Shown here piece after piece: positions 1-64,000 of a stretch of 64,000 nucleotides of DNA. The notes below the pieces were generated by a model, which had not been told where the DNA came from, did not search any database, and saw only the letters and a program-made list of their open reading frames with translations. The number at the start of each line of letters is the position of its first letter. The stretch's first letter is position 1. The position numbers were made by a program, and so were the translations under genes. Source of the DNA: Fusobacteriota bacterium (GTDB taxonomy: Bacteria; Bacillota; TC1); contig WTXA01000002.1 in assembly GCA_009773805.1 (NCBI GenBank), positions 1-64,000 of the forward strand, written 5' to 3'.

Positions 1-129
1 TACTGCTCCACCTACTGTTGATAGTGTGTAGGTGATTGCTGCTGTTAGTGTTGTCTTGCCATGGTCTACGTGTCCTATTGTTCCTATGTTTACGTGTGGT
101 TTATTTCTTTCGAATTTTGCTTTTCCCAT
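1..129 (-). CDS. tuf: Elongation factor Tu, N-terminal part (cut by window edge)
   Basis: This is the first 43 codons of EF-Tu, the GTPase that brings aminoacyl-tRNA to the ribosome; the rest lies beyond base 1. I read it directly from the minus strand. The protein begins [20 protein letters not shown] and contains the complete G1 P-loop GHVDHGKTT at about residues 19-27, which is diagnostic of EF-Tu. The ATG is at 129-127, preceded by GGAGGAATTTAATA. It lies 17 bp after the fusA stop, as the last or near-last gene of the str operon (rpsL-rpsG-fusA-tuf). The identification is secure; only the 3' part is missing. Confidence 0.96.
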
Positions 130-146
130 TATTAAATTCCTCCTTG

Positions 147-2225
147 TTAACCTTGTCTCTTTGTTATAATTTCTTCAGATATGCTCTTCGGCACTTCTGT
201 ATAATGATCAAATTGCATAGTGTACTGACCTCTACCTTGTGTTCTTGAACGAAGATCAGTAGAATATCCAAACATTTCAGCTAAAGGCACGAAACCTCTA
301 ATCGCTGTAACTTTACCTGGTCTTGGGTCCATTCCTTCGATTCTACCTCTTCTAGAGTTAATATCTCCGATAACATCTCCCATATAATCTTCAGGTGTAG
401 TTACTTCTACTTTCATTACAGGTTCTACTATTGCAGCTCCTGCTTTTTTAGCTCCGTCTTTGAAAGCCATACTTCCAGCTATTTTGAAGGCCATTTCAGA
501 TGAGTCAACATCATGATATGATCCATCAACAAGTACAATCTTGACGTCCATTACTGGATAACCAGCTAGAACACCGTTTAACATTGCTTCTTGAATACCA
601 GCATCAACTGCAGGAATGTATTCCTTAGGAATAGCTCCACCAGTGATTTTGTTTTCAAATAGATATCCAGTGCCTCTTTCAAGTGGTTGGATTTCAATAA
701 CAACGTGACCATATTGACCTTTACCACCAGACTGACGAGCATATTTGCACTCAGAACGTTGGGTTTTAGTAATAGTTTCTTTATAGGCTACTTGTGGTTT
801 ACCAACTATTGCATCAACTTTGAATTCTCTCAAAAGACGGTCAACAATAATTTCCAAGTGTAATTCACCCATTCCAGAAATAATTGTCTGTCCAGTTTCT
901 TCATCAGTATGAACTCTAAAAGTTGGGTCTTCTTCTGATAACTTTTGTAAAGCCAAGCCCATTTTTTCTTGGTCTTGTTTAGTTTTAGGTTCGATAGCTA
1001 CGTCAATAACTGGATCAGGAAACTCCATTGATTCTAGTATGATTGGTTTTTTCTCATCACACAAAGTATCTCCAGTAGATGTAAATTTCAAACCAACTGC
1101 TGCTGCAATATCACCAGTTCTAACTTCTTTGATTTCTTCCCTTGAATTGGCATGCATTTGTAGAATACGTCCCAATCTTTCTTTTTTCCCTTTTACTGAG
1201 TTGAATATATATGATCCAGCATCAGCTACTCCAGAATATGTGCGAAAGAAAGTCAATTTTCCAACAAATGGATCAGCCATGATTTTAAACGCTAATGCAG
1301 AGAATGGTTCACTGTCATCAGCATGTCTAATATCTGTTTCTCCAGAATCAGGATTGATACCTTCAACTGGTGGGACATCAAGTGGTGATGGTAAAAATGC
1401 AACAATTGCATCAAGCAATGGTTGTACACCCTTATTTTTAAAGGATGAACCACAAACAACTGGTATTATAGTTACAGCAAGTGTACCTTTTCTGACTCCC
1501 ATTTTGATTTCATCTATAGTCAGTTCTTCACCGTCAAGATATTTCATCATTAGTTCTTCATCATTTTCAGCTGCTGCTTCAATTAATTTTTCTCTATATT
1601 CAGCTGCAATTTCCTTAAGGTCATCAGGAATTTCATTTGAACTTGAAGTTTTTCCAAGGTCATCTTCGTAAACTATTGCTCTGTTTTCGATCAGATCAAT
1701 AATCCCTTTGAAATTTTCTTCTGAACCAATAGGTAACTGTAGAGGAACAGGATTAGATCCTAATCTGTTCTTTATCATGTCAACACCATTAAAGAAGTTT
1801 GCACCCGTTCTGTCCATTTTGTTTATGTAGGCGATTCTAGGAACTCCATACTTGTCAGCTTGTCTCCAAACTGTTTCTGATTGAGGCTCAACGCCTGCCA
1901 CAGAACAGAATACTGCAACTGCACCGTCAAGTACGCGAAGTGATCTTTCAACTTCCATTGTAAAGTCCACGTGTCCTGGTGTGTCTATTATGTTGATTTT
2001 ATGGTTGTCCCATATAGCTGTTGTAGCAGCAGAAGTAATTGTAATACCTCTTTCTTGTTCTTGAACCATCCAGTCCATAGTAGCTGCACCATCATGAACC
2101 TCTCCAATTTTATGTACACGGCCTGTGTAGAAGAGGATTCTTTCTGTAGTAGTAGTTTTACCAGCATCAATATGGGCCATAATGCCAATATTCCTGGTTC
2201 TATCTAAACTATTTGCTCTTGCCAT
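147..2225 (-). CDS. fusA: Elongation factor G
   Basis: Ribosomal translocase GTPase, 692 aa, the usual length. The GTPase motifs are intact: [10 protein letters not shown] at residues 17-26, DTPGHVDF at 81-88 and NKMD at 135-138. Domains II-V follow, ending in the typical [13 protein letters not shown] region of domain V. It sits between rpsG (15 bp upstream) and tuf (17 bp downstream) in the str operon and is presumably transcribed from the promoter at 3408-3436. A second, divergent EF-G-like gene lies at 61845-63920; this one is the housekeeping copy because of its operon position and complete motifs. Confidence 0.98.
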
Positions 2226-2240
2226 TACTTCCCCTTCCTT

Positions 2241-2711
2241 CTACCACTTATAACTTGCGAAAGCTTTGTTAGCCTCAGCCATTTTGTGTGTATCTTCTCT
2301 TTTTTTAACTGAAGCACCAGTACCATTAGATGCATCCATTAACTCATTAGCTAATTTTTGCTCCATAGACTTACCGCTTCTTGCTCTAGTGTATTTTGTT
2401 ATCCAACGAATGCCTAAAGTTTGTCTTCTGTCAGGTCTAACTTCGATAGGTACTTGATAGTTTGCTCCACCAACACGGCGGGCTTTAACTTCTAGTACAG
2501 GCATAACATTTTCCATTGCTTCATTAAATACTTCCAATGGATTTCTGTTAGTTTTTTCCTTTATCATTTCAAAAGCCTTGTAGCAGATGCCTTCGGCTAT
2601 ACTTTTCTTACCATCCAACATAATTTGGTTGACTAATTTTGTTACTACTACGCTTCCATATAATGGATCTGGCAGTACTTCTCTTTTAGGTACATTACCT
2701 TTTCTTGGCAT
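2241..2711 (-). CDS. rpsG: 30S ribosomal protein S7
   Basis: S7 nucleates assembly of the 30S head and contacts 16S rRNA near the E site. The 156-aa length is standard. It begins [20 protein letters not shown] and contains the conserved core [14 protein letters not shown] at about residues 78-91. The ATG lies 18 bp after the rpsL stop with an AGAGGTGAAATATAA ribosome binding site. It is the second ribosomal gene of the str operon. In other bacteria S7 is the translational feedback repressor of this operon; I did not identify its binding site here. Confidence 0.98.
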
Positions 2712-2729
2712 TTATATTTCACCTCTTTA

Positions 2730-3104
2730 CTATTTCTTTGGTCTTTTTGTTCCATATTTAGAACGGGATTGGTTTCTGTTAGCTACTCCAGTTGCATCAA
2801 GAGCACCTCTTACGATGTGATAACGCACACCTGGTAAGTCTTTAACTCTTCCACCTCTGATTAAAACCATTGAGTGTTCTTGTAAAGAATGACCAATACC
2901 TGGAATATAGGCTGTAACCTCAATTTGATTTGTTAGACGAACCCTAGCAACTTTACGTAAAGCAGAGTTAGGTTTCTTTGGTGTAGCAGTATATACTCTA
3001 GTGCAAACGCCTCTTTTTTGTGGACATTCTTTTAGTGCTGGTGCAGTTGATTTCTTCACAGCAACATATCTGCCTTGTTTAAGCAATTGATTAATTGTAG
3101 GCAT
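2730..3104 (-). CDS. rpsL: 30S ribosomal protein S12
   Basis: S12 is the decoding-centre protein, 124 aa. It contains [15 protein letters not shown] (about residues 41-55) and [13 protein letters not shown] (about 84-96). The lysines that are changed in classical streptomycin-resistant mutants (PKKPNS and RVKDLPG) are present, so the sequence looks wild type at those sites. It follows the L7Ae-like gene by 12 bp, with GGAGGTGTCAT as ribosome binding site, and is co-transcribed with rpsG-fusA-tuf. Confidence 0.98.
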
Positions 3105-3116
3105 ATGACACCTCCT

Positions 3117-3374
3117 TTATTTTTCTTCTTTTAAAACACCTGCTATAGCGGTGTCTACTTCAATTTCACAAGCAGCTCCAAGCTTCTTTATGGTTTCCAC
3201 ATAGTATACGGGAATACCAAGCTCTTTTGCTGCTGCCATGACGGGTTTTATTAATCTACGTTCAGCATCCATAGCTATAAAAACACCTGTTAAAACACCT
3301 TTTTCTAGGGCTTTCTTAGTTTGTTTGGTTCCGATAGTACGTTTTTTCGCTTCCTTAATGATATCTAAGGACAT
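3117..3374 (-). CDS. L7Ae/YbxF-type ribosomal protein (kink-turn RNA binding)
   Basis: Small 85-aa protein of the L7Ae/L30e family, the bacterial YbxF/RplGB type. It has the family pattern: GTKQTKKALEKG near the N-terminus, VFIAMDAERR in the middle and a GAACEIEVDTAIAG region near the C-terminus. Relatives bind kink-turn RNA; the physiological role in Firmicutes is unsettled. A longer reading frame begins 24 bp upstream, but I chose the ATG at 3374-3372 (MSLDIIKEAKK) because GGAGGGGAAGAGT lies directly before it. It is the first gene of the str transcription unit, as in Bacillus, 12 bp ahead of rpsL. Confidence 0.9.
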   Translation of the reverse strand: MSLDIIKEAKKRTIGTKQTKKALEKGVLTGVFIAMDAERRLIKPVMAAAKELGIPVYYVETIKKLGAACEIEVDTAIAGVLKEEK

Positions 3375-3407
3375 ACTCTTCCCCTCCATTCTAGTCATAG
3401 CCTTATT

Positions 3408-3436
3408 ATTTTAACATTATATTATCTAAGTGTCAA
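3408..3436 (-). promoter_or_regulatory. Sigma-A promoter of the str unit
   Basis: Minus-strand TTGACA (3436-3431), 17-bp spacer, TAAAAT (3413-3408). It lies between the rpoC terminator and the L7Ae-like gene, leaving a leader of about 27 nt. It separates rpsL-rpsG-fusA-tuf from rpoBC transcription. Confidence 0.85.
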
Positions 3437-3451
3437 GAATTTTAAATATAA

Positions 3452-3486
3452 ATAGGCCTGCTCACCACGCATGGGAACAAGCCTAT
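3452..3486 (-). terminator. Imperfect terminator after rpoC
   Basis: Imperfect hairpin with ATAGGC at one end and GCCTAT at the other. Inner pairing is interrupted by mismatches and the minus-strand side is followed by an AT-rich but not pure-T tract (ATTTATATTT). It lies 12 bp beyond the rpoC stop. Termination may be partial. Confidence 0.6.
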
Positions 3487-3497
3487 AAATATTAATA

Positions 3498-6400
3498 TTA
3501 TTCTGCTTCTATGATTGGATCTTCAAGCAGTTCACCAACTGGTACCTTTAGTTCGTTACCAATCTTTTTTACCTCTAAAAGATTGTATTTAACAAAGCCA
3601 GTTCCGGTAGGAATCAACTTACCAATCTGTACATTTTCCTTCAAACCAACAAGTCTATCATACTTACCCTTTATGGCAGCATCTGTTAGAACTTTTGTTG
3701 TTTCCTGGAAGGAAGCTGCAGACAAGAATGATTCTGTTGCAAGGGATGCTTGAGTTATACCAAGTAATATTGGGTTAACTTCCGCTTTTGAATCAACATC
3801 TGAATTATTTTCTTCTAATTCGAAGATATCAATCATTGTTGATTCAAGTAGGTTTGTACCTCCACTATTTTTAACTCTGTATTTTTTAAGCATTTGTCTG
3901 ATAATAATTTCAATATGTTTGTCATTAATATCAACACCTTGCGTTCTATAAACTTTTTGAACTTCTCGAAGTATATAGTTTTGTACAGCGTTAATACCTT
4001 TATAGTCAAGTAAAATGTGTGGGTCAAGTGGTCCTTCTGTCATAAGTTCACCTTTTTTGACAATATCCCCATTTTGAACTCTCACCTTGGCAGTATTAGC
4101 AACTTGAATATCAGTAGAATTATCTTCGTTTGATACCTTAATCAAAATTTTACCTTTGCCATACTCTATGCTAATTACTCCATCCATAGGAGCAAGTTCT
4201 CCTTTACCTTTTGGTTTTCTAGCTTCAAATAGTTCTTCGATTCTAGGAAGACCTTGGGTAATGTCGTCTCCTGCTACACCACCGGTGTGGAATGTTCTCA
4301 TTGTAAGTTGTGTTCCTGGTTCACCAATTGATTGGGCAGCGATTGTACCAACCGCTTCACCTTTTTCAACGAAGTTACCAGTTGCAAGGTTTCTACCATA
4401 ACATTTTCCACAGATACCTTTTCTAGTCTTACAATTGAAAGCTGATCTTATTCTAACTAATTTAATTCCAGCAGCTACTACTTCTTCAGCTTTATCCTCA
4501 TCAATGAACTTTCCAGTTTCGACTAAAACTTCACCAGTTTCTGGGTGAACTATATTGCCAGCTGAATATCTTCCAGTGATTCTTTCTTTCAAAGGCTCAA
4601 TTACACGAGTACCTTCAATGATTGCTTCTACTTCAAACCCATCTAAGTCTCCACAATCGTCTTCACGAATGATTACATCCTGGGAAACGTCAACAAGTCT
4701 TCTAGTTAAGTAACCTGAGTCTGCTGTTCTAAGCGCAGTATCCGCCAATCCTTTTCTAGCTCCGTGAGTTGACAAGAAGTACTCTAGTACTGTCAAACCT
4801 TCTCTAAAGTTAGCTTTAATTGGCAGGTCAACAATTTTACCGGATGGGTCTGTCATTAGCCCCCTCATACCAGCTAGTTGTCTAATTTGTTGAAGGTTAC
4901 CCCTCGCTCCTGATGTGGCCATCATATATATTGGATTGAATGGATCTAAATTGTCCATCATTGCTTTAGTTACATCATTTGTAGCTTTACTCCAAAGTTG
5001 AACAACTTTTTCATGTCTTTCATCTGCAGTACAAAATCCTGACTTAAATAGTTTTTCTATCTTTTCAACTTCTTCATCCGCATCTTTTAATATGCCTTCT
5101 TTAGCTTCAGGAATATTGATGTCAGCAACACTAACTGTAAGTCCAGCTCTTGTTGAGTACTTGTAACCTAGTCTTTTAATTCCATCAAGAAGTTTAGCAG
5201 TTCTTTGGCTTTCAAGTTTTCTATGACAATCATATACTAACAATGCTAGTTTTTTCTTATCCATTGTAATGTTATAGTAGCCTAACTCTTCCGGAATTGG
5301 AATTTCATGGTTGAAAATTAGTCTTCCTATAGTTGTTTCAAATATCTTGCCATTTTCTCTAATCTTAACTATTGCATGTATACTTGCAACATCATGTTCA
5401 TAAGCCATCATAGCTTCATCATAGCTGGCAAATATCATACCTTCACCCTTGGCACCTGGTTTTTCGATAGTCATATAGTATGAACCTAAAACCATGTCTT
5501 GTGTTGGTGTTGCAACTGGGAATCCGTCTTTTGGATTTAGAATGTTATGTACACTCATCATCAAGAGACGAGCTTCAGCTTGAGCTTCAAGTGATAGCGG
5601 AACGTGAACAGCCATTTGGTCACCGTCAAAGTCAGCATTATATGCTGTACATACTAACGGATGTAATTTGATTGCTTTTCCATCTACCAACATAGGTTCA
5701 AAAGCTTGAATACCAAGTCTGTGTAGTGTAGGTGCTCTGTTTAGAAGAACTGGATGTTCTTTTACAACGTCTTCTAAAATATCCCAGACTCTTTCATCTT
5801 CTCTTTCAACTAATTTCTTAGCTTGTTTAATATTCAAGGCGAAAGCTTTTTCAACTAAACATTTCATAACGAAAGGTTTAAATAGTTCTAAAGCCATCTT
5901 TCTTGGAAGTCCACATTGGTGCATTTCTAGTTCTGGACCAACTATGATAACGGAACGACCTGAATAGTCCACACGTTTACCTAGTAAGTTTTGACGGAAA
6001 CGACCTTGTTTACCTTTAAGCATGTCGCTTAAAGATTTTAGTGGTCTGTTACCTGACCCAGATACTGGTCTGCCTCTTCTGCCGTTGTCTATAAGTGCGT
6101 CAACAGCTTCTTGGAGCATTCTTTTTTCATTTTTTATGATTATTTCAGGAGCCATCAACTGAATCAACTTTTTCAAACGGTTGTTTCTATTGATAACTCT
6201 TCTATATAAGTCATTTAAGTCGGAAGTTGCGAATCTTCCGCCATCAAGTTGAACCATTGGTCTTAGCTCTGGCGGGATTACTGGAAGAACATCTAAAATC
6301 ATCCATTCAGGTTTGTTTCCTGATTTTCTGAAATCCTCAACTACTTCTAATCTTCTAAGAAGTTTCATCTTCTTTTGGCCAGCTGCTGTTGTAAGTTCTT

Positions 6401-7028
6401 CTTTAAGTTGATTTGATAATTCAACTATGTCTATCTGCTTCAATAGAGTCTTAATTGCCTCAGCACCCATATCTGCTGTAAAGTCATAACCGAATTTATC
6501 TCGATTTTCTCTAAATTCTGTATCACTTAATATTTGTTTTCTAGTTAAAGGTGTATCACCTTCATCTGTAACAATATAGCTTGAGAAATATAGAACTTTT
6601 TCAATATTCTTAGGAGAAAGGTCTAGTAAAAGGCCCATTCTACTTGGAATACCTTTAAAGTACCAGATACTTGAAACTGGAGCAGCAAATTCTATGTGTC
6701 CCATTCTTTCTCTACGTACTTTGGATTTTGTTATTTCTACTCCACAACGGTCACAAATTATACCTTCGTATTTTACTTTTTTGTATTTACCGCAATGGCA
6801 TTCCCAGTCCTTAGTAGGTCCGAAAATCTTTTCGCAAAAAAGGCCGTCTTTTTCTGGTTTTAGAGTTCTATAGTTTATAGTCTCAGGTTTTTTTACCTCA
6901 CCAAAGGACCATTCTCTAATTTTTTCTGGAGAGGCTAAGCTAATTCTAATTGCATCAAAATCACTTGAATCTAAAGCTTTTTCATTATTTTTACTAAGCT
7001 TTTTCGTTCCTTCATTTTCTATACTCAT
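3498..7028 (-). CDS. rpoC: DNA-directed RNA polymerase subunit beta'
   Basis: Catalytic subunit of RNA polymerase, 1176 aa, a normal Firmicutes length without large lineage inserts. The N-terminal zinc-binding segment ([13 protein letters not shown] then CDRCG) is at about residues 77-97. The Mg-binding active-site motif [12 protein letters not shown] is at about 463-474. The second zinc cluster ([13 protein letters not shown]) is at about 865-877 and the trigger-loop region [19 protein letters not shown] follows. It lies 13 bp downstream of rpoB and is co-transcribed with it. Confidence 0.98.
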
Positions 7029-7041
7029 TACCTGCTCCTCT

Positions 7042-10000
7042 CTATTCTTCGTCTAACTCTAGAATTGGATCTTCATCAACTAGACCATAGTCTAGATCAT
7101 CTTCATCTTCGCTGGTTTCATGTAATCCAGCTTCAGATAAATCAGCATCATCTAAAATTAGTTCTTCTAATAAGTCCAATGGAATCTCTCCATCACTTTT
7201 TCCAAAAACATCGGTGGCCATTTCCTTGTTTAACACTTGAACATCAAGTCCTAAACTCTGAAGTTCCTTAATCAAAACTTTGAATGATTCAGGAACACCT
7301 GGTTCAGGAATATTCTCGCCTTTGACAATAGCTTCATAGGTTTTTACACGTCCAACAATATCGTCAGATTTAATAGTTAGGATTTCTTGAAGTGTATGAG
7401 CTGCGCCATAAGCTTCTAAAGCCCATACTTCCATCTCACCAAAACGTTGTCCACCAAATTGTGCTTTACCACCAAGTGGTTGTTGTGTTACTAGTGAGTA
7501 TGGTCCTGTTGATCTAGCATGCATTTTATCATCAACCAAGTGGTGAAGTTTTAGCATATATACATATCCAACAGTTACTTCATTATCAAATGGCAGTCCT
7601 GTTCTTCCATCATAGAGTACAGACTTACCTGATCTGTCTAAGCCCACTTCATCCAACATTTGATGAATGTCGCTTTCAGCCGCTCCGTCAAATACAGAAG
7701 TTGCAACTTTAATGCCCTTCTTAGTAGCAGCCATGCCTAGGTGACACTCTAAAACTTGTCCAATGTTCATACGTGAAGGAACACCTAGTGGATTCAACAC
7801 GATTTGAACCGGAGTACCGTCTGGAAGGTATGGCATATCTTCTCTTGGAAGGATTCTAGATATAACACCTTTGTTACCATGACGACCAGCCATTTTGTCT
7901 CCAACTGAGATTTTTCTTTTTTGAGCTATATATACATTAACGATTTTGTTTACTCCTGGTGATAGGGCGTTGTCCTTGTCTTCTTTATTAAATATTTTAA
8001 TATCGACAATTATTCCACTTTCTCCATGAGGAACTCGAAGTGAATTATCCTTAACATCTCTTGATTTTTCACCAAATATGGCTCTAAGCAATCTTTCTTC
8101 TGAAGTCATTTCAGTTTCACCTTTAGGTGTAACTTTACCAACTAGAATATCACCAGCTTTAACTTCTGCACCAATTCTAATAATTCCTTCTTCATCTAGA
8201 TTATTAATTGCATCTTGACCAACGTTTGGAATTTCTCTTGTGATTTCTTCAGCACCAAGTTTTGTATCTCTTGATTCACATGAATATTCTTCTATGTGTA
8301 TTGAAGTATATACATCGTCTTGAATTAATTCTTCACTTAGTAATATAGCATCCTCGTAGTTATAGCCTTCCCATGTCATAAAAGCTACAAGTACATTTCT
8401 ACCTAGGGCAAGTTCACCATTATCTACTGAAGGTCCATCTGCCAGTACTTCACCAGCTTTAACTTTATCACCTTTGGTAACAATAGGTTTTTGGTTTATA
8501 CAGGTCCCTTGGTTAGAACGTTTAAATTTTATAACTTTGTAGGAATCAATTTCCCCGTCAGCTTTCTTAACTACTATTTCTTCACTTGTTGAACTTTCAA
8601 CCACACCATCATTTTCAGCTAAGATACATACTCCTGTATCATGTGCCGCTCTTTGTTCCATACCTGTACCTACAACAGGTGATTCAGTATAGACAAGAGG
8701 TACCGCTTGACGTTGCATGTTGGCACCCATTAGGGCTCTGTTGGCATCATCATGTTCAAGGAACGGAATTAATGCTGTTGCAATACTCCAAACTTGTTTA
8801 GGTGATACGTCCATATAGTCAACTTCATTAGTATCAACAAATAAGAAATCTTTTCCAAAACGCGCCTCAACTTTCTTATCAACAAAGAAACCTTTGTCAT
8901 CGATTGGAGAGTTTGCTTGGGCAATGATATATTTCTCTTCTTCATCTGCTGTTAAGTATTCTATCTTAGTAGTAACTTTACTAGTTTTCTTATCCACTTT
9001 ACGGTATGGTGTCTCGATAAACCCAAATTCATTGACTTTACCATAGACTCCCAATGCTCCAATCAAACCAATGTTTGGACCCTCAGGTGTTTCAATAGGG
9101 CACATTCTCCCGTAGTGAGAGTGGTGTACGTCTCTTACTTCAAAACCGGCTCTTTCTCTAGAAAGTCCACCAGGTCCAAGAGCTGATAATCTTCTTTTAT
9201 GTGTTAACTCTGCTAATGGATTTGTTTGGTCCATAAATTGTGATAGTTGGCTGGAACCAAAGAATTCCTTAACAGTGGCTATTACTGGTTTGATATTGAT
9301 CAATTGGCTCGCACTTATTCCTTCAATATCTTGTTGAGTCATTTTATCCTTAACTGATCTTTCCATTCTAGATAGTCCGATTCTGAATTGATTTCTCAAT
9401 AATTCACCAACAGAACGCAATCTTCTATTGCCCAAATGGTCAATATCATCAGTTGGGTTCTTTTGGTCATCTTCTATAACATCTAAAAACTTTTTCATTG
9501 ACCAAACAATATCTTTAACGTCAAGTTGTCTGAAGTATCTTTTCTTTTCCTCGTCTTCTTTGGTCTTGAAAAGAGGAACATCATGCTTCAGTTTCTTATT
9601 TATCTTGTATCTACCAACATTATCCAAGTCATATCTTTTAGGATCGAAGAACATACTGTTGATAAGGTTTTGGGAACTATCCACTGTAGGAGGTTCACCT
9701 GGTCTTAATTTCTTGTAAATTTCAATTAAGGCCGCTTCTCTTGTTTCGATTTTATCTGCTTCTGTAGTTTTAATCATAGCTTCATTTTTTCCAAATAAGG
9801 CATTGATTTCGTCTTTCTTACCACAGCCTAAAGCTTGGAAGAAAGTACTAGCAGATACTTTTCTTGTTCTGTCTATTCTAACAAAAATCATGCCTTGATT
9901 GTCCGTTTCGAACTCTATCCAGGCACCTCTGTTAGGGATTATTGTGGTTGTGTATTTAGCATCTCCGTTTGGTTCAACTTCTTTGCCATAATAGACACCA

Positions 10001-10431
10001 GGTGATCTTACTAGCTGACTTACTACAACTCGTTCTGCTCCATTAATGATAAAGGTTCCTGTATTAGTCATTAAAGGAAAATTACCGAGGTAAACTTCAT
10101 CTTCTTTGACTTCACCAGTATCTTTATTGATGAGTCTTGTCATCACTCTTAGGGGAGCTTCATAGTTGACGTCTTTTTCTACAGCTTCTTGAACTGTGTA
10201 CTTTGGGTCTCCGAATTTGTGATCTAAAAACTCTAAGACTAATCTTCCGCCAAAATCTTCAATTGGTGATATGTCCTGAAGTATAGACGAAATCCCATCA
10301 TGAAGGAACCACTCATATGATTTCTTCTGGATTTCAATCAAATTTGGCATTTCTAAAATCTCGCTGATTTTAGAAAAATTGACACGTTCTGCTAACTTGT
10401 TTTTTTGTGGAGTATAAGCCACGATAGACAC
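7042..10431 (-). CDS. rpoB: DNA-directed RNA polymerase subunit beta
   Basis: RNA polymerase beta subunit, 1129 aa, slightly short for Firmicutes but complete from N-terminus to acidic tail (ILELDEE). The rifampicin-binding region is recognisable: [20 protein letters not shown] followed by [20 protein letters not shown] at about residues 393-432. The bases there look wild type. The C-terminal [18 protein letters not shown] motif, which contacts beta', is present. The start has TCCAGGAGGTGTCT upstream. It is driven by its own consensus promoter at 10503-10531. Confidence 0.98.
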
Positions 10432-10502
10432 CTCCTGGATTTTCTATATTTTGAAATTGTATCTTTGTAAATGGTAAAATTTACCCATTATTACATTTAA
10501 TC

Positions 10503-10531
10503 ATTATACTGTTTTTCTTATTATATGTCAA
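10503..10531 (-). promoter_or_regulatory. Perfect consensus promoter of rpoBC
   Basis: Minus-strand TTGACA (10531-10526), exactly 17 bp, then TATAAT (10508-10503). It stands between the rplL terminator and rpoB, giving a leader of about 65 nt. That leader contains a small inverted repeat, ATGGGTAAATTTTACCAT. The two subunit genes are therefore expressed apart from rplJL. Confidence 0.88.
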
Positions 10532-10540
10532 CTACAATCG

Positions 10541-10576
10541 GTAAAAAAAAGAACCTGTGGATTCCACAGGTTCTTT
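10541..10576 (-). terminator. Strong intrinsic terminator after rplL
   Basis: Perfect 13-bp stem, minus strand AAAGAACCTGTGG / CCACAGGTTCTTT with a 3-base loop, followed by an uninterrupted T run. It sits 12 bp past the rplL stop and would separate rplJL from rpoBC. Confidence 0.92.
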
Positions 10577-10588
10577 AATAAAATTCAA

Positions 10589-10954
10589 TTACTTGATTTC
10601 TACTTTAGCGCCAGCGCCTTCTAATTTTGCTTTAACTTCTTCTGCAACATCTTTACTTACGCCTTCTTTAACTTTTTGTGGTGCGCCCTCAACTAGTTCT
10701 TTAGCTTCTTTAAGGCCTAAACCTGTAAGATCTCTAACAACTTTGATTACGCCGATTTTTGTTGGTCCAATTTCAGCTAGGATAACATCAAATTCAGTTT
10801 TTTCTTCTTCAGCTTCTACTGCTACTGCTGCAGCTGCTGCTACAGGAGCTGCTGCTGTTACGCCAAATACCTCTTCAAATGTTTTTACTAATTCACTTAA
10901 CTCTAAAACCGTCATTTCTTTAACGATATCGATTACTTGTTCTACTTTACTCAT
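10589..10954 (-). CDS. rplL: 50S ribosomal protein L7/L12
   Basis: Stalk protein that recruits translational GTPases, 121 aa. It has an N-terminal dimerisation helix (about 1-35), a flexible Ala/Val-rich hinge (about 36-52) and a C-terminal domain with [20 protein letters not shown]. It follows rplJ by 33 bp and is followed directly by a strong terminator. It is expressed in excess over other ribosomal proteins in general; the separate promoter and leader upstream of rplJ fit this. Confidence 0.98.
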
Positions 10955-10987
10955 TAATATATTCTCCTCTCGTCATTTAAAAATTTT

Positions 10988-11485
10988 TTATGCTTCTGAT
11001 TCTTCGTTCTTTTCTCTTAATACATCAACAGCTCCAATAAAGTTTCTCATTGCTGTTACGAATACCCCAACTAACTGACTTAACAATATTTCTTTTGAAG
11101 GTATCTTAGCTAGAGCGTCTAATTGTTCTACGTTCATTGCTTTACCATCAAGCAATCCACCTTTTACTTCTAAATTCTTGTGTTTTTTCAAGAATTCAAA
11201 AATGATCTTTGCCGGAGCAATCGCATCAGCACTGAATGCTACTGCAGTAGGACCCTTGAGAAAATCTTCCATGCCTTCGATTCCAGACTCTGCACAAGCT
11301 CTTCTGACTAAATTATTCTTTAGAACTTTGTACTCAACGCCCTCATTTCTAAGTTTGTTTCTTAGTTCAGTTACCTCGTCTACTCTTAAACCTCTATAGT
11401 CTGTTACCACTATAGATGTGGAAGCGGCAATCTTTTCTTTTATTTCAGAAACCAATGCTTGTTTTTCAACTATTACTTGTTTCAA
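10988..11485 (-). CDS. rplJ: 50S ribosomal protein L10
   Basis: Base of the ribosomal stalk, 165 aa. It shows the family features VVTDYRGLRVDEVTELRNKL (about 27-46), the VKNNL-like VLKNNLVRRA and GPTAVAF. The C-terminal helix that holds L12 dimers follows. The ribosome binding site AGGAGGTGTACTA is immediately upstream. L10 (with L12) represses its own synthesis by binding its leader RNA, and that leader is visible at 11500-11618. Confidence 0.97.
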   Translation of the reverse strand: MKQVIVEKQALVSEIKEKIAASTSIVVTDYRGLRVDEVTELRNKLRNEGVEYKVLKNNLVRRACAESGIEGMEDFLKGPTAVAFSADAIAPAKIIFEFLKKHKNLEVKGGLLDGKAMNVEQLDALAKIPSKEILLSQLVGVFVTAMRNFIGAVDVLREKNEESEA

Positions 11486-11499
11486 TAGTACACCTCCTC

Positions 11500-11618
11500 G
11501 CCATATAAAAACCCTAGCTATAGACAGCTAGGGTTATATGATATTACATCACTTAAAACCTCGGTAGGATATTAAGACTAAGCACCTACTGTCTACAGTA
11601 TTCGTTATTTATTTTTCA
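11500..11618 (-). promoter_or_regulatory. Ribosomal protein L10 leader RNA
   Basis: The 5' leader of rplJL matches the Firmicutes L10-leader type. On the minus strand it has CAGTAGGTGC ... CCTACCGAGGTTTTAAGTGA, the conserved L10-binding part. A stable hairpin follows, AACCCTAGCT / AGCTAGGGTT (about 11510-11535), with a short T stretch just before the ribosome binding site. In this family L10 binding favours terminator or sequestration. It starts just after the promoter at 11627-11655. Confidence 0.82.
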
Positions 11619-11626
11619 CTTCCATA

Positions 11627-11655
11627 ATATTAACATTATTGGAAGAAATAGTCAA
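11627..11655 (-). promoter_or_regulatory. Promoter of rplJL
   Basis: Minus-strand TTGACT (11655-11650), 17-bp spacer, TAATAT (11632-11627), directly after the rplA stop. The spacer and -10 lie within a palindrome of about 27 bp, CTTCCA...TGGAAG (11619-11645), which may also act as a weak terminator for rplA. Confidence 0.75.
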
Positions 11656-11661
11656 ATCAAA

Positions 11662-12357
11662 TTATTTGCTAACTTCAGAAGAGCCAACTTTAACACCTGG
11701 GCCCATTGTTGATTTAACAGTAATTGATTTAATGTATTGTCCTTTTGCAGCTGATGGTTTAACTTTTACTACAGCACTCATGAAAGTTCTGAAGTTTTCT
11801 TCAAGTTTTTCAGCGTCAAATGAAGCTTTACCAAAACCAATATGTAAAATTCCACCTTTATCAACACGGAACTCGATCTTACCAGCTTTTATTTCATCAA
11901 TTGCTTTTTTAACATCCATTGTAACTGTTCCAGTTTTAGGGTTTGGCATCAAGCCTCTTGGTCCTAGAATTTTACCTAGTTTACCAACTACAGCCATTGT
12001 ATCAGGTGTAGCAACAACTACGTCGAAATCTACCCAGCCACCTTGAATTTTAGTTACAAAGTCATCTAGTCCAGCATAGTCAGCGCCTGCTTCAAGAGCT
12101 TCTTTTTCTTTGTCGCCTTTAGCAAATACTAGTATTCTTTTATTTTTACCAGTCCCATGTGGCAACACAACAGTAGCACGTACTTGTTGGTCAGCGTGTC
12201 TTGGATCTACTCCAAGTCTTACATGAGCTTCGATTGTTTCGTCAAATTTAGCTTTTGCTAAATCTTTGACTAAGGCAATGCCCTCTTTTACATCATAGAA
12301 TTTGTCAGCTTCAATCAACTTAACAGCGTCTACAAATCTTTTTCCTTTTTTAGCCAT
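11662..12357 (-). CDS. rplA: 50S ribosomal protein L1
   Basis: L1 forms the mobile L1 stalk next to the E site, 231 aa. It contains the signatures [20 protein letters not shown] (about 46-65) and [19 protein letters not shown] (about 127-145). It is 47 bp downstream of rplK. In other bacteria L1 is the repressor of the rplKA mRNA. Confidence 0.98.
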
Positions 12358-12404
12358 TTTAATTCCTCCTCGTGGTACAAACGGACTTGCCTCCCACTTA
12401 ATAA

Positions 12405-12830
12405 TTACTCTTCTACAGTAATCCCCATACTTCTTGCTGTTCCTTCAATAATTGACATTGCAGCTTCAACAGTATTCGCGTTTAAATCTTCCATTTTAAA
12501 TTCAGCAATTTCCTTAATTTGAGCTTTGGTAACTTTCGCTACTTTAGTTTTGTTAGGAACTGCAGAACCTTTGTCAATACCAGCTGCTTTTTTCAATAAA
12601 ACTGGAGCTGGTGGAGTTTTCATTATAAAACTAAATGATCTGTCTTCGTATACAGTAATTACTACTGGAATAACAGTACCTTCTTGATGTTGTGTTTTTT
12701 CATTAAACTCTTTACAAAAAGCCATGATATTAACACCCTTTTGACCTAATGCAGGACCTACTGGAGGTGCTGGATTAGCTTTTCCGCCTTTAACTTGTAA
12801 TTTAATTAAACCTGTTACTTTTTTCGCCAT
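12405..12830 (-). CDS. rplK: 50S ribosomal protein L11
   Basis: L11 lies in the GTPase-associated centre and is needed for stringent-response activation by RelA-type enzymes. It is 141 aa, starting [20 protein letters not shown] and containing [21 protein letters not shown] (thiopeptide-binding cleft prolines present). The C-terminal RNA-binding domain ends in the typical [11 protein letters not shown]. It follows nusG by 18 bp with an AGGAGGTGAAATAG ribosome binding site. Confidence 0.98.
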
Positions 12831-12848
12831 CTATTTCACCTCCTTTTT

Positions 12849-13385
12849 TTAATCTAATTCTTTAACCTGATCAAAATCAAGCTCTAAAGGTGTTTCTCTT
12901 CCAAACATGGAAACGAGTACATGTACTCTGCCTTTATCACTATCAATGTCAGTGATTAAACCAACAAAATCAGCAAATGGACCATGGATGACTTGAATTT
13001 TCTCCCCAACTTGGCTTTTAAATTCAACCATCTTTTTCTTTAATCCCATAAGCTTATATATCTTATCCATTTCATACTCTTCCAATGGAACTGGTTTTGT
13101 ACCAGATCCTACGAAGCCTGTTACGCCTTGAGTATTTCTTACAATATACCAAGAATCATCAGCCATAATCATTTCTACTAGAATATATCCAGGATAAACT
13201 TTTTTGGCAACAATTTTCTTGGCACCTGTCTTTGTCGGTACCATTTCTTCTTCTTCAGGTATCATTATGCTAAATATCTTGTCTTCCATACCAGTTGTAT
13301 GAATTCTTTTTTCAAGATTAGCTTTAACTTTTTTTTCGTAACCTGAATAGACATGAACAACATACCAGCGTTTTTCGTTTTCCAC
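12849..13385 (-). CDS. nusG: Transcription elongation factor NusG
   Basis: 178-aa NusG. The NGN domain starts at WYVVHVYSGYEKKVKANLEK and runs to about residue 110, including the GYILVEM core. The C-terminal KOW domain includes VIHGPFADFVGLI (about 130-142). NusG binds the clamp helices of RNA polymerase and promotes pausing or processivity. The gene order rpmG-secE-nusG-rplK-rplA is the standard bacterial arrangement. Confidence 0.97.
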   Translation of the reverse strand: MENEKRWYVVHVYSGYEKKVKANLEKRIHTTGMEDKIFSIMIPEEEEMVPTKTGAKKIVAKKVYPGYILVEMIMADDSWYIVRNTQGVTGFVGSGTKPVPLEEYEMDKIYKLMGLKKKMVEFKSQVGEKIQVIHGPFADFVGLITDIDSDKGRVHVLVSMFGRETPLELDFDQVKELD

Positions 13386-13399
13386 CTAAATCACCCGCT

Positions 13400-13645
13400 T
13401 TACAAAGCTAACAAATTCTCAATTAAAGTCTTAAGGAATACATCATAGATGCCAACCATAATAGTGAACACTATTACTGTAACCACTACTACAACCGTAT
13501 AGACAAAAGTTTCTTTTTTAGTAGGCCAGGAAACTTTTTTAAGTTCACCAAACATACCTTTAAAGATATTAGTCTTTTCCTTATTCGTTTTTTGAGGTTT
13601 TTGCGTTTTCTTTGAATTTTCCTTTTCCTTAGTTTTCACTGCCAT
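13400..13645 (-). CDS. secE: Preprotein translocase subunit SecE
   Basis: 81-aa single-span SecE of the short Firmicutes type. A Lys-rich cytoplasmic N-terminus (about 1-32) is followed by the amphipathic helix ending in ELKKVSWPTKKETFVYT. One membrane helix (about 48-70, VVVVVTVIVFTIMVGIY) comes next. It stabilises SecY in the translocon. It lies 14 bp before nusG. Confidence 0.95.
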   Translation of the reverse strand: MAVKTKEKENSKKTQKPQKTNKEKTNIFKGMFGELKKVSWPTKKETFVYTVVVVVTVIVFTIMVGIYDVFLKTLIENLLAL

Positions 13646-13662
13646 TTTTCCACATCCCTCTT

Positions 13663-13812
13663 CTACTTGGTTTCTTTATGAACAGTTTGTGCTTTGCATG
13701 TGCTGCAGAACTTTTTAAGTTCTAAACGCTCAGTTGTTTTTTTCTTGTTTTTGCTAGTAGAATAATTTCTATTTTTACACTGTGTGCATTCTAGGGTAAT
13801 TCCAACTCTCAT
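13663..13812 (-). CDS. rpmG: 50S ribosomal protein L33
   Basis: 49-aa L33. I read it from the minus strand because it is short. It begins [17 protein letters not shown] and includes [14 protein letters not shown] at the end. The two CxxC pairs (CTQC, CSTC) mark the zinc-binding C+ form. The ATG at 13812 has GGAGGTGTAGAAAA upstream. It is the first gene of the rpmG-secE-nusG-rplKA unit, behind the promoter at 13859-13887. Confidence 0.96.
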
Positions 13813-13858
13813 TTTTCTACACCTCCAGCCTATATTAGCCACTTACTTAGACTAAATA

Positions 13859-13887
13859 ATTTTATAACAAATAGGGGCGTCTGTCAA
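13859..13887 (-). promoter_or_regulatory. Promoter of rpmG-secE-nusG-rplKA
   Basis: Minus-strand TTGACA (13887-13882), 17-bp spacer, TAAAAT (13864-13859), about 45 bp before the rpmG start. Confidence 0.88.
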
Positions 13888-13908
13888 GATACAACTCATT
13901 TCTCTTCA

Positions 13909-13945
13909 ATTAAAAAGGAGTCCTCCATTCCAGAGAATTCCTTTT
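13909..13945 (-). terminator. Intrinsic terminator of glmS
   Basis: Minus-strand stem AAAAGGAATTCTC / GAGGACTCCTTTT with one mismatch and one G-U pair and a short loop, followed by T-rich TTTTTAATTG. It is about 70 bp past the glmS stop and separates glmS from the rpmG promoter. Confidence 0.8.
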
Positions 13946-14014
13946 AACACCTATCTTGTTTAAGAATACCATATTTCTTTAATAATTGCATTACTTTTGC
14001 ATAATTTGAATTAA

Positions 14015-15832
14015 TTATTCAACAGTTACACTTTTGGCAAGGTTTCTTGGTTTATCTACATCATTACCTTTTACCACAGAAGTATAATAAGCTAGTAGTT
14101 GTAGTGGTACAACTGCCAATAAAGGTGCAATTGCATCTACTACTCTTGGTATTGGTATGAAGTAGTCTACTTCTTCTTTAATTTTCTGTTCATCTTCGAA
14201 GGCAACACCATAGGTTATCGCACCTCTTGTTTTTACTTCTTCTATATTGCTAATTATCTTGTCTAACATTAAACCATTGGTTGCCACGGCTATTACAGGT
14301 ACATTATCTGTAATCAATGCCAAGGTTCCATGTTTCAACTCCCCTGCAGGGTATGCTTCAGCATGTATATAGGATATTTCTTTTAGTTTAAGTGCTCCTT
14401 CTAGACAACTGACACTATCGACACCACGTCCTATGAAGAACAAACTTGAACTATCTTTTATATTTTCTGCAAAACCTTTAAAAAGTTCACAATTACCTAA
14501 AATCGTCTGAATCTTTTCTGGTATAGCCAACATTTCCTTGACCCATAACTTGATAGTTTCATCTTCCAATGAACCCCTTATCTGCCCTAACTCCATTAAT
14601 AGAAGATATAGTGCAGCTATTTGGGTACTGTAGGCTTTCGTTGAGGCTACTGCTATTTCTGGTCCTGCATGTGTATATATAACATAATCAGCTTCTCTAG
14701 CGACTGATGATTCAACCACATTGGTTACAGCGACTATCTTAGCACCTCTAGATTTAGCTTCTCTTAATCCTGCAAGTGTATCTGCAGTTTCACCAGATTG
14801 GCTAATAACTATAGTTAATGTTTTTTCATCAATGATTGGGTTGTTATATCTAAACTCTGAGGCATAGGAAACTAATACTGGAATTCTTAACTTGTCTTCA
14901 ATAAGATGAGCAGCTACTCTACCTGCATAGTTGGCAGTTCCACAAGCTACTATAGCTATTTTATTTATTGCTTTGACATATTCCTCTTCCATGTTCAGGC
15001 CTAGGTCGACCATGTCATTTTTTATTCTTCCGGCTAGTGTTTTTCTGATAGCTTCAGGTTGTTCATTTATTTCTTTTAACATGAAGTGTTCATAGCCTTG
15101 TTTCTCGGCAGATTCTAAGGTCCAGGTAATTTCTCTTAGTTTCTTGGTAATTCTATCACCTGATTTATCATATATTTCTACTGCATCTCTTTTTATCAAT
15201 GCCATTTCATCATCGTCTAGTATGTATATTTTCTTAGTGTATTCTAATATAGCAGGTATATCAGAGGCTATGAAGTTTTCCCCTTCACCAACACCAACAA
15301 CCAAAGGGCTATCTTTTCTTACTACTAAAAATTCATCTGTATTTTCCTTGTTTAAAACACATAGGGCATAAGAACCTTCTAGTTGTGCTGTTACTTTTCT
15401 AGCAGTTGTTAGCAAGTTCCCATCATCTAGAGCTTCAAATAGATTAGCTACTACTTCCGAATCTGTTTCTGAAAGGAATATAAACCCCTTCTCCTTTAAG
15501 TCAGCCTTTAGTTCATTATAGTTTTCTATTATTCCATTATGGACCAAGCAAAACTTACCATTGGTACTCATATGGGGATGGGAGTTTTCATCTGATGGTT
15601 TACCATGGGTAGCCCATCTTGTATGTCCAATTCCTTGTGTGCCAATAGTTTGTTGATCAACCTTTGTAACAAGTACATCTAGGTTTCCTTTTGATTTTAT
15701 AACTTTTATATCCTGGTCTTCTAAAATACAGATTCCTGCTGAATCATAACCTCTATATTCAAGTCTTTTCAAGCCGCTTAGCAATATATCTTGTGCTCTT
15801 TTACTTCCAATATATCCTACAATTCCACACAT
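14015..15832 (-). CDS. glmS: Glutamine--fructose-6-phosphate aminotransferase (isomerising)
   Basis: Makes glucosamine-6-phosphate from fructose-6-phosphate and glutamine, the first committed step to UDP-GlcNAc. It is 605 aa. The N-terminal class II amidotransferase begins MCGIVGYIG, with Cys2 as nucleophile after Met removal, and includes GIGHTRWATHG at about 68-78. Two SIS domains follow (about 285-420 and 455-595), with SQSGETADTLAGL (about 345-357), and the C-terminus ends KSVTVE as in the family. It has its own promoter between the glmM terminator and its start. No glmS ribozyme fits in the 92-bp leader. The gene pair glmM-glmS supplies cell-wall precursors. Confidence 0.97.
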   Translation of the reverse strand: MCGIVGYIGSKRAQDILLSGLKRLEYRGYDSAGICILEDQDIKVIKSKGNLDVLVTKVDQQTIGTQGIGHTRWATHGKPSDENSHPHMSTNGKFCLVHNGIIENYNELKADLKEKGFIFLSETDSEVVANLFEALDDGNLLTTARKVTAQLEGSYALCVLNKENTDEFLVVRKDSPLVVGVGEGENFIASDIPAILEYTKKIYILDDDEMALIKRDAVEIYDKSGDRITKKLREITWTLESAEKQGYEHFMLKEINEQPEAIRKTLAGRIKNDMVDLGLNMEEEYVKAINKIAIVACGTANYAGRVAAHLIEDKLRIPVLVSYASEFRYNNPIIDEKTLTIVISQSGETADTLAGLREAKSRGAKIVAVTNVVESSVAREADYVIYTHAGPEIAVASTKAYSTQIAALYLLLMELGQIRGSLEDETIKLWVKEMLAIPEKIQTILGNCELFKGFAENIKDSSSLFFIGRGVDSVSCLEGALKLKEISYIHAEAYPAGELKHGTLALITDNVPVIAVATNGLMLDKIISNIEEVKTRGAITYGVAFEDEQKIKEEVDYFIPIPRVVDAIAPLLAVVPLQLLAYYTSVVKGNDVDKPRNLAKSVTVE

Positions 15833-15889
15833 ATAATATCCTCCAAAATTTTCTTTGTAATTACTATTTCACTTCTTATTAACTTCTTA

Positions 15890-15918
15890 ATTTTAACTTT
15901 TTATAGTTAAAAAAGCAA
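15890..15918 (-). promoter_or_regulatory. Promoter of glmS
   Basis: Minus-strand TTGCTT (15918-15913), 17-bp spacer, TAAAAT (15895-15890), directly after the glmM terminator. The 57-nt leader lacks the glmS ribozyme core. Confidence 0.75.
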
Positions 15919-15923
15919 GTTAA

Positions 15924-15951
15924 CTAAAAAAGACCTGTTAATCAGGTCTTT
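15924..15951 (-). terminator. Intrinsic terminator of glmM
   Basis: Perfect 9-bp stem AAAGACCTG / CAGGTCTTT with a 5-base loop, followed on the minus strand by a T run. It starts 13 bp after the glmM stop. Confidence 0.9.
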
Positions 15952-15963
15952 CTTCACTCAGTA

Positions 15964-17292
15964 TTAAACTACTATATCGCTTAGTTTTTTAACAATTTTT
16001 TCTATTTCTTCAATACTCTCGCCTTCGGCCATTATTCTAATTAAAGATTCGGTCCCTGATGGTCTTACTAGAATTCTACCTCTGTCACCAAGTTTTGCTT
16101 CCGCTTCTTTTATTGCGTCTAGAAATTCAACATTATTCATAGCTTTTTCTTTATCCTTGACTCTTACGTTCTTTAGTACTTGAGGGTATATCTGCATTAT
16201 ATCAGCTAGTTCTGATAGTTTTTTGCTACTGCTTTTCATGGCTTTTATTATCATTAAGGCTGAAAGTGGTCCATCACCAGTGGTATTATAATTACCGAAA
16301 ATTACATGACCTGATTGTTCTCCTCCTAGGACTGCTCCAGTTCTTTGCATTTCTTCCAATACATATCTATCTCCTACGTTTGTAGCAATAAATTCAATTC
16401 CTTCATTTTCGCAGAATTTCTTAAGGCCTAGGTTACTCATTACTGTTCCTATAAGTTTATTGTCAACTAGTTCCTTCTTGTCCATCATATACTTGGCACA
16501 AATTGCCATTATTTGATCTCCATCAACTATTCTGCCTAGTTCATCAACCGCTAGCATTCTATCAGCATCACCATCATGGGCAATGCCTATATCTGCTTTG
16601 TGCTGTATTACTTGGTCTCTTATGTTTTCCATATGAGTTGAGCCACAGTTGTCATTGATATTAAGTCCATTTGGTTCGTCAGCAATTGATATTACTTTGG
16701 CACCTAAGCTTTTTAGTAAACCAGGTGTAATATCTGAAGCGGCTCCATTGGCTGAATCCACAACTATTTTCATGCCTTTTATGCTATCAGCAAATATATT
16801 GCTAAGTCTTGTTTTGTATATGTTTTTTCCTTTGTCTAGTTGGATGATTCTTCCTACTCCTCTGCCAACTGGTCGAGGTATTTCACTCTTCCTTTCTTTG
16901 ACAAAGCTTTCTATTTCATCTTCTAGTTCATCAGACAGTTTGAATCCATGTTGGTTGAAGAATTTGATTCCATTATCTTCTACCGGATTGTGTGAAGCTG
17001 ATATAACCGCACCTGCATGGGCCTTTAAGTGTTTAGTCAGATATGCTATTGCTGGTGTTGGTACAACTCCTAGTAGATATACATCTACTCCTCTTGAGCA
17101 AATACCAGCAGCTAAAGCTGATTCAAGCATATCCCCTGATATTCTTGTATCTTTACCTATAGTGATTACTGGTTCTTCGTAATCGCTAGTCAATACGTGG
17201 GCTACTGCTCTTCCTAGGTCGAATGCTAGTTCGGGTGTTAGGCCTTCGTTGGCTATTCCTCTTATTCCGTCTGTTCCAAATAGTCTTCCCAT
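15964..17292 (-). CDS. glmM: Phosphoglucosamine mutase
   Basis: Converts glucosamine-6-P to glucosamine-1-P, 442 aa. The active-site phosphoserine motif ISASHNPVEDNGIKFF is at about 96-111. The metal-binding loop is AHDGDADRML (about 239-248), the sugar-binding loop is GEQSGHVIF, and the phosphate-binding RPSGTE is near residue 407. Its ATG shares one base with the stop codon of the FAD-dependent gene upstream (TAATG), indicating translational coupling. Confidence 0.97.
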   Translation of the reverse strand: MGRLFGTDGIRGIANEGLTPELAFDLGRAVAHVLTSDYEEPVITIGKDTRISGDMLESALAAGICSRGVDVYLLGVVPTPAIAYLTKHLKAHAGAVISASHNPVEDNGIKFFNQHGFKLSDELEDEIESFVKERKSEIPRPVGRGVGRIIQLDKGKNIYKTRLSNIFADSIKGMKIVVDSANGAASDITPGLLKSLGAKVISIADEPNGLNINDNCGSTHMENIRDQVIQHKADIGIAHDGDADRMLAVDELGRIVDGDQIMAICAKYMMDKKELVDNKLIGTVMSNLGLKKFCENEGIEFIATNVGDRYVLEEMQRTGAVLGGEQSGHVIFGNYNTTGDGPLSALMIIKAMKSSSKKLSELADIMQIYPQVLKNVRVKDKEKAMNNVEFLDAIKEAEAKLGDRGRILVRPSGTESLIRIMAEGESIEEIEKIVKKLSDIVV

Positions 17293-18917
17293 TAATTATT
17301 CACTCCATTATATTTTTTTAATATTGTATATGCTAGTTTTAGCCCGTCTATGCCTGCACTTACGATGCCTCCTGCATATCCGGCTCCTTCACCGATGGCG
17401 TATATTTTATTATATCCTAAAATCATGGCATTTTCATCTCTTAATATTCTTACAGGTGATGAGGTTCTTGTTTCTGGTCCTGTTAAAAATCCTCCAGCTA
17501 TAAACCCAGGTATTTTTCTATCAAAATCTTTCAGTCCCTTAACTAATTCCTCACATATATCAATTGGCAATACATCTCTAAAATCACCTAGTTTTATTCC
17601 AGGCAGGTATGAGGGTTTGAAGTCTACTTTTATTTCATTTGAGCCTTTACCTTCAATAAAATCCATGGCATTTTGCCCAAGAGCCATTAAGCTTCCACCG
17701 CTTAAGTTAAAAGCTTTACGTTCAATTTCTTCTTGAAATTCTACTCCACCTAGTGGTCCTTCATTGAAATCATCAATTCCTACTGTAGCTACTATTGCTG
17801 CGTTGCTTTGTTTTCCTGCTCTATTCTTATAGCTCATGCCATTGGTTACAATTTCTCCATCAAAGGAGTTGCTAGGTACTACTACACCACCTGGGCACAT
17901 GCAAAAGGAATAAACCCCTCTGTCTCCCTTGTAGGTTAGGTAGTATTCGCTGTTTCCGAGTAGTTTTTCGGTTATTTCATCGTCTCTGCCATATTGGTTC
18001 ATATTTATCAAGCTTGCTTTATGCTCTATTCTAAAACCAACACTATAAGGCTTGGCTTCTAAGGGTATTCCCACCTCAGCCAAATATCTTATCGTATCCT
18101 TGGCGCTGTGTCCAATTGCTAGTATGACCATATTGGTTTCTATGTAGGTTCCATCATCAAGGTAGATGCCTTTTACTCCCTTAGCACCATTACTATCACT
18201 TTCATCAATTATATCAAATGATTTAAAGGCTTTGCTGAAGATGAAGGTTCCGCCTTTATTGATTATCATTTCTCTTATTTTAACTACGATTTCTCTTAGT
18301 CCATCTGTTCCTAGGTGGGGGTTGTTGATGTAGGTTATAGCCTCATCTGCCCCTCCTTTTATTAATATTTCCAAAACATCTTTAACTAATGGGCTTTTTG
18401 ATCTTGTTGTTAGTTTTCCGTCAGAGAAGGTTCCAGCTCCACCTTCACCGAAGGCTACATTGGTTTTTTTATTAAATTCTCCAGTTCTTACAAATTCGTT
18501 GACTGCTTCTACTCGTTCTTCTACTGGAGCTCCTCTTTCGATTATAATTGGTTTTAGTCCTTTTTCTGCAAGTTTATAGGCGCACATCAATCCTGATGGT
18601 CCACTGCCCACTATTACTGGTCTTTTATCTAGTTTTTCTCCTAAACTGGCAGTTTTTTCTATGACTTTTTCTGTCAAGGGTTTTAATATTCCTTTTTTTG
18701 CTAGTATTAGGCTTATTTTTTCTTTTAGTTCTACTTCAAATTGGAGTAGGAAGTAGAGTGTTGGTTTTTTTCTGGCATCAAGTGATTTTCTTGTTAATTT
18801 CCAGGACAAAAGTTCATTTTTTTGTATTTTTAGTTTGGTTAGTAGTAGTTTGTCTAGTTCTTTTATGTCCTTTGTTTCATTTTCTATTTCTAGTTTCATT
18901 TCGTATAAGTATTTCAA
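17292..18917 (-). CDS. FAD-dependent dehydrogenase of the COG2509 type
   Basis: 541-aa flavoprotein of the uncharacterised NAD/FAD-utilising dehydrogenase group. A unique N-terminal domain (about 1-90) precedes a Rossmann dinucleotide motif VGSGPSGLMCAYKLAEKG (about 103-120). GEGGAGTFSDGKL (about 157-169) and a C-terminal FAD motif YAIGEGAGYAGGIVSAGIDG also mark this family. The substrate is unknown. I chose the TTG at 18917-18915 as start because GGAGG lies exactly 6 nt upstream; the next ATG is 18 bp downstream without such a site. It is coupled to glmM, a pairing also found in other clostridia. No clear promoter stands between it and the lacI terminator. Confidence 0.88.
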   Translation of the reverse strand: MKYLYEMKLEIENETKDIKELDKLLLTKLKIQKNELLSWKLTRKSLDARKKPTLYFLLQFEVELKEKISLILAKKGILKPLTEKVIEKTASLGEKLDKRPVIVGSGPSGLMCAYKLAEKGLKPIIIERGAPVEERVEAVNEFVRTGEFNKKTNVAFGEGGAGTFSDGKLTTRSKSPLVKDVLEILIKGGADEAITYINNPHLGTDGLREIVVKIREMIINKGGTFIFSKAFKSFDIIDESDSNGAKGVKGIYLDDGTYIETNMVILAIGHSAKDTIRYLAEVGIPLEAKPYSVGFRIEHKASLINMNQYGRDDEITEKLLGNSEYYLTYKGDRGVYSFCMCPGGVVVPSNSFDGEIVTNGMSYKNRAGKQSNAAIVATVGIDDFNEGPLGGVEFQEEIERKAFNLSGGSLMALGQNAMDFIEGKGSNEIKVDFKPSYLPGIKLGDFRDVLPIDICEELVKGLKDFDRKIPGFIAGGFLTGPETRTSSPVRILRDENAMILGYNKIYAIGEGAGYAGGIVSAGIDGLKLAYTILKKYNGVNN

Positions 18918-18931
18918 TTGTTTCCTCCTAA

Positions 18932-18959
18932 TAAAAAAGTATAGGTCTCCCTATACTTT
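18932..18959 (-). terminator. Terminator of lacI abutting the next ribosome binding site
   Basis: Perfect 10-bp stem AAAGTATAGG / CCTATACTTT with a 4-base loop, then a T run on the minus strand. The T run is followed almost at once by TAGGAGG of the FAD gene, leaving no room for a promoter. It may act as an attenuator with read-through into FAD-glmM. Confidence 0.85.
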
Positions 18960-18980
18960 AACACATTATTTCTTCTTATT

Positions 18981-20018
18981 CTATTCTTCTCTTCTTGCTT
19001 TTCCTGTTGAATCTCCTTTTGATAGGTTAACTTGGATGATATTGTCGCTGCCTCCTAGGTAAGATTCACTGTCGAATTTTCTTAGTATGGCTTCAGCGGC
19101 TTGTACTCCCATGTCAAATGCCGGATAGTCAATGGTTGTAATGCTTGGATGCAGTACGTCAATATCAGGGAAACTGTCGTATCCAGATATCGAGAAGTCT
19201 TCAGGTATTTTAAAGCCCATTTTGATGGCTGTGTTGACTGCACCTATTGCGATAACATTCGAGGCGCAGACTATAGCAGTAAAGTCTCTACCTATTTCTA
19301 GTAGTTTTTCTAGTCCCTCTTTGCCTCCTCTGAAGGAGTAGGAGGTATTGATAAAGTATTCATCCATAAATGGAAGATCATATTTTCTTAGTGCTTTCAA
19401 AAATGACTTAGTCAGTGTTTTGGAGTTGTAGCTTGAAGAATGTCCAGTCATATGGGCTATTTTCCTATGTCCAAGTTCGTAAAGGTGCCCTACAATCTTA
19501 AGCATTGCGTCATCGTTGTCTATTTCGTATCTATCAACATAGTTGTTTTTTTCTGCTCTTTCGATTAGAACAACAGGTATTCTTCTAGCAAGGATGGAGA
19601 AGTCGTGGAGTGATCCACATTGGGCGATAAATATTGCTCCTTCTACTAACTTATCAGACAAACTTAAAAACACTCTTTTTTCTACTTCCGGATTTTCGTT
19701 GGAGTTGAAGAGGAGCATGTCTACTTTATTGTCGTCTAGGGTTATCTGTATCCCCTTTATAATGTCTGCTAGTGCGTAGTTCATGATGTTAGGTACTACT
19801 ACTGCTACTTTGTATACTTGTTTTTTGCCTAATGTTCTAGCTGCTGGGTTTGGTACATAGTTCAGTTCCGCTATGGCTTTTAAAACTTTTTTTCTTTTTT
19901 CGTCCTTGACTATGTTTTGGTTGTTCATTACTCTTGAAACAGTGGCTACAGATACCCCTGCTTTTTTGGCTACTTCTTTTATTGTTGATCTTTTTTTATC
20001 GTGATGGTTAATATCCAT
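18981..20018 (-). CDS. LacI-family transcriptional regulator
   Basis: 345-aa repressor. The LacI helix-turn-helix is at about residues 12-35: STIKEVAKKAGVSVATVSRV, followed by the hinge helix region PNPAARTLG. The periplasmic-binding-protein-like effector domain (about 68-335) has the LGHRKIAHMTG and VCASNVIAIGAV motifs of the family. No sugar-metabolism gene is adjacent, so the effector is unknown. CcpA-like global regulation is possible but not shown. It probably represses itself, since a LacI-type operator overlaps its own -35 (see 20050-20086). Confidence 0.92.
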   Translation of the reverse strand: MDINHHDKKRSTIKEVAKKAGVSVATVSRVMNNQNIVKDEKRKKVLKAIAELNYVPNPAARTLGKKQVYKVAVVVPNIMNYALADIIKGIQITLDDNKVDMLLFNSNENPEVEKRVFLSLSDKLVEGAIFIAQCGSLHDFSILARRIPVVLIERAEKNNYVDRYEIDNDDAMLKIVGHLYELGHRKIAHMTGHSSSYNSKTLTKSFLKALRKYDLPFMDEYFINTSYSFRGGKEGLEKLLEIGRDFTAIVCASNVIAIGAVNTAIKMGFKIPEDFSISGYDSFPDIDVLHPSITTIDYPAFDMGVQAAEAILRKFDSESYLGGSDNIIQVNLSKGDSTGKARREE

Positions 20019-20049
20019 TTTGTCCCTTTTCTAAATTAGTATTTTTTAC

Positions 20050-20086
20050 ATATTACTATAAAAGAAACAGTTTGTAAATGTTTTCA
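20050..20086 (-). promoter_or_regulatory. lacI promoter with overlapping LacI-type operator
   Basis: Minus-strand TTTACA (20078-20073), 17-bp spacer, TAATAT (20055-20050). The -35 forms one arm of a 14-bp operator-like element, plus strand TGTAAATGTTTTCA (20073-20086). It matches the catabolite-repression cre consensus TGWAANCGNTNWCA at all but one position. Binding would block the promoter. Confidence 0.72.
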
Positions 20087-20097
20087 GACTGTTTCTT
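20056..20097 (-). terminator. Terminator of the nitroreductase unit
   Basis: Stem AAGAAACAGT / ACTGTTTCTT (20062-20071 and 20088-20097) with a 16-base loop, T-rich on the minus strand. The loop holds the operator described at 20050-20086. Confidence 0.72.
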
Positions 20098-20116
20098 CAA
20101 TAAAAAATCATATTTA

Positions 20117-20710
20117 TTATTCAAATCTGACAATTTTGTCAAATGGTAGGAATTCTCTTGGTTCTAATTCTTCATCACTTAAGCCAAAAGGTATCTGTGA
20201 AATTAGGCTCCAGTTGTCATCAATTTCAAATCTTTCTTTGACTCTTTCATCAATCATTGGATTATAGTGCTGAAGTGAGGCGCTTAGTCCAATTTCAACT
20301 AATTGTAGCCAGATTGCGTATTGTAGTATGCCACTTCCTTGGTATGACCAGCTTGGGACTAATGCTTTGTATGATTTGAATTTCTCTCCTTTTTCCTCAA
20401 GCACTTTCTCGTCTTCATATATTAAAAGGGTTCCGTTTCCTCCCTTAAATCCTGCTATCTTCTCACCTGTTCCTCTATCAATATATTTTTCTTTCCCCAT
20501 CTTGTCAATTAGCATTTCTTCTACTATATCCCATAAATCGTTATGCCCCTTCTCATCTAGGACTACAATCCTGTAGCTTTGCATGTTAAAGGCTGATGGT
20601 ACGTACATGGCTGTTCTTAGTATTTCTTCTATCATTTCTTTATTAACTATATCGCTTTTTTTAAGTTTTCTGATTGATCTTCTTTTTATTATTGTATCTT
20701 TAAGTTCCAT
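20117..20710 (-). CDS. Nitroreductase-family protein
   Basis: FMN-dependent nitroreductase fold, 197 aa from the ATG at 20710. The N-terminal TIIKRRSIRKLKK carries the Arg-Ser FMN phosphate-binding motif, and YVPSAFNMQSYRIVVLD is the usual flavin-contact segment. The later part is divergent. The reading frame extends 21 bp further to a TTG, but GAGGAGAATACA precedes the ATG I chose. The substrate is not predictable. It is last in a minus-strand run of small genes (22036-20117) and followed by a terminator. Confidence 0.85.
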   Translation of the reverse strand: MELKDTIIKRRSIRKLKKSDIVNKEMIEEILRTAMYVPSAFNMQSYRIVVLDEKGHNDLWDIVEEMLIDKMGKEKYIDRGTGEKIAGFKGGNGTLLIYEDEKVLEEKGEKFKSYKALVPSWSYQGSGILQYAIWLQLVEIGLSASLQHYNPMIDERVKERFEIDDNWSLISQIPFGLSDEELEPREFLPFDKIVRFE

Positions 20711-20736
20711 TGTATTCTCCTCATTATCCAAATTAT

Positions 20737-20907
20737 CTATAATCCACTTTTATTTAAAAATTCTTCAAGTAATATCAGCCATTCCTGTCTCTCTTCTCCA
20801 ATTGCTTTACTATATGCTTCTAAAACTTCGCGCTTTTTATTTTTAGCATTTTGTATTCTTTGTCCTTGTATTAAACCTTCTAATTTCTTGTTTCGATGAC
20901 TCCACAT
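20737..20907 (-). CDS. Small hypothetical protein (56 aa)
   Basis: A 56-codon frame begins MWSHRNKKLEGLIQGQRIQN and ends EEFLNKSGL. It starts 3 nt after the GNAT-YoaP stop and uses a GGAGG lying within the end of that gene. It is basic in the first half and helical and acidic/hydrophobic in the second. I do not recognise a family. The tight coupling and ribosome binding site support translation; 26 bp separate it from the nitroreductase start. Confidence 0.55.
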   Translation of the reverse strand: MWSHRNKKLEGLIQGQRIQNAKNKKREVLEAYSKAIGEERQEWLILLEEFLNKSGL

Positions 20908-20910
20908 CCA

Positions 20911-21672
20911 TTATTTAACCTCCATATTTATATCCAACATTTTCTTTAGATAACCTTCATTTAATAAATGGAGGGTTTTAAACTCACCCTTGTAGAATAC
21001 AGCCCAGTTATTAAAAACACAAGGAATACCTTTCGCCTCACTAGAGGATTTAACCTCAATCAAACTAAGAGGGACACTCTCCCTTTCACAATAATTCTTT
21101 ACTTCCTCAATACAATTAAGAATATATGGACATTGCAAACTATAGAAAATAGTAAGCTCCTGGCTATCAATAGTACCCTGTCTTGCTACTTCATTAAACT
21201 TCGGTATAGAACCATCAAAAGACAAAGCTAAAAGCTCATAATCATCACCAATTGAATCAACTGTTACAAACCCAAACTTCTCTATGAACTTCTTGTCAGA
21301 CAAAAAAGGCTTTTTCTTTTTTGAACTAATTATACATATTCCACTTTTCTTTTGTTCTTTTGCTTCATCCAAACAGTACTGTAACAACTCTTTACCATAA
21401 CCCTTATTCTTAAAGCTACCAGAAACCCAAAGGCAATAAATATAGACATAATTATCACCTATTATAGGCACCCAAGCAGTTTCAAGTGGTGAATATTCAA
21501 TAAAAATCTTACCCTTAGCATCAAGTTTTCTAAAAACATGACCCTCTTTTATCCGGTCTGTCAGCCAGATTTTTTTACTTTCAACGCCTCTTTGATGCTT
21601 TTTATCAGCAATAGCACAACACAAATGCTCAACTTCTAAATTATCTAGCGTAAGATTAATAAAGTTACTCAT
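20911..21672 (-). CDS. GNAT acetyltransferase with C-terminal YoaP-like domain
   Basis: 253 aa. Residues about 1-160 form a GNAT domain; VSGSFKNKGYGKELLQYCLD (about 83-102) is the acetyl-CoA pyrophosphate-binding loop. Residues about 165-250 resemble the YoaP domain, a thioredoxin-like tail, with CPYILNC (cysteines 6 apart) and the ending LHLLNEGYLKKML. Substrate unknown. The start overlaps the YjbR gene by 8 bp, so the two are translationally coupled. Confidence 0.85.
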   Translation of the reverse strand: MSNFINLTLDNLEVEHLCCAIADKKHQRGVESKKIWLTDRIKEGHVFRKLDAKGKIFIEYSPLETAWVPIIGDNYVYIYCLWVSGSFKNKGYGKELLQYCLDEAKEQKKSGICIISSKKKKPFLSDKKFIEKFGFVTVDSIGDDYELLALSFDGSIPKFNEVARQGTIDSQELTIFYSLQCPYILNCIEEVKNYCERESVPLSLIEVKSSSEAKGIPCVFNNWAVFYKGEFKTLHLLNEGYLKKMLDINMEVK

Positions 21673-22036
21673 TATCTATCTCCCTATCTATCTCCCTTTG
21701 TTGTCTTTTACTTAATGATAAAAGTACAAGATTATATGACTCATCCAACATCTCCTTAACAATATCATCAGGCACATCACCAGCAAGAAAAAGAGAATTC
21801 CAATGGACCTTATTCATATGATAACCAGGGATAATATCCTCATATTTCAATCTTAACAATTCCCCAAATTCAGGATTTAGTTTAACCGTGATTATTAGAT
21901 TGCCTTTATTATCGTCACCCTGGAGTACAAACATCTTATCCTTGATCATATACCTAATAGCATCCCACTCAACCTTGTATTCTCTTACAACACCCTTTTT
22001 AGAAAGACAATATTCTTCAATCCATTCGTACTTCAT
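21665..22036 (-). CDS. MmcQ/YjbR-family protein
   Basis: 123-aa protein with a CyaY-like/YjbR fold. Typical elements are the N-terminal short helix EWIEEYCLSKKGVVREYK and the sheet VKLNPEFGELLRLKYEDIIPG. The family-defining segment YHMNKVHWNSLFLAGDVPDD follows (about 72-91). Relatives are called DNA-binding on limited evidence. It is the first gene of a small unit with GNAT-YoaP, the 56-aa ORF and the nitroreductase. Confidence 0.88.
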   Translation of the reverse strand: MKYEWIEEYCLSKKGVVREYKVEWDAIRYMIKDKMFVLQGDDNKGNLIITVKLNPEFGELLRLKYEDIIPGYHMNKVHWNSLFLAGDVPDDIVKEMLDESYNLVLLSLSKRQQREIDREIDNE

Positions 22037-22100
22037 AATTAAACCTCCGATGACTCAGCTCTTTTTCTCTATTCTAACATTTATATCTGCTATTTGTGAA

Positions 22101-22132
22101 TAAAAAGAAACAGGACCTTTTGGTCCTGTTTC
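22101..22132 (-). terminator. Intrinsic terminator of the VWA gene
   Basis: Perfect 11-bp stem GAAACAGGACC / GGTCCTGTTTC with a TTTT loop. On the minus strand it is followed by TTTTTATTC. It is 8 bp after the VWA stop. Confidence 0.9.
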
Positions 22133-22140
22133 TATACCAT

Positions 22141-22785
22141 TTACTTTCTTTCCTTATAATCCTCATCAATATCATTTTTCCAGTCCTCTGGTATTGATTT
22201 TCTACCGCGGAACATCATTGTAGCTCTACTAACCGACCTATAATTCACCTCAACACCTGTACTATCATTATGATACTGAGCAGCCCTATCCCTACCAATT
22301 CCAAATCTCTCTGCCTCAGCTACAGCATCAATATTAGCACCAAGAAAAATAAATTCCCAACCATACTTGCTCTTTTGATGTGTGATCATACTCTTGACCT
22401 TATCATATGTATATTCTCGACTCGCATTCTCATAACCATCAGTGGTAATAACAAATAATACTTTCTCAGCTTTTTCATCTTTCAAGGTATTCCTTTGTAC
22501 ATTCACAATCTTTTTTATACTCCTTCCAACTGCATCAAGTAAAGCAGTAGATCCTCTAACAAAATATTCATGCTTTGTTATTGGAGCCACACCTTTGAGA
22601 TTTAAGCGGTCGTGTAGAAGTTCATATCTGTCATCAAACAACACAGTTGTAATTACAGCCTCACCTTCAGCTTCTCTTTGTTCTTTTAACATGGAGTTAT
22701 ATCCACCAATAGTATCAGCTTCTAATCCTGTCATAGAACCACTTCTATCTAGGATAAAAACCAGTTCTGTTAAATTTGTTTTCAT
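22141..22785 (-). CDS. VWA-domain protein
   Basis: 214-aa soluble von Willebrand A domain protein. It has the MIDAS metal site DRSGSMTG (about 13-20), the second MIDAS threonine in GSTALLDAVG (about 78-87) and ITTDGYENAS (about 113-122). There is no signal peptide, so it is cytoplasmic. The C-terminus (SRATMMFRGRKSIPEDW) is basic and unassigned. Homologues are frequent in gut and oral Firmicutes without known function. Its leader carries an inverted repeat (22798-22822). Confidence 0.85.
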   Translation of the reverse strand: MKTNLTELVFILDRSGSMTGLEADTIGGYNSMLKEQREAEGEAVITTVLFDDRYELLHDRLNLKGVAPITKHEYFVRGSTALLDAVGRSIKKIVNVQRNTLKDEKAEKVLFVITTDGYENASREYTYDKVKSMITHQKSKYGWEFIFLGANIDAVAEAERFGIGRDRAAQYHNDSTGVEVNYRSVSRATMMFRGRKSIPEDWKNDIDEDYKERK

Positions 22786-22797
22786 AATATGTTCCTC

Positions 22798-22822
22798 CTT
22801 TGTTTTCTATTTCTAAACAAAG
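22798..22822. repeat. Inverted repeat in the VWA leader
   Basis: CTTTGTTT and AAACAAAG, two perfect 8-base arms 9 bp apart. One arm abuts the GGAGG of the VWA gene, so an RNA hairpin here could mask the ribosome binding site, or the DNA could be an operator. Confidence 0.6.
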
Positions 22823-22867
22823 AATAACATTAAAACAAAAGTCCTAGGTCGCTTAAAAAGCGACAAA

Positions 22868-23869
22868 TTAAATACCTAGTAAAGTTTCCTCAAACTCAAA
22901 CAAAGCACTATTAATTTCCATAATATCGTAGACTCCTTCGACAATAAAATACTCTATAATAACATCAAATTTAGAACACTTTGACAAGCCATAACCAGCT
23001 TTCAGCAACAAGTCCTTAGTTTCGTCAAGACTAAGTTCCAAGGCAATGGCAAAAGCAATCACAGTAGACTTCTTTGGCTTGTAGAACTTATCGTTCCTTA
23101 TCTTGGAAAACAGCTTCCTGTCAACGTTGGCTTTCTTGTAGGTGTCCACGTCAGTCATTTCTTTTTGGTCTATCAATCTTAATAAACTTTCGCTAAATGT
23201 TTCGTCAAGTTCATCAACTACATCCTTAAGTTTTCTGCTAGCTCTACCAGCCCTACATACAGTTCTGCTCCAGTTTAAATCTATCATCTGGCTATCTTCA
23301 TTACTGTATTCCAGATTCCTGCCATACGTTAGTTCATGTACATCTACATAGTTATCATCAATATATGCTTTAACAGATGAAAAAACACTTTCTGACAAAA
23401 CAAAAGCCTTCTTGTCAAAGACCACAATATATACCAACATATCAGAAACTATCAAGAACTTTCTAATAACAGACTGAGCTACTAGTAAAGCCTGGTCCTT
23501 AGGAAAACCATAAGCACCAGAAGATATTAAAGGAAAAGCAATACTCTCCAAACCATTTTCCACAGCCAAGGCCAATGACTTTCTATAACATGAAGCTAAC
23601 AGCGAAACCTCTCCACTATCACCACCATGCCAGACTGGACCAACTGCATGAATAACAAACTTAGCAGGAAGATCATAGCCCTTAGTTATCTTAGCATCTC
23701 CAGTCTTACAACCGCCTAACAATCTACACTCTTCTAGTAGTCCTGGACCTGCTGCTCTATGTATTGCCCCATCAACTCCACCACCACCAAGTAGTGACTC
23801 ATTAGCAGCGTTGACTATAGCATCAACCTCGAGCTTTGTTATATCAGCTCTAATAATTTGTAATGGCAT
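22868..23869 (-). CDS. Macrodomain protein with C-terminal helical/HTH-like domain
   Basis: 333 aa. The N-terminal macrodomain (about 1-170, MacroD-like) has [20 protein letters not shown] (about 15-34) and the phosphate loop [11 protein letters not shown] (about 112-122). These bind ADP-ribose and usually hydrolyse mono-ADP-ribose or O-acetyl-ADP-ribose. The C-terminal part (about 195-333) is a separate helical domain. Its segment [20 protein letters not shown], followed by [18 protein letters not shown], looks like a degenerate XRE-type helix-turn-helix. The same tail occurs on other Firmicutes signalling and stress proteins. Function of the tail is inferred only. Confidence 0.88.
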
Positions 23870-23890
23870 AAAATCACCTTCTTTTATAAA

Positions 23891-24403
23891 TTATAGACTT
23901 TGAAAATATACATACACAGAAAAAATGTACCATACAACCCAGGCTGAAAGCACTACCCCTATACTTGCCAATATTTTCATACCAGTTTTCATATATGGAG
24001 AAATACCAATTCTAGTACTATAGACAACCCCAAGATACCCTAATACAATGGGAAATAATCCTCCTAGGTTACTAATTGGAATTGCAATACTAGCTATTAT
24101 AAAAAACCAACTCCATACAGGCATTTTCTCAAAAGGCATATAGACTTTACCGCTATTAACATATACTCCATCAATAACTATATCAGCTTTATTGCCCATT
24201 ACAACAAGGCGACATTCCTTGCCACCTATGTAGATTATCTGATCCGAGCCTTTGTAGGTTTGAAATTGAACTGTCATCAGCTCCTGTTGTATTTCATTAA
24301 TAAATAGTTTATTTCTTCCTGACCAAATGTTTCTTTCTAGGACAACATGGTACTCATTACCTTCAATATTAATGTGCCAATCTTTTTTCCTTGCCATTTC
24401 CAT
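23891..24403 (-). CDS. Hypothetical membrane protein
   Basis: 170 aa (168 if the second ATG is used; a GGGAG lies upstream of both). The N-terminal half (about 5-95) is a beta-rich soluble domain, WHINIEGNEYHVVLERNIWS ... KADIVIDGVYVNSG. It is followed by two or three hydrophobic helices (about 98-118, 120-132 and 142-165). I do not recognise a characterised family. It lies 21 bp upstream of the macrodomain gene and may be co-transcribed with it. Confidence 0.7.
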   Translation of the reverse strand: MEMARKKDWHINIEGNEYHVVLERNIWSGRNKLFINEIQQELMTVQFQTYKGSDQIIYIGGKECRLVVMGNKADIVIDGVYVNSGKVYMPFEKMPVWSWFFIIASIAIPISNLGGLFPIVLGYLGVVYSTRIGISPYMKTGMKILASIGVVLSAWVVWYIFSVYVYFQSL

Positions 24404-24492
24404 AAACTCCCATTAATTCAAAATATATATTTTAATTATTGTACTATATCCTATTCAATAAATACACAATTTAATTACCAAGAAAATATGAC

Positions 24493-24523
24493 AATAAAAA
24501 AAGCCCCGTAAATAAGGACTTTT
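24493..24523 (-). terminator. Terminator after tRNA-Leu(CAG)
   Basis: Minus-strand stem AAAGTCCT / GGGGCTTT (G-U pairs allowed) with a 7-base loop, followed by a T run. It is about 9 bp beyond the tRNA CCA end and would end the 6S-tRNA transcript. Confidence 0.8.
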
Positions 24524-24531
24524 GAAGGTAC

Positions 24532-24615
24532 TGGTGCGAGAGATGGGACTTGAACCCACACGATTTTACTCACACGCCTCTGAAACGTGCGCGTCTGCCA
24601 TTCCGCCACTCTCGC
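24532..24615 (-). tRNA. tRNA-Leu (anticodon CAG)
   Basis: 84-nt class II tRNA with acceptor GCGAGAG / CTCTCGC and encoded CCA. The anticodon stem CACGT / GCGTG encloses loop TTCAGAG, giving anticodon CAG. The TPsiC arm has GGGTTCAAGTCCC. It lies 5 nt downstream of the 6S RNA stem on the same strand, and is probably released from the same precursor. Confidence 0.95.
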
Positions 24616-24620
24616 AAAAG

Positions 24621-24801
24621 TATCTGGAATTTAGTTCCCTTTATTTTGTAACCTATCCGTTCGAATAGGTGGGTGTCCTCAATGAAATTTCAACTTTCCT
24701 CTGCCCCAAGGGACTTATAATAGGTCTAATATCAAAATCAAAATATTGAACTCCCGTTTAAAATATGTAGATTCAAAATAAAGGGAGCTAAATTCCAGAT
24801 A
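24621..24801 (-). ncRNA. ssrS: 6S RNA (RNA polymerase regulator)
   Basis: The two ends, 24621-24648 and 24774-24801, are 28-base arms that pair perfectly except for one G-U/mismatch position. Between them, on the minus strand, are features like known 6S RNAs: an asymmetric central region (TTTAAACGGGAGTTCAATA on one side), and on the other side GACACCCACC, then the small hairpin ACCTATTCGAACGGATAGGT and TTACA. E. coli 6S has ACGACACATTCACC and a like hairpin at the same place. 6S RNA traps sigma-A/sigma-70 holoenzyme by mimicking an open promoter. The mature ends are inferred. Confidence rests on structure and by-eye comparison, not on a covariance search. Confidence 0.8.
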
Positions 24802-24823
24802 ACAACTGCGAGTCAACTTCTTA

Positions 24824-24836
24824 CGACCTAATTATA
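24824..24836 (-). promoter_or_regulatory. Extended -10 promoter of 6S RNA / tRNA-Leu
   Basis: Minus-strand TGTTATAAT with the -10 TATAAT at 24836-24831; no good -35. Transcription would start near 24824, about 23 nt before the closing stem. The tRNA-Leu(GAG) promoter at 27560 has the same TTATGTTATAATTA core. Confidence 0.65.
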
Positions 24837-24900
24837 ACATAAGATAACCAGATTTTTTGCTATCTCTACAAATAGTTTCAATAAACTTTAACCTCCGTTT

Positions 24901-25027
24901 TTGTACAAAATTTGTTAAGTGTGTTAAACTCTAGATACAAAGGATATAGTAAACACTTAGTCTAACTGAATCCTTTTAACTAAGGAATAAGCCGGAGTAA
25001 GTTAACCATGACTTACTTCGGTTTTTT
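24901..25027 (+). promoter_or_regulatory. Leader of tal with candidate promoter and intrinsic terminator (attenuator-like)
   Basis: A weak candidate promoter, TTGTAC-17-TTAAAC, starts at 24901. It is followed at 24992-25021 by an 11-bp stem CCGGAGTAAGT / ACTTACTTCGG with a TTTTTT tail, about 33 bp before the tal start. No gene precedes it on this strand, so the hairpin most likely attenuates tal transcription. I could not match it to a known riboswitch. Together with 6S RNA, the tRNA and their terminator this accounts for the 656-bp gene-free stretch. Confidence 0.62.
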
Positions 25028-25060
25028 CAATTTTATCACTTACCTATAGGAGGAAAACTA

Positions 25061-26173
25061 ATGATAGAAAATAAACTAAAACAGTTGAATATACTTGGTC
25101 AATCCATATGGCTTGATTACATCCGCAAAGACCTGATGGAAGATGGTGAACTCAAGCGACTAATATTAGAAGACAATCTAAAAGGAATGACCTCAAACCC
25201 CTCAATATTTGAAAAAGCTATCACACAAAGTCACCTGTACGATGAAGACATCAAGAAAATGGCCCTTGAGGGAAAAGACAGTTTGGAAATATATGAAGCG
25301 CTAAGTCAAACTGATGTGCAAAATGCTGCTCTAGAATTTCTTCATCTATTTGAGCAATCTAACGGCAAGGATGGATTAGTCAGCCTTGAAGTAAATCCCC
25401 ACCTAGCCTTTAATACAAAGGGAACAATAGCTGAAGCACATCGTTTATGGACAACCTTGAACAGAAAAAATATGCTCATAAAAGTCCCAGCAACAAAAGA
25501 AGGCCTACCAGCCATTAAACAACTTATCAGCGATGGAATCAACGTCAATGTAACCTTACTCTTTGGGCTTGATAGATATCGCCAGGTAGCCAATTCCTAC
25601 ATACTAGGCCTTGAAGATCTCATAGCTAGAGGTATGCCAGTAAATAATATATACTCAGTAGCAAGTTTCTTCATAAGTAGAATTGACGGACTTATAGATC
25701 CAATACTTGAAGGAATAATCAAACAAGATGATGACAAACAACTGCTTGCAAAATCATTACTAGGACAAGTTGCCATAGCAAATGCCAAGGCAGCATATCA
25801 AATATATAAAGAAATATTTACAAGCAGCCGTTTTGAAAAGCTGGCCAATCTTGGAGCTAACCCACAACGGTTACTCTGGGCTAGTACCAGCACAAAAAAC
25901 AAAAACTACAATGAATTAAAATATATTGAAGCACTCATTGGACCAGAGACTATTAATACCGTAACAGTAGAAACTTTAAATGCCTACCGTGATCAAGGTA
26001 ATCCTGTATCAATTTTGGAAGATAACCTTGATGAAGCTAAAAATATTTTAGCTAAATTACCATCAATTGGAATAAATCTCAATAACGTAACACAACAATT
26101 AGAAGCCGAAGGTGTCAAAAAATTTAGAAATTCTTTTGACTCATTGATTGAGAGTATTGAAAAAACAACTTAA
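25061..26173 (+). CDS. tal: Transaldolase
   Basis: 370 aa, the long bacterial transaldolase subfamily. It exchanges a dihydroxyacetone unit between sedoheptulose-7-P and glyceraldehyde-3-P. Motifs: GMTSNPSIFEKAI (about 42-54), the Schiff-base lysine in NMLIKVPATKEGLPAI (about 136-151), and NVTLLFGLDRY (about 163-173). The start has TAGGAGGAAAACTA. It leads a plus-strand group with a PRC-barrel protein and rpiB, so two non-oxidative pentose phosphate enzymes are expressed together. Confidence 0.95.
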   Translation: MIENKLKQLNILGQSIWLDYIRKDLMEDGELKRLILEDNLKGMTSNPSIFEKAITQSHLYDEDIKKMALEGKDSLEIYEALSQTDVQNAALEFLHLFEQSNGKDGLVSLEVNPHLAFNTKGTIAEAHRLWTTLNRKNMLIKVPATKEGLPAIKQLISDGINVNVTLLFGLDRYRQVANSYILGLEDLIARGMPVNNIYSVASFFISRIDGLIDPILEGIIKQDDDKQLLAKSLLGQVAIANAKAAYQIYKEIFTSSRFEKLANLGANPQRLLWASTSTKNKNYNELKYIEALIGPETINTVTVETLNAYRDQGNPVSILEDNLDEAKNILAKLPSIGINLNNVTQQLEAEGVKKFRNSFDSLIESIEKTT

Positions 26174-26191
26174 TTGGAAAGGATGATGAAT

Positions 26192-26959
26192 ATGTTAATT
26201 AAAGCAAAATCCCTAAAAGGATACAAACTAAACAGTCTAGATGGAGAAATAGGAAATGTCAAAGAATTCTATTTTGATGACAACTATTGGACAATTCGTT
26301 ACCTTATAGTTGAAACAGGAAACTGGCTCTTAAGCCGCGAAGTTCTAATTTCTCCATATGCACTTAAGTCAGTTAATCAAGAAGAAAAATCTATCTCAGT
26401 CAATTTAACAAAAAAACAAATTGAAGAAAGCCCACCACTAGATAGTGACTTACCAGTATCACGACAATACGAGGAGTCCTACTATGGATATTATGGATAT
26501 CCACTATATTGGGCAGGTGCATACATGTGGGGACCATATCCTTACATATCACCTGATAGTGAAAACATAGTTGAACCTTCCCAAAAAGAAGAACACTGGG
26601 ATTCACATTTACGTAGTACTATGGATGTAACCGACTATAAGCTTCAAGCCAAAGATGGTGAATTTGGTCATCTTGAAGATTTTATTATTGATGATGAATT
26701 TTGGACTATACGCTATCTAATTATTGATACAAGAAAATGGTGGCAAGGTAAAAAGGTTTTAATCTCTCCAGAGTGGATTGATAGTATCAGTTGGATTGAT
26801 GGTGATGTAAATGTCTGCCTCAATAAAGAAGAAATCAAGCAATCACCAGAGTACACAGATGAAACACTAATCACCAGAGATTTCGAAAGTGAAATCTATA
26901 AGCACTACAATCGTCAATGCTACTGGGATACAAAAAAGACTGATAAAGAGAGTGATTAA
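26192..26959 (+). CDS. Double PRC-barrel domain protein
   Basis: 255 aa from the ATG at 26192, which is well spaced from GGAAAGG; a TTG-initiated frame starts 18 bp earlier. Two PRC-barrel repeats are clear: about 1-75 (LDGEIGNVKEFYFDDNYWTI) and about 140-215 (KDGEFGHLEDFIIDDEFWTI). They are joined by a Tyr/Trp/Gly-rich linker (YGYYGYPLYW). PRC barrels bind RNA, rRNA or protein partners in other systems; duplicated soluble forms are uncharacterised. It is placed between tal and rpiB, with 18 bp and 2 bp spacing. Confidence 0.85.
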   Translation: MLIKAKSLKGYKLNSLDGEIGNVKEFYFDDNYWTIRYLIVETGNWLLSREVLISPYALKSVNQEEKSISVNLTKKQIEESPPLDSDLPVSRQYEESYYGYYGYPLYWAGAYMWGPYPYISPDSENIVEPSQKEEHWDSHLRSTMDVTDYKLQAKDGEFGHLEDFIIDDEFWTIRYLIIDTRKWWQGKKVLISPEWIDSISWIDGDVNVCLNKEEIKQSPEYTDETLITRDFESEIYKHYNRQCYWDTKKTDKESD

Positions 26960-26961
26960 TT

Positions 26962-27405
26962 ATGATTATAGGAATAGCTGCAGACCATGGTGGATATGAA
27001 TTGAAAGAAAAGCTTAAAGAAGCTCTTAAAAAAAATGGTCATAAAATATTAGATTTTGGCGCCTTTACCCTAGTTGAAGATGATGATTATCCAGATTTTG
27101 TTATACCATTAGCCCAAGCTGTATCTCGAGGTGAGGTTTTACGGGGTATTGCAATATGTGGCAGTGGAGTTGGAGCTTGTATTGCCGCCAATAAGGTTAA
27201 TGATATTCGAGCAGGTCTAATAACAGATTCCTTCTCTGCTCATCAAGGAGTTGAGGACGATAATATGAACCTGCTTTGTTTAGGTGGCCTTGTTACTGGT
27301 TATGACCTATCTCTTGAATTAGTTCAAATATTTCTAAGTGCTCAATTTAAAGATGAGGAACGCTTCAAGCGAAGACTAAGAAAAATCGCACAATTAGAAA
27401 TCTAA
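26962..27405 (+). CDS. rpiB: RpiB/LacAB-family sugar-phosphate isomerase
   Basis: 147 aa. It begins MIIGIAADHGGYELKEKLKE, the family N-terminus with Asp-His, and has the active-site loop AICGSGVGACIAANKVNDIR (about 64-83, catalytic Cys66 type). Most likely ribose-5-phosphate isomerase B, given transaldolase in the same unit; galactose-6-phosphate isomerase subunits are related but normally come as lacA-lacB pairs. Confidence 0.88.
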   Translation: MIIGIAADHGGYELKEKLKEALKKNGHKILDFGAFTLVEDDDYPDFVIPLAQAVSRGEVLRGIAICGSGVGACIAANKVNDIRAGLITDSFSAHQGVEDDNMNLLCLGGLVTGYDLSLELVQIFLSAQFKDEERFKRRLRKIAQLEI

Positions 27406-27414
27406 TATTAATAT

Positions 27415-27467
27415 CCATAAAAAAGGTACGGCATGAATACAATTGTATCAATTACCGTACCTTTTTG
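27415..27467. terminator. Bidirectional terminator between rpiB and tRNA-Leu
   Basis: Stem AAAAAGGTACGG / CCGTACCTTTTT around a 23-base loop that itself contains ATACAATTGTAT. T runs occur on both strands, so it ends rpiB (+) and the tRNA-Leu(GAG) transcript (-). Confidence 0.85.
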
Positions 27468-27549
27468 GTGCGAGGAATGGGACTTGAACCCACACGATGT
27501 TACTCACACGCCCCTCAAGCGTGCGCGTCTGCCATTCCGCCACCCTCGC
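27466..27549 (-). tRNA. tRNA-Leu (anticodon GAG)
   Basis: 84-nt class II tRNA, acceptor GCGAGGG-type with encoded CCA. The anticodon stem CACGC / GCGTG encloses loop TTGAGGG, giving anticodon GAG. It is highly similar to tRNA-Leu(CAG) at 24532, differing mainly in the acceptor and anticodon arms, so the two are paralogues flanking the tal-rpiB group in the same orientation. Confidence 0.95.
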
Positions 27550-27559
27550 ATCGCTAATA

Positions 27560-27589
27560 ATTATAACATAAAAATTCACTAATCTGTAA
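27560..27589 (-). promoter_or_regulatory. Promoter of tRNA-Leu(GAG)
   Basis: Minus-strand TTACAG (27589-27584), 18-bp spacer, TATAAT (27565-27560) with extended -10 TG. Confidence 0.72.
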
Positions 27590-27609
27590 CACTTTTTAAT
27601 CGATACCAT

Positions 27610-27620
27610 ATTTGATATAA
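27610..27620 (+). promoter_or_regulatory. Extended -10 promoter of the phosphofructokinase gene
   Basis: TTTGATATAAT with the -10 TATAAT at 27615-27620 and no convincing -35. It is divergent from the tRNA promoter and 34 bp before the gene. Confidence 0.6.
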
Positions 27621-27653
27621 TCAAAGATGGAAAACAAGTACAAAGGAGGACCC

Positions 27654-28862
27654 ATGAACATCAAAGGTAACGCAATTATCGCCCAAGGAGGCGGCCCAAC
27701 AGCAGTGATCAACCAATCACTAGCAGGAGCAGTACTAGAAATGAAAAAACATAAAGAAATAACTGGAATATACGGAGCCCTACACGGAGTCAGAGGTATA
27801 ATCGACGAAAACTTTCTCGACCTGACTGAGGCATCAAAAGAAAATCTAGAAGCAGTAGCCCTAACACCCTGTGCTGCCCTATTATCAACAAGAGATAAAC
27901 CAGACGAAGAATACTGTGGAAAAATCTTCCAAGTTTTTAAAAAATATGATATTAGATATTTCTTCTATATAGGAGGCAACGACTCCTCTGACACAGTCAG
28001 GCTAGTCAACGAATATGCAGAAAATGAAAACTATGATTTCAAAGCTTTTCATATACCAAAAACGATAGATAATGATTTAGTAATAAATGACCACACTCCA
28101 GGTTTTGGTTCAGCAGCAAGATTCGTTGCCCAAGCATTTATGGGAGTCAACCTGGAAACAAAAGCCCTAGACGGCATCTACATAGGTATAGTGATGGGTA
28201 GACACGCAGGTTTCTTAACAGCAGCAGCAGCCTTAGGTAGAAGAAATGACGAAGATGGACCACATCTAATTTACCTTCCAGAACGTCCATTTAATATAGA
28301 TACTTTTCTTAAGGATGTAGCAGCTATCTACAATAAACTAGGACGTTGTGTTATTGCAGTATCTGAGGGAATTATAGACGAAGAAGGCACACCGATTGCG
28401 GCCAAACTCAAGGAAAATGTAAGAAGAGATTCACATGGCAATATTGAACTCGCCGGTGGAGAACTTGGTGATATGCTAAGTAAAGCAGTTAAAGAAAATC
28501 TAAATATCTCTAGAGTAAGAGCTGACACTTTTGGTTACCTGCAAAGAAGTTTTCCAGGTAGTATTTCAGATACTGACCAAAAGGAAGCAAGACTAGCTGG
28601 AATGGCAGCTGTACAGTTTGCTATGATGGAAGAATACCAAAGTGGATCAGTAATTATCGATAGGATTGGTGAATATGAAGTCCAATATACTCTAACAGAA
28701 TTAGAAAATATTGCAGCCAAGACTAAACATATGCCAGATGAATTTATTAATGAAGAAGGCAATCATATAACTGAAGCCTTTATCAAATATGCTGAACCAC
28801 TAATTGGGACTGACTTTAGAAAGACAGTTTCCCTTGATGCACCATTGGTTAAGAAACTATAA
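27654..28862 (+). CDS. 6-phosphofructokinase, probably pyrophosphate-dependent
   Basis: 402 aa from the ATG at 27654 (AAAGGAGGACCC upstream; an earlier in-frame ATG at 27627 lacks a site). Phosphofructokinase fold with AQGGGPTAVINQSLAG at the N-terminus, IGGNDSSDTVRLVNEY at about 108-123 and the catalytic PKTIDNDL. Lysine in PKTIDND, where ATP enzymes have PGTIDND, and GGNDS in place of GGDGS indicate PPi as phosphoryl donor, as in the PFP-like group of anaerobes. The reaction would be reversible. It is a single-gene unit with a strong terminator. Confidence 0.88.
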   Translation: MNIKGNAIIAQGGGPTAVINQSLAGAVLEMKKHKEITGIYGALHGVRGIIDENFLDLTEASKENLEAVALTPCAALLSTRDKPDEEYCGKIFQVFKKYDIRYFFYIGGNDSSDTVRLVNEYAENENYDFKAFHIPKTIDNDLVINDHTPGFGSAARFVAQAFMGVNLETKALDGIYIGIVMGRHAGFLTAAAALGRRNDEDGPHLIYLPERPFNIDTFLKDVAAIYNKLGRCVIAVSEGIIDEEGTPIAAKLKENVRRDSHGNIELAGGELGDMLSKAVKENLNISRVRADTFGYLQRSFPGSISDTDQKEARLAGMAAVQFAMMEEYQSGSVIIDRIGEYEVQYTLTELENIAAKTKHMPDEFINEEGNHITEAFIKYAEPLIGTDFRKTVSLDAPLVKKL

Positions 28863-28864
28863 GA

Positions 28865-28911
28865 AAACAAAGAAAGAGGAGTAAAAAGCTCCTCTTTCTT
28901 TGTTTCAATTT
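28865..28911. terminator. Strong terminator between pfk and the convergent ATPase gene
   Basis: Perfect 17-bp stem (28865-28881 with 28889-28905), 7-base loop, then CAATTTTTT on the plus strand. The minus strand also gives a T-rich tail. Confidence 0.92.
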
Positions 28912-28917
28912 TTTGAA

Positions 28918-30222
28918 TTATTTAACTTCATTCTCAAGCGTTTCTATAGCCCATAAAGGTAGATTCAATATCCATTCTTCTTTTCTATAATCACTCATAG
29001 CAGTTCTTATAGATATTTCCGGTTTGTACTTTTCATAATAAGTACGAAGACTTTTTGACCTCAGATTTTCCTCAGCCTTAACTTCTATAGGTACAATACT
29101 TTTCCCATTATCAACTAGAAAATCTATTTCAGCATTTCCTCTGTCATTCGTCCAGTAATATGTGTTCAAGCCACCAGCGGTTTTCAACTGTTGAAGAACA
29201 TATTGTTCAGTCAAGGCTCCTTTAAACTCCTTGAATAAATCATTACCATTCAATAATACTGTCCGGTTAAGTCTGACCATACACGATAATAACCCAACAT
29301 CTAACATGAATAACTTAAAAGCTTTAAGATCTTCATAAGCTTTTAAAGGTAGATTAGAAGAAGTCACGCGATTAACCTTATGAACTAGTCCACAATCAAT
29401 AAGCCACAACATTGCCATTTCATATTCCCTAGCTCTAGCTCCATCCTTGATTAGACCATATATGAACTTCTTATTTTCCTTTGTCAATTGTGAAGGAATA
29501 TTATTCCAAAGCATCCTTATTCTAGGAATAACTTCATTAGGAACGTGTTTAGAAAAATCCTGTTCATATGCCATCAATATATTTTCTTGTATACTTCTTA
29601 CTTCATCAAAATCTCTATTTAAAGAAAATGCAGAAACTACTTCCGGCATCCCACCAACATAATAGTAATATTTCAACAATTCAATATATTCTTGCCTAAA
29701 ATTTGTAGTTAAGTCAAATTTGCCATCCATCAACAAATCTACGAATTCCTCACTACCCATGGCTCTCATAAATTCAGTAAATGACAAGGGATATAGATCC
29801 ATAAATTCAACCTTTCCTACAGGAAATGAAGTACCCTGATGCAAAGCTACTCCAAGCAGCGAACCAGCACAAACAATTTGATATTCAGGTGCATTCTCAT
29901 TGAAATACTTTAAAGCAGTTAAAGCTTTAGGAACTTCCTGAATTTCATCAAATATAAGCAATGTATTTTCAGGAACTATTTTCTGACCAGAATATAGTTC
30001 AAGCCCAGTAATGATTCGTTCTATCTTCAAATCTATTTCAAACAAGTCCTTCATCTGTTGATTATTGTCAAAACTAATATAGACAGTATTATTAAACTCC
30101 TGCTCTCCGAATTTTTTCATAAGCCAAGTCTTGCCTACCTGTCTCGCACCTCTTATCACAAGAGGTTTCTTGTTCATCTTACTCTTCCATTTCAATAAAT
30201 ACTTTATAGCATCGCGATACAT
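28918..30222 (-). CDS. AAA-family ATPase with DUF4143
   Basis: 434 aa from the ATG at 30222, preceded by GGGGGTGATATT; a frame starting 21 bp earlier has no such site. N-terminal AAA_14 ATPase: Walker A VIRGARQVGKTWLMKKFG (about 26-43), Walker B TLLIFDEIQEVPKAL (about 91-105), sensor VCAGSLLGVAL. The C-terminal DUF4143 has a nuclease-like core AEIDFLVDNGKSIVPIEVKA (about 371-390), where D...E.K resembles PD-(D/E)XK enzymes. These ATPases are common in anaerobes and often near mobile or defence genes, but no function is established. The promoter and phased repeats lie just upstream. Confidence 0.9.
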   Translation of the reverse strand: MYRDAIKYLLKWKSKMNKKPLVIRGARQVGKTWLMKKFGEQEFNNTVYISFDNNQQMKDLFEIDLKIERIITGLELYSGQKIVPENTLLIFDEIQEVPKALTALKYFNENAPEYQIVCAGSLLGVALHQGTSFPVGKVEFMDLYPLSFTEFMRAMGSEEFVDLLMDGKFDLTTNFRQEYIELLKYYYYVGGMPEVVSAFSLNRDFDEVRSIQENILMAYEQDFSKHVPNEVIPRIRMLWNNIPSQLTKENKKFIYGLIKDGARAREYEMAMLWLIDCGLVHKVNRVTSSNLPLKAYEDLKAFKLFMLDVGLLSCMVRLNRTVLLNGNDLFKEFKGALTEQYVLQQLKTAGGLNTYYWTNDRGNAEIDFLVDNGKSIVPIEVKAEENLRSKSLRTYYEKYKPEISIRTAMSDYRKEEWILNLPLWAIETLENEVK

Positions 30223-30241
30223 AATATCACCCCCTGAACTC

Positions 30242-30270
30242 ATTATATACCTCTATGACAATTTTTACAA
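30242..30270 (-). promoter_or_regulatory. Promoter of the DUF4143 ATPase gene
   Basis: Minus-strand TTGTAA (30270-30265), exact 17-bp spacer, TATAAT (30247-30242). The -35 is part of the nearest copy of the direct repeat at 30259-30344. Confidence 0.85.
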
Positions 30271-30344
30271 CGAACTTTTGGGTCTTAAATCCACTTTTTA
30301 CAGCGAATTTTGTGCTTATATATCCACTTTTTACAGCGAACTTA
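30259..30344. repeat. Three phased direct repeats upstream of the ATPase gene
   Basis: Plus-strand unit CCACTTTTTACAGCGAA(C/T)TT at 30291-30311 and 30324-30344, and a diverged copy CAATTTTTACAACGAACTTTT at 30259-30279. Spacings are 32 and 33 bp, about three helical turns, so all copies face the same side of the DNA. The copy nearest the gene contains the -35 hexamer. They look like binding sites for a regulator, possibly the ATPase itself. Confidence 0.82.
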
Positions 30345-30354
30345 TGTTTTTTAA

Positions 30355-30390
30355 CATAAAAATGGAAGAAACCACAAAGATTTCTTCCAT
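30355..30390 (-). terminator. Terminator of the ABC exporter operon
   Basis: Stem ATGGAAGAAA / TTTCTTCCAT (30362-30371 and 30381-30390), 9-base loop, then TTTTTATG on the minus strand. Confidence 0.85.
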
Positions 30391-30418
30391 CCAATCTCTA
30401 ATATATATCAAATTTATA

Positions 30419-32137
30419 CTAGTCTGTAAAAGCCTGATACAAGCCAGTATAAGTACCACCAAGTGCCATCAGCTCATCATGAGTACCACTTTCCACAATC
30501 CCATCATCAGTCAACACCAGAATTCTACTAGCACCCCTAACCGTTGATAACCTATGTGCAATAATAAAAGTAGTCCTATCCTTACATAAAATTTCCATAG
30601 ACTTCTGAACAATCTTCTCACTCTTAGTATCAAGAGCCGAAGTAGCCTCATCAAAAATTAAAACAGGAGGATTCTTCAAGAAAATCCTAGCAATAGCAAT
30701 CCTCTGCTTCTGACCTCCAGACAACTTAATACCCCTCTCCCCCACATAGGTATCATAACCATCCTCCAAGGACATAATAAAATCATCAATAAAAGCAAAC
30801 TTAGCAGCCTCTCTGACATCCTCCATGGTATAATCAGCAATCCTACCATAAGCAATATTTTCAGCAATAGTCCCAGAAAACAAAAACACATCCTGAGCCA
30901 CAGTACCAACATTAGCCCGAAGAGACAACATCTTCACATCATCAATCGCAATATCATCAATATATATATTTCCAGAATCAATCTCATAAAACCTAGGAAT
31001 CAAACTACACAAAGTAGACTTACCAACCCCAGAAGGTCCAACAATAGCCACAGTCTCCCCAGGACGAACATGAAGATTCAAACTACTAAGAACAAAATCC
31101 CCTTCTTCCCTATATCTAAAAGATACATTCTCAAAACGAACATCACCCTTAACATCAACCAACTCAATCGCATCAACCTTATCAGCAATCTCAGGCTCTA
31201 ACTTAATCAACTCATAAAAACGCTGATAACCAGCCATCCCCCTCTGATACAATTCAGCAAAAGAAGCAACCTTCTTAATAGGCTGCACCATAATACCCAT
31301 ATATAACAGATAAGCTACCAAGTCACCAACATCAATCAAACCTCTATAAACAAAAGTACCACCAGCAACAAGACTAATCAAAGTCAACATACTCGCGAAC
31401 CAATTAATACCACCACTAAAAACACCCATCAACTTAAAAGCATGAGTCCTTAAATCCTTGAACTTCTTATTACCAATATCAAACTTCTCACGTTCATACT
31501 CCTCATTAGCAAAAGACTGAACCACCCTGATACCAAGAAGACTCTCCTCAACCCTACTATTAACCTCACCAATAACCTTACGAATATCCCTAAAATTAGA
31601 ACGCATCGAAATATTAATCTTAATAGTAAAATAAATCATAAAAGGAATTAAAACAAAAGTAATAAGCGTTAGAGGCACATTTATGGAAAGCAGAATTAAA
31701 AATGAACCCAACAACATAATAGCCGAAATAAAAACATCCTCAGGGCCATGATGAGCAAGCTCCGTAATCTCATTTAAATCATTAACAATCCTCGACATCA
31801 ACTGACCAATCTTAGTCTCATCAAAAAACTTAAAAGACAACTTCTGAATATGAGCAAACAAATCCTTCCTCATATCATACTCAATCCTTACACCAAGTAC
31901 ATGACCATAAAAAGTTACAATATAGTCCAAGAAAAAACGAACAATATACAACAAAATAAAAACTACAGCAAAAATCCATAGAAAATCATAATTACCACTA
32001 GGCAATATATCATTAATTAAAAACCTACTAGCAAAAGGAAATAACAAATCAAAAGACGCCAACCCCAAAGCTGCAAACATATCCAGAAAAAACAAACCCC
32101 TATGAGGTTTGTAATATTTTATAAAATCCCTAATCAT
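30419..32137 (-). CDS. ABC exporter, fused permease-ATPase
   Basis: 572-aa half-transporter of the MdlB/MsbA type. Six membrane helices (about 15-310) with the coupling segment SFKFFDETKIGQLMSRIVND (about 97-116) precede an ATPase domain. Walker A is IVGPSGVGKSTLCSL (about 368-382), the signature is GIKLSGGQKQRIAIARIFLK (about 470-489), and Walker B PPVLIFDEATSALD and the H-loop AHRLSTV follow. It probably works as a homodimer; substrate unknown. It is 1 bp after rimI and ends the operon. It is not of the type expected as the missing ATPase of the bacteriocin locus. Confidence 0.93.
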   Translation of the reverse strand: MIRDFIKYYKPHRGLFFLDMFAALGLASFDLLFPFASRFLINDILPSGNYDFLWIFAVVFILLYIVRFFLDYIVTFYGHVLGVRIEYDMRKDLFAHIQKLSFKFFDETKIGQLMSRIVNDLNEITELAHHGPEDVFISAIMLLGSFLILLSINVPLTLITFVLIPFMIYFTIKINISMRSNFRDIRKVIGEVNSRVEESLLGIRVVQSFANEEYEREKFDIGNKKFKDLRTHAFKLMGVFSGGINWFASMLTLISLVAGGTFVYRGLIDVGDLVAYLLYMGIMVQPIKKVASFAELYQRGMAGYQRFYELIKLEPEIADKVDAIELVDVKGDVRFENVSFRYREEGDFVLSSLNLHVRPGETVAIVGPSGVGKSTLCSLIPRFYEIDSGNIYIDDIAIDDVKMLSLRANVGTVAQDVFLFSGTIAENIAYGRIADYTMEDVREAAKFAFIDDFIMSLEDGYDTYVGERGIKLSGGQKQRIAIARIFLKNPPVLIFDEATSALDTKSEKIVQKSMEILCKDRTTFIIAHRLSTVRGASRILVLTDDGIVESGTHDELMALGGTYTGLYQAFTD

Positions 32138-32138
32138 T

Positions 32139-32588
32139 TTAAAATCCTTCCTCCAAGCTAAGAGTTAATAACAAAGCATCCTCATCAGGTTTCTGATAAT
32201 ACCCTCGCCTCATACCCACCAACTTAAATCCATAACTATAATAAAGAGCCTTAGCCGCTTCATTTGATGCTCTTACATCAAGATTAACCACCTTACCCCC
32301 ACCTATAAGTGCCAATTTAATAAGGGCTTCCAGAATACTCTTCCCTATTCCCTTGCCTCTTACTTTACCCATAACTGCAATATTAGTAATCTCCACCTGA
32401 TCCAGAACCATGTAGAAACCACCATAGCCTAGTACGCCATCATTATCAACAGCAACAACATATGTGGAAAGACTAGACTCTAATTCCATCATAAAACTTT
32501 CCCTACTCCAAGGAATGGAAAAACAATCCCTATCAACTTCCATGACCCCATCAATATCCTCCAGGCACATCTTTCTGACAGTTATCAT
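32139..32588 (-). CDS. rimI: Ribosomal protein S18-alanine N-acetyltransferase
   Basis: 149-aa GNAT. It has VRGKGIGKSILEALIKLALI (about 75-94, acetyl-CoA loop) and the RimI-typical LDVRASNEAAKALYYSYGFK with VGMRRGYYQKPDEDALLLTL at the C-terminus. It lies 4 bp inside the end of tsaB. The neighbourhood tsaE-tsaB-rimI is the classic t6A cluster of Firmicutes. Confidence 0.93.
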   Translation of the reverse strand: MITVRKMCLEDIDGVMEVDRDCFSIPWSRESFMMELESSLSTYVVAVDNDGVLGYGGFYMVLDQVEITNIAVMGKVRGKGIGKSILEALIKLALIGGGKVVNLDVRASNEAAKALYYSYGFKLVGMRRGYYQKPDEDALLLTLSLEEGF

Positions 32589-33352
32589 TTTTCATCTTCA
32601 TTTCTAAATTTATTTTGCCCACGAGTATCTTCAAACAATGAGGCTTTACAGCTCACATTTGACTCCAATTTCTTTTCTAAATTTATATCAACCTCAGGTC
32701 TTCGTAAATATAAAGGCTCAACAGAAAGGGGACTAATACCCTTACCTTGCTCTAAACCAACAATGCCACAACTAGCTATATTATTACCTTTAATATAATG
32801 GAAACTCTCATCAACTTCAACACAATCAAGACCTAACTCCATAATCAACTCTTTAAAAGCAAGATAACCATCACCAATGAATAAATACTTAACATCCCTC
32901 TTTAGTTGAGATAAGAATTCTACTGCATCAACGACCTTAGCTTCATCTTCATACAACACATAAGCTTCATTCTTTCTTCCAAATATTAGAGGAATGATAA
33001 CAACATTGTCAACTACCCCATCATCAACTCTCACCAATCTACTCCCAACAGACAACAGGCAATCAAGACCAGTAACTCTAACCACTGGTAAATCTTGTCC
33101 ATAGGCTAGAGAAGCTGCAAGTGAAATACCAATACGTAATCCAGTAAAAGAACCAGGTCCAACATCTACGGCAATAGCATCAAGATCCTTAACCTCCAGA
33201 TTAGCCAACTTTAATAAATCTGCCACCATTGGAGCCAAGGTTATTGAATGATTCTTCTTAACATTTATAGTAATCTCACCAATAATTTTTTCCTCATTGG
33301 CCAAGGCTACACTACCAATATCTCCACAACTTTCAATTCCCAGTACTATCAT
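32585..33352 (-). CDS. tsaB: tRNA t6A biosynthesis protein TsaB
   Basis: 255 aa, ASKHA fold without the metal site of TsaD. It begins MIVLGIESCGDIGSVALANE, with VDVGPGSFTGLRIGISLAAS at about 63-82 as the family signature. TsaB pairs with TsaD and TsaE to add threonylcarbamoyl to A37 of ANN-decoding tRNAs. The C-terminal tail after LYLRRPEVD is longer and charged. It overlaps tsaE by 20 bp and rimI by 4 bp. Confidence 0.94.
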   Translation of the reverse strand: MIVLGIESCGDIGSVALANEEKIIGEITINVKKNHSITLAPMVADLLKLANLEVKDLDAIAVDVGPGSFTGLRIGISLAASLAYGQDLPVVRVTGLDCLLSVGSRLVRVDDGVVDNVVIIPLIFGRKNEAYVLYEDEAKVVDAVEFLSQLKRDVKYLFIGDGYLAFKELIMELGLDCVEVDESFHYIKGNNIASCGIVGLEQGKGISPLSVEPLYLRRPEVDINLEKKLESNVSCKASLFEDTRGQNKFRNEDEK

Positions 33353-33776
33353 AATCCCATCCCTCTATGATCAATTCACGTCTACTATCCCCGAGATCAT
33401 CTATTTTAATATTAATCACCATATTCTCAAAAAAACTTTCTAAAATATCTCCCCACTCAAGAACCACCACACCACCAGTCGAAGCAAATACTTCTCCCAA
33501 ACCAGCATCAAATGCCTCTTTAATATTTTTTATTCTATAAGCATCTATATGATAAAGAGTCATTCTCCCACCATTATAGATATTCAAAATACTAAAAGTA
33601 GGACTAGTAATATCATCAATAATACCTAAACCCACTGCTAAACCCTTAGTAAAGTGAGTCTTACCCGTTCCCATTTCACCATCAAGTTTAATAATAACTG
33701 GCTCTTTAAGTTGACTACCAATCCTTCTGCCTAATTCAATTGTTTCATCAACACTATTTAAAATATATCTGGCCAC
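33333..33776 (-). CDS. tsaE: tRNA t6A biosynthesis ATPase TsaE
   Basis: 147-aa P-loop ATPase with Walker A LDGEMGTGKTHFTKGLAVGL (about 29-48), SPTFSILNIY and the HIDAYRI motif. It energises the TsaBD complex. Its start overlaps the amidohydrolase gene by 19 bp and its end overlaps tsaB by 20 bp, so translation is coupled. Confidence 0.94.
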   Translation of the reverse strand: MARYILNSVDETIELGRRIGSQLKEPVIIKLDGEMGTGKTHFTKGLAVGLGIIDDITSPTFSILNIYNGGRMTLYHIDAYRIKNIKEAFDAGLGEVFASTGGVVVLEWGDILESFFENMVINIKIDDLGDSRRELIIEGWDYDSTGN

Positions 33777-34810
33777 GTTATTTTAACTCCTTTTTCATAA
33801 ACTTCCATTACCCTATCCATATATTCAAAGGGACTATGGCTATGGATAACTATATCAGCATCCTTGCCAACCTCAAGAGATCCTACCCTATCAGCTACCC
33901 CTAATAATCTAGCACTACCTAAAGTAATCATATCAAATGCCTTCATCTTAGGCACTCCATTTTTAATAACCTCCAACAAGGCAATCTTTAACATATCAGG
34001 AGGATTACTAGGATAATCGGTCATAAAGGAAATCTCCACACCAGCAACAAGCAACTTTCTTGTCAGTTGCCTATCAAGACTAGCCATCTCCAATTTTGGT
34101 CTTCCCACAAAAAAAGGACCTGTAACAGCCTTGACCCCAGATTCCCTAATTTCATCTATCAACAAATGCCCCTCAGTTAAATGCTCCAATATCATATTAA
34201 GCTTATATTTTCCTTTTAATTCTAATGCTAATAGAATATCTTCCTTACTATGACAATGAACTCTAATAGGCATACAACTTATCACATCAAATTTTTCATT
34301 AAAAAAATCAAATAAGACTTCTCGTAAATTTTCTCTCCCCATTCCGTGTTCCTTGGTGACATTTTCCCCAAGAGAAACCTTAAGACATGACTCCCTTACT
34401 AAAACTTCATTTGAACCAACCAGCTTAACAACAGACCCAATGCCACCAACCAAATTAGCACTACCAGGAAGTATACCAGCTGTAGTAACTCCTCCAGTTA
34501 AGGCACAATCAAAAAGACCTATATTACTAAAATTCATATGATCTGCAGCTACTAAGTCTAAAGAAACAATCTGACCCTTAATATTCAAGTTATCTATTCC
34601 AGTAATCTCTTCAAAAAGACCTAGATGACAATGAGGCTCTACAAAACCAGGAAGTATTTTCTCCCCATTAGTATACCTCTTCACTTCAACCCCTACCGGT
34701 ATATCAATACCCTCACCAATGGCCACTATCTTCCCCTGGTCCACCAATAACTTCCCTAGAGGTAATATTAAATCACTACTTACCCAGATTTCTCCTTCAA
34801 ATGCCAACAT
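33758..34810 (-). CDS. Metal-dependent amidohydrolase
   Basis: 350 aa, amidohydrolase superfamily near imidazolonepropionase/COG1228 proteins. Metal ligands: LPGFVEPHCHLG (about 54-65, HxH), later H in IRVHCHSKED and LEHLTEGH, and FMTDYPSNPP (about 262-271) for the catalytic aspartate. The C-terminal strand GSLEVGKDADIVIHS completes the composite sandwich domain. No signal peptide. Substrate unknown; its insertion between alr and tsaE is unusual. It overlaps alr by one base (TAATG). Confidence 0.85.
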   Translation of the reverse strand: MLAFEGEIWVSSDLILPLGKLLVDQGKIVAIGEGIDIPVGVEVKRYTNGEKILPGFVEPHCHLGLFEEITGIDNLNIKGQIVSLDLVAADHMNFSNIGLFDCALTGGVTTAGILPGSANLVGGIGSVVKLVGSNEVLVRESCLKVSLGENVTKEHGMGRENLREVLFDFFNEKFDVISCMPIRVHCHSKEDILLALELKGKYKLNMILEHLTEGHLLIDEIRESGVKAVTGPFFVGRPKLEMASLDRQLTRKLLVAGVEISFMTDYPSNPPDMLKIALLEVIKNGVPKMKAFDMITLGSARLLGVADRVGSLEVGKDADIVIHSHSPFEYMDRVMEVYEKGVKITWPDIF

Positions 34811-35916
34811 TAATCTCTAACATAAATCCTTGGAATTCTTTCGCTAAGATTACAATAAATCTCATAATTAATGGTATCTAACAAATCAGCAAAATATTCA
34901 ACAGGATTATCCTCTCCATAGATTATAACTTCTTGACCAACTTCCACATTACCTATATCAGTCAGATCCAACATAACCTGATCCATACAAACATTACCTA
35001 TCATAGGCACCTTCACTCCATTAATTAGCACTTGTCCTCTATTTGACAAACTTCGAGCAAAACCATCTGCATACCCTAAAGGTAATACTCCGACCTTAGT
35101 CTTCCTCTTGGTTATAAAGGTACCACTGTAGCTTACTGGTTCACCTATTCCTATTTCCTTAATTTGAGTTATAATGCCCTTTAAAGTCATTACCTTCTTT
35201 AATTTTAATTTAGCAATATTCTCATTTTCAGTTGAAAAGGATCCAAAAAGCATAAGCCCTGGTCTTACCATATCAAAATGAGCTTCTTTAAATTCTACCA
35301 AAGTGGCACTATTGGCTAAGTGCTTTACAAGACTTCTACCAAGTACAGTTTCCACCTTTTCTACAAATATCTTATACCTATGGATTTGTTTAACACTATA
35401 GCTTAAATCTTCTGCCCCACCATTGGCAATATGGGAAAATATCCCATCTAAGGAAATATTACTCATCTCATCAATTTTCTTTACTATCTCTAAGGTTAAA
35501 TCCTCATCACTAAAGCCTAGGCGATTCATACCAGTATCAATCTTCACATGAACTTTGGCAATCTTGCCTAAATCCTTGGCAACTCTATTTAAATCCTCAA
35601 CTTGCTTAATAGAAAAAATGGTCTGAATTATATTTTCTTCAATTATCTTTTCATAATCCACAAGTCTAGTAAAACCTAGTATAAGAATTGGTTTACTAAT
35701 ACCACCTTCTCTTAATTGTATGGCTTCCTCCATAATAGCTGCCCCAAACATATCCACTATATCTTCTATTTCCAAACTAATAGGTAAGGCACCATGTCCA
35801 TAACCATTAGCTTTAACAATAGCCATGATCATAACGTCATCACCTACAAAATTTCTGATTTCTTTACTATTCTTCTTAACCTTATCAAGGTTAATCTCAG
35901 CCCATATTGGTCTCAT
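34810..35916 (-). CDS. alr: Alanine racemase
   Basis: 368-aa PLP enzyme of fold III that supplies D-alanine for peptidoglycan. The cofactor lysine is in MAIVKANGYGHGALPI (about 31-46). The catalytic tyrosine is in EPVSYSGTFITKRKT, and MIGNVCMDQVMLDL carries the C-terminal active-site loop. It is 18 bp downstream of nnr in the long minus-strand operon. Confidence 0.96.
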   Translation of the reverse strand: MRPIWAEINLDKVKKNSKEIRNFVGDDVMIMAIVKANGYGHGALPISLEIEDIVDMFGAAIMEEAIQLREGGISKPILILGFTRLVDYEKIIEENIIQTIFSIKQVEDLNRVAKDLGKIAKVHVKIDTGMNRLGFSDEDLTLEIVKKIDEMSNISLDGIFSHIANGGAEDLSYSVKQIHRYKIFVEKVETVLGRSLVKHLANSATLVEFKEAHFDMVRPGLMLFGSFSTENENIAKLKLKKVMTLKGIITQIKEIGIGEPVSYSGTFITKRKTKVGVLPLGYADGFARSLSNRGQVLINGVKVPMIGNVCMDQVMLDLTDIGNVEVGQEVIIYGEDNPVEYFADLLDTINYEIYCNLSERIPRIYVRD

Positions 35917-35934
35917 AATCTACTCCTTAATACC

Positions 35935-37374
35935 TTAATATATCTTCTCAACTATTTTCATATTATCAACAACAGTCTTAACTCTACTTAATGCTTTTGG
36001 AAGGTATTCAATTAAATCACTAGCTATCAAACTTTCCTGCCCTAAAACCCTTACTCCAAGATCTCCACTTAAACCATGTAAGTAAGTACCAAGAATAACT
36101 GCCTTATAAGTACCTATACCTTGGGCCAAAAGGCCACCAATAATACCAGAAAGCACATCACCACTACCGGCAGTTGCCATTCCAGGATTACCTGTCAGAT
36201 TAACCCAAACACTTTTACCATCACTGATTAAAGTTCTAAAACCTTTAATTATTGCTACACAATTATATATGTTTGCTGCCTTTAAGACACTTTCTCTTCT
36301 CTCTAATCTTTCACCTAAAATCATTTCCATTTCCTTAGGATGTGGTGTTAATACAACTTCACCCTCAATCCATTCACGTTTTATCCAACCCATTTTTAAC
36401 CAATAAAGACCATCTGCATCTATAAGCACCTTGCCTTTAAAAGACCTTAAAGTCTCTTCTAAGTCAAGGTTTTTTTCTCTTCCAAGTCCTGGGCCTATAA
36501 CCAGAATATCAATATCCTTATTTAAAAACAAAGACCAACCCTCTAACATTAGTTCAGGTTCTAATCCTAATATTCCTTCAAAGCTTTCTAGCCATAGAGT
36601 TACTAAACCACAGCCACTTCTTAAGGCTGACTTTCCAGCAAGAAGTCCTGCGCCTAACATTTCTTTCCTGCCACCAAGAATCCCCACTTTACCATAGGTG
36701 CCCTTATGTCCCTCTAAATCCCTTGAAGGTAGTATTTTACCTGCTTCAACAGCATTAAGATAATGAAGCTTGTCTGCCTCCTTAATATCATTCTCCAAGT
36801 TACTAGTAAATTCCAATTTTACCAAGTAAATATTTTTCAAATCATTACTCAATAAATGTTCAAACTTTAAATAACCTAAGGCTATAGTCATATCAACAAT
36901 CAAACCAGTTGGCATATCAATAGCTACTACTTTAGCTCCACTCATACCAATCCAATCAACTGCTTCTTTAACAATACCCCTTAAATCACCTTTTATACCT
37001 GTTCCAAAAATGGCATCCACAACTATATCTGGTTTCGCCAACAAAGAATTCCAAGGCTCAATATCAATTCCCATCTTCTTAGCTACGCTCAAATGAAGTT
37101 TTGCTTCATTACTATAGCCCTCATCAAAGAGAGTTACAATCTTTACTAAAAAACCTCTATTAAAGAGAATTCTAGCTAAAGCCAGACCATCTCCACCATT
37201 ATTACCTTTACCAACAAAAATATAGATAGACTTACCTTCAAGATTATAGCGATTAGACATTGCATAATAAATACCAAGGGCAGCTTCTTCCATAAGCACT
37301 ACACCTGGTAGTCCAATATCTTCTATCATCTTTCTATCTATTTCTCTTGAACCCAAATTACTTAAACCTAACAT
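35935..37374 (-). CDS. nnr: Bifunctional NAD(P)H-hydrate epimerase/dehydratase
   Basis: 479-aa fusion that repairs hydrated NAD(P)H. The N-terminal epimerase domain (about 1-200) includes FVGKGNNGGDGLALARIL (about 53-70) and VDAIFGTGIKGDLRG. The C-terminal ADP-dependent dehydratase domain (about 225-475) includes LGGRKEMLGAGLLAGKSALR and NPGMATAGSGDVLSGIIGGL. The first base of its ATG coincides with the last base of the acpS stop. It sits in the usual acpS-nnr-alr order. Confidence 0.94.
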   Translation of the reverse strand: MLGLSNLGSREIDRKMIEDIGLPGVVLMEEAALGIYYAMSNRYNLEGKSIYIFVGKGNNGGDGLALARILFNRGFLVKIVTLFDEGYSNEAKLHLSVAKKMGIDIEPWNSLLAKPDIVVDAIFGTGIKGDLRGIVKEAVDWIGMSGAKVVAIDMPTGLIVDMTIALGYLKFEHLLSNDLKNIYLVKLEFTSNLENDIKEADKLHYLNAVEAGKILPSRDLEGHKGTYGKVGILGGRKEMLGAGLLAGKSALRSGCGLVTLWLESFEGILGLEPELMLEGWSLFLNKDIDILVIGPGLGREKNLDLEETLRSFKGKVLIDADGLYWLKMGWIKREWIEGEVVLTPHPKEMEMILGERLERRESVLKAANIYNCVAIIKGFRTLISDGKSVWVNLTGNPGMATAGSGDVLSGIIGGLLAQGIGTYKAVILGTYLHGLSGDLGVRVLGQESLIASDLIEYLPKALSRVKTVVDNMKIVEKIY

Positions 37375-37730
37375 TATCCTACACCTATCACAAAAGCCAA
37401 GGCATATTTTTTCTCATGGCTGATGGAAACCTTAAATTCCTTAATCCCCATTTGTTCCATAGCAGTTTTGGCATCACCAAAAAGAGTAACCATACCTCTA
37501 TCTAGAACCAATATATCCTTGGCATCCTTTATTGTTACATTTCCAAGAATTTTAATTATACTTTCCTTAACAGCAAATCTAGCAGCCAAATAGGGAAGAG
37601 GGTCCTGGTGCTTACAGGCATAATCTATTTCTTTTTGATTAAATGCCATGGCTCCAAGAGATTCTCTTTCCAAAAATTTCTTCATTCTATTAACTTCTAC
37701 TATATCTGTACCTATTCCAATAATTTCCAT
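37374..37730 (-). CDS. acpS: Holo-[acyl-carrier-protein] synthase
   Basis: 118 aa. Transfers 4'-phosphopantetheine from CoA to ACP. It begins MEIIGIGTDIVEVNRMKKFL with the Mg-binding Asp8, and has YLAARFAVKESIIK (about 47-60) containing the second metal ligand. VSISHEKKYALAFVI is near the C-terminus. It is coupled to nnr. Confidence 0.95.
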   Translation of the reverse strand: MEIIGIGTDIVEVNRMKKFLERESLGAMAFNQKEIDYACKHQDPLPYLAARFAVKESIIKILGNVTIKDAKDILVLDRGMVTLFGDAKTAMEQMGIKEFKVSISHEKKYALAFVIGVG

Positions 37731-37734
37731 ATTA

Positions 37735-38376
37735 TTATTTTAACATAAAATCCATGCCAATCAAATGTCCATTATCTTTTAGCCACTTTTTCGCACTTTT
37801 ATAATTTGGTAATAAGGTTTCTACCCTCGTCCAAAAAACCTTGCTATGATTTCTAATTTCCATATGAACTAATTCATGAATATATATATACTCAATAACT
37901 TCAATTGGGGCCTTGATCAGATTTATATTAAGGTTTATCTTTCCTTTGGCTGTACAACTCCCCCAAATAGTCCTTTGTTTTCTGTATGTTATGGAAGTTG
38001 GCTTGTTAATGTGACCCCAAGCTTCTACTAAATCCTCTATCACAGAGATAAATTCTTTTTTTAAGAATCTATCAATGTTACTTTCACTTCCAATAGATAT
38101 TTCTTGTCCATAGACAGTTATTTTCTTGCCTTCAGTTCTTTTTACCCTTAACTCTCTTCCTAAAAGAAGAAACTTACCACTATCCCTAAATGAATCAGTT
38201 CTAATCTGTCTTATTTCATGTTGCTTTAATTTCTCACTAATCCAAAGCTGATGTTCCTTTAATTCTAACTTGACCTCAGCATCACTTAAATAATGAGGGG
38301 CTCTAACGACCACCTCATTATCCTTTACTGTAATACCTATAGATTTCCTGTGACTTCTGACAATTTTATAATCCAA
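37735..38376 (-). CDS. YgjP-like M48-type metallopeptidase
   Basis: 213 aa. The zinc motif HELVHMEIRNHSKVFW (HExxH at about 170-174, with the further His) follows the family segment RKQRTIWGSCTAKGKINLN. Members are soluble predicted peptidases of unknown substrate. The start is a TTG just after the mscL stop with only a weak ribosome binding site, so its translation probably depends on coupling. Confidence 0.87.
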   Translation of the reverse strand: MDYKIVRSHRKSIGITVKDNEVVVRAPHYLSDAEVKLELKEHQLWISEKLKQHEIRQIRTDSFRDSGKFLLLGRELRVKRTEGKKITVYGQEISIGSESNIDRFLKKEFISVIEDLVEAWGHINKPTSITYRKQRTIWGSCTAKGKINLNINLIKAPIEVIEYIYIHELVHMEIRNHSKVFWTRVETLLPNYKSAKKWLKDNGHLIGMDFMLK

Positions 38377-38378
38377 CT

Positions 38379-38771
38379 TTATTTCTCACTATTCTTTAAG
38401 GTGTCTCTAATTTCTCTTAACAAAAGAACTTCCTCTGCTACTGCCTCTACTACAACTTCTTCCACTACATCTTTTTTTCTTTTCATCTTCGCTAGTAATT
38501 TAATCATAACAAAGATAACTAGAGCTATGATTAGGAAATTAATAATGGCATTAACAAAAAGACCATATCCAACTTTAATACCCCTAACAGAAAATGTTAA
38601 ATCAACTAGATTGACACCACCTGTTATTCCACCAATAAGTGGCATAAGTATATCCTTGACTAAGGAGTCAATAATGGTCTTGAAGGCTCCACCTATGATA
38701 ACACCAACAGCCAAGTCCATTACATTACCTCTAGATATAAATTCCTTAAATTCACTTACAAATTTCTTCAT
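38379..38771 (-). CDS. mscL: Large-conductance mechanosensitive channel
   Basis: 130 aa from the ATG at 38771, giving the family N-terminus [20 protein letters not shown] behind GAGGATAAAG; the frame is open 24 bp further upstream. TM1 is [20 protein letters not shown] (about 19-38) with the glycine-rich pore constriction. TM2 is at about 70-92 ([20 protein letters not shown]), followed by a cytoplasmic helix. It protects against osmotic downshock. Confidence 0.94.
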
Positions 38772-38838
38772 CTTTATCCTCACAATTCTATTCATTTTAT
38801 ATTTACATTATATTAATATTAAGAAATTATTAAGTAAG

Positions 38839-38867
38839 TTGCAATAGTTTTTGAACTTTGTTATTCT
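38839..38867 (+). promoter_or_regulatory. Promoter of the MATE-cca-trxA-rhodanese unit
   Basis: TTGCAA (38839-38844), 17-bp spacer, TATTCT (38862-38867), 28 bp before the MATE start. Confidence 0.7.
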
Positions 38868-38894
38868 AATAAAAATAGGCAAAGGAAATAAGGC

Positions 38895-40280
38895 ATGAAA
38901 ACTGACAAACATCTTGAAGAAAAAAGTATTCCAGCTTTGTTATGGCTCTATGCAAGACCATCAATGTTTGTATCTCTTATAGCAGGTCTTTATGGTATAA
39001 TTGATGGTATTTTTATTGGAAGAAAACTTGGTCCACAAGGACTGGCAGCTATTACCTTAGCATTCCCTGTAATGTCGCTTCTTATTGGAATTGGGGTCTT
39101 ACTTAGCATTGGCACCTCAATTATAATAAATAGAACAATGGCTTCTGGTAACAGGGAGCTTGCTAAAAGCTATATTTTCAAAGGTATTCATTTGTATTTG
39201 CTAACAGCCTTTATTACCACGATATGCGGATTTTTCGCACCACAAATAATGCAAATACTTGGTACTGGTACTAATGAATATATTGTAGATTTAAGTCGTA
39301 GTTTTGTCTCTGTACTACTATTTGGCAGTGTCATCTATATGGCTCCAATTTTCTTAAACGATCTAATGAAGAACCTAGGTAAGCCAAAAGAAGCCATGTT
39401 TGCCATGATTGCTGGTACCATCACCAATATTATCTTGGACTACGTTTTTATCTTCATTTTTAATATGGAACTAGTTGGTGCAGCCCTTGCAACTATAACT
39501 GGTCAACTTGTTGCCTTCATACTAATATTCTTAAGTATAAGAAACCATAGTATTTGGGCAGTTAAAAGAGATAGATTTAATTCGAAATACATGCCTTACC
39601 TAAGAATCATAAAGACCGGATTTAGTTCCTTTATTATTCAAATTTCTACTATGATACTGCTCTTAATCCATAATAGACTCTTTCTATTTTATGGTAACGA
39701 GTTATACGTCTCAAGTTTTGGTATTATCGGTTATGCCCTAACTGCTTTTTGGTTATTGATAAATGGTTTTGTTGGTGGTAGTCAACCGATTATTAGTTTT
39801 AATTATGCACTAGAACTAGGTCAAAGAGTCCGCAAGACTTTGAAAATTAGTTTTATAACAATTTTAGTCTTTTCTACAGTATATAGTATCTTGTTCTATA
39901 TATTCCCAGATCAGATTATTTCAATATTTAGCCAGCATGATGTTCAATTGTTCAATTTAACAAGAAGAGGTTTTTATCTAGTTATGTATGCTCTGCCTTT
40001 TGCAGGGATAAATATACTTGTAGCGATGTACTTTCAATCAATTGGAAAAAGCAAAACCAGTATTTTTTTGGCAATCTCAAGAGTAATATTTTTCATGTTG
40101 CCACTGATATTGTTTCTCCCAAAAGCTTTGGGTGTAAATGGTATTTACTTGATTGTTCCTTTATCTGAAGTAGGGACTTCAATTTTATCAATATTATTCT
40201 TAAGACATAATTTAACAAAAGGAAAGATATATCTCACAGCAAGGAGCGATAATGAAAATAACAATACCAGCCAAGCCTAA
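38895..40280 (+). CDS. MATE-family efflux transporter
   Basis: 461-aa multidrug/toxin extrusion type transporter with about 12 membrane helices in two pseudo-repeats. The family segment GTSIIINRTMASGNRELAKS follows helix 2, and the second-half equivalent is GGSQPIISFNYALELGQRVR. Cation-driven export is inferred from family; substrate unknown. Its last 29 bp overlap cca. Confidence 0.92.
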   Translation: MKTDKHLEEKSIPALLWLYARPSMFVSLIAGLYGIIDGIFIGRKLGPQGLAAITLAFPVMSLLIGIGVLLSIGTSIIINRTMASGNRELAKSYIFKGIHLYLLTAFITTICGFFAPQIMQILGTGTNEYIVDLSRSFVSVLLFGSVIYMAPIFLNDLMKNLGKPKEAMFAMIAGTITNIILDYVFIFIFNMELVGAALATITGQLVAFILIFLSIRNHSIWAVKRDRFNSKYMPYLRIIKTGFSSFIIQISTMILLLIHNRLFLFYGNELYVSSFGIIGYALTAFWLLINGFVGGSQPIISFNYALELGQRVRKTLKISFITILVFSTVYSILFYIFPDQIISIFSQHDVQLFNLTRRGFYLVMYALPFAGINILVAMYFQSIGKSKTSIFLAISRVIFFMLPLILFLPKALGVNGIYLIVPLSEVGTSILSILFLRHNLTKGKIYLTARSDNENNNTSQA

Positions 40281-41454
40281 ATTAATAATTGATAGACTAA
40301 TTGGAAATGGCTATGAAGCTGGCTTAGTGGGCGGCTGCCTAAGAAATCTTTTACTTAATCTTGAAGTTAAGGATTATGATATAGCAACCTCAGCCACTAC
40401 TGAAGAGATGAAAAAAATATTTCCCGATTTGACAATTATTAGTATTGGGGAGAAGTTTGGTACTTTGATAATAGTAGTCAAAGGAGAAAATATTGAAGTA
40501 ACCACCTTTAGAAAAGAAAGTAGTTATCAAGATAATCGTCATCCTGACCAGGTGGAATTTATTAATAATATTGAAGAAGATCTAAAAAGGCGTGACTTTA
40601 CTATAAATGCACTTTACTATAATGACAAAGCTGGACTTGTTGATCTTTTCCAATCTACTAAAGACCTTAAAGAAAAAATTATTAGAGCAGTCGGTAACCC
40701 AATGGAACGTTTTAGAGAAGACTCCTTACGTATTCTAAGGGGTCTTCGTTTTGCAGCCAAACTTAGTTTTAAGATTGAAGATAAGACGAAAAAAGCTATC
40801 CTTGATTCCTACCAACTTTTATCTAATATCAAATTAGAAAGAATAGCTGTTGAGTTAGTAGAAATTTTAAATTGCGATAATATAGGTGGTTTGATCAAGG
40901 AGTATTCCCATGTGTTCCAGCAAATAGTTCCAAACCTTTCTAATATAGATACAACTAAAAATTTAGATAGGTTGGATCAAATGCCAACTTTAAAATTGAA
41001 ACTTGCCATCTTCTTCTCTGGCTTAAAGAATCCTGAACTAGCCTTTGATACTATGATGGACTTAAAACTGACAGTAAGTTCTAGGATCAGAAAATCTGAT
41101 CTAAAAGACATAGCTCTAATCATAGAATATGGGAATGACAATAACAATATAACAAAATCGAAGTTACTAAAAATCTTTAGGGCTATTAAATGGAATAGAA
41201 GTCTATTGGAAGAGATCTTAATCTTTAATAATCAACAAAAGCTATCATCTACGCTTCCGTCATTTAATATTAAGGATTTGGCTATAGATGGATACGATAT
41301 TATGAGTCTTGGTTTTCGTGATGATAAGATCGGGGAAATTATTGACGATTGTTACTACAACTTGCTCCTTGAAAAAATATCTAATAATAAAAAAGCTTTA
41401 TGTGACCATATCACAGAAATTTATTCTAAGAAGAATATAATTAGGGTAGATTAA
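40252..41454 (+). CDS. cca: CCA tRNA nucleotidyltransferase
   Basis: 400-aa class II nucleotidyltransferase that adds or repairs tRNA 3' CCA. It has GYEAGLVGGCLRNLLLNLEV (about 19-38) and the metal-binding DYDIAT (about 41-46). RRDFTINALYYN (about 110-121) and FREDSLRILRGLRFAAKLSF (about 153-172) follow. The usual Arg-Asp after GG is Arg-Asn here, a mild departure. Both tRNA-Leu genes in the window already encode CCA, so the role would be repair. The ribosome binding site AAGGAGCGATA lies inside the MATE gene. Confidence 0.92.
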   Translation: MKITIPAKPKLIIDRLIGNGYEAGLVGGCLRNLLLNLEVKDYDIATSATTEEMKKIFPDLTIISIGEKFGTLIIVVKGENIEVTTFRKESSYQDNRHPDQVEFINNIEEDLKRRDFTINALYYNDKAGLVDLFQSTKDLKEKIIRAVGNPMERFREDSLRILRGLRFAAKLSFKIEDKTKKAILDSYQLLSNIKLERIAVELVEILNCDNIGGLIKEYSHVFQQIVPNLSNIDTTKNLDRLDQMPTLKLKLAIFFSGLKNPELAFDTMMDLKLTVSSRIRKSDLKDIALIIEYGNDNNNITKSKLLKIFRAIKWNRSLLEEILIFNNQQKLSSTLPSFNIKDLAIDGYDIMSLGFRDDKIGEIIDDCYYNLLLEKISNNKKALCDHITEIYSKKNIIRVD

Positions 41455-41473
41455 AAACAAAGGAGCATGTGAA

Positions 41474-41785
41474 ATGAGTACAATTAAAATAACTAAAGAT
41501 AATTTTGAACATGAAGTAATGAAATCAGATAAACCAGTATTATTGGACTTTTGGGCAGAATGGTGTGGACCATGTAGAATGGTTGGACCAGTAGTTGAAG
41601 AGATTTCCAAGGATGTTACCGGTACAGCCAAAGTTGGTAAGATTAATGTTGATGAGGAAATGGAACTTGCACAAGCATTTAATGTGATGAGTATTCCAAC
41701 ACTTATTGTTGTAAAAGATGGCAAAGTTGCTAATCAGACTGTTGGTTTCCAATCAAAAGAAGCCTTAATGAATTTATTGAAATAG
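41474..41785 (+). CDS. trxA: Thioredoxin
   Basis: 103 aa with active site FWAEWCGPCRMVGPVVEEIS (WCGPC at about 30-34) and the cis-proline in VMSIPTLIVVKDG (about 71-83). The standard bacterial length and motif suggest general protein disulfide reduction. It is followed after 6 bp by a rhodanese-domain gene, fitting a small redox/sulfur unit. Confidence 0.96.
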   Translation: MSTIKITKDNFEHEVMKSDKPVLLDFWAEWCGPCRMVGPVVEEISKDVTGTAKVGKINVDEEMELAQAFNVMSIPTLIVVKDGKVANQTVGFQSKEALMNLLK

Positions 41786-41791
41786 GGGTAG

Positions 41792-42052
41792 ATGATGATT
41801 AATAGCATAACTGATAAAAGCAGTATAATTGATATTAGAGAACCTTATGAATTAAATAGCGGTTATATTGAAGGAGCTAAAAATATTCCTATGAATCTAC
41901 TTTTAATGGCTCCAGATAACTATCTTGATAAAAGCAAGACTTACCATATAATCTGTCAGTCAGGTGCTAGAAGTAGTAGAACTTGTATGATGCTAAAACA
42001 AAAAGGGTACAATGTTATTAATGTTGATGGGGGAATGTATTCCTACAGATAA
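41792..42052 (+). CDS. Single-domain rhodanese
   Basis: 86 aa. It has SIIDIREPYELNSGYIEGAK (about 10-29) and the active-site loop IICQSGARSSRTCMML (about 50-65), with catalytic Cys52-type followed by QSGARS. It may move sulfane sulfur or be a detoxifying partner of thioredoxin. It uses ATGATG, either of which may be the start, close to GGGGTAG. It ends directly before a bidirectional terminator. Confidence 0.88.
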   Translation: MMINSITDKSSIIDIREPYELNSGYIEGAKNIPMNLLLMAPDNYLDKSKTYHIICQSGARSSRTCMMLKQKGYNVINVDGGMYSYR

Positions 42053-42054
42053 TA

Positions 42055-42089
42055 AAAGGGTTTAGAGAAATTTCTCTAAACCCTTTTCA
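42055..42089. terminator. Bidirectional terminator between rhodanese and crp-like genes
   Basis: Perfect 17-bp palindrome arm AAAAGGGTTTAGAGAAA / TTTCTCTAAACCCTTTT with no loop to spare. It contains the stop of the Crp/Fnr gene and ends both converging transcripts. Confidence 0.88.
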
Positions 42090-42736
42090 TTTATTATAAC
42101 AATTTTGCCTCGACCTTGTTCTATTAGTCCTTCCTCTTGGAAGACTTTTAACATTCTTGAAACCACTTCTCTAGCACTGCCAATATCCTTAGCTATTTGC
42201 TCATGGGTTACTTTTATTTTATCTCCACCCGCTCTATCGGATTGATCTAGCAAGTAATTTGCCAGTCTTTTTTCTATGCTACTAAAAAGTATCTCTTCAA
42301 TAGCAAACATGACTTCAGAAAATCTCTCCATGGCATTTCTTAAGGAGAAATTCTCTGCATAAACATTCTCGTTTGCTACCTTGCCAAAAGCTGCAATATT
42401 AATCAATATTGCCTCAGTATCCAGTTCAGCAGCTATATGAACTTCAAAATTTATGCTATTTAGAATACATGATGCAGACAAGACACAAGTATCACCAGGA
42501 TATAATCTATAAAGAGTAACTTCTCTACCATCTTCAGATAATATAAATACCCGAAGCATACCTGTCTTTATAAGTAATACCCCAAGACATTCCTCGTCTG
42601 CACTATAGATACTATCATCTTTATGAAAGACTTTCTCAGCACTATTATTTAAAAGTAGATTTTTTTGGGTAGCTTCTAGTTTCTCCCAAAAAGTCAAATA
42701 TTTCTCAATCAGTTTTTGATTTTCAATATTAATCAT
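42062..42736 (-). CDS. Crp/Fnr-family transcriptional regulator
   Basis: 224 aa from the second ATG (42736), which is 9 nt from AAGGG; the first in-frame ATG at 42745 touches that site. The cyclic-nucleotide-like sensor barrel (about 20-135) includes GREVTLYRLYPGDTCVLSAS (about 71-90). The winged helix (about 150-222) has HEQIAKDIGSAREVVSRMLK (about 175-194) as recognition region. The FNR-type N-terminal cysteine cluster is absent, so it is not an Fe-S oxygen sensor of that kind. It is last in the degV-murT-gatD-deacylase unit and overlaps the deacylase by 8 bp. Confidence 0.9.
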   Translation of the reverse strand: MINIENQKLIEKYLTFWEKLEATQKNLLLNNSAEKVFHKDDSIYSADEECLGVLLIKTGMLRVFILSEDGREVTLYRLYPGDTCVLSASCILNSINFEVHIAAELDTEAILINIAAFGKVANENVYAENFSLRNAMERFSEVMFAIEEILFSSIEKRLANYLLDQSDRAGGDKIKVTHEQIAKDIGSAREVVSRMLKVFQEEGLIEQGRGKIVIINEKGLEKFL

Positions 42737-44285
42737 TACCCTCATCCCTTCTTAAGAACTTACCAAAATCCCCTTTAACTACACCATTTTCATATGCTAT
42801 CTTCCCATCAAGAACAACCTTTGCTATACCAGTTGGTGGAATATTGATCCCAGCATAGCTCTCATAATGATCTATAGTTTCATAGTCAAAGACTACAATA
42901 TCTGCTATTGCACCGATCTCAAGCTTACCTCTATTTTCTATTCCCATAATATGAGCTCCAGTCATTTTTGAAATAGCAGATTCTAGACTAAGATCTCTTC
43001 TATCTCTAACATAGTCACTGATTACCTTAGGAAATGCTCCAAAAAGTCTTGGATGTGGTCTGCCACTTGGAAGTCCATCACTACCTATATATGTCTGTTC
43101 ATCACCAAGTAGTATCCCTATCTCCTCCAAATCAAACATTTCTCTAACTACCATGGCTATTTTACCATTTTCTTTTTTGAGCACCTCAATTAGCTTAGAA
43201 AAATTACTTGAACCATCACTCTTTGCTAATTCCCCTATACTATACCCATAAGTAGGAAGATATATATTGTCGAAGCCAACCATTAAGGACATATTATCCC
43301 AACCATCAACAGTATAATTCACATCCCCCATTTCCCCTTCCACTGAAGTCGAATAATCCTTGTCCTCGTACTTTTTTAGGTCACGGTCTTCTGGTGGTAA
43401 TAATTGATTTAAAAAAGTACTTCCTGTGGTATAAGGGTGTTGATCTAGTGTGAGTGGAACACCTTTTTTTCTTGCTTCTTTAACCAATTCTAGAATTTTG
43501 CTTGCTGTAATTCCGAATTGCTTATTTTTATATGATCTGCAATGTGATATATGTATTTTAGCTCCAGTTTCTCTTCCTAATTCAATAAACTCCATCATTG
43601 CCTTAGTCATATCTAGTCCATGACTTCTTATATGGGCCATAATGATCCCATCATATTTTTTTGTAACTTTAGCTAAGGCTACAAGTTCATCACGACTAGC
43701 AAAGACACCAGGTAAATATGATAATCCAAGAGACAAGCCAAATGCCCCTTGAAGTAGTTCTTCTTCATAAATCTTTGATATTTCATCAATTTCTCTAGGG
43801 TTTAAACTTCTATACTCTAGACCAGACACATAGCTTCTTAAGGCACTTAAACCAATTAGGTAGCCCATATTATGGGACATTCTTCCTTTTGTCAATTTAG
43901 TCAGTCCATTTAGATCATTAAACTCCCAATTCTGACCAAAATCCCCTAAGATAGGTTGTGTATACAATCTATACTCTGCCATTGTTCCCTTGTTAAAGGG
44001 TATAGGACTGATTCCACATTGACCTACAATTTCTGTAGTTATACCTTGTTTTATCCTAGAGTGCTTAAATTCCTTCTCTAAAAGTGGTAAAAAATCCCCA
44101 TGACTATGGAGGTCTACAAAGCCTGGAGACACAATTAAGCCGGTAGCATCAATTACTTCTCTACCGGCTAATAAAGTTTTACTAATTTTAACTATTCTAT
44201 TGCCAACTATGCCAATATTTCCATAATATCTAGGTGTTAGTTTACCGTCTATAATTAAGCCATTATGTATAACTAAATCAAACAT
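42729..44285 (-). CDS. N-acyl-D-amino-acid deacylase (D-aminoacylase family)
   Basis: 518 aa. Amidohydrolase-fold enzyme: VSPGFVDLHSHGDFLPLLEK (about 53-72, HxH zinc ligands) and GITTEIVGQCGISPIPFNKG (about 81-100, with the bridging cysteine of D-aminoacylases). IIMAHIRSHG (about 214-223), HISHCRS and GSDGLPSGRPHPRLFGAFP follow. It would release D-amino acids from N-acylated forms, or act on D-residues from peptidoglycan. It overlaps the gatD-like gene by 8 bp and the Crp-like gene by 8 bp, so it is expressed with a cell-wall-type pair. Confidence 0.9.
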   Translation of the reverse strand: MFDLVIHNGLIIDGKLTPRYYGNIGIVGNRIVKISKTLLAGREVIDATGLIVSPGFVDLHSHGDFLPLLEKEFKHSRIKQGITTEIVGQCGISPIPFNKGTMAEYRLYTQPILGDFGQNWEFNDLNGLTKLTKGRMSHNMGYLIGLSALRSYVSGLEYRSLNPREIDEISKIYEEELLQGAFGLSLGLSYLPGVFASRDELVALAKVTKKYDGIIMAHIRSHGLDMTKAMMEFIELGRETGAKIHISHCRSYKNKQFGITASKILELVKEARKKGVPLTLDQHPYTTGSTFLNQLLPPEDRDLKKYEDKDYSTSVEGEMGDVNYTVDGWDNMSLMVGFDNIYLPTYGYSIGELAKSDGSSNFSKLIEVLKKENGKIAMVVREMFDLEEIGILLGDEQTYIGSDGLPSGRPHPRLFGAFPKVISDYVRDRRDLSLESAISKMTGAHIMGIENRGKLEIGAIADIVVFDYETIDHYESYAGINIPPTGIAKVVLDGKIAYENGVVKGDFGKFLRRDEGND

Positions 44286-44973
44286 TATTCTTAATTGCTT
44301 TCTTAAGCTTATTTTCTATATGATCATTTAAATTAATGAGTCTTAAATTTCCCATTTTCTTTTCTAGTGCCCTTTTGATCAATATATCTGCAAGCTCACT
44401 ATTTTTTGCTAGCACTGGTCCATGAAGACTAGTAGCAATAATACCTTTGTGAAGAAGACCTTCTTTACTATCCCCCTTATTTACTAAGCTATCATAGTCA
44501 TGAAGATAGGTTTCCTTGATGTTCTGATAGCCTATAAGTGCTATTTCCTTACCGTCTACAACACTATTAATTACTACTTGACCTTCTAATTCATCTTCTA
44601 GTTTTACGGTTACTATATCTAAAATTCCCAGTCCAGGAATTTCTTCTTTATCATTAATACTTGCCTTACCAAACATAGATAGACTAGATCCTGTTAAAAA
44701 TAGAGGCCTACCACTTTCTATGTATTCCTGCAATTCTTCTGACCAGCCTCTTAGACAATCTACAACTAATCTTTTCTCACGGTTTCTACCTCCACCAATA
44801 TAGATGAGGTCTAGTTCATCAAAGTCTATATTTTCGTTGATGGCATATTCAATTATCTCTACAGGTATCTTTCTTTCTTTAAGTCTTGCTTTTAAAACGT
44901 CAACATTACCACCATCACCAAAAGCATTTAATTGCTCCTTAAATAGATGGCCAATGACTATTTTACTATCCAT
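44278..44973 (-). CDS. GatD-like amidotransferase lacking the catalytic cysteine
   Basis: 231 aa, clearly homologous to GatD, the glutaminase subunit of lipid II isoglutaminyl synthase. The shared N-terminus is IGHLFKEQLNAFGDGGNVDV; IYIGGGRNREKR and TSLHGPVLAKNSELAD with the catalytic-type His are also shared. GatD proteins have a nucleophile motif like TICGGYQFLGK. Here the same-length segment is FLTGSSLSMFGK (about 92-103), so Cys is Gly and GG is SS. The only cysteine in the protein is elsewhere (VVDCLRG). Glutamine hydrolysis by the usual mechanism should be impossible. It overlaps the murT-like gene by 16 bp. Confidence 0.88.
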   Translation of the reverse strand: MDSKIVIGHLFKEQLNAFGDGGNVDVLKARLKERKIPVEIIEYAINENIDFDELDLIYIGGGRNREKRLVVDCLRGWSEELQEYIESGRPLFLTGSSLSMFGKASINDKEEIPGLGILDIVTVKLEDELEGQVVINSVVDGKEIALIGYQNIKETYLHDYDSLVNKGDSKEGLLHKGIIATSLHGPVLAKNSELADILIKRALEKKMGNLRLINLNDHIENKLKKAIKNNV

Positions 44974-46307
44974 AGTTTATTATTGCTCCATTTCTTTTCC
45001 ATTGTTAGAAGTTTTTTTTCGAGGTTGATATCATTATCACCTTTTGCTACTATGTAGAGCTTTTCAGCCTTACCATTTATTGCATGACTTAGAACTGATA
45101 TCTCATTTTCTTCAACTATTATTTTTTTGCTAACATTGGTCCGATATCTTATTGCAAGTGCTAAATCAAATGCCCTTACTCCAGTTATATATATTTTTCC
45201 AATATTTGTCTTTTCAAGGACACTGAAGTCACTATCATAGATAAAAGTAATATCTTCTTCATTCTTTTCTTCTCCAAAGAAGAAAAGAATATCTATTTTA
45301 CCTTCGTCTTCATCTATAGTTTCTAAACTTTGTTCAAAACTAGAAATATTATCGCTTTCTTTAAGAAATATAGGTTTTTTAATGTAGAAAGTATCAATTT
45401 CATTATCTTCAAATTCAAATTTTTCTAAGGCTAACTCTCCTGCATCTATGCCTATATCAAGTTCATCTAGTAAGGCTAGCGCTGCTAATAGATTATAGAT
45501 ATTATGATAGCCTTGGGATGGTAAATCAAAGGGGTATTCTTCACCCTTCGTCCATAAGTCAAAATAAATCCCATCCTTTAAGGAAACATTTGTTGCCAGA
45601 TAGTCAATTTCTGGTCTTTCCAAATCACAATTCAGACAAGTGTAATCCCCTAATTGACCAGCATCAATGTAGGTGTATCTCAATTCACCTTCGCATCTTA
45701 TACATTTTTTAACTTCTACTTCATCTTCTTCGTCCTTATTATCAATACCATAATAGACTAATCTATTTTTTAAATCCATACCTATATCGACTACCACTGG
45801 ATCATCTCCATTGAAAATCATTGTTGTCTCTGGTAATGTGTTCAAGTATTCTTTAAGACTAATTATTTTATCCTTAAAGCCCCCTCTTCTTGATAATTGT
45901 TCTTCAAAAAGGTTGGTTATAATTAGATATTCTGGTTTTATTTCAGTAAATAAAGACAAGGTGGCTATGTCTTTGATCTCAATGACCATATAGTCCACCT
46001 TGGTTTTACCAAATATTTTTACTTTTTCAATTAACGCAGAAATAAGACCATCATAGTCATCTTTACTATGATGATTGTTTCCTATATTTAATTTTTCCTT
46101 ACCAAATATTTCAACCAGAAGTTTTCTGGTTGTTGTTTTGCCGTTTGTTCCTACAATGAATATGAACTCTCCGGTTACTTTTTTCTTTAATCTTTTCAGG
46201 ATATTCTTGTTTATCTTTAAAGCAATCTTACCTGCTATACCAATATCCTTGTTGGCTAAGCCAGCTATTTTAATAGCCAGCTTGCCAATTATTAATGTGA
46301 ATAACAC
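44958..46307 (-). CDS. Divergent MurT-like Mur ligase
   Basis: 449 aa from a GTG start behind TAAGGAG. ATP P-loop FIVGTNGKTTTRKLLVEIFG (about 51-70) and the MurT-specific four-cysteine zinc ribbon CIRCEGEL ... YTCLNCDLERPEIDY (about 198-226) are kept, as is IYDSDF in the C-terminal domain. Several MurT motifs are altered: EIDE is EIKD, the FRDQMDR-like segment is FEEQLSRR, the NPAG motif near the third domain is missing (KESDNISS) and GRD before the catalytic Asp is EED. It probably binds ATP, but normal amidation of lipid II D-Glu is doubtful. It lies 10 bp after degV. Confidence 0.85.
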   Translation of the reverse strand: MLFTLIIGKLAIKIAGLANKDIGIAGKIALKINKNILKRLKKKVTGEFIFIVGTNGKTTTRKLLVEIFGKEKLNIGNNHHSKDDYDGLISALIEKVKIFGKTKVDYMVIEIKDIATLSLFTEIKPEYLIITNLFEEQLSRRGGFKDKIISLKEYLNTLPETTMIFNGDDPVVVDIGMDLKNRLVYYGIDNKDEEDEVEVKKCIRCEGELRYTYIDAGQLGDYTCLNCDLERPEIDYLATNVSLKDGIYFDLWTKGEEYPFDLPSQGYHNIYNLLAALALLDELDIGIDAGELALEKFEFEDNEIDTFYIKKPIFLKESDNISSFEQSLETIDEDEGKIDILFFFGEEKNEEDITFIYDSDFSVLEKTNIGKIYITGVRAFDLALAIRYRTNVSKKIIVEENEISVLSHAINGKAEKLYIVAKGDNDINLEKKLLTMEKKWSNNKLWIVK

Positions 46308-46317
46308 TTTATACTCC

Positions 46318-47148
46318 TTAACAACTTATCGCTACAGTTCCAGGTCCTACATGCGTCCCAATTACTGCACCTATTTCTGCCACTATATCAACTTTTAAAC
46401 CTAGTTCTGTTTCTAAAGCAGCTTTAATTTCCTCAACAAATTCTTCATTTATTGCATGTGCCATAATAATCCTATTGCCGTCAACTCTATTGTTTTTGAC
46501 ATAGTCCAATAGTATTTTTAAAGCTTGTTTCTTGCCTTTAGCTTTTTCAAAAGGTACAATTTTACCTTCATTTGTGTATTTTAGAACTGCCTTGATGTTA
46601 AGCAAGCCACCCACAACAGATTGGGCGAAGGATATTCTGCCACCTTTTCTTAAAAACTCTAATGTGTCTAATACAAAAATCATTTCTCTTTTATATTTTT
46701 TTTCTTCTAATACTGCAACAATTTCTTCTAGACTTGCACCTGCTTCAGCCATTTCTGCTCCAGTAATTGCTAAGTCCCCAATCATTATTGTTGCTAAGTT
46801 ACTATCAAGTATATATACTCTATCAGAATCGATATTTTCCTTAGCTCTTACAGCTTCGTTATAAGTTCCACTTAATGTTGAAGATAATGTAATAACTAGT
46901 ACTTGATCATCTTCATTTTCTAATAGTTTTCTTATTGCTGGTTCAAATTGTTCACAAATAACTTGTGAGGTTTTTGGAACTATTCCTGATTCTTTGATTT
47001 TATCATAGAATTCTACTGCGTCTAGGTCCTTTCGATCATAATATGTCTCTGTGTCAAAGGCGATTGGAAAGTGAACCCATTCTATTTTGTGTTTCTCTCG
47101 ATATTCCTTTGGTAAATCGCTTGAAGTATCAACTAGTATTCTTACCAT
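46318..47148 (-). CDS. DegV-family fatty-acid-binding protein
   Basis: 276 aa from the ATG at 47148 (AGGAGG 6 nt upstream). The DegV fold binds fatty acids as FakB does: ILVDTSSDLPKEYREKHKIE at the N-terminus, PKTSQ (about 62-66), TLSSTLSGTYNEA (about 88-100) and the KGGRIS motif (about 163-168). It would present exogenous fatty acids to FakA kinase. It is first in the unit with the murT/gatD-like genes. Confidence 0.9.
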   Translation of the reverse strand: MVRILVDTSSDLPKEYREKHKIEWVHFPIAFDTETYYDRKDLDAVEFYDKIKESGIVPKTSQVICEQFEPAIRKLLENEDDQVLVITLSSTLSGTYNEAVRAKENIDSDRVYILDSNLATIMIGDLAITGAEMAEAGASLEEIVAVLEEKKYKREMIFVLDTLEFLRKGGRISFAQSVVGGLLNIKAVLKYTNEGKIVPFEKAKGKKQALKILLDYVKNNRVDGNRIIMAHAINEEFVEEIKAALETELGLKVDIVAEIGAVIGTHVGPGTVAISC

Positions 47149-47238
47149 TGTCATCCTCCTAATATATTTGATATAACCTAAATCACTTAATACGATTATA
47201 TAATATTTAGAGATAAAAATAAACAAGGTATTTAAATC

Positions 47239-47270
47239 AAAAAAAGGACCACCTCATAGAGGAGATCCTT
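47239..47270 (-). terminator. Terminator of the small membrane protein gene
   Basis: Minus-strand stem AAGGATCTCCTC / GAGGTGGTCCTT with one mismatch and G-U pairs, 3-base loop, then seven T. It lies 22 bp after the stop of the gene at 47292. Confidence 0.85.
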
Positions 47271-47291
47271 ATTCCTTGAAATATTTGTTAA

Positions 47292-47549
47292 TTATCTTCT
47301 GTGGCAGAACCCACCACTATTACCAAATCCACCTCGTTCTTCTATCCGCTCAGATCTATCATCTCTAAAGTTATTCATCATATTATAACCTGAACCTCTA
47401 AAAAATAATAAGCACGCTATAAGTAATAAAGCTAAAACACCAGTAGATGTTCCAATAATGCCAAGTATTAATGCTGCGTTTGCTTTTTTCTTCGGTTTTT
47501 CTTGAACAATAGTATATTCCTGGGAATCAATGTTTTTATTTTCTTCCAT
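47292..47549 (-). CDS. Small single-span membrane protein
   Basis: 85 aa. A charged N-terminus (about 1-23, KPKKKANAALILGIIG at its end) is followed by a membrane span (about 25-50). A short Arg/Asp/Gly-rich tail follows (ERIEERGGFGNSGGFCHRR). The start of the span resembles DUF4190-type proteins but is too short for assignment. It has a GGAG ribosome binding site and its own terminator, so it is probably real. Function unknown. Confidence 0.65.
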   Translation of the reverse strand: MEENKNIDSQEYTIVQEKPKKKANAALILGIIGTSTGVLALLLIACLLFFRGSGYNMMNNFRDDRSERIEERGGFGNSGGFCHRR

Positions 47550-47651
47550 AACTATTCTCCTTTCTTCTTTGTTATCTTCATTATATTCATTAAATGTGTA
47601 AATTGGCTGAAAAGCCTATTAACTTTCTATGAAGTTAATAATATATTTTTA

Positions 47652-48749
47652 CTATAATATCAGGTTATGTTCCTCTTCTACTTCTTCCTTATGATAAAAG
47701 CTACCTAGTATCAAGCCAAAACCTAGGATAACTATAATAAGACTAATTAAACTACCAAAGTAAGGTATTAACTGGATAATCTTATACATCACTGCTAAGC
47801 CTACTACGTATAGTATATTATTACCACCTGCAAATTTCGGATTTATGTTTCCATAATAATCGCTTAATGCAATAATAAATACTCCAGTAGATAGATAAAT
47901 TGCTGAACCCAGCAACAAGATTATTATCAAAGCAAATGGTATCCCTATAAAGGTCATTAGGAAAGCTATTGAAATAGCTATAGTTCCTAGAATACCAAGG
48001 AGTCCGTATAGGAAAAACAATTTGCTTCTTTTTTGTAACAAAAGACTTGCTGTTTTTTTCTTAGTTTCTTTAAAGACAAATGACAACAAGAACCAAATTA
48101 TAAGGGTGGTGAATATGAAACTAATGGTTGAGAATAGTCTACTACTATTTCGGTCCATGAATCTATCTGCATCTTCTGTGCCAACTTGTCTAATATTAGT
48201 TTCGCCCTTAACACTACCACCGATTATATTGGTAGTTCTAGCTGTATAGTTTAAATCTCCTAATATTATGCCTTTTACAAGAAGATCACTTGCATAATAA
48301 ATATTGGCATCTCTATTGACTGCTCCATAGATATTAATACTGTCAGCTATTATGAAAGCATCTCTATTTACCTCTGCTCTAGATTCTAAATTCACTTCCT
48401 TGCCAAAAGCAAAAACATTACCATCTACTCTGCCTGTAACTATTACCTTCTCTGAAGAGGCTATGAATATATCACCTTTAATATGTCCACTAATAACAAT
48501 CTCATTTTGTGACACTATAAAAATATTACCATCAACGACTCCATTGATTAAAACATCTTCTGCAGATACGAAGATACTTCCATCTATATTACCATTGTTT
48601 TCAAAATAATCTCCTGAAAAATATAGGTTTTCATTAATAGTTTCACCCTGTGGAACTATTTTTACTAAATCATCTGTCTTTGCAGCTCCTACCAAGAGCA
48701 AAGAACTAAAAAGTAATATTGATAAGACTAACAATCTCTTAAATGTCAT
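47652..48749 (-). CDS. Exported bactofilin-like beta-helix membrane protein
   Basis: 365 aa. Signal peptide about 1-24 (LLVLSILLFSSLLLVGAAKT). A polymer-forming/bactofilin-like repeat domain (about 40-190) consists of short beta turns of the form DGNIFIVSQNEIVISGHIKG. After a link there are four to five membrane helices (about 205-350) and an acidic tail. Bactofilins polymerise into scaffolds; this exported, membrane-anchored form is common in Firmicutes and uncharacterised. It shares one base with the CmpB-like gene upstream (TAATG). Confidence 0.82.
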   Translation of the reverse strand: MTFKRLLVLSILLFSSLLLVGAAKTDDLVKIVPQGETINENLYFSGDYFENNGNIDGSIFVSAEDVLINGVVDGNIFIVSQNEIVISGHIKGDIFIASSEKVIVTGRVDGNVFAFGKEVNLESRAEVNRDAFIIADSINIYGAVNRDANIYYASDLLVKGIILGDLNYTARTTNIIGGSVKGETNIRQVGTEDADRFMDRNSSRLFSTISFIFTTLIIWFLLSFVFKETKKKTASLLLQKRSKLFFLYGLLGILGTIAISIAFLMTFIGIPFALIIILLLGSAIYLSTGVFIIALSDYYGNINPKFAGGNNILYVVGLAVMYKIIQLIPYFGSLISLIIVILGFGLILGSFYHKEEVEEEHNLIL

Positions 48750-49564
48750 TATTTATCCTCCTTAAACCATTTGTAAATCTTCAGATTTTTCCCTGCATCC
48801 CTGATTGTTTTTATAACTTTCGGGAATTTCCTAGAGCTAATTCCATATATGAATAGTTTTCTATTGGTTTTTATTAGTTTTGCCAATAAATCTTCATAGT
48901 CATTTTTCAAGGCTTCCATTCTATCTTCAGCATTGTCTTTAAAGGATTCTATTCTACCTTCAGCATGGTCCCTGAATGCTCCAATTTTATCTTCTGCGTT
49001 ATCCTTTAAGCTTTCGATCTCATTTAATATTAGATCAAGGGCTGAGATTTCTTTCCTAGTGTATATAGCTTTATTGACTGAAACCAATGTGTCTACTAAC
49101 ATGGCAGATACTAGTATATATTTCATTAAGCTCAAAACACCTATGCTTTCAAAAAAATTAGGTATCCTTTCAAAAACCGGATGGATAAAATATATGAAAA
49201 AATAGGCTAAAATTGTCCAGTAAATTGAGAACTTTAAGGAGATTCTACCATTAATGTTCAAGAAATTACTACTATAATCCCAAAGTCTTAAATTTAATAA
49301 TTTCTCTAATAAATATCCTGTTACATATTCTAATAAAGTGATAATTATGAAGGCAGCAGGTAGAAATATTAATAGGTTGTCTTTTATCGGTATAAGCAGA
49401 ACTAGTAAAAATAATGCCCCTACTCCATATATTGGACAGTATGGCCCATATAATAAACCTGGAAATACTATACTTTTGGTAACAATAGATCTATATATAG
49501 TTTCTAGTAAAAAGCCTAAAAAACTATAGAAGAAAAAATAAAAAATCAGTTGATCGAAATTCAT
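48749..49564 (-). CDS. CmpB-like membrane protein with four 11-residue coiled-coil repeats
   Basis: 271 aa. The N-terminal part (about 1-165) is an ABC_trans_CmpB-type membrane domain, about five spans, with GLLYGPYCPIYGVGALFLL and the family LWDYS motif. Residues about 185-230 hold four consecutive 11-residue repeats: IESLKDNAEDK, IGAFRDHAEGR, IESFKDNAEDR and MEALKNDYEDL. These should form a right-handed (hendecad) coiled coil. A basic C-terminus follows. The family name suggests transport, but no ATPase is nearby. Between LRR and bactofilin-like genes with one-base overlaps on both sides. Confidence 0.82.
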   Translation of the reverse strand: MNFDQLIFYFFFYSFLGFLLETIYRSIVTKSIVFPGLLYGPYCPIYGVGALFLLVLLIPIKDNLLIFLPAAFIIITLLEYVTGYLLEKLLNLRLWDYSSNFLNINGRISLKFSIYWTILAYFFIYFIHPVFERIPNFFESIGVLSLMKYILVSAMLVDTLVSVNKAIYTRKEISALDLILNEIESLKDNAEDKIGAFRDHAEGRIESFKDNAEDRMEALKNDYEDLLAKLIKTNRKLFIYGISSRKFPKVIKTIRDAGKNLKIYKWFKEDK

Positions 49565-50751
49565 TAAAATCCTCCTCTAGTTTTTATAAATCTTGTTCCT
49601 ACCACTAATACTAATCCTATACCAAAGGTTATTATTGATACATATAAATAAACACCTTTATCATTTTCAGGTAGTTCCTGGGTCTCTCTTATAGAAAACT
49701 TCTGTTCATAAATTGAAGGTGTATTTTCTTTGTCACCAAAAATATTGTTCGAGCCACCAGATATTGTGGTCCTAAGGATGTAGTCACCTACTGTATCGAT
49801 CAAGTTTCCTTCTAAAGTAACAACGCCACCATGTATTGAGTCTTTTAATTCAACTTCTGATCCGTCAGGCTTCACAAGTATCTGCTTAATATTAAACCCA
49901 AGATCCAAGGTATATATTTCAAATCCTTTAATCTTTACTTCTTGATGGATTATTCCACTATTATCAATAATTTCCTGGTAGCTTTGATTATATAAATATA
50001 CAGCTTTAATTCCAGTAAGCTTATTAAATAATTGAATATCCATTTTGTGTATCTGATTATATGAGAAGTCTAGAAAATATAGTTTTATTAGATTGCCTAA
50101 TTCCCAAGGTAATTCTTGAAGTTTATTTTTTCCAAAGTCTAATATTGTTAGATTACTTAATTCTCCTATTTTCTTTGGTAATTCCTCTAACAAGTTACCT
50201 TCTAGCACTAACATTTCTAATGATTTTAAAACTGAAATTTCTACAGGTAGGTCACTTATCATATTGTTTTGTAATTGAAGTTGTTCAAGCTTAGTTAATT
50301 TTGCAATTTCAGCTGATATTTTAGTAATTCTATTGTCACCTGCATCTAGTACTTCTAAATTAGTAAGATTTGTGACTCCTTGTCCTAGATCAGTTATTTG
50401 ATTGTTGTTAATTATTAAAATCCTAAGGTTTTGAAGTGCCCCAATTTCTTTTGGAATTTCTTTTATTTCATTACCGCTTATATCGAGCACTATGAGGTTT
50501 TTAAAGATTTCAATTCCATTAATACTATTTATTCCAATATCATTTATCATAAGACTTTTTATTTCTTCAGCTTCAGTAGTGCTGATTGTGTCTGTTTCTT
50601 TTTTATCTAAGATAGTGCAGATTTCATTTCTTAAGTCTTGATCAGGAAATTGTTCTACCATTGTTTTTACTTCTTCAGCTTTAATAGAACTTAGGTATGT
50701 TCCAAAAAAGCCTATAGTTAGGACAAATGTCAGTATTAATAATTTCTTCAT
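49564..50751 (-). CDS. Surface leucine-rich-repeat protein
   Basis: 395 aa. Signal peptide about 1-25. Six or more leucine-rich repeats of 22-23 residues (about 85-240), for example LTNLEVLDAGDNRITKISAE and LSNLTILDFGKNKLQELPWE. A beta domain follows (about 255-350), then a C-terminal membrane span (YVSIITFGIGLVLVVGTRFI) with a positive tail. It should be displayed outside the membrane. It lacks an LPXTG sorting signal. It heads a three-gene coupled operon with the CmpB-like and bactofilin-like genes, apparently an envelope assembly. Confidence 0.85.
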   Translation of the reverse strand: MKKLLILTFVLTIGFFGTYLSSIKAEEVKTMVEQFPDQDLRNEICTILDKKETDTISTTEAEEIKSLMINDIGINSINGIEIFKNLIVLDISGNEIKEIPKEIGALQNLRILIINNNQITDLGQGVTNLTNLEVLDAGDNRITKISAEIAKLTKLEQLQLQNNMISDLPVEISVLKSLEMLVLEGNLLEELPKKIGELSNLTILDFGKNKLQELPWELGNLIKLYFLDFSYNQIHKMDIQLFNKLTGIKAVYLYNQSYQEIIDNSGIIHQEVKIKGFEIYTLDLGFNIKQILVKPDGSEVELKDSIHGGVVTLEGNLIDTVGDYILRTTISGGSNNIFGDKENTPSIYEQKFSIRETQELPENDKGVYLYVSIITFGIGLVLVVGTRFIKTRGGF

Positions 50752-50820
50752 TCACATACACCTATCTTTTCTTGATTTTTATTGCAATATTTAATTAATT
50801 ATATCATTAAGGTAGTCATT

Positions 50821-50868
50821 TAAAAAGAAAAAGAAGGATTGAAAATCGATTCCTTCTTTTTCTTTTTA
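50821..50868 (-). terminator. Terminator of the dehydrogenase operon
   Basis: A 16-bp stem, AAAGAAAAAGAAGGA(A/T) with its complement, around a loop of about 11 bases, with a T-rich flank. It ends the operon 54184-50883 shortly after the small Cys-rich gene. Confidence 0.85.
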
Positions 50869-50882
50869 AATATTTAATATTT

Positions 50883-51011
50883 TTATTTATGCATTGTACA
50901 ATTTTGACAATTACCGCCACATGAGTTGTCTTTCTTTTTGTGGAAGAATACTCTTTTAACACTAAGTAAAACTGCAGAAATGATAAATGCATATATTAGA
51001 AAATCAATCAT
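50883..51011 (-). CDS. Small Cys-rich single-span membrane protein (FeoB-associated type)
   Basis: 42 aa, read directly. It begins MIDFLIYAFIISAVLLSVKR (membrane span) and ends with KKKDNSCGGNCQNCTMHK, a CxxxCxxC cluster. This matches the FeoB-associated Cys-rich membrane protein type, but feoB is not here. It has GGAGG 8 nt upstream. It is the last gene behind the Fe-S dehydrogenase genes, suggesting a role in metal or electron handling. Confidence 0.75.
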   Translation of the reverse strand: MIDFLIYAFIISAVLLSVKRVFFHKKKDNSCGGNCQNCTMHK

Positions 51012-51066
51012 TAATCATTCCTCCTTTTAGGTCCTATAATAAGTTTAGCATTCTTAACTTTTATTG

Positions 51067-52173
51067 TCAATTATCTTGTTTTCTTATTATTTCAGTCATC
51101 TCTTCTCCAATAGCCGTAGTTATAACAACACAGCTTTTAAAGCCTGCTGCTACATATAGACCATCTAGGTTAGTTTTGCCGAATATTGGTTCCATATCCT
51201 TGGTATAGGGTGAGGCTACGGAAAAGGTTCTGAGTATCTTCAAATCTCTTAATACAGGATAAAATCTAACACCAAGACCGGCCATTTTACTTAAATGAGT
51301 CCTCGATGGGAAGAATTTTAGATCATCTGGGTCTTCAGGTCCAATACTACCTGTTTCTCCAATTAAGAAGTTCCCTTCGTTGCTTTGCATCATAGCTAAG
51401 GCACAATTACTAGAATCTCCATGAGCATCAGTAAAAAATGCCGCTGAAGATAGAAAGTTGTTCATCATCGGTTTAACCCTTTCTGTAACAAAGGCTTCCC
51501 CTTTAATATATTCTACAGGTATGTTGATTCCTGCTAAGTTACCTAGTTTTTTAGAATGTGCCCCTGCTGTTATGATGACATGTCTAGCTTCTATTCTTTC
51601 ACCATTTTCTAGAACGACTCCTTTTATAGTATCTCCTATTCTAATATAGTCTACTACTTTAGACCATTCCCTAACTTCAAGACCTAATTCTTTACCTTTA
51701 TTGACAAAACCATATACTAGTTTCCAAGGTGTTAGTCTACCTTGAGTCATGTATGAAGCCCCTCTTAAAATCTTCTCATTAATGTATGGTTCTATTTTTT
51801 TTATGTCTTTGGGATTTAATAATTCAACTGGTAGTCCATATTCTTTTTTTTCTTGATAGAGTTTTTCTAATTCTATTATTTCTGCATCATTTTCAGCTAC
51901 AATGAGACTTCCCATCACCTTTAAATCTAGATTGCAACCTAGGGTTAGTTCTAGTTTCATGGCTCCTTTAAAGCCTCTTAAGGTTCTTTCCATACTAATT
52001 CCCATATTAGAGTCCTGAACTTGAATACAACCATAATTTGCCCCACTAGAGCCAGAAGCTAGTTCCTTTTGTTCAAGAAGTAGTGTCCTATAGCCAGCTT
52101 GGCTTAAATGGAAGCTAATTGAAGATCCAAAATAACCTCCACCAATAACAATTACATCATAGTTATTGTTCAT
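51067..52173 (-). CDS. DadA/glycine-oxidase-like FAD subunit
   Basis: 368-aa FAD-dependent amine oxidoreductase: GxGxxG motif VIVIGGGYFGSSISFHLSQA (about 7-26), ASGSSGANYGCIQ and the C-terminal GLYVAAGFKSCVVITTAIGE. By analogy with HcnC, the beta subunit of hyperthermophile proline dehydrogenases and D-hydroxyproline dehydrogenase, it would be the amino-acid-oxidising subunit. The substrate (proline, hydroxyproline, sarcosine or a D-amino acid) cannot be decided from sequence. It overlaps the BFD-like gene by 11 bp. Confidence 0.87.
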   Translation of the reverse strand: MNNNYDVIVIGGGYFGSSISFHLSQAGYRTLLLEQKELASGSSGANYGCIQVQDSNMGISMERTLRGFKGAMKLELTLGCNLDLKVMGSLIVAENDAEIIELEKLYQEKKEYGLPVELLNPKDIKKIEPYINEKILRGASYMTQGRLTPWKLVYGFVNKGKELGLEVREWSKVVDYIRIGDTIKGVVLENGERIEARHVIITAGAHSKKLGNLAGINIPVEYIKGEAFVTERVKPMMNNFLSSAAFFTDAHGDSSNCALAMMQSNEGNFLIGETGSIGPEDPDDLKFFPSRTHLSKMAGLGVRFYPVLRDLKILRTFSVASPYTKDMEPIFGKTNLDGLYVAAGFKSCVVITTAIGEEMTEIIRKQDN

Positions 52174-52429
52174 CCTCGATTACCTCCATATCTCTTATTG
52201 TAATTGGGATATAGGGGAAATTAGGTTTATCTTCAACCTCAACTTCTATACCATGGCTTTTTAATATTTTAATAATAATTGGAGCACAAACTCTACCCTG
52301 ACAACTACCCATACCTGATCTAGTATATTTTTTTATAGTTGAGATACTATGACAGCCTGCAGCTATGGCACTAATAATTTCTCCATAGGTTATTTCTTCA
52401 CATCTACATATAATTATTTTATCATCCAT
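52163..52429 (-). CDS. BFD-like [2Fe-2S] protein
   Basis: 88 aa. CRCEEITYGEIISAIAAGCH (about 9-28) and MGSCQGRVCAPII (about 40-52) give the four cysteines CxC...CxxxxC of the bacterioferritin-ferredoxin fold. In related dehydrogenases it is fused to, or accompanies, the HcnB-type subunit. The C-terminus (PNFPYIPI) resembles the extension usually present in that fusion. It is a separate gene here, overlapping both neighbours (8 and 11 bp). Confidence 0.88.
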   Translation of the reverse strand: MDDKIIICRCEEITYGEIISAIAAGCHSISTIKKYTRSGMGSCQGRVCAPIIIKILKSHGIEVEVEDKPNFPYIPITIRDMEVIEDEQ

Positions 52430-52832
52430 TAGTCTGCCTCCTAACTATCCCTCTGGTTCTATCTAAATCTTTTAGCTGACCCTTAACTACAATCAAGGTA
52501 GTTTTATTAAAGGCTTTTTTGTCTATATAATCTTTAACTTCTCCTAACCCAAGGATATTTCCGTATTCATCAACGAGGTTTATCTTTTCTTCTAATTTAG
52601 GTCTTACAGAAAATTCAAAAGGAAAGATTAGTTCACCAATTTCTTCATTTAAATAAAACAAGGCTTGTCCAGGACAGTTGGCTACACACATTAAACAACC
52701 AATGCAATTTTCTTCCTTAAATTCTGGCAAGGAGGTTAGGGATTTTTTAATTATAGCTTTTTTACTACATGAAGCCGCACAAGGATCACAAGGGATTTCT
52801 TGTTGGCAATAAACTTTAATTTTATGCTTCAT
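52422..52832 (-). CDS. 4Fe-4S ferredoxin-type subunit
   Basis: 136 aa. Cysteine groups CDPCAASCSKKAI (about 15-27) and CIGCLMCVANCPG (about 43-55) fit one 4Fe-4S cluster plus a partial second set. The remainder is a beta domain without recognised motif. It probably passes electrons between the FAD subunits and an external acceptor. It overlaps the HcnB-like gene by 11 bp and the BFD gene by 8 bp. Confidence 0.82.
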   Translation of the reverse strand: MKHKIKVYCQQEIPCDPCAASCSKKAIIKKSLTSLPEFKEENCIGCLMCVANCPGQALFYLNEEIGELIFPFEFSVRPKLEEKINLVDEYGNILGLGEVKDYIDKKAFNKTTLIVVKGQLKDLDRTRGIVRRQTNG

Positions 52833-53892
52833 GGTGATGTCTCCTTATTATTTCTTGTTTGAAATCTTTTCTTTTTTGTCCAAAGAAGCCACTTCTTAAT
52901 TCAACTAGTCTTTGGTTAATTAATTTGATTTCTTTATCTTCAACCTTGTATCCAAGGTTTTGTGCTGCTGCGAGTCCAGCTATTCTACCTTCATCAAGGG
53001 CAGTATTTGCTTCTTCGATTGCTGTTATATCTCCTGCCACAAATATATTTTTCACGCTTGTGCACATTCTTTCATCATGTAAAGGTATTAAACCACCAAA
53101 ATTTTCATTATATATGGTCTTGCAACCAAGGTTAATAGCTAATCTAGAATTTGTTCTTAATCCTACAGCTAGTAAAATAGTGTCACAGTCTATTATTTTT
53201 TCTTCATTACTCACTAAATCTATTATTCTAGCTGCTTTCACATGATCATCACCTGTTGCTTCAATTATTGTATGGTTGGTATATAGGGGAATTCCTAGTT
53301 TTCTTATTTTGTTTAAATGAACTTCATAGCCTGTTATTTTTTCTTGGTATTCAACTATTCCTTTTATTTTCATTCCAGCTTGTATAAGTTGATAGGCAGT
53401 TATGAGACCAACGTTACCTGAACCTATTACTAGAATTTCCTGTCCTACTTTTATCCCATGGACATTGGCGAAGGTTTGTGCACAGCCTGCAGTCATTACT
53501 CCTGGCAGGGTCCAATTTTTGAAAGGAAGTCCTTTTTCTATACCACCTGTTGCGAGTATTATGGCTTTGCTTTTAATAAATTCTATTTTACCCACTTTAT
53601 TTAATATTATGTCCCCTTCATCAGTGAATCCTTGACAGATGGTTTCGCCCTTATAGGAAACACCATTGGCTAGTGCTTGTCCAATTAGTTTTTCCCCTAT
53701 TTGATAGCCTCTTAATCCAGCATAGTGTTCCTTGGAGCCAAAAAATTTGTGTATTTGTTTAAAAAGTTGTCCCCCTGGGAGTTTGTTTTCATCTACTAGT
53801 AGAACCTTAGCCCCGACTTTGCTTGCTTCCACGGCTGCGCCTAGTCCTGCTGGGCCAGCTCCAATTATTACTATATCCCACATTTTAATCAC
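52822..53892 (-). CDS. HcnB-like NAD/FAD oxidoreductase subunit
   Basis: 356 aa. Pyridine nucleotide-disulfide oxidoreductase fold: IIGAGPAGLGAAVEASKVGA (about 9-28), ATGGIEKGLPFKNWTLPGV (about 113-131), the second Rossmann motif VIGSGNVGLITAYQLIQAG (about 150-168) and FVAGDITAIEEANTALDEGR. It is like the alpha subunit of multimeric proline/hydroxyproline dehydrogenases and HcnB. There is no C-terminal BFD extension, since that part is a separate gene downstream. Confidence 0.88.
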   Translation of the reverse strand: MIKMWDIVIIGAGPAGLGAAVEASKVGAKVLLVDENKLPGGQLFKQIHKFFGSKEHYAGLRGYQIGEKLIGQALANGVSYKGETICQGFTDEGDIILNKVGKIEFIKSKAIILATGGIEKGLPFKNWTLPGVMTAGCAQTFANVHGIKVGQEILVIGSGNVGLITAYQLIQAGMKIKGIVEYQEKITGYEVHLNKIRKLGIPLYTNHTIIEATGDDHVKAARIIDLVSNEEKIIDCDTILLAVGLRTNSRLAINLGCKTIYNENFGGLIPLHDERMCTSVKNIFVAGDITAIEEANTALDEGRIAGLAAAQNLGYKVEDKEIKLINQRLVELRSGFFGQKRKDFKQEIIRRHHHEA

Positions 53893-54184
53893 ATTCTCCT
53901 TGCATGAAAATATTCATATTTGCTTCCAATTTAGTTACACAACTTTTTACATTTTGGATACCATCTACAATTACACTACAATCTGTACATTGTCCAATAC
54001 CACAAAAGAGGCTTCGTTTTTCTTTGTATTTGTTTGTTATTCTAAAGTATTTTATGTCATTTGCTATGAGAGCTCCTGCTATAGTGTCACCTGCTCTACC
54101 CCATAGTTCTACTCCATTATATTTGAAAGGTATTTCCTCTCCTATTTTAAAATTAATTATAGGATGTTCTTCAATTCTGTTCAT
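53885..54184 (-). CDS. HcnA-like [2Fe-2S] ferredoxin subunit
   Basis: 99 aa from the ATG at 54184 (AAAGGAG 6 nt upstream; the frame is open further up). Plant-type ferredoxin cysteines are in LFCGIGQCTDCSVIVDG (about 61-77) and VKSCVT (about 81-86). It resembles HcnA/SoxA-type N-terminal domains. First gene of the five-subunit operon, translated directly after the hairpin at 54196-54236. Confidence 0.87.
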   Translation of the reverse strand: MNRIEEHPIINFKIGEEIPFKYNGVELWGRAGDTIAGALIANDIKYFRITNKYKEKRSLFCGIGQCTDCSVIVDGIQNVKSCVTKLEANMNIFMQGECD

Positions 54185-54192
54185 GTAACTCC

Positions 54193-54236
54193 TTTCTAAA
54201 AAAACGACCCACACTGCATCTGCAGTATGGGTCGTT
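54193..54236 (-). terminator. Terminator hairpin just before the dehydrogenase operon (attenuator candidate)
   Basis: Minus-strand 16-bp stem AACGACCCATACTGCA / TGCAGTGTGGGTCGTT with one G-U position and a 2-base loop, then seven T. The T run is followed directly by AGAAAGGAG, the ribosome binding site of the first gene. It lies downstream of a promoter at 54265-54293, so it is in the leader of this operon as well as being the only terminator after the chimeric gene at 54302. Confidence 0.88.
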
Positions 54237-54264
54237 AACCGTTAATCAATATTCTATTAACTAG

Positions 54265-54293
54265 ATTGTATACTATGTGTATTTTGATTACAA
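54265..54293 (-). promoter_or_regulatory. Promoter of the dehydrogenase operon
   Basis: Minus-strand TTGTAA (54293-54288), 17-bp spacer, TACAAT (54270-54265). Transcription would start near 54258 and enter a leader with an upstream small repeat (GTTAAT...ATTAAC) and the terminator at 54196-54236. Confidence 0.75.
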
Positions 54294-54301
54294 GTGTAAA
54301 A

Positions 54302-57001
54302 TTAATTTAGTTTTACCGCTTTTGAATAATCTGTTTTTAAAAACTCTCCATCTTGTAAGAAAATGTGACCTGATGAGTAGTTGTCCCTCTCTATGGTTAC
54401 TATAACTTTTTCTCTAGTGTAGTAGCCACCAAATGTGTTTACTATTGAGTTTAGAAGCATGGTTTCATAGTAGGCACCTGCATTCATTTCTGTTATGAAG
54501 GCCTTGTTAAGATTTACATGTACTGTCTCAAATTTATCTAAATATAAAGATAATACTTTTGTATTTGCTGTTAAGACATTACCTATGCCTTGATTCTTCA
54601 TACCATCATTGTAGTTAGCTCTATAGGCACTTTCTAGTTCTTCTCTAGTTATGTCGTTAGTGTTAAATGCTACTTCTGCTGTTATATAGTAGTATTTATC
54701 TGCATCAAGGTTTGGATAATAGAAATTAACTTGAGTTTTGTATGGTGTGTTTTTCTCTACTTTTTCAAGTGATGAGCTTATTTCATCAGTTCCTGTTATA
54801 TATTTACTTTGCACTAAGCCAACATCTTTGGCATAGTAATCTTTTGTTATTCCATTAGTATCAGTTGTGGTTACTTCTATAGCTTCATAATCACCATATG
54901 GTACTGTAACTTTTATGTCTATTCCGGTTATTTCTCTTTTATTACCATTTTTAAGTGTCCAACTGTTGCCTTTTTCTAGTGGTTCTTGAATTAAAATCTC
55001 TTCACTAAAGCTGTATCCATTCAATAGTTTGATGCTCAAGTCCATTTTTTCTTTTTCCATGTATATCATGATGGAGTAGGCTATTAGTATACCTAAGGTG
55101 ATTCCTGCGATTACAAATATTACTGCTATTTGGCTTAATGTTTCAAGATAGATAGTAACTTGACCGGCAATACTCCCGTAGACACTAAAAGCTTGAAAAT
55201 AATAAGCACTTAAACCAAGTTCATTAACCTTGTCGCTTATTGCCAGAAATGATTGATCAGGATTATTTACTTTTATCAGATATCCTCCATTATTAGAAAT
55301 ATCAAATCTTAAACCAGCTGTATTGTTATTTACTATTACTACTCTATCTTTAACCATATTATTAGTTTCAGGATACTTGAATATATCATATGTGAAATGT
55401 TCTTGACCATTTTCTATAATTATTGCTTTAATTGTTCCAAAATCCTTGGCAAAATATTCCGGCGCTAATTCATGTGCTGCTTTTTGCTCCTTTTTTCTAC
55501 CTTCAGAAAACTGTATTGGCACATCATGAAGTGAATAATAATTATTTTCTAAGTTATATATAATTTCATTTTTTAAACTAGCATATTTTTCAGGAATAAG
55601 AATATAGTTGATATTCTCATTGTCATCTACTGATATTTTATTATTATTAATATCGTAAATCGGATTCTTCTTGAGATAATTATTATTTATTTCTATGCTA
55701 TTCCACATTATACTTTCAAAGTATGACTGTGTTTCTCCATGTTTTTCACCATCAAATTTATCATTAACTTGTATTTGGATTCCACCTTTTTCGTTTGCGT
55801 ATACATATAACTTTTTATTTTGTACCATATTAAAGATCATATCTTCGAAATCATCAGTACGCTCTTCATAACTTAACGATACTTGAGCATAGTTAATTGT
55901 CTCTTCCCACTTCTTGAGGTTTTCAGAATAGAAGTTATATACAGGCATATATATCTTTAAACTATAAATGAATAAACCAATCAAAATTACAGTAAAAATA
56001 ATCTTAAAGCCATTACTAAATCTCCTGATAATCTGAACCGGTTTCATATTCTTAATTGCAGAACCTATAGTTATCTTATGCATGAAGCTCAAAGGTATTA
56101 AAAGAATAAGACAAACAATCACAAACAATACTGAAGTGTTTAGCAAAGATCGAAATACTAAATCAATATATAGAACACTTTTAAACTTTATAAAAAGCAG
56201 ACCTAAAATAGAATAGCTGACCACAGAACTAATTAAATAGAGCACCCCTATGTTTCTATAATATTCGTATTTCAGTTTATTGTCACTGTAGCCATTTAAT
56301 TTCTTCACACCAATATCCTTGTATCTAGAAATCAGATCATAGACAACTACCAAAATTGTTAGAAGAAAGACAATAATCATTGGAATAATTTTGAGTATTG
56401 GCGGTATCATGATTTTCCCTCGATTCATGCCACTTACTCTACTAACATCAACATGAAGTTCTGAACTAAGCTCTTTTATAAATGCATCTGATTTCTCTTT
56501 GGCAATATTTAAAGAATAGTAGCCTGAAAGGACATATTTCTCATCCTTCAAGTTTTCAAAGGTAGAAATTCTAATTTTAAAGTCATTGTCCAAAACACCT
56601 ATTCTTCCAATACTTTCCACATTGTTAATATCTCTAGAATCAAGATAATTGTTGCTTTTATCATAGTTATCTAATAAGACACCAGTAATTTTTAATTTTT
56701 TAAATATTTTACCACTATCCTTTAAATGTATATATTTAATCAGATTAAATTTTTCACCAGGTGCATTGTTATATACATTTAAAATAAGATCTGCTTCATA
56801 TTTCTCAGTAGTTGATATTAATGTATCAACCACCTCTTTTCTGTCTAAATTATTTATACCCTTATCAATCAATATTGTCGTAGCCTGTTCTTCTCCACTT
56901 ATTACAATATTATTGTTGATACTATTTTTTTCTAAATCATAGAATACAAAAAAAGAGAGGAGAATATTAACTATAAATAAACTTAACAATATTTTACGCA
57001 T
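54302..57001 (-). CDS. Chimeric gene: truncated 7TM bacteriocin-associated protein fused to a GerMN lipoprotein tail
   Basis: 899 aa. Residues 1 to about 665 match the neighbouring 734-aa gene (57474-59678) throughout: the same N-terminal anchor (MRKILLSLFIVNILLSFFVF), membrane spans at about 205-225, 245-265, 285-305 and 325-345, a large extracellular region, a span at about 630-655, then MDLSIKLLNGYSF. There the similarity stops. The last 234 residues (from SEEILIQEPLEKGNSWTL) belong to a different family: a GerMN-containing lipoprotein C-terminus, with VLSLYLDKFETVHVNLNKAF and YYETMLLNSIVNTFGG. The two C-terminal spans of the 7TM protein and the signal and lipobox of the lipoprotein are both missing. 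The junction is near 55003-55010. This looks like an in-frame deletion product; it may not function as a transporter. Confidence 0.88.
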   Translation of the reverse strand: MRKILLSLFIVNILLSFFVFYDLEKNSINNNIVISGEEQATTILIDKGINNLDRKEVVDTLISTTEKYEADLILNVYNNAPGEKFNLIKYIHLKDSGKIFKKLKITGVLLDNYDKSNNYLDSRDINNVESIGRIGVLDNDFKIRISTFENLKDEKYVLSGYYSLNIAKEKSDAFIKELSSELHVDVSRVSGMNRGKIMIPPILKIIPMIIVFLLTILVVVYDLISRYKDIGVKKLNGYSDNKLKYEYYRNIGVLYLISSVVSYSILGLLFIKFKSVLYIDLVFRSLLNTSVLFVIVCLILLIPLSFMHKITIGSAIKNMKPVQIIRRFSNGFKIIFTVILIGLFIYSLKIYMPVYNFYSENLKKWEETINYAQVSLSYEERTDDFEDMIFNMVQNKKLYVYANEKGGIQIQVNDKFDGEKHGETQSYFESIMWNSIEINNNYLKKNPIYDINNNKISVDDNENINYILIPEKYASLKNEIIYNLENNYYSLHDVPIQFSEGRKKEQKAAHELAPEYFAKDFGTIKAIIIENGQEHFTYDIFKYPETNNMVKDRVVIVNNNTAGLRFDISNNGGYLIKVNNPDQSFLAISDKVNELGLSAYYFQAFSVYGSIAGQVTIYLETLSQIAVIFVIAGITLGILIAYSIMIYMEKEKMDLSIKLLNGYSFSEEILIQEPLEKGNSWTLKNGNKREITGIDIKVTVPYGDYEAIEVTTTDTNGITKDYYAKDVGLVQSKYITGTDEISSSLEKVEKNTPYKTQVNFYYPNLDADKYYYITAEVAFNTNDITREELESAYRANYNDGMKNQGIGNVLTANTKVLSLYLDKFETVHVNLNKAFITEMNAGAYYETMLLNSIVNTFGGYYTREKVIVTIERDNYSSGHIFLQDGEFLKTDYSKAVKLN

Positions 57002-57045
57002 TTACTTCACCTCTCTTTCTTTTTAATATAAATATTTTTAAATTC

Positions 57046-57384
57046 CTACCAAGTCAAATAATCATGATATGATCGCCATTGCCATGGGTACCAGTAACCT
57101 GTTTTAGCATATGACCATGAATTATGAACTTTCCAATACTTACCATTGTAGTAGTAAGTACCCGATGAATTAACAAGGGTGTTGTCTTGTAATGCTGATG
57201 ATCTGTGATAATTTGGATGCCAATAATTAGAATACTGGCTCTGTTGCCATATCAAATTATAATCAAGACCATAGCTCCAAAGACCTCCTCCAGCATTCAC
57301 CTCGACAGCTTTAGCCGGACTGGAAATGACTAATCCAAAACTTAAAAGCAACATAGTACCAAGAATGATTTTAAACTTTTTCAT
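57046..57384 (-). CDS. Lactococcin 972-like bacteriocin precursor (copy 1)
   Basis: 112 aa from the ATG at 57384, behind AAAGGAGAACGGT. Signal peptide about 1-26 (MKKFKIILGTMLLLSFGLVI, ending SSPAKA). The mature part is rich in Tyr, Trp, Ser and Asn and has the family pattern GGGLWSYG ... QYSNYWHPNYHRSSALQDN ... WKVHNSWSYAKTGYW. Lactococcin 972 is a secreted, unmodified bacteriocin that binds lipid II and blocks septum formation. Relatives are always beside a 7TM (DUF1430) gene, as here (44 bp upstream of 57001). No double-glycine leader; export is by Sec. Confidence 0.85.
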   Translation of the reverse strand: MKKFKIILGTMLLLSFGLVISSPAKAVEVNAGGGLWSYGLDYNLIWQQSQYSNYWHPNYHRSSALQDNTLVNSSGTYYYNGKYWKVHNSWSYAKTGYWYPWQWRSYHDYLTW

Positions 57385-57433
57385 ACCGTTCTCCTTTCTT
57401 TTAAAGTATTTATCCATTGCAATAGATTACAAA
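57305..57433. repeat. 129-bp near-identical repeat, copy A
   Basis: Covers the promoter-proximal leader, ribosome binding site and signal-peptide codons of bacteriocin copy 1. By my count it differs from 59982-60110 at 5 of 129 positions, while the mature-peptide regions have diverged. It contains ATTGCAAT, a perfect palindrome, about 25 bp before the ribosome binding site. Confidence 0.88.
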
Positions 57434-57473
57434 ATCACGAATCCTATCCATATTCATTTCATAATATATACTT

Positions 57474-59678
57474 TTAATTACCTTTTAAAATGTCCTTTAT
57501 ATTTCTTTTTTCATAAATACTAATGAAAATGTATGTTAACAATAAATCTAGAATCACTATCCCTACTAATAATAATGCTAGTGCCATAGTTTCAGTAGCA
57601 TTCCCTCTTACAAATAGAAAAGAAGGGAGAAAAAAGATATAAAATAATATTGTTCGCAACAGTTTCCTACCATGTCTTCCAATAAAGCTGTAGCCATTCA
57701 ACAACTTGACGCTCAGATCCATTTTTTCTTTTTCCATGTATATCATTATAGAGTAGGCTATTAATATGGCTATGGTAACTCCTGCAATTCCAAATATTAC
57801 TAAAATCTGACTTAGTATACCTAAGTACATATTGACCTGTTCTGCGACATTACTATAGGCACTATAGGCATCATAATAGTAAGCCTCAAGTCCTAGTTCC
57901 TTTACCTTGTCACTAATAGAAAGGAATGGTTCCTCTGGATTTTCCACCTTGATGAAATAGCCTAAATTTGTACTAATATCACCATTTTTGTATGCACCTT
58001 TGGTATTAATATCAATAATTCTATCATAGACCATATTTTTTGATTCTGGATGCACATTCATATCATAGGTAAAATAACCCTGGTCATTTTTTATGACTAT
58101 TATTTTTATAGTATCCGGTTCATTACCAAAAAGTTCAGGTTCCTTTTCATTTAATACTAGCTGCACTCTTTTAATGTCTTCGGCAAGTTCTTTTGGAATA
58201 TCATGAAATGAAATATAGTAGTTTTCATAGGTCTTGATAATTTGTTCCTCTAGATAAGCATACTTTTCAGGAACAAGAAAAGTATGTACACACTCATTTT
58301 CATCAATAGAAACAACCTTTCCATTCAAGTCATATACTGGATGTTTCTTTAAATAATTGTTATTCAAGAGTACTGTGTTCTCTATAATATTTTCTTCTTC
58401 ACGTTTCTTGGGATCACTATTATTACTTTGGTAAAAGTCATTGATTAGAACTTGTATTCCACCCATTTCATTAACATAAAAATAAAGTTTCTTATGTTGT
58501 ATTAAACTCCATATTCTCTCATCAAAATCTTCATTTTCATTATAATAATGTGAATCAACCTGAGCATAATCAATTGCAGCCTCCCACTTCTTGAAATTCT
58601 CAAAATAAAAACTATAAACAGGCACATAAAGCTTTAGACCGCTAATGAACAAACCAATAAGAATAAAAGTAAATATAAACTTAAAAACAATACTAAATCT
58701 TTTAACAATATGAACTGGTTTTTTGTTCTTTATAGCAGAAGACATCTTTATCCTTCTTATGAAATTCAAGGAAATAAGAAGAATAAGACATATTAAAAGG
58801 AATAAAATACCTGTTACTATCAATGATTTAAAAACAAGTTCCACATATAGAATATTTCTAAATTTAATATAGAGAATTCCCAAAATAGAATAACTAATGA
58901 TTGTACTGATTAAATATAGCCAACAAATTCCCTTATAGTATTCTAACTTCAAGCTATTTTCACTATAGCCATTTAGTTTTTTCACACCAATATCCTTGTA
59001 TTTTGATATTAAGTCAAAAACTACTACCAAAACAGATAAAAGAAAAACAATAATCATTGGAATGATTTTTAATATTGGAGGAATCACCACCCTGTTATTA
59101 TTAAAATTCTTCTCTAACGTAACATTTATACCCAACTCACCTTTAAGTTCTGATATAAAGGCTTCAACCATAGATTTATTAATATTCACACTATAGAACC
59201 CAGACAAGGTATATTTACTTTCTTTTAAGTTTTCAAAGGTTGCTATCTTAAAATAGATATCTGGATCCATGACTAAAATACTTCCAACCTGTTGTCCATT
59301 ATCTATATTCCCTGTATCAAGGTAGCTCATACTTGTATCATAATTATCGATTACATTTCCCTTAACTCTAATATCTTTAAATAATTGTTCACTATCCTTC
59401 AAATATACAAACTTCACTAATTTAAGCTTTTGACTTGGGGCATTGTTATATACCCTGAAGATAACATCTGCCTCATATTTTTTTGTAACCTTTTGTATTT
59501 TATCTATAGTCTTATTTCTTTCTAGTTCATTGATTCCTTTGTCAACAAAAATAGTGAAATTCTGATCTTCACCACTTTTTGATATTCTTTCGTTTATACT
59601 GTTATTCTCTAGGTCATAAAATATAAAGAAAGAGAGGAGAATATTGATTAAGAATAAACTTACTAATATTTTACGCAT
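57474..59678 (-). CDS. Bacteriocin-associated 7TM membrane protein (DUF1430 type), intact copy
   Basis: 734 aa. Family of the membrane partner found with lactococcin 972-like peptides, proposed as immunity or export component. N-terminal anchor about 1-20; large extracellular region to about 195; spans at about 205-230, 250-275, 285-308 and 330-350; second extracellular region; then about 635-660 (IAGVTIAILIAYSIMIYM), and two final spans (about 682-697 and 700-722). MDLSVKLLNGYSF precedes the last two spans, as in FtsX-like permeases. A companion ABC ATPase gene normally follows, but here bacteriocin copy 1 follows. It is 35 bp after bacteriocin copy 2. Confidence 0.86.
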   Translation of the reverse strand: MRKILVSLFLINILLSFFIFYDLENNSINERISKSGEDQNFTIFVDKGINELERNKTIDKIQKVTKKYEADVIFRVYNNAPSQKLKLVKFVYLKDSEQLFKDIRVKGNVIDNYDTSMSYLDTGNIDNGQQVGSILVMDPDIYFKIATFENLKESKYTLSGFYSVNINKSMVEAFISELKGELGINVTLEKNFNNNRVVIPPILKIIPMIIVFLLSVLVVVFDLISKYKDIGVKKLNGYSENSLKLEYYKGICWLYLISTIISYSILGILYIKFRNILYVELVFKSLIVTGILFLLICLILLISLNFIRRIKMSSAIKNKKPVHIVKRFSIVFKFIFTFILIGLFISGLKLYVPVYSFYFENFKKWEAAIDYAQVDSHYYNENEDFDERIWSLIQHKKLYFYVNEMGGIQVLINDFYQSNNSDPKKREEENIIENTVLLNNNYLKKHPVYDLNGKVVSIDENECVHTFLVPEKYAYLEEQIIKTYENYYISFHDIPKELAEDIKRVQLVLNEKEPELFGNEPDTIKIIVIKNDQGYFTYDMNVHPESKNMVYDRIIDINTKGAYKNGDISTNLGYFIKVENPEEPFLSISDKVKELGLEAYYYDAYSAYSNVAEQVNMYLGILSQILVIFGIAGVTIAILIAYSIMIYMEKEKMDLSVKLLNGYSFIGRHGRKLLRTILFYIFFLPSFLFVRGNATETMALALLLVGIVILDLLLTYIFISIYEKRNIKDILKGN

Positions 59679-59713
59679 AGATTCACCTCTCTTTCTAATT
59701 AATTCACTATTAA

Positions 59714-60061
59714 CTAATAGTTTAGATAACTGTAATAGGAACGATGATAATAACCATTAGATGAATAGCTGGTTCTTGCTCTAGCCCAGCTATTATGGAC
59801 TGTCCACAAATGTGAACCTTGATTTGGTAAAGTTCTACCTGGTGAATAAGCATTTACATTATCCTGCATTGCTGTAGACCTGTGCCAGTTTGGATGCCAG
59901 AAATCTGAATACTGCCTACTTTTATATAACCAGTTGTACTCAACCCCAAAATCCCAAAGACCACCTCCAACCTCCATCTCTACAGCTTTAGCCGGACTGG
60001 AAATGACCAACCCAAAACTTAAAAGCAACATAGTACCAAGAATGATTTTAAACTTTTTCAT
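59714..60061 (-). CDS. Lactococcin 972-like bacteriocin precursor (copy 2)
   Basis: 115 aa from the ATG at 60061. The signal peptide is identical to copy 1 (MKKFKIILGTMLLLSFGLVI, SSPAKA). The mature part is GGGLWDFGVEYNWLYKSRQY, SDFWHPNWHRSTAMQDN and LWTVHNSWARARTSY. Against copy 1 the pattern WHPN.HRS.A.QDN and VHNSW is kept, but spacing and C-terminus differ, so the two peptides may have different targets. First bacteriocin gene of the operon, 49 bp after the Fur-like gene. Confidence 0.85.
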   Translation of the reverse strand: MKKFKIILGTMLLLSFGLVISSPAKAVEMEVGGGLWDFGVEYNWLYKSRQYSDFWHPNWHRSTAMQDNVNAYSPGRTLPNQGSHLWTVHNSWARARTSYSSNGYYHRSYYSYLNY

Positions 60062-60110
60062 ACCGTTCACCTTTCTTTTAAAATATTTATCCATTGCAAT
60101 AGATTTCAAA
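59982..60110. repeat. 129-bp near-identical repeat, copy B
   Basis: Partner of 57305-57433. It runs from the signal-peptide cleavage region through the leader to the stop codon of the Fur-like gene, marking the edge of the duplicated unit. Confidence 0.88.
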
Positions 60111-60374
60111 CTAAAGATCCCTACCATCAGGATCAATTAAGCCCATACTCCTAAACAAACACAAATTCTTGTAAACAGAAGATAAAGAAATAAAATAACC
60201 CTCCTCGAGAAGAGCACTATAAATCCTACTTGCTCTGTACCAATTGTCATCACCATCATCATCAGAACCCTGCTCCTCCATCAAATATGACAACATCCTA
60301 AACCTATGAGGAGTTACCACCATACCCTTACCCTTTAAGACACCAAATATATCCTTACTCCCATAAATACTCAT
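60111..60374 (-). CDS. Minimal Fur-like winged-helix protein
   Basis: 87 aa. The segment MVVTPHRFRMLSYLMEE ... ASRIYSALLEEGYFISLSSV ... YKNLCLFRSMGLID aligns with the N-terminal DNA-binding domain of Fur/PerR proteins (TPQR..I...L; A..IY..L; IS..TVY.NL......GLI). The metal-binding and dimerisation domain is absent; the protein ends right after the winged helix. It has an acidic insert (GSDDDGDDNW). It is either a minimal regulator or a truncated gene. It starts behind GGGGGGATTTT and precedes bacteriocin copy 2 in the same direction, so it may control the locus. Confidence 0.72.
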   Translation of the reverse strand: MSIYGSKDIFGVLKGKGMVVTPHRFRMLSYLMEEQGSDDDGDDNWYRASRIYSALLEEGYFISLSSVYKNLCLFRSMGLIDPDGRDL

Positions 60375-60417
60375 AAAATCCCCCCATATTATATAATAAT
60401 ATCAACTACAAATTGAA

Positions 60418-60618
60418 TTAATCCCCAAAAAAAATTTCATCCAAGGAAATATCCAAAACAAGACAAATAGCACGAAGACGCTCTATTCTTGCATTCTCCA
60501 CCTTCTTTTCAATCCTAACATAACTTGAATAGGGTATTTTACTTAATATAGCCAGACGTCTTTTGCTAAACCCCTTGATTTTCCTATGATCCCTTAGGGA
60601 CAAAACCTCACACATCAT
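60418..60618 (-). CDS. Small XRE-type regulator (66 aa)
   Basis: 66 aa from the ATG at 60618 (GGAGGTG 5 nt upstream; a second ATG follows directly). Cro/C1-type helix-turn-helix: LRDHRKIKGFSKRRLAILSK ... YVRIEKKVENARIERLRAIC ... LDISLDEIFFGD. No effector domain. It begins the unit that includes the Fur-like and bacteriocin genes, and its promoter contains a palindrome it may bind. Confidence 0.85.
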   Translation of the reverse strand: MMCEVLSLRDHRKIKGFSKRRLAILSKIPYSSYVRIEKKVENARIERLRAICLVLDISLDEIFFGD

Positions 60619-60636
60619 CTTCACCTCCATACAAAC

Positions 60637-60665
60637 ATCATAATCAATTTAAAATTGAATGTCAA
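60637..60665 (-). promoter_or_regulatory. Promoter of the XRE-bacteriocin unit with central operator
   Basis: Minus-strand TTGACA (60665-60660), 17-bp spacer, TATGAT (60642-60637). The spacer is almost wholly a perfect palindrome, TCAATTTAAAATTGA (60644-60658), a natural site for a small XRE dimer. The leader is about 12 nt. Confidence 0.82.
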
Positions 60666-60787
60666 TAATAGTATGTACTTTTTACATAAAATATACTATA
60701 TAAAACATAAAGAAAATCTAACAAAACTAAATAGAAAACAATAATAGAACAATAAACAAAAAAATAAAGCTAAAAAGAAAAAAGATA

Positions 60788-60816
60788 TTGTTCCGACAAC
60801 TAAAATAACATATAAT
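60788..60816 (+). promoter_or_regulatory. Promoter of the divergent XRE gene
   Basis: TTGTTC (60788-60793), 17-bp spacer, TATAAT (60811-60816). TTGTTCCGACAA, an inverted repeat TTGT-N4-ACAA, overlaps the -35. The AT-rich 120 bp between this and 60665 contains only an AGTATGTAC...TATACT-like repeat (60670-60697) and no gene. Confidence 0.78.
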
Positions 60817-60833
60817 AAATGAGAGGTGATCAA

Positions 60834-61184
60834 ATGATCTCAGATAGAATAAAAAAACTACGAGAAGAAAACGATGTAACACAAGCCGACCTGGCTAAAG
60901 CGATAGGTGTAACCACCAGCGCAGTATCAGCCTGGGAAAAAGGCATCAACGAACCAAGAATGGGAGCAGTACACAAGATAGCCCAATATTTTAAAGTAAC
61001 TAAAAGCTATCTGGTCAATGATGAAGACTCACACCAATATGACGAAAAAGCACTACTAATTGCTGAAAAACTAATCAAATACGAAAACCACGAACTTGCC
61101 CGACTAATGGACAAGATCAGCAAACTAGACCAAAAAGAAAAAGACAAAATAATCAAAGTAATCAAAACTATAATAAACGAGTAA
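60834..61184 (+). CDS. XRE-family regulator
   Basis: 116 aa from the ATG at 60834 (GAGGTGATCAA upstream). N-terminal helix-turn-helix about 3-58: RIKKLREENDVTQADLAKAI then GVTTSAVSAWEKGINEPRMG. The C-terminal half is a charged helical region (about 70-116) that may dimerise. It is similar to small phage-type repressors but no phage genes are present. It is divergent from the bacteriocin unit, which it may control. Confidence 0.9.
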   Translation: MISDRIKKLREENDVTQADLAKAIGVTTSAVSAWEKGINEPRMGAVHKIAQYFKVTKSYLVNDEDSHQYDEKALLIAEKLIKYENHELARLMDKISKLDQKEKDKIIKVIKTIINE

Positions 61185-61191
61185 ACAACAA

Positions 61192-61226
61192 GAAGGCTAA
61201 GGGAAATCCCTTAGCCTTCAATTTTC
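61192..61226 (+). terminator. Terminator of the XRE gene
   Basis: Perfect 12-bp stem GAAGGCTAAGGG / CCCTTAGCCTTC with a 4-base loop, followed by AATTTTC. It lies 7 bp past the stop and 18 bp before the next gene, so read-through into the GNAT gene is possible. Confidence 0.82.
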
Positions 61227-61244
61227 TTAAAAAGGAGGTATACA

Positions 61245-61742
61245 ATGAACATAAAAACTTATGAACCAAAGTACTGTCAACAGGTATATCACCTATTCTA
61301 CGAAACAGTCCATAAAATAAACCAAAAAGACTATAACAAAAAGCAACTAGACTCATGGGCCCCTTTAACAACAGACCTAAAAAAATGGTGCCAGTCTCTA
61401 TTAGATAATTATACAATAGTAATAGAATCCAATGAAACAACAGAAAAAACAAACAATAAAAAAATAATCGGCTTTGGTGATATAACCAAGGAGGGCTACC
61501 TTAATAGACTCTATGTTCACAAGGACCATAATGGCAAAGGAATAGGAACCCTCCTCGCCAATGAGCTTGAAACACATGCAATAAGCCTAGGTCTATTGGA
61601 AATCACAACCCACGCTTCCATAACTGCCAAACCATTCTTTGAAAAAAGAGGCTATAAACTAATAACAAAACAAACAGTCGAAAGAAACGGACAACAACTA
61701 ATAAACTATGTTATGAAAAAACAAACCAAAAATACACCATAA
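61245..61742 (+). CDS. GNAT N-acetyltransferase
   Basis: 165 aa. Acetyl-CoA-binding segment LNRLYVHKDHNGKGIGTLLA (about 86-105) and the following ITTHASITAKPFFEKRGYKL (about 121-140) are typical of YafP/ElaA-like GNATs, which often have the N-terminus IKTYEPKYCQQVYHLFYETV and INQKDYNKKQLDSWAP. Substrate unknown. The start has AAAAAGGAGGTATACA. Confidence 0.92.
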   Translation: MNIKTYEPKYCQQVYHLFYETVHKINQKDYNKKQLDSWAPLTTDLKKWCQSLLDNYTIVIESNETTEKTNNKKIIGFGDITKEGYLNRLYVHKDHNGKGIGTLLANELETHAISLGLLEITTHASITAKPFFEKRGYKLITKQTVERNGQQLINYVMKKQTKNTP

Positions 61743-61781
61743 ATTTATATCATAGAATTACATCACAGAATTACATCACAA

Positions 61782-61812
61782 AATGAAAAGAAGAAACCTT
61801 ATAGGTTTCTTC
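61782..61812. terminator. Bidirectional terminator between GNAT and EF-G-like gene
   Basis: Stem AAGAAGAAACCT / AGGTTTCTTCTT with a short TATA loop; flanks are T-rich in both directions. Confidence 0.82.
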
Positions 61813-61844
61813 TTACTCTTTATTCCATATTATCCTTTACTATT

Positions 61845-63920
61845 TTACTTATTCTCTTTTTCCTTTTCTACTCTAGCATCTCCTATAATCTTATCTGCAA
61901 TATGAAAAGGCACTTCATCATATCTGACAAATTCAATATTAAAACTACCCCTAGCATGAGTCATAGATCTAAGATCAATAGCATACTCAAAAAGCTCACT
62001 ATGAGGAGCCTCAGCAATAACCAACTCGAAACTATCATCAGATGGTTCCATCTTTAATATCTTGCCTCTTCTCTTGTTAATATCACCCATAACATCGCCC
62101 ATATACATCTCAGGCACCTTGACTGCAACCTTCATAATAGGCTCTAGGAGAATAGGACTAGCAAGCTCCATACCTTTCCTAAAAGCAAGCCCAGCAGCTA
62201 GTCTAAAGGCCATTTCATTAGAGTCTACAGGGTGATAGGATCCATCATGCAAGATAGCCCTAATATTAACAACAGGATAACCAGCTAGAACCCCTCTTTC
62301 AAGAGAGTCTCTTAAACCTCTTTCAACTGCAGGGAAGAAGTTCTTAGGAACTGCTCCACCAAATACCTCTTCTTTAAACTCAAACATCTCGTCGCTGTGT
62401 TCGAATTTAATGTGTACGTCTCCGTATTGTCCAGCTCCGCCTGATTGTTTCTTATGTTTGCCTTGAACATCGGCTTTGCCTTTTATGGTTTCTCTATAGG
62501 CTATTCTAAATGGTATAATCTTAGCTTCTAGACCATAGGTGTTCTTTAAGCGATCTAATATAATTTGTAATTGCACATCACCTTGTCCGCCTATGGTTAG
62601 TTGTCTTGTTTCACTGTTTCTTACTACTACAAAGCTTGGGTCTTCTTCGTGCATCTTGTTTAGGGTCATTCCTATTTTTTCTTCATCACCTTTGTTTTTT
62701 GGTTCTATGGCGATGTAGAGGTTAGGTTGCGGGTACTTAATTGGGTTGAAGACCATTGGGTGTGCTTTATCTGATAGGGTATCTCCTGTTTGGGTTATTG
62801 TTAGTTTGGAGAAGGCTCCTATGTCTCCGGCTACTACCTCTGTGGTCTCTATTTGGTTCTTTCCTCTTAAATAAAACAATCCACCGACTTTGTCCATTTT
62901 CTCTTTGGTACTGTTGTAGATTTCTGTTTCTTTTTTTATCTTTCCTGATATTACCTTGAAGATGGATATTTTACCAACGAAGGGGTCTACTATGGTTTTG
63001 AAGACTACTGCGCAGTATGGTTGGTTTACGTCAACTGGTCTGTCTTCTTCCATATCGTGTCTGAAGCCGTATTTTGCTCCTTCGTAGTTTGGTGCTGGCA
63101 TGTAGTCTAGTACTAAATCTAATAATAAATCGATGCCTATTCCTTTGACTGTACTGCCAACTAGTAGTGGTACTACTGTTCCGTTTAGTAGTGCGGCTCT
63201 CACGCCTTTAATAAATTCGTCGTGGTTGAAGGTTTCTCCTGAGAAGAATTTTTCCATTAGAGTATCGTCTGTGTCGGCTACTATTTCGGTTATTTCTCCA
63301 AATAGTTCTTCGACTTCATCTATCATGTCCTCTGGGATTGGTATTTCTTTTCTTTCTCCTGAAGTATTATCATAGGCCACCTTATTAATAACGTCTACTA
63401 TTCCATTAAACCCGGCTCCTTCTCCTATTGGTAGGGTGAAGGGTACTATGATTTTTCCGTATTTATCTCTTAATTCGCCAATTAGTTTGTGGATGTTGAC
63501 GTTGTCTTTGTCCATTTTGTTGGCGAAGATGATTCTTGGTAGTTCTATATCGTGTGTGTAGCTTAAGACCTTTTCTGTTCCTACTTCTATTCCTGATGAG
63601 GCGTCCATTACTACTAGGGCTGCTTCAGCGGCTCTCATTGCTGCGTATACTTCTCCACTGAAGTCGAAGTATCCTGGTGTGTCTATCAAATTGATTTTAG
63701 TGTCTTTCCATTCTATTGGTACTAGGGATAGTCTTATTGATACTTTTCTGGCTATTTCTTCTTTGTCGAAGTCTGATTGGGTGTTTCCGTCTTCTACTCT
63801 TCCCAGCCTATTGGTAACTCCGGTCCTAAAAAGTAAATTTTCGGTTAGTGTTGTTTTGCCACATCCACTGTGGCCTACGAGAGCGAGGTTTCTGATTTTG
63901 TCAGTTGAGTATGTTTTCAT
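61845..63920 (-). CDS. EF-G-like translational GTPase (EF-G2 type)
   Basis: 691 aa. GTPase motifs GHSGCGKTTLTENLLF (about 16-31), DTPGYFDFSG (about 80-89) and NKMDK (about 134-138). It has the full five-domain EF-G layout but is distinct from the fusA product: G1 is GHSGCGKTT instead of AHIDAGKTT, and the SDFDKEEIARKVSIRLSLVP segment marks the EF-G2 group. Members include non-translocase factors of unknown role. Not a ribosomal protection protein by its G1 motif. The start overlaps the preceding frame by ATGA and uses GGAGG 8 nt upstream. Confidence 0.9.
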   Translation of the reverse strand: MKTYSTDKIRNLALVGHSGCGKTTLTENLLFRTGVTNRLGRVEDGNTQSDFDKEEIARKVSIRLSLVPIEWKDTKINLIDTPGYFDFSGEVYAAMRAAEAALVVMDASSGIEVGTEKVLSYTHDIELPRIIFANKMDKDNVNIHKLIGELRDKYGKIIVPFTLPIGEGAGFNGIVDVINKVAYDNTSGERKEIPIPEDMIDEVEELFGEITEIVADTDDTLMEKFFSGETFNHDEFIKGVRAALLNGTVVPLLVGSTVKGIGIDLLLDLVLDYMPAPNYEGAKYGFRHDMEEDRPVDVNQPYCAVVFKTIVDPFVGKISIFKVISGKIKKETEIYNSTKEKMDKVGGLFYLRGKNQIETTEVVAGDIGAFSKLTITQTGDTLSDKAHPMVFNPIKYPQPNLYIAIEPKNKGDEEKIGMTLNKMHEEDPSFVVVRNSETRQLTIGGQGDVQLQIILDRLKNTYGLEAKIIPFRIAYRETIKGKADVQGKHKKQSGGAGQYGDVHIKFEHSDEMFEFKEEVFGGAVPKNFFPAVERGLRDSLERGVLAGYPVVNIRAILHDGSYHPVDSNEMAFRLAAGLAFRKGMELASPILLEPIMKVAVKVPEMYMGDVMGDINKRRGKILKMEPSDDSFELVIAEAPHSELFEYAIDLRSMTHARGSFNIEFVRYDEVPFHIADKIIGDARVEKEKENK

Positions 63921-64000
63921 TTGGCATCCTCCTTGTTTCTGATCTTCATTTTCTGTTTCGCTTTTTCTCCAGCAGTGTATCTTTCTATTTCCAGTACTTT
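63917..64000 (-). CDS. C-terminal end of an unidentified gene (partial)
   Basis: An open frame enters from beyond base 64000 and ends with TGA overlapping the EF-G-like ATG (ATGA). The visible 27 residues are KVLEIERYTAGEKAKQKMKI then RNKEDAK. It is a charged, helical tail, too short to identify. The four-base overlap supports a real coupled gene. Confidence 0.5.
   Translation of the reverse strand, partial: KVLEIERYTAGEKAKQKMKIRNKEDAK

Follow-up and report, generated by a model that had tools for sequence, protein, structure and literature searches.

The window analysed here, a stretch of 64,000 nucleotides of contig WTXA01000002.1 from an uncultured anaerobic bacterium, carries a locus on its minus strand that runs from a promoter through a small XRE-type regulator, half of a Fur-type protein, peptide A, the membrane protein 7TM A, peptide B and an ORF of 899 codons to a terminator (Table 1). 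The locus looks like a single operon because its intergenic gaps are short. The promoter sequence is kept in two genomes of the same genus (G003 and G004), and the near-palindrome TCAATTTTAAATTGA within it probably serves as an operator through which the small XRE protein regulates its own operon. The gene for this protein, whose true start probably lies a few codons downstream of the called one, has counterparts in loci L003 and L005 and is listed in two of the three congeners; in the third, the promoter operator is nonetheless present. The Fur-type protein has counterparts in all three relatives at 36 to 40% identity and is evolving fast.

Table 1. Features of the peptide locus, in positions of the window and in the order of transcription.
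Feature	Position	Strand	Evidence or remark
Operon promoter, TTGACA-17-TATGAT	60637-60665	-	11/12 consensus
Near-palindrome TCAATTTTAAATTGA between -35 and -10 of the operon promoter		-	also in G001
Small XRE-type HTH regulator, 70 aa	60418-60630	-	PF01381, 27.3 bits (cut-off 23)
Small Fur-type winged-helix protein, N-terminal half only, 87 aa	60111-60374	-	PF01475, 31.3 bits (cut-off 23.1)
Peptide A leader tract	59981-60106	-	partner 57304-57429
Peptide A precursor, 115 aa, 26-aa signal peptide	59714-60061	-	
7TM A, intact DUF1430/bacteriocin-associated membrane protein, 734 aa	57474-59678	-	PF07242, hydropathy
Peptide B leader tract (5' UTR and signal peptide)	57304-57429	-	partner 59981-60106
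Peptide B precursor, 112 aa	57046-57384	-	
Fusion ORF, 899 aa	54302-57001	-	
7TM B portion of the fusion, first ~664 residues	55009-57001	-	alignment with 7TM proteins
Fusion junction, TTTA microhomology (..TACAGCTTTA / TTTAGTGAAGAG..)	55005-55012	-	alignments to the relatives' 7TM and Germane genes
Germane lipoprotein, C-terminal ~235 aa, fused in frame to 7TM B	54302-55006	-	PF10646, 37.4 bits (cut-off 23)
Intrinsic terminator after the fusion gene, 15-bp stem and T run, strong	54203-54236	-	

The precursor lengths of peptides A and B refer to the ATG that is preceded by a ribosome-binding site; a further in-frame start lies upstream. Both precursors are of the Sec type, with a lysine-rich start, a hydrophobic core and a PAKA site (the cleavage site was judged by eye), and the mature peptides of 86 and 89 aa are free of cysteine. 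The sequence-only reading had described two secreted peptides with identical signal peptides and different mature parts, and the alignment agreed: the first 28 residues, spanning the signal peptide, are identical, the mature parts differ, and overall identity is 58%. The relatives' single peptide shares 64 to 69% identity with peptide B, as against 50 to 51% with peptide A. Peptide A matched the genus peptide profile with E=3.7e-58, a profile that was built with peptide A included. When a profile of five peptides was searched against 398 genomes of the phylum, the only match outside the genus had E=0.006 and contained a stop.

Neither window peptide matches PF09683 or TIGR01653, unlike the Bacillus positive-control peptides, which pass both. 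The peptide of G001 scored 21.4 bits against PF09683 as a protein and 24.3 bits in a six-frame search (cut-off 22). Against the Bacillus Lcn972 profile, peptide B and the G001 peptide scored above all 2000 shuffles, and 5% of the shuffles (n=2000) equalled or exceeded the score of peptide A. Peptide B retains the pattern W-x2-G...YSNY-x-H...HRS. A profile comparison of the genus peptides with three Bacillus Lcn972 peptides aligned 30 columns with E=0.0015 and a probability of 16%. AlphaFold2 predictions of the peptides from the five-sequence alignment, with and without the signal peptide, reached a mean pLDDT of only 43.6 and 38.3, and PDB sequence searches, run with peptide B as well as the peptide profile, returned chance matches only, among them chains of Fc epsilon receptor and of cysteine protease. 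For the 7TM proteins, the profiles of the window genus and of Bacillus aligned over 525 columns (hhalign E=1.5e-27). The locus had been called lactococcin-972-type from the sequence alone, with a missing Lactococcin_972 profile match named as evidence against it. That match is missing for the window peptides, which formally speaks against the assignment. The context, namely the ATPase of the congeners, the 7TM protein and the gene order, speaks for it, and it supports placing the genus loci in the lactococcin-972 system, with peptides that are remote by sequence.

7TM A matches PF07242 with 30.0 bits (cut-off 28.2) and TIGR01654 with 138.6 bits and E=2.6e-40, the latter a match under the cut-off of 189. 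Hydropathy predicts eight hydrophobic segments in 7TM A, and the fusion retains six. Alignment with three congeners showed that the 899-aa protein is homologous to 7TM proteins (734 aa) up to residue ~664-665 only; its 7TM B part is without the last two membrane helices, that is, the DUF1430 end, and a PF07242 match is absent from the fusion. Past residue ~664, the protein aligns with the stand-alone Germane protein of the relatives from about 120 residues in. The relatives' proteins have 355 to 358 aa and a lipobox-like lipoprotein signal, and the fused part, which is missing this signal and the first ~120 residues, is 70 to 76% identical to them. The Germane domain (PF10646) lies at residues 760-871 of the fusion, and this fused copy is the single one in the window genome. 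The earlier statement that each peptide is followed by a DUF1430-type 7TM gene thus holds for the first unit with its intact protein, and fails for the second, where the gene is a fusion with a Germane end.

Lysine-rich loops follow segments 2 and 6 of 7TM A, each with an LNGYS motif, and we take them to be the cytoplasmic coupling region of FtsX/MacB-like proteins; the PF02687 match is weak. Since the membrane part of the fusion stops right after the second LNGYS loop, the Germane domain should be cytoplasmic. It is a secreted lipoprotein in the relatives, and both functions are thus thought to be lost: according to this predicted topology, the fusion is probably non-functional both as a transporter subunit and as a Germane protein. 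The 899 codons contain no stop and no frameshift, and neither half is more decayed than its neighbours, suggesting that the fusion may be recent or even maintained.

A separate observation concerns the large extracellular domain of the 7TM proteins (residues 351-624), which has a history unlike that of the rest of the protein. For these residues, 7TM B grouped with G001 and G003 to the exclusion of G004 (bootstrap 100), and a species-like tree was rejected (AU p=0.006). For residues 1-350, the three congeners grouped together (alternatives p<0.005). The domain may have been exchanged or placed under changing selection, as expected for a specificity domain.

We compared the locus with the syntenic loci of three genomes of the same genus (G001, G003 and G004), all of which have the order Fur-like protein, one peptide, 7TM, ABC ATPase, DUF5362, VanZ and Germane. 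Their ATPases pass TIGR03608 in all three cases (263 to 272 bits against 254.85), and both 7TM proteins tested exceed the gathering score of DUF1430. No ATPase of the window genome reached the TIGR03608 cut-off (best 221.6 against 254.85 bits), and a search with the congener ATPase gave a closest protein of 40% identity, compared to 81 to 85% among the relatives. VanZ had no match in the window genome and was found in four of four congeners. The window assembly is 98.5% complete and consists of four contigs. TTTA is common to both parents at the fusion junction, and the reading frame is preserved across it. Measured on G001, the lost stretch of ~2.6 kb takes in the last 70 codons of the 7TM gene, the first third of the Germane gene and everything between them. 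The absence of the ATPase, a point that the sequence-only reading did not contain, and of VanZ from the genome points to their removal by a ~2.6-kb deletion at the TTTA microhomology.

The two units repeat with a period of 2,677 nt, and blastn aligned 2,488 nt at 67.8% (E=0), which bears out the proposed tandem duplication followed by divergence, albeit as an old event. 7TM A and B are 56% identical, compared to 58 to 65% with the congeners and 70 to 79% among the congeners, and 201 of 365 same-residue codons in the 7TM genes are identical between A and B, near the between-species level. As the copies are as diverged as those of other species, the duplication is old. Only the 126-nt leader tract is near-identical (120 of 126 nt), and in its signal-peptide part 22 of 24 same-residue codons are identical, significantly more than in the 7TM genes (Fisher p=4e-4). 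The identical signal peptides therefore point to recent homogenisation, not to recent duplication, and a short gene-conversion tract (~126 nt) would be the simplest explanation. The element TATTGCAATGRATAAATAYTTTA, part of the leader tract, is conserved ahead of the peptide gene in all species, so constraint accounts for part of the leader identity; it is insufficient for the signal-peptide codons, since those differ between species. Unit B is in the ancestral position. In a 7TM tree rooted with Bacillus proteins, all four placements of A and B were within the AU confidence set.

Probably, the locus is a bacteriocin operon of the lactococcin-972-like kind that underwent an old tandem duplication and, later, a single deletion that disabled part of it. 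The genus operon can be read from the gene orders as XRE, Fur-like protein, peptide, 7TM, ABC ATPase, DUF5362, VanZ and Germane lipoprotein. Before the deletion, both peptide-7TM units would have been served by one shared ATPase gene. An illegitimate deletion of ~2.6 kb at the 4-bp TTTA repeat would have created the 7TM B-Germane fusion, and the Germane domain, normally part of an extracellular lipoprotein, would now follow the sixth membrane helix into the cytoplasm. The lactococcin 972 locus comprises the structural gene and the putative immunity ABC genes orf2-orf3 (PMC4055356), and Lcn972 binds lipid II and blocks septum formation (PMC4055356; PMC11796350). Export in systems of this type is thought to be by Sec, and the roles of the B and C proteins are unverified in any such locus (PMC11796350). 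By analogy, the peptides would be exported by Sec and target the cell-wall synthesis of close relatives, and the MacB/FtsX-like 7TM protein with the ATPase would shield the producer; on this basis, the product of the congeners is probably a narrow bacteriocin against which they protect themselves. Both peptides and the intact 7TM A can still be made by the window species, with the cognate ATPase absent. If the peptides are made, protection might come from the ATPase of another transporter or from an ATP-independent role of 7TM A.

Several other explanations were weighed. The peptides may not be bacteriocins and may instead have a role in the producer itself, where the 7TM/ABC module would receive them as secreted ligands or as signals of envelope stress. 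They miss both family profiles, XRE and Fur-like regulators head the operon, and the peptides were retained despite the loss of the ATPase, whereas a toxic peptide ought to burden a cell that has lost the matching immunity ATPase. However, the relatives' operons fit the Lcn972 kind in ATPase, 7TM protein and order, the peptide of one relative scores at the PF09683 cut-off, and the residue pattern given above is retained in peptide B; we give this explanation a limited but appreciable chance. It is unlikely that the junction is an assembly artefact or reflects a population mixture, such that ~2.6 kb was skipped and the real genome has an intact 7TM B, ATPase, DUF5362, VanZ and Germane. The congeners are MAGs, the window genome may be one too, and the junction is close to the 2.7-kb tandem repeat. 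Against this, the missing genes are nowhere else in the nearly complete assembly, and the junction shows microhomology and an intact frame. It also lies off the homologous positions of the repeat, whose copies are only ~68% identical; repeat-mediated assembly collapse was rejected on the ground of this position.

The open frame over 899 codons, without decay of either half, and the strong terminator after the gene would be compatible with a selected, working fusion protein, in which a 7TM protein minus two helices carries a Germane sensor or binding domain and perhaps forms a heterodimer with 7TM A. Yet one-third of chance deletions preserve the frame, the protein is short of two of the eight helices and of the PF07242 end, the ATPase is likewise missing, and the Germane domain is predicted to be cytoplasmic, as opposed to the secreted lipoprotein with a lipobox-like signal in all relatives, leaving this explanation a very slight chance. 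The original version, taken as two complete peptide-7TM units that arose by tandem duplication in recent times and whose peptides have diverged targets or include a decoy, is favoured by the regular period of the repeat and the identical signal peptides. It is hardly tenable: the second unit ends in a truncated, fused 7TM gene, no ATPase is present, and the duplication is old, with only the leader homogenised recently.

Under the preferred reading, an old duplication followed by one deletion, two peptides and an intact 7TM protein with the ATPase lost amount to a natural experiment on Lcn972 loci. Production of active peptides would mean that self-protection does not require the ATPase, or that the ATPase can be replaced; with silent peptides, the locus would instead reveal the sequence of steps in operon decay. 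There is a small chance that the two peptides and the 7TM protein work without an ATPase of their own, by a borrowed ATPase or ATP-free protection, and that the fusion is maintained as a new protein. The untested roles of 7TM protein and ATPase in Lcn972 loci would then be separable. Otherwise, the locus represents ordinary bacteriocin-locus turnover and a caution against inferring two complete units from ORFs alone.

The lactococcin 972 operon of Lactococcus lactis pBL1 (lcn972-orf2-orf3; PF09683, TIGR01654/PF07242, TIGR03608) shares with the window locus a Sec-type signal peptide, a cysteine-free mature peptide and an adjoining DUF1430 membrane protein, and the congeners, like pBL1, have the TIGR03608 ATPase downstream. 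The window peptides differ from Lcn972 in a mature part that is ~20 residues longer, with more tryptophan and tyrosine, and in missing both profiles. The window locus also differs in its two peptides and two 7TM units, the absent ATPase, the fusion of the second 7TM to Germane, and the XRE and Fur-like regulators inside the operon. Bacillus plasmid loci (NZ_CP061871.1 and NZ_OK210095.1; L033 and L034) have the order peptide, DUF1430 protein and ABC ATPase, as in the congeners.

Lcn972-like genes have been described before from anaerobes, also as pairs in one genome: the available portion of PMC4289311 names Desulfitobacterium hafniense (DSY2024) and Bifidobacterium longum infantis (two genes), and a tandem peptide-7TM duplication or a 7TM fusion is not reported in that portion. 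In pneumococci, the streptococcins A to E (scbABC; PMC11796350, PMC6120550) likewise form several diverged Lcn972-like loci per genome, and partial clusters are common. The pneumococcal loci lie at separate sites, unlike the tandem units of the window. In addition, partial pneumococcal loci are mostly without the bacteriocin gene and keep immunity and transport (PMC6120550), whereas the window locus shows the reverse, with the peptides kept and the ATPase lost. This reversal of the pneumococcal pattern suggests silent peptides, a borrowed ATPase or a junction artefact.

Comparison with three genomes of the same genus (G001, G003 and G004) showed that the sequence of the operon promoter, TTGACATTCAATTTTAAATTGATTA.., is shared by G003 and G004. 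A near-palindrome, TCAATTTTAAATTGA, lies between the -35 and -10 elements of this promoter and occurs in G001 as well; no second copy was found in the window with up to one mismatch allowed. The near-palindrome is probably the operator for autoregulation by the small XRE protein.

An element of about 23 nt, TATTGCAATGRATAAATAYTTTA, was kept 5' of all peptide genes in the genus, and its conservation extends to the in-frame reading M-(D/N)-K-Y-F. It represents an alternative start or, if not, an element within the 5' UTR. In G001, an additional FtsX-like membrane protein gene sits 5' of the peptide gene, and none was found at the corresponding spot in G003, G004 or the window.

Features of the operon and its surroundings (L004, locus in G001)
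Feature	Position	Strand	Remark
Secreted leucine-rich-repeat protein	49564-50751	-	membrane segment at C-terminal end
Conserved element (~23 nt), two window copies	57397-57419, 60074-60096	-	kept across the genus
Fur-type protein, half-length	60111-60374	-	winged-helix part only
Operon promoter	60637-60665	-	sequence kept in G003 and G004
FtsX-like membrane protein gene	L004:4251-5120	-	additional in G001

The leucine-rich-repeat protein was kept across the genus and lies in the same neighbourhood there. The half-length Fur-type protein showed 36-40% identity to the congeners, as opposed to 58-83% for its neighbours, and its evolution is very fast. Phylogenies were also compared for the 7TM genes of the window (57474-59678 and 55009-57001) and of the congeners, and that of the large extracellular domain (aa 351-624) conflicted with the remainder of the protein, which suggests recombination or trans-species types.
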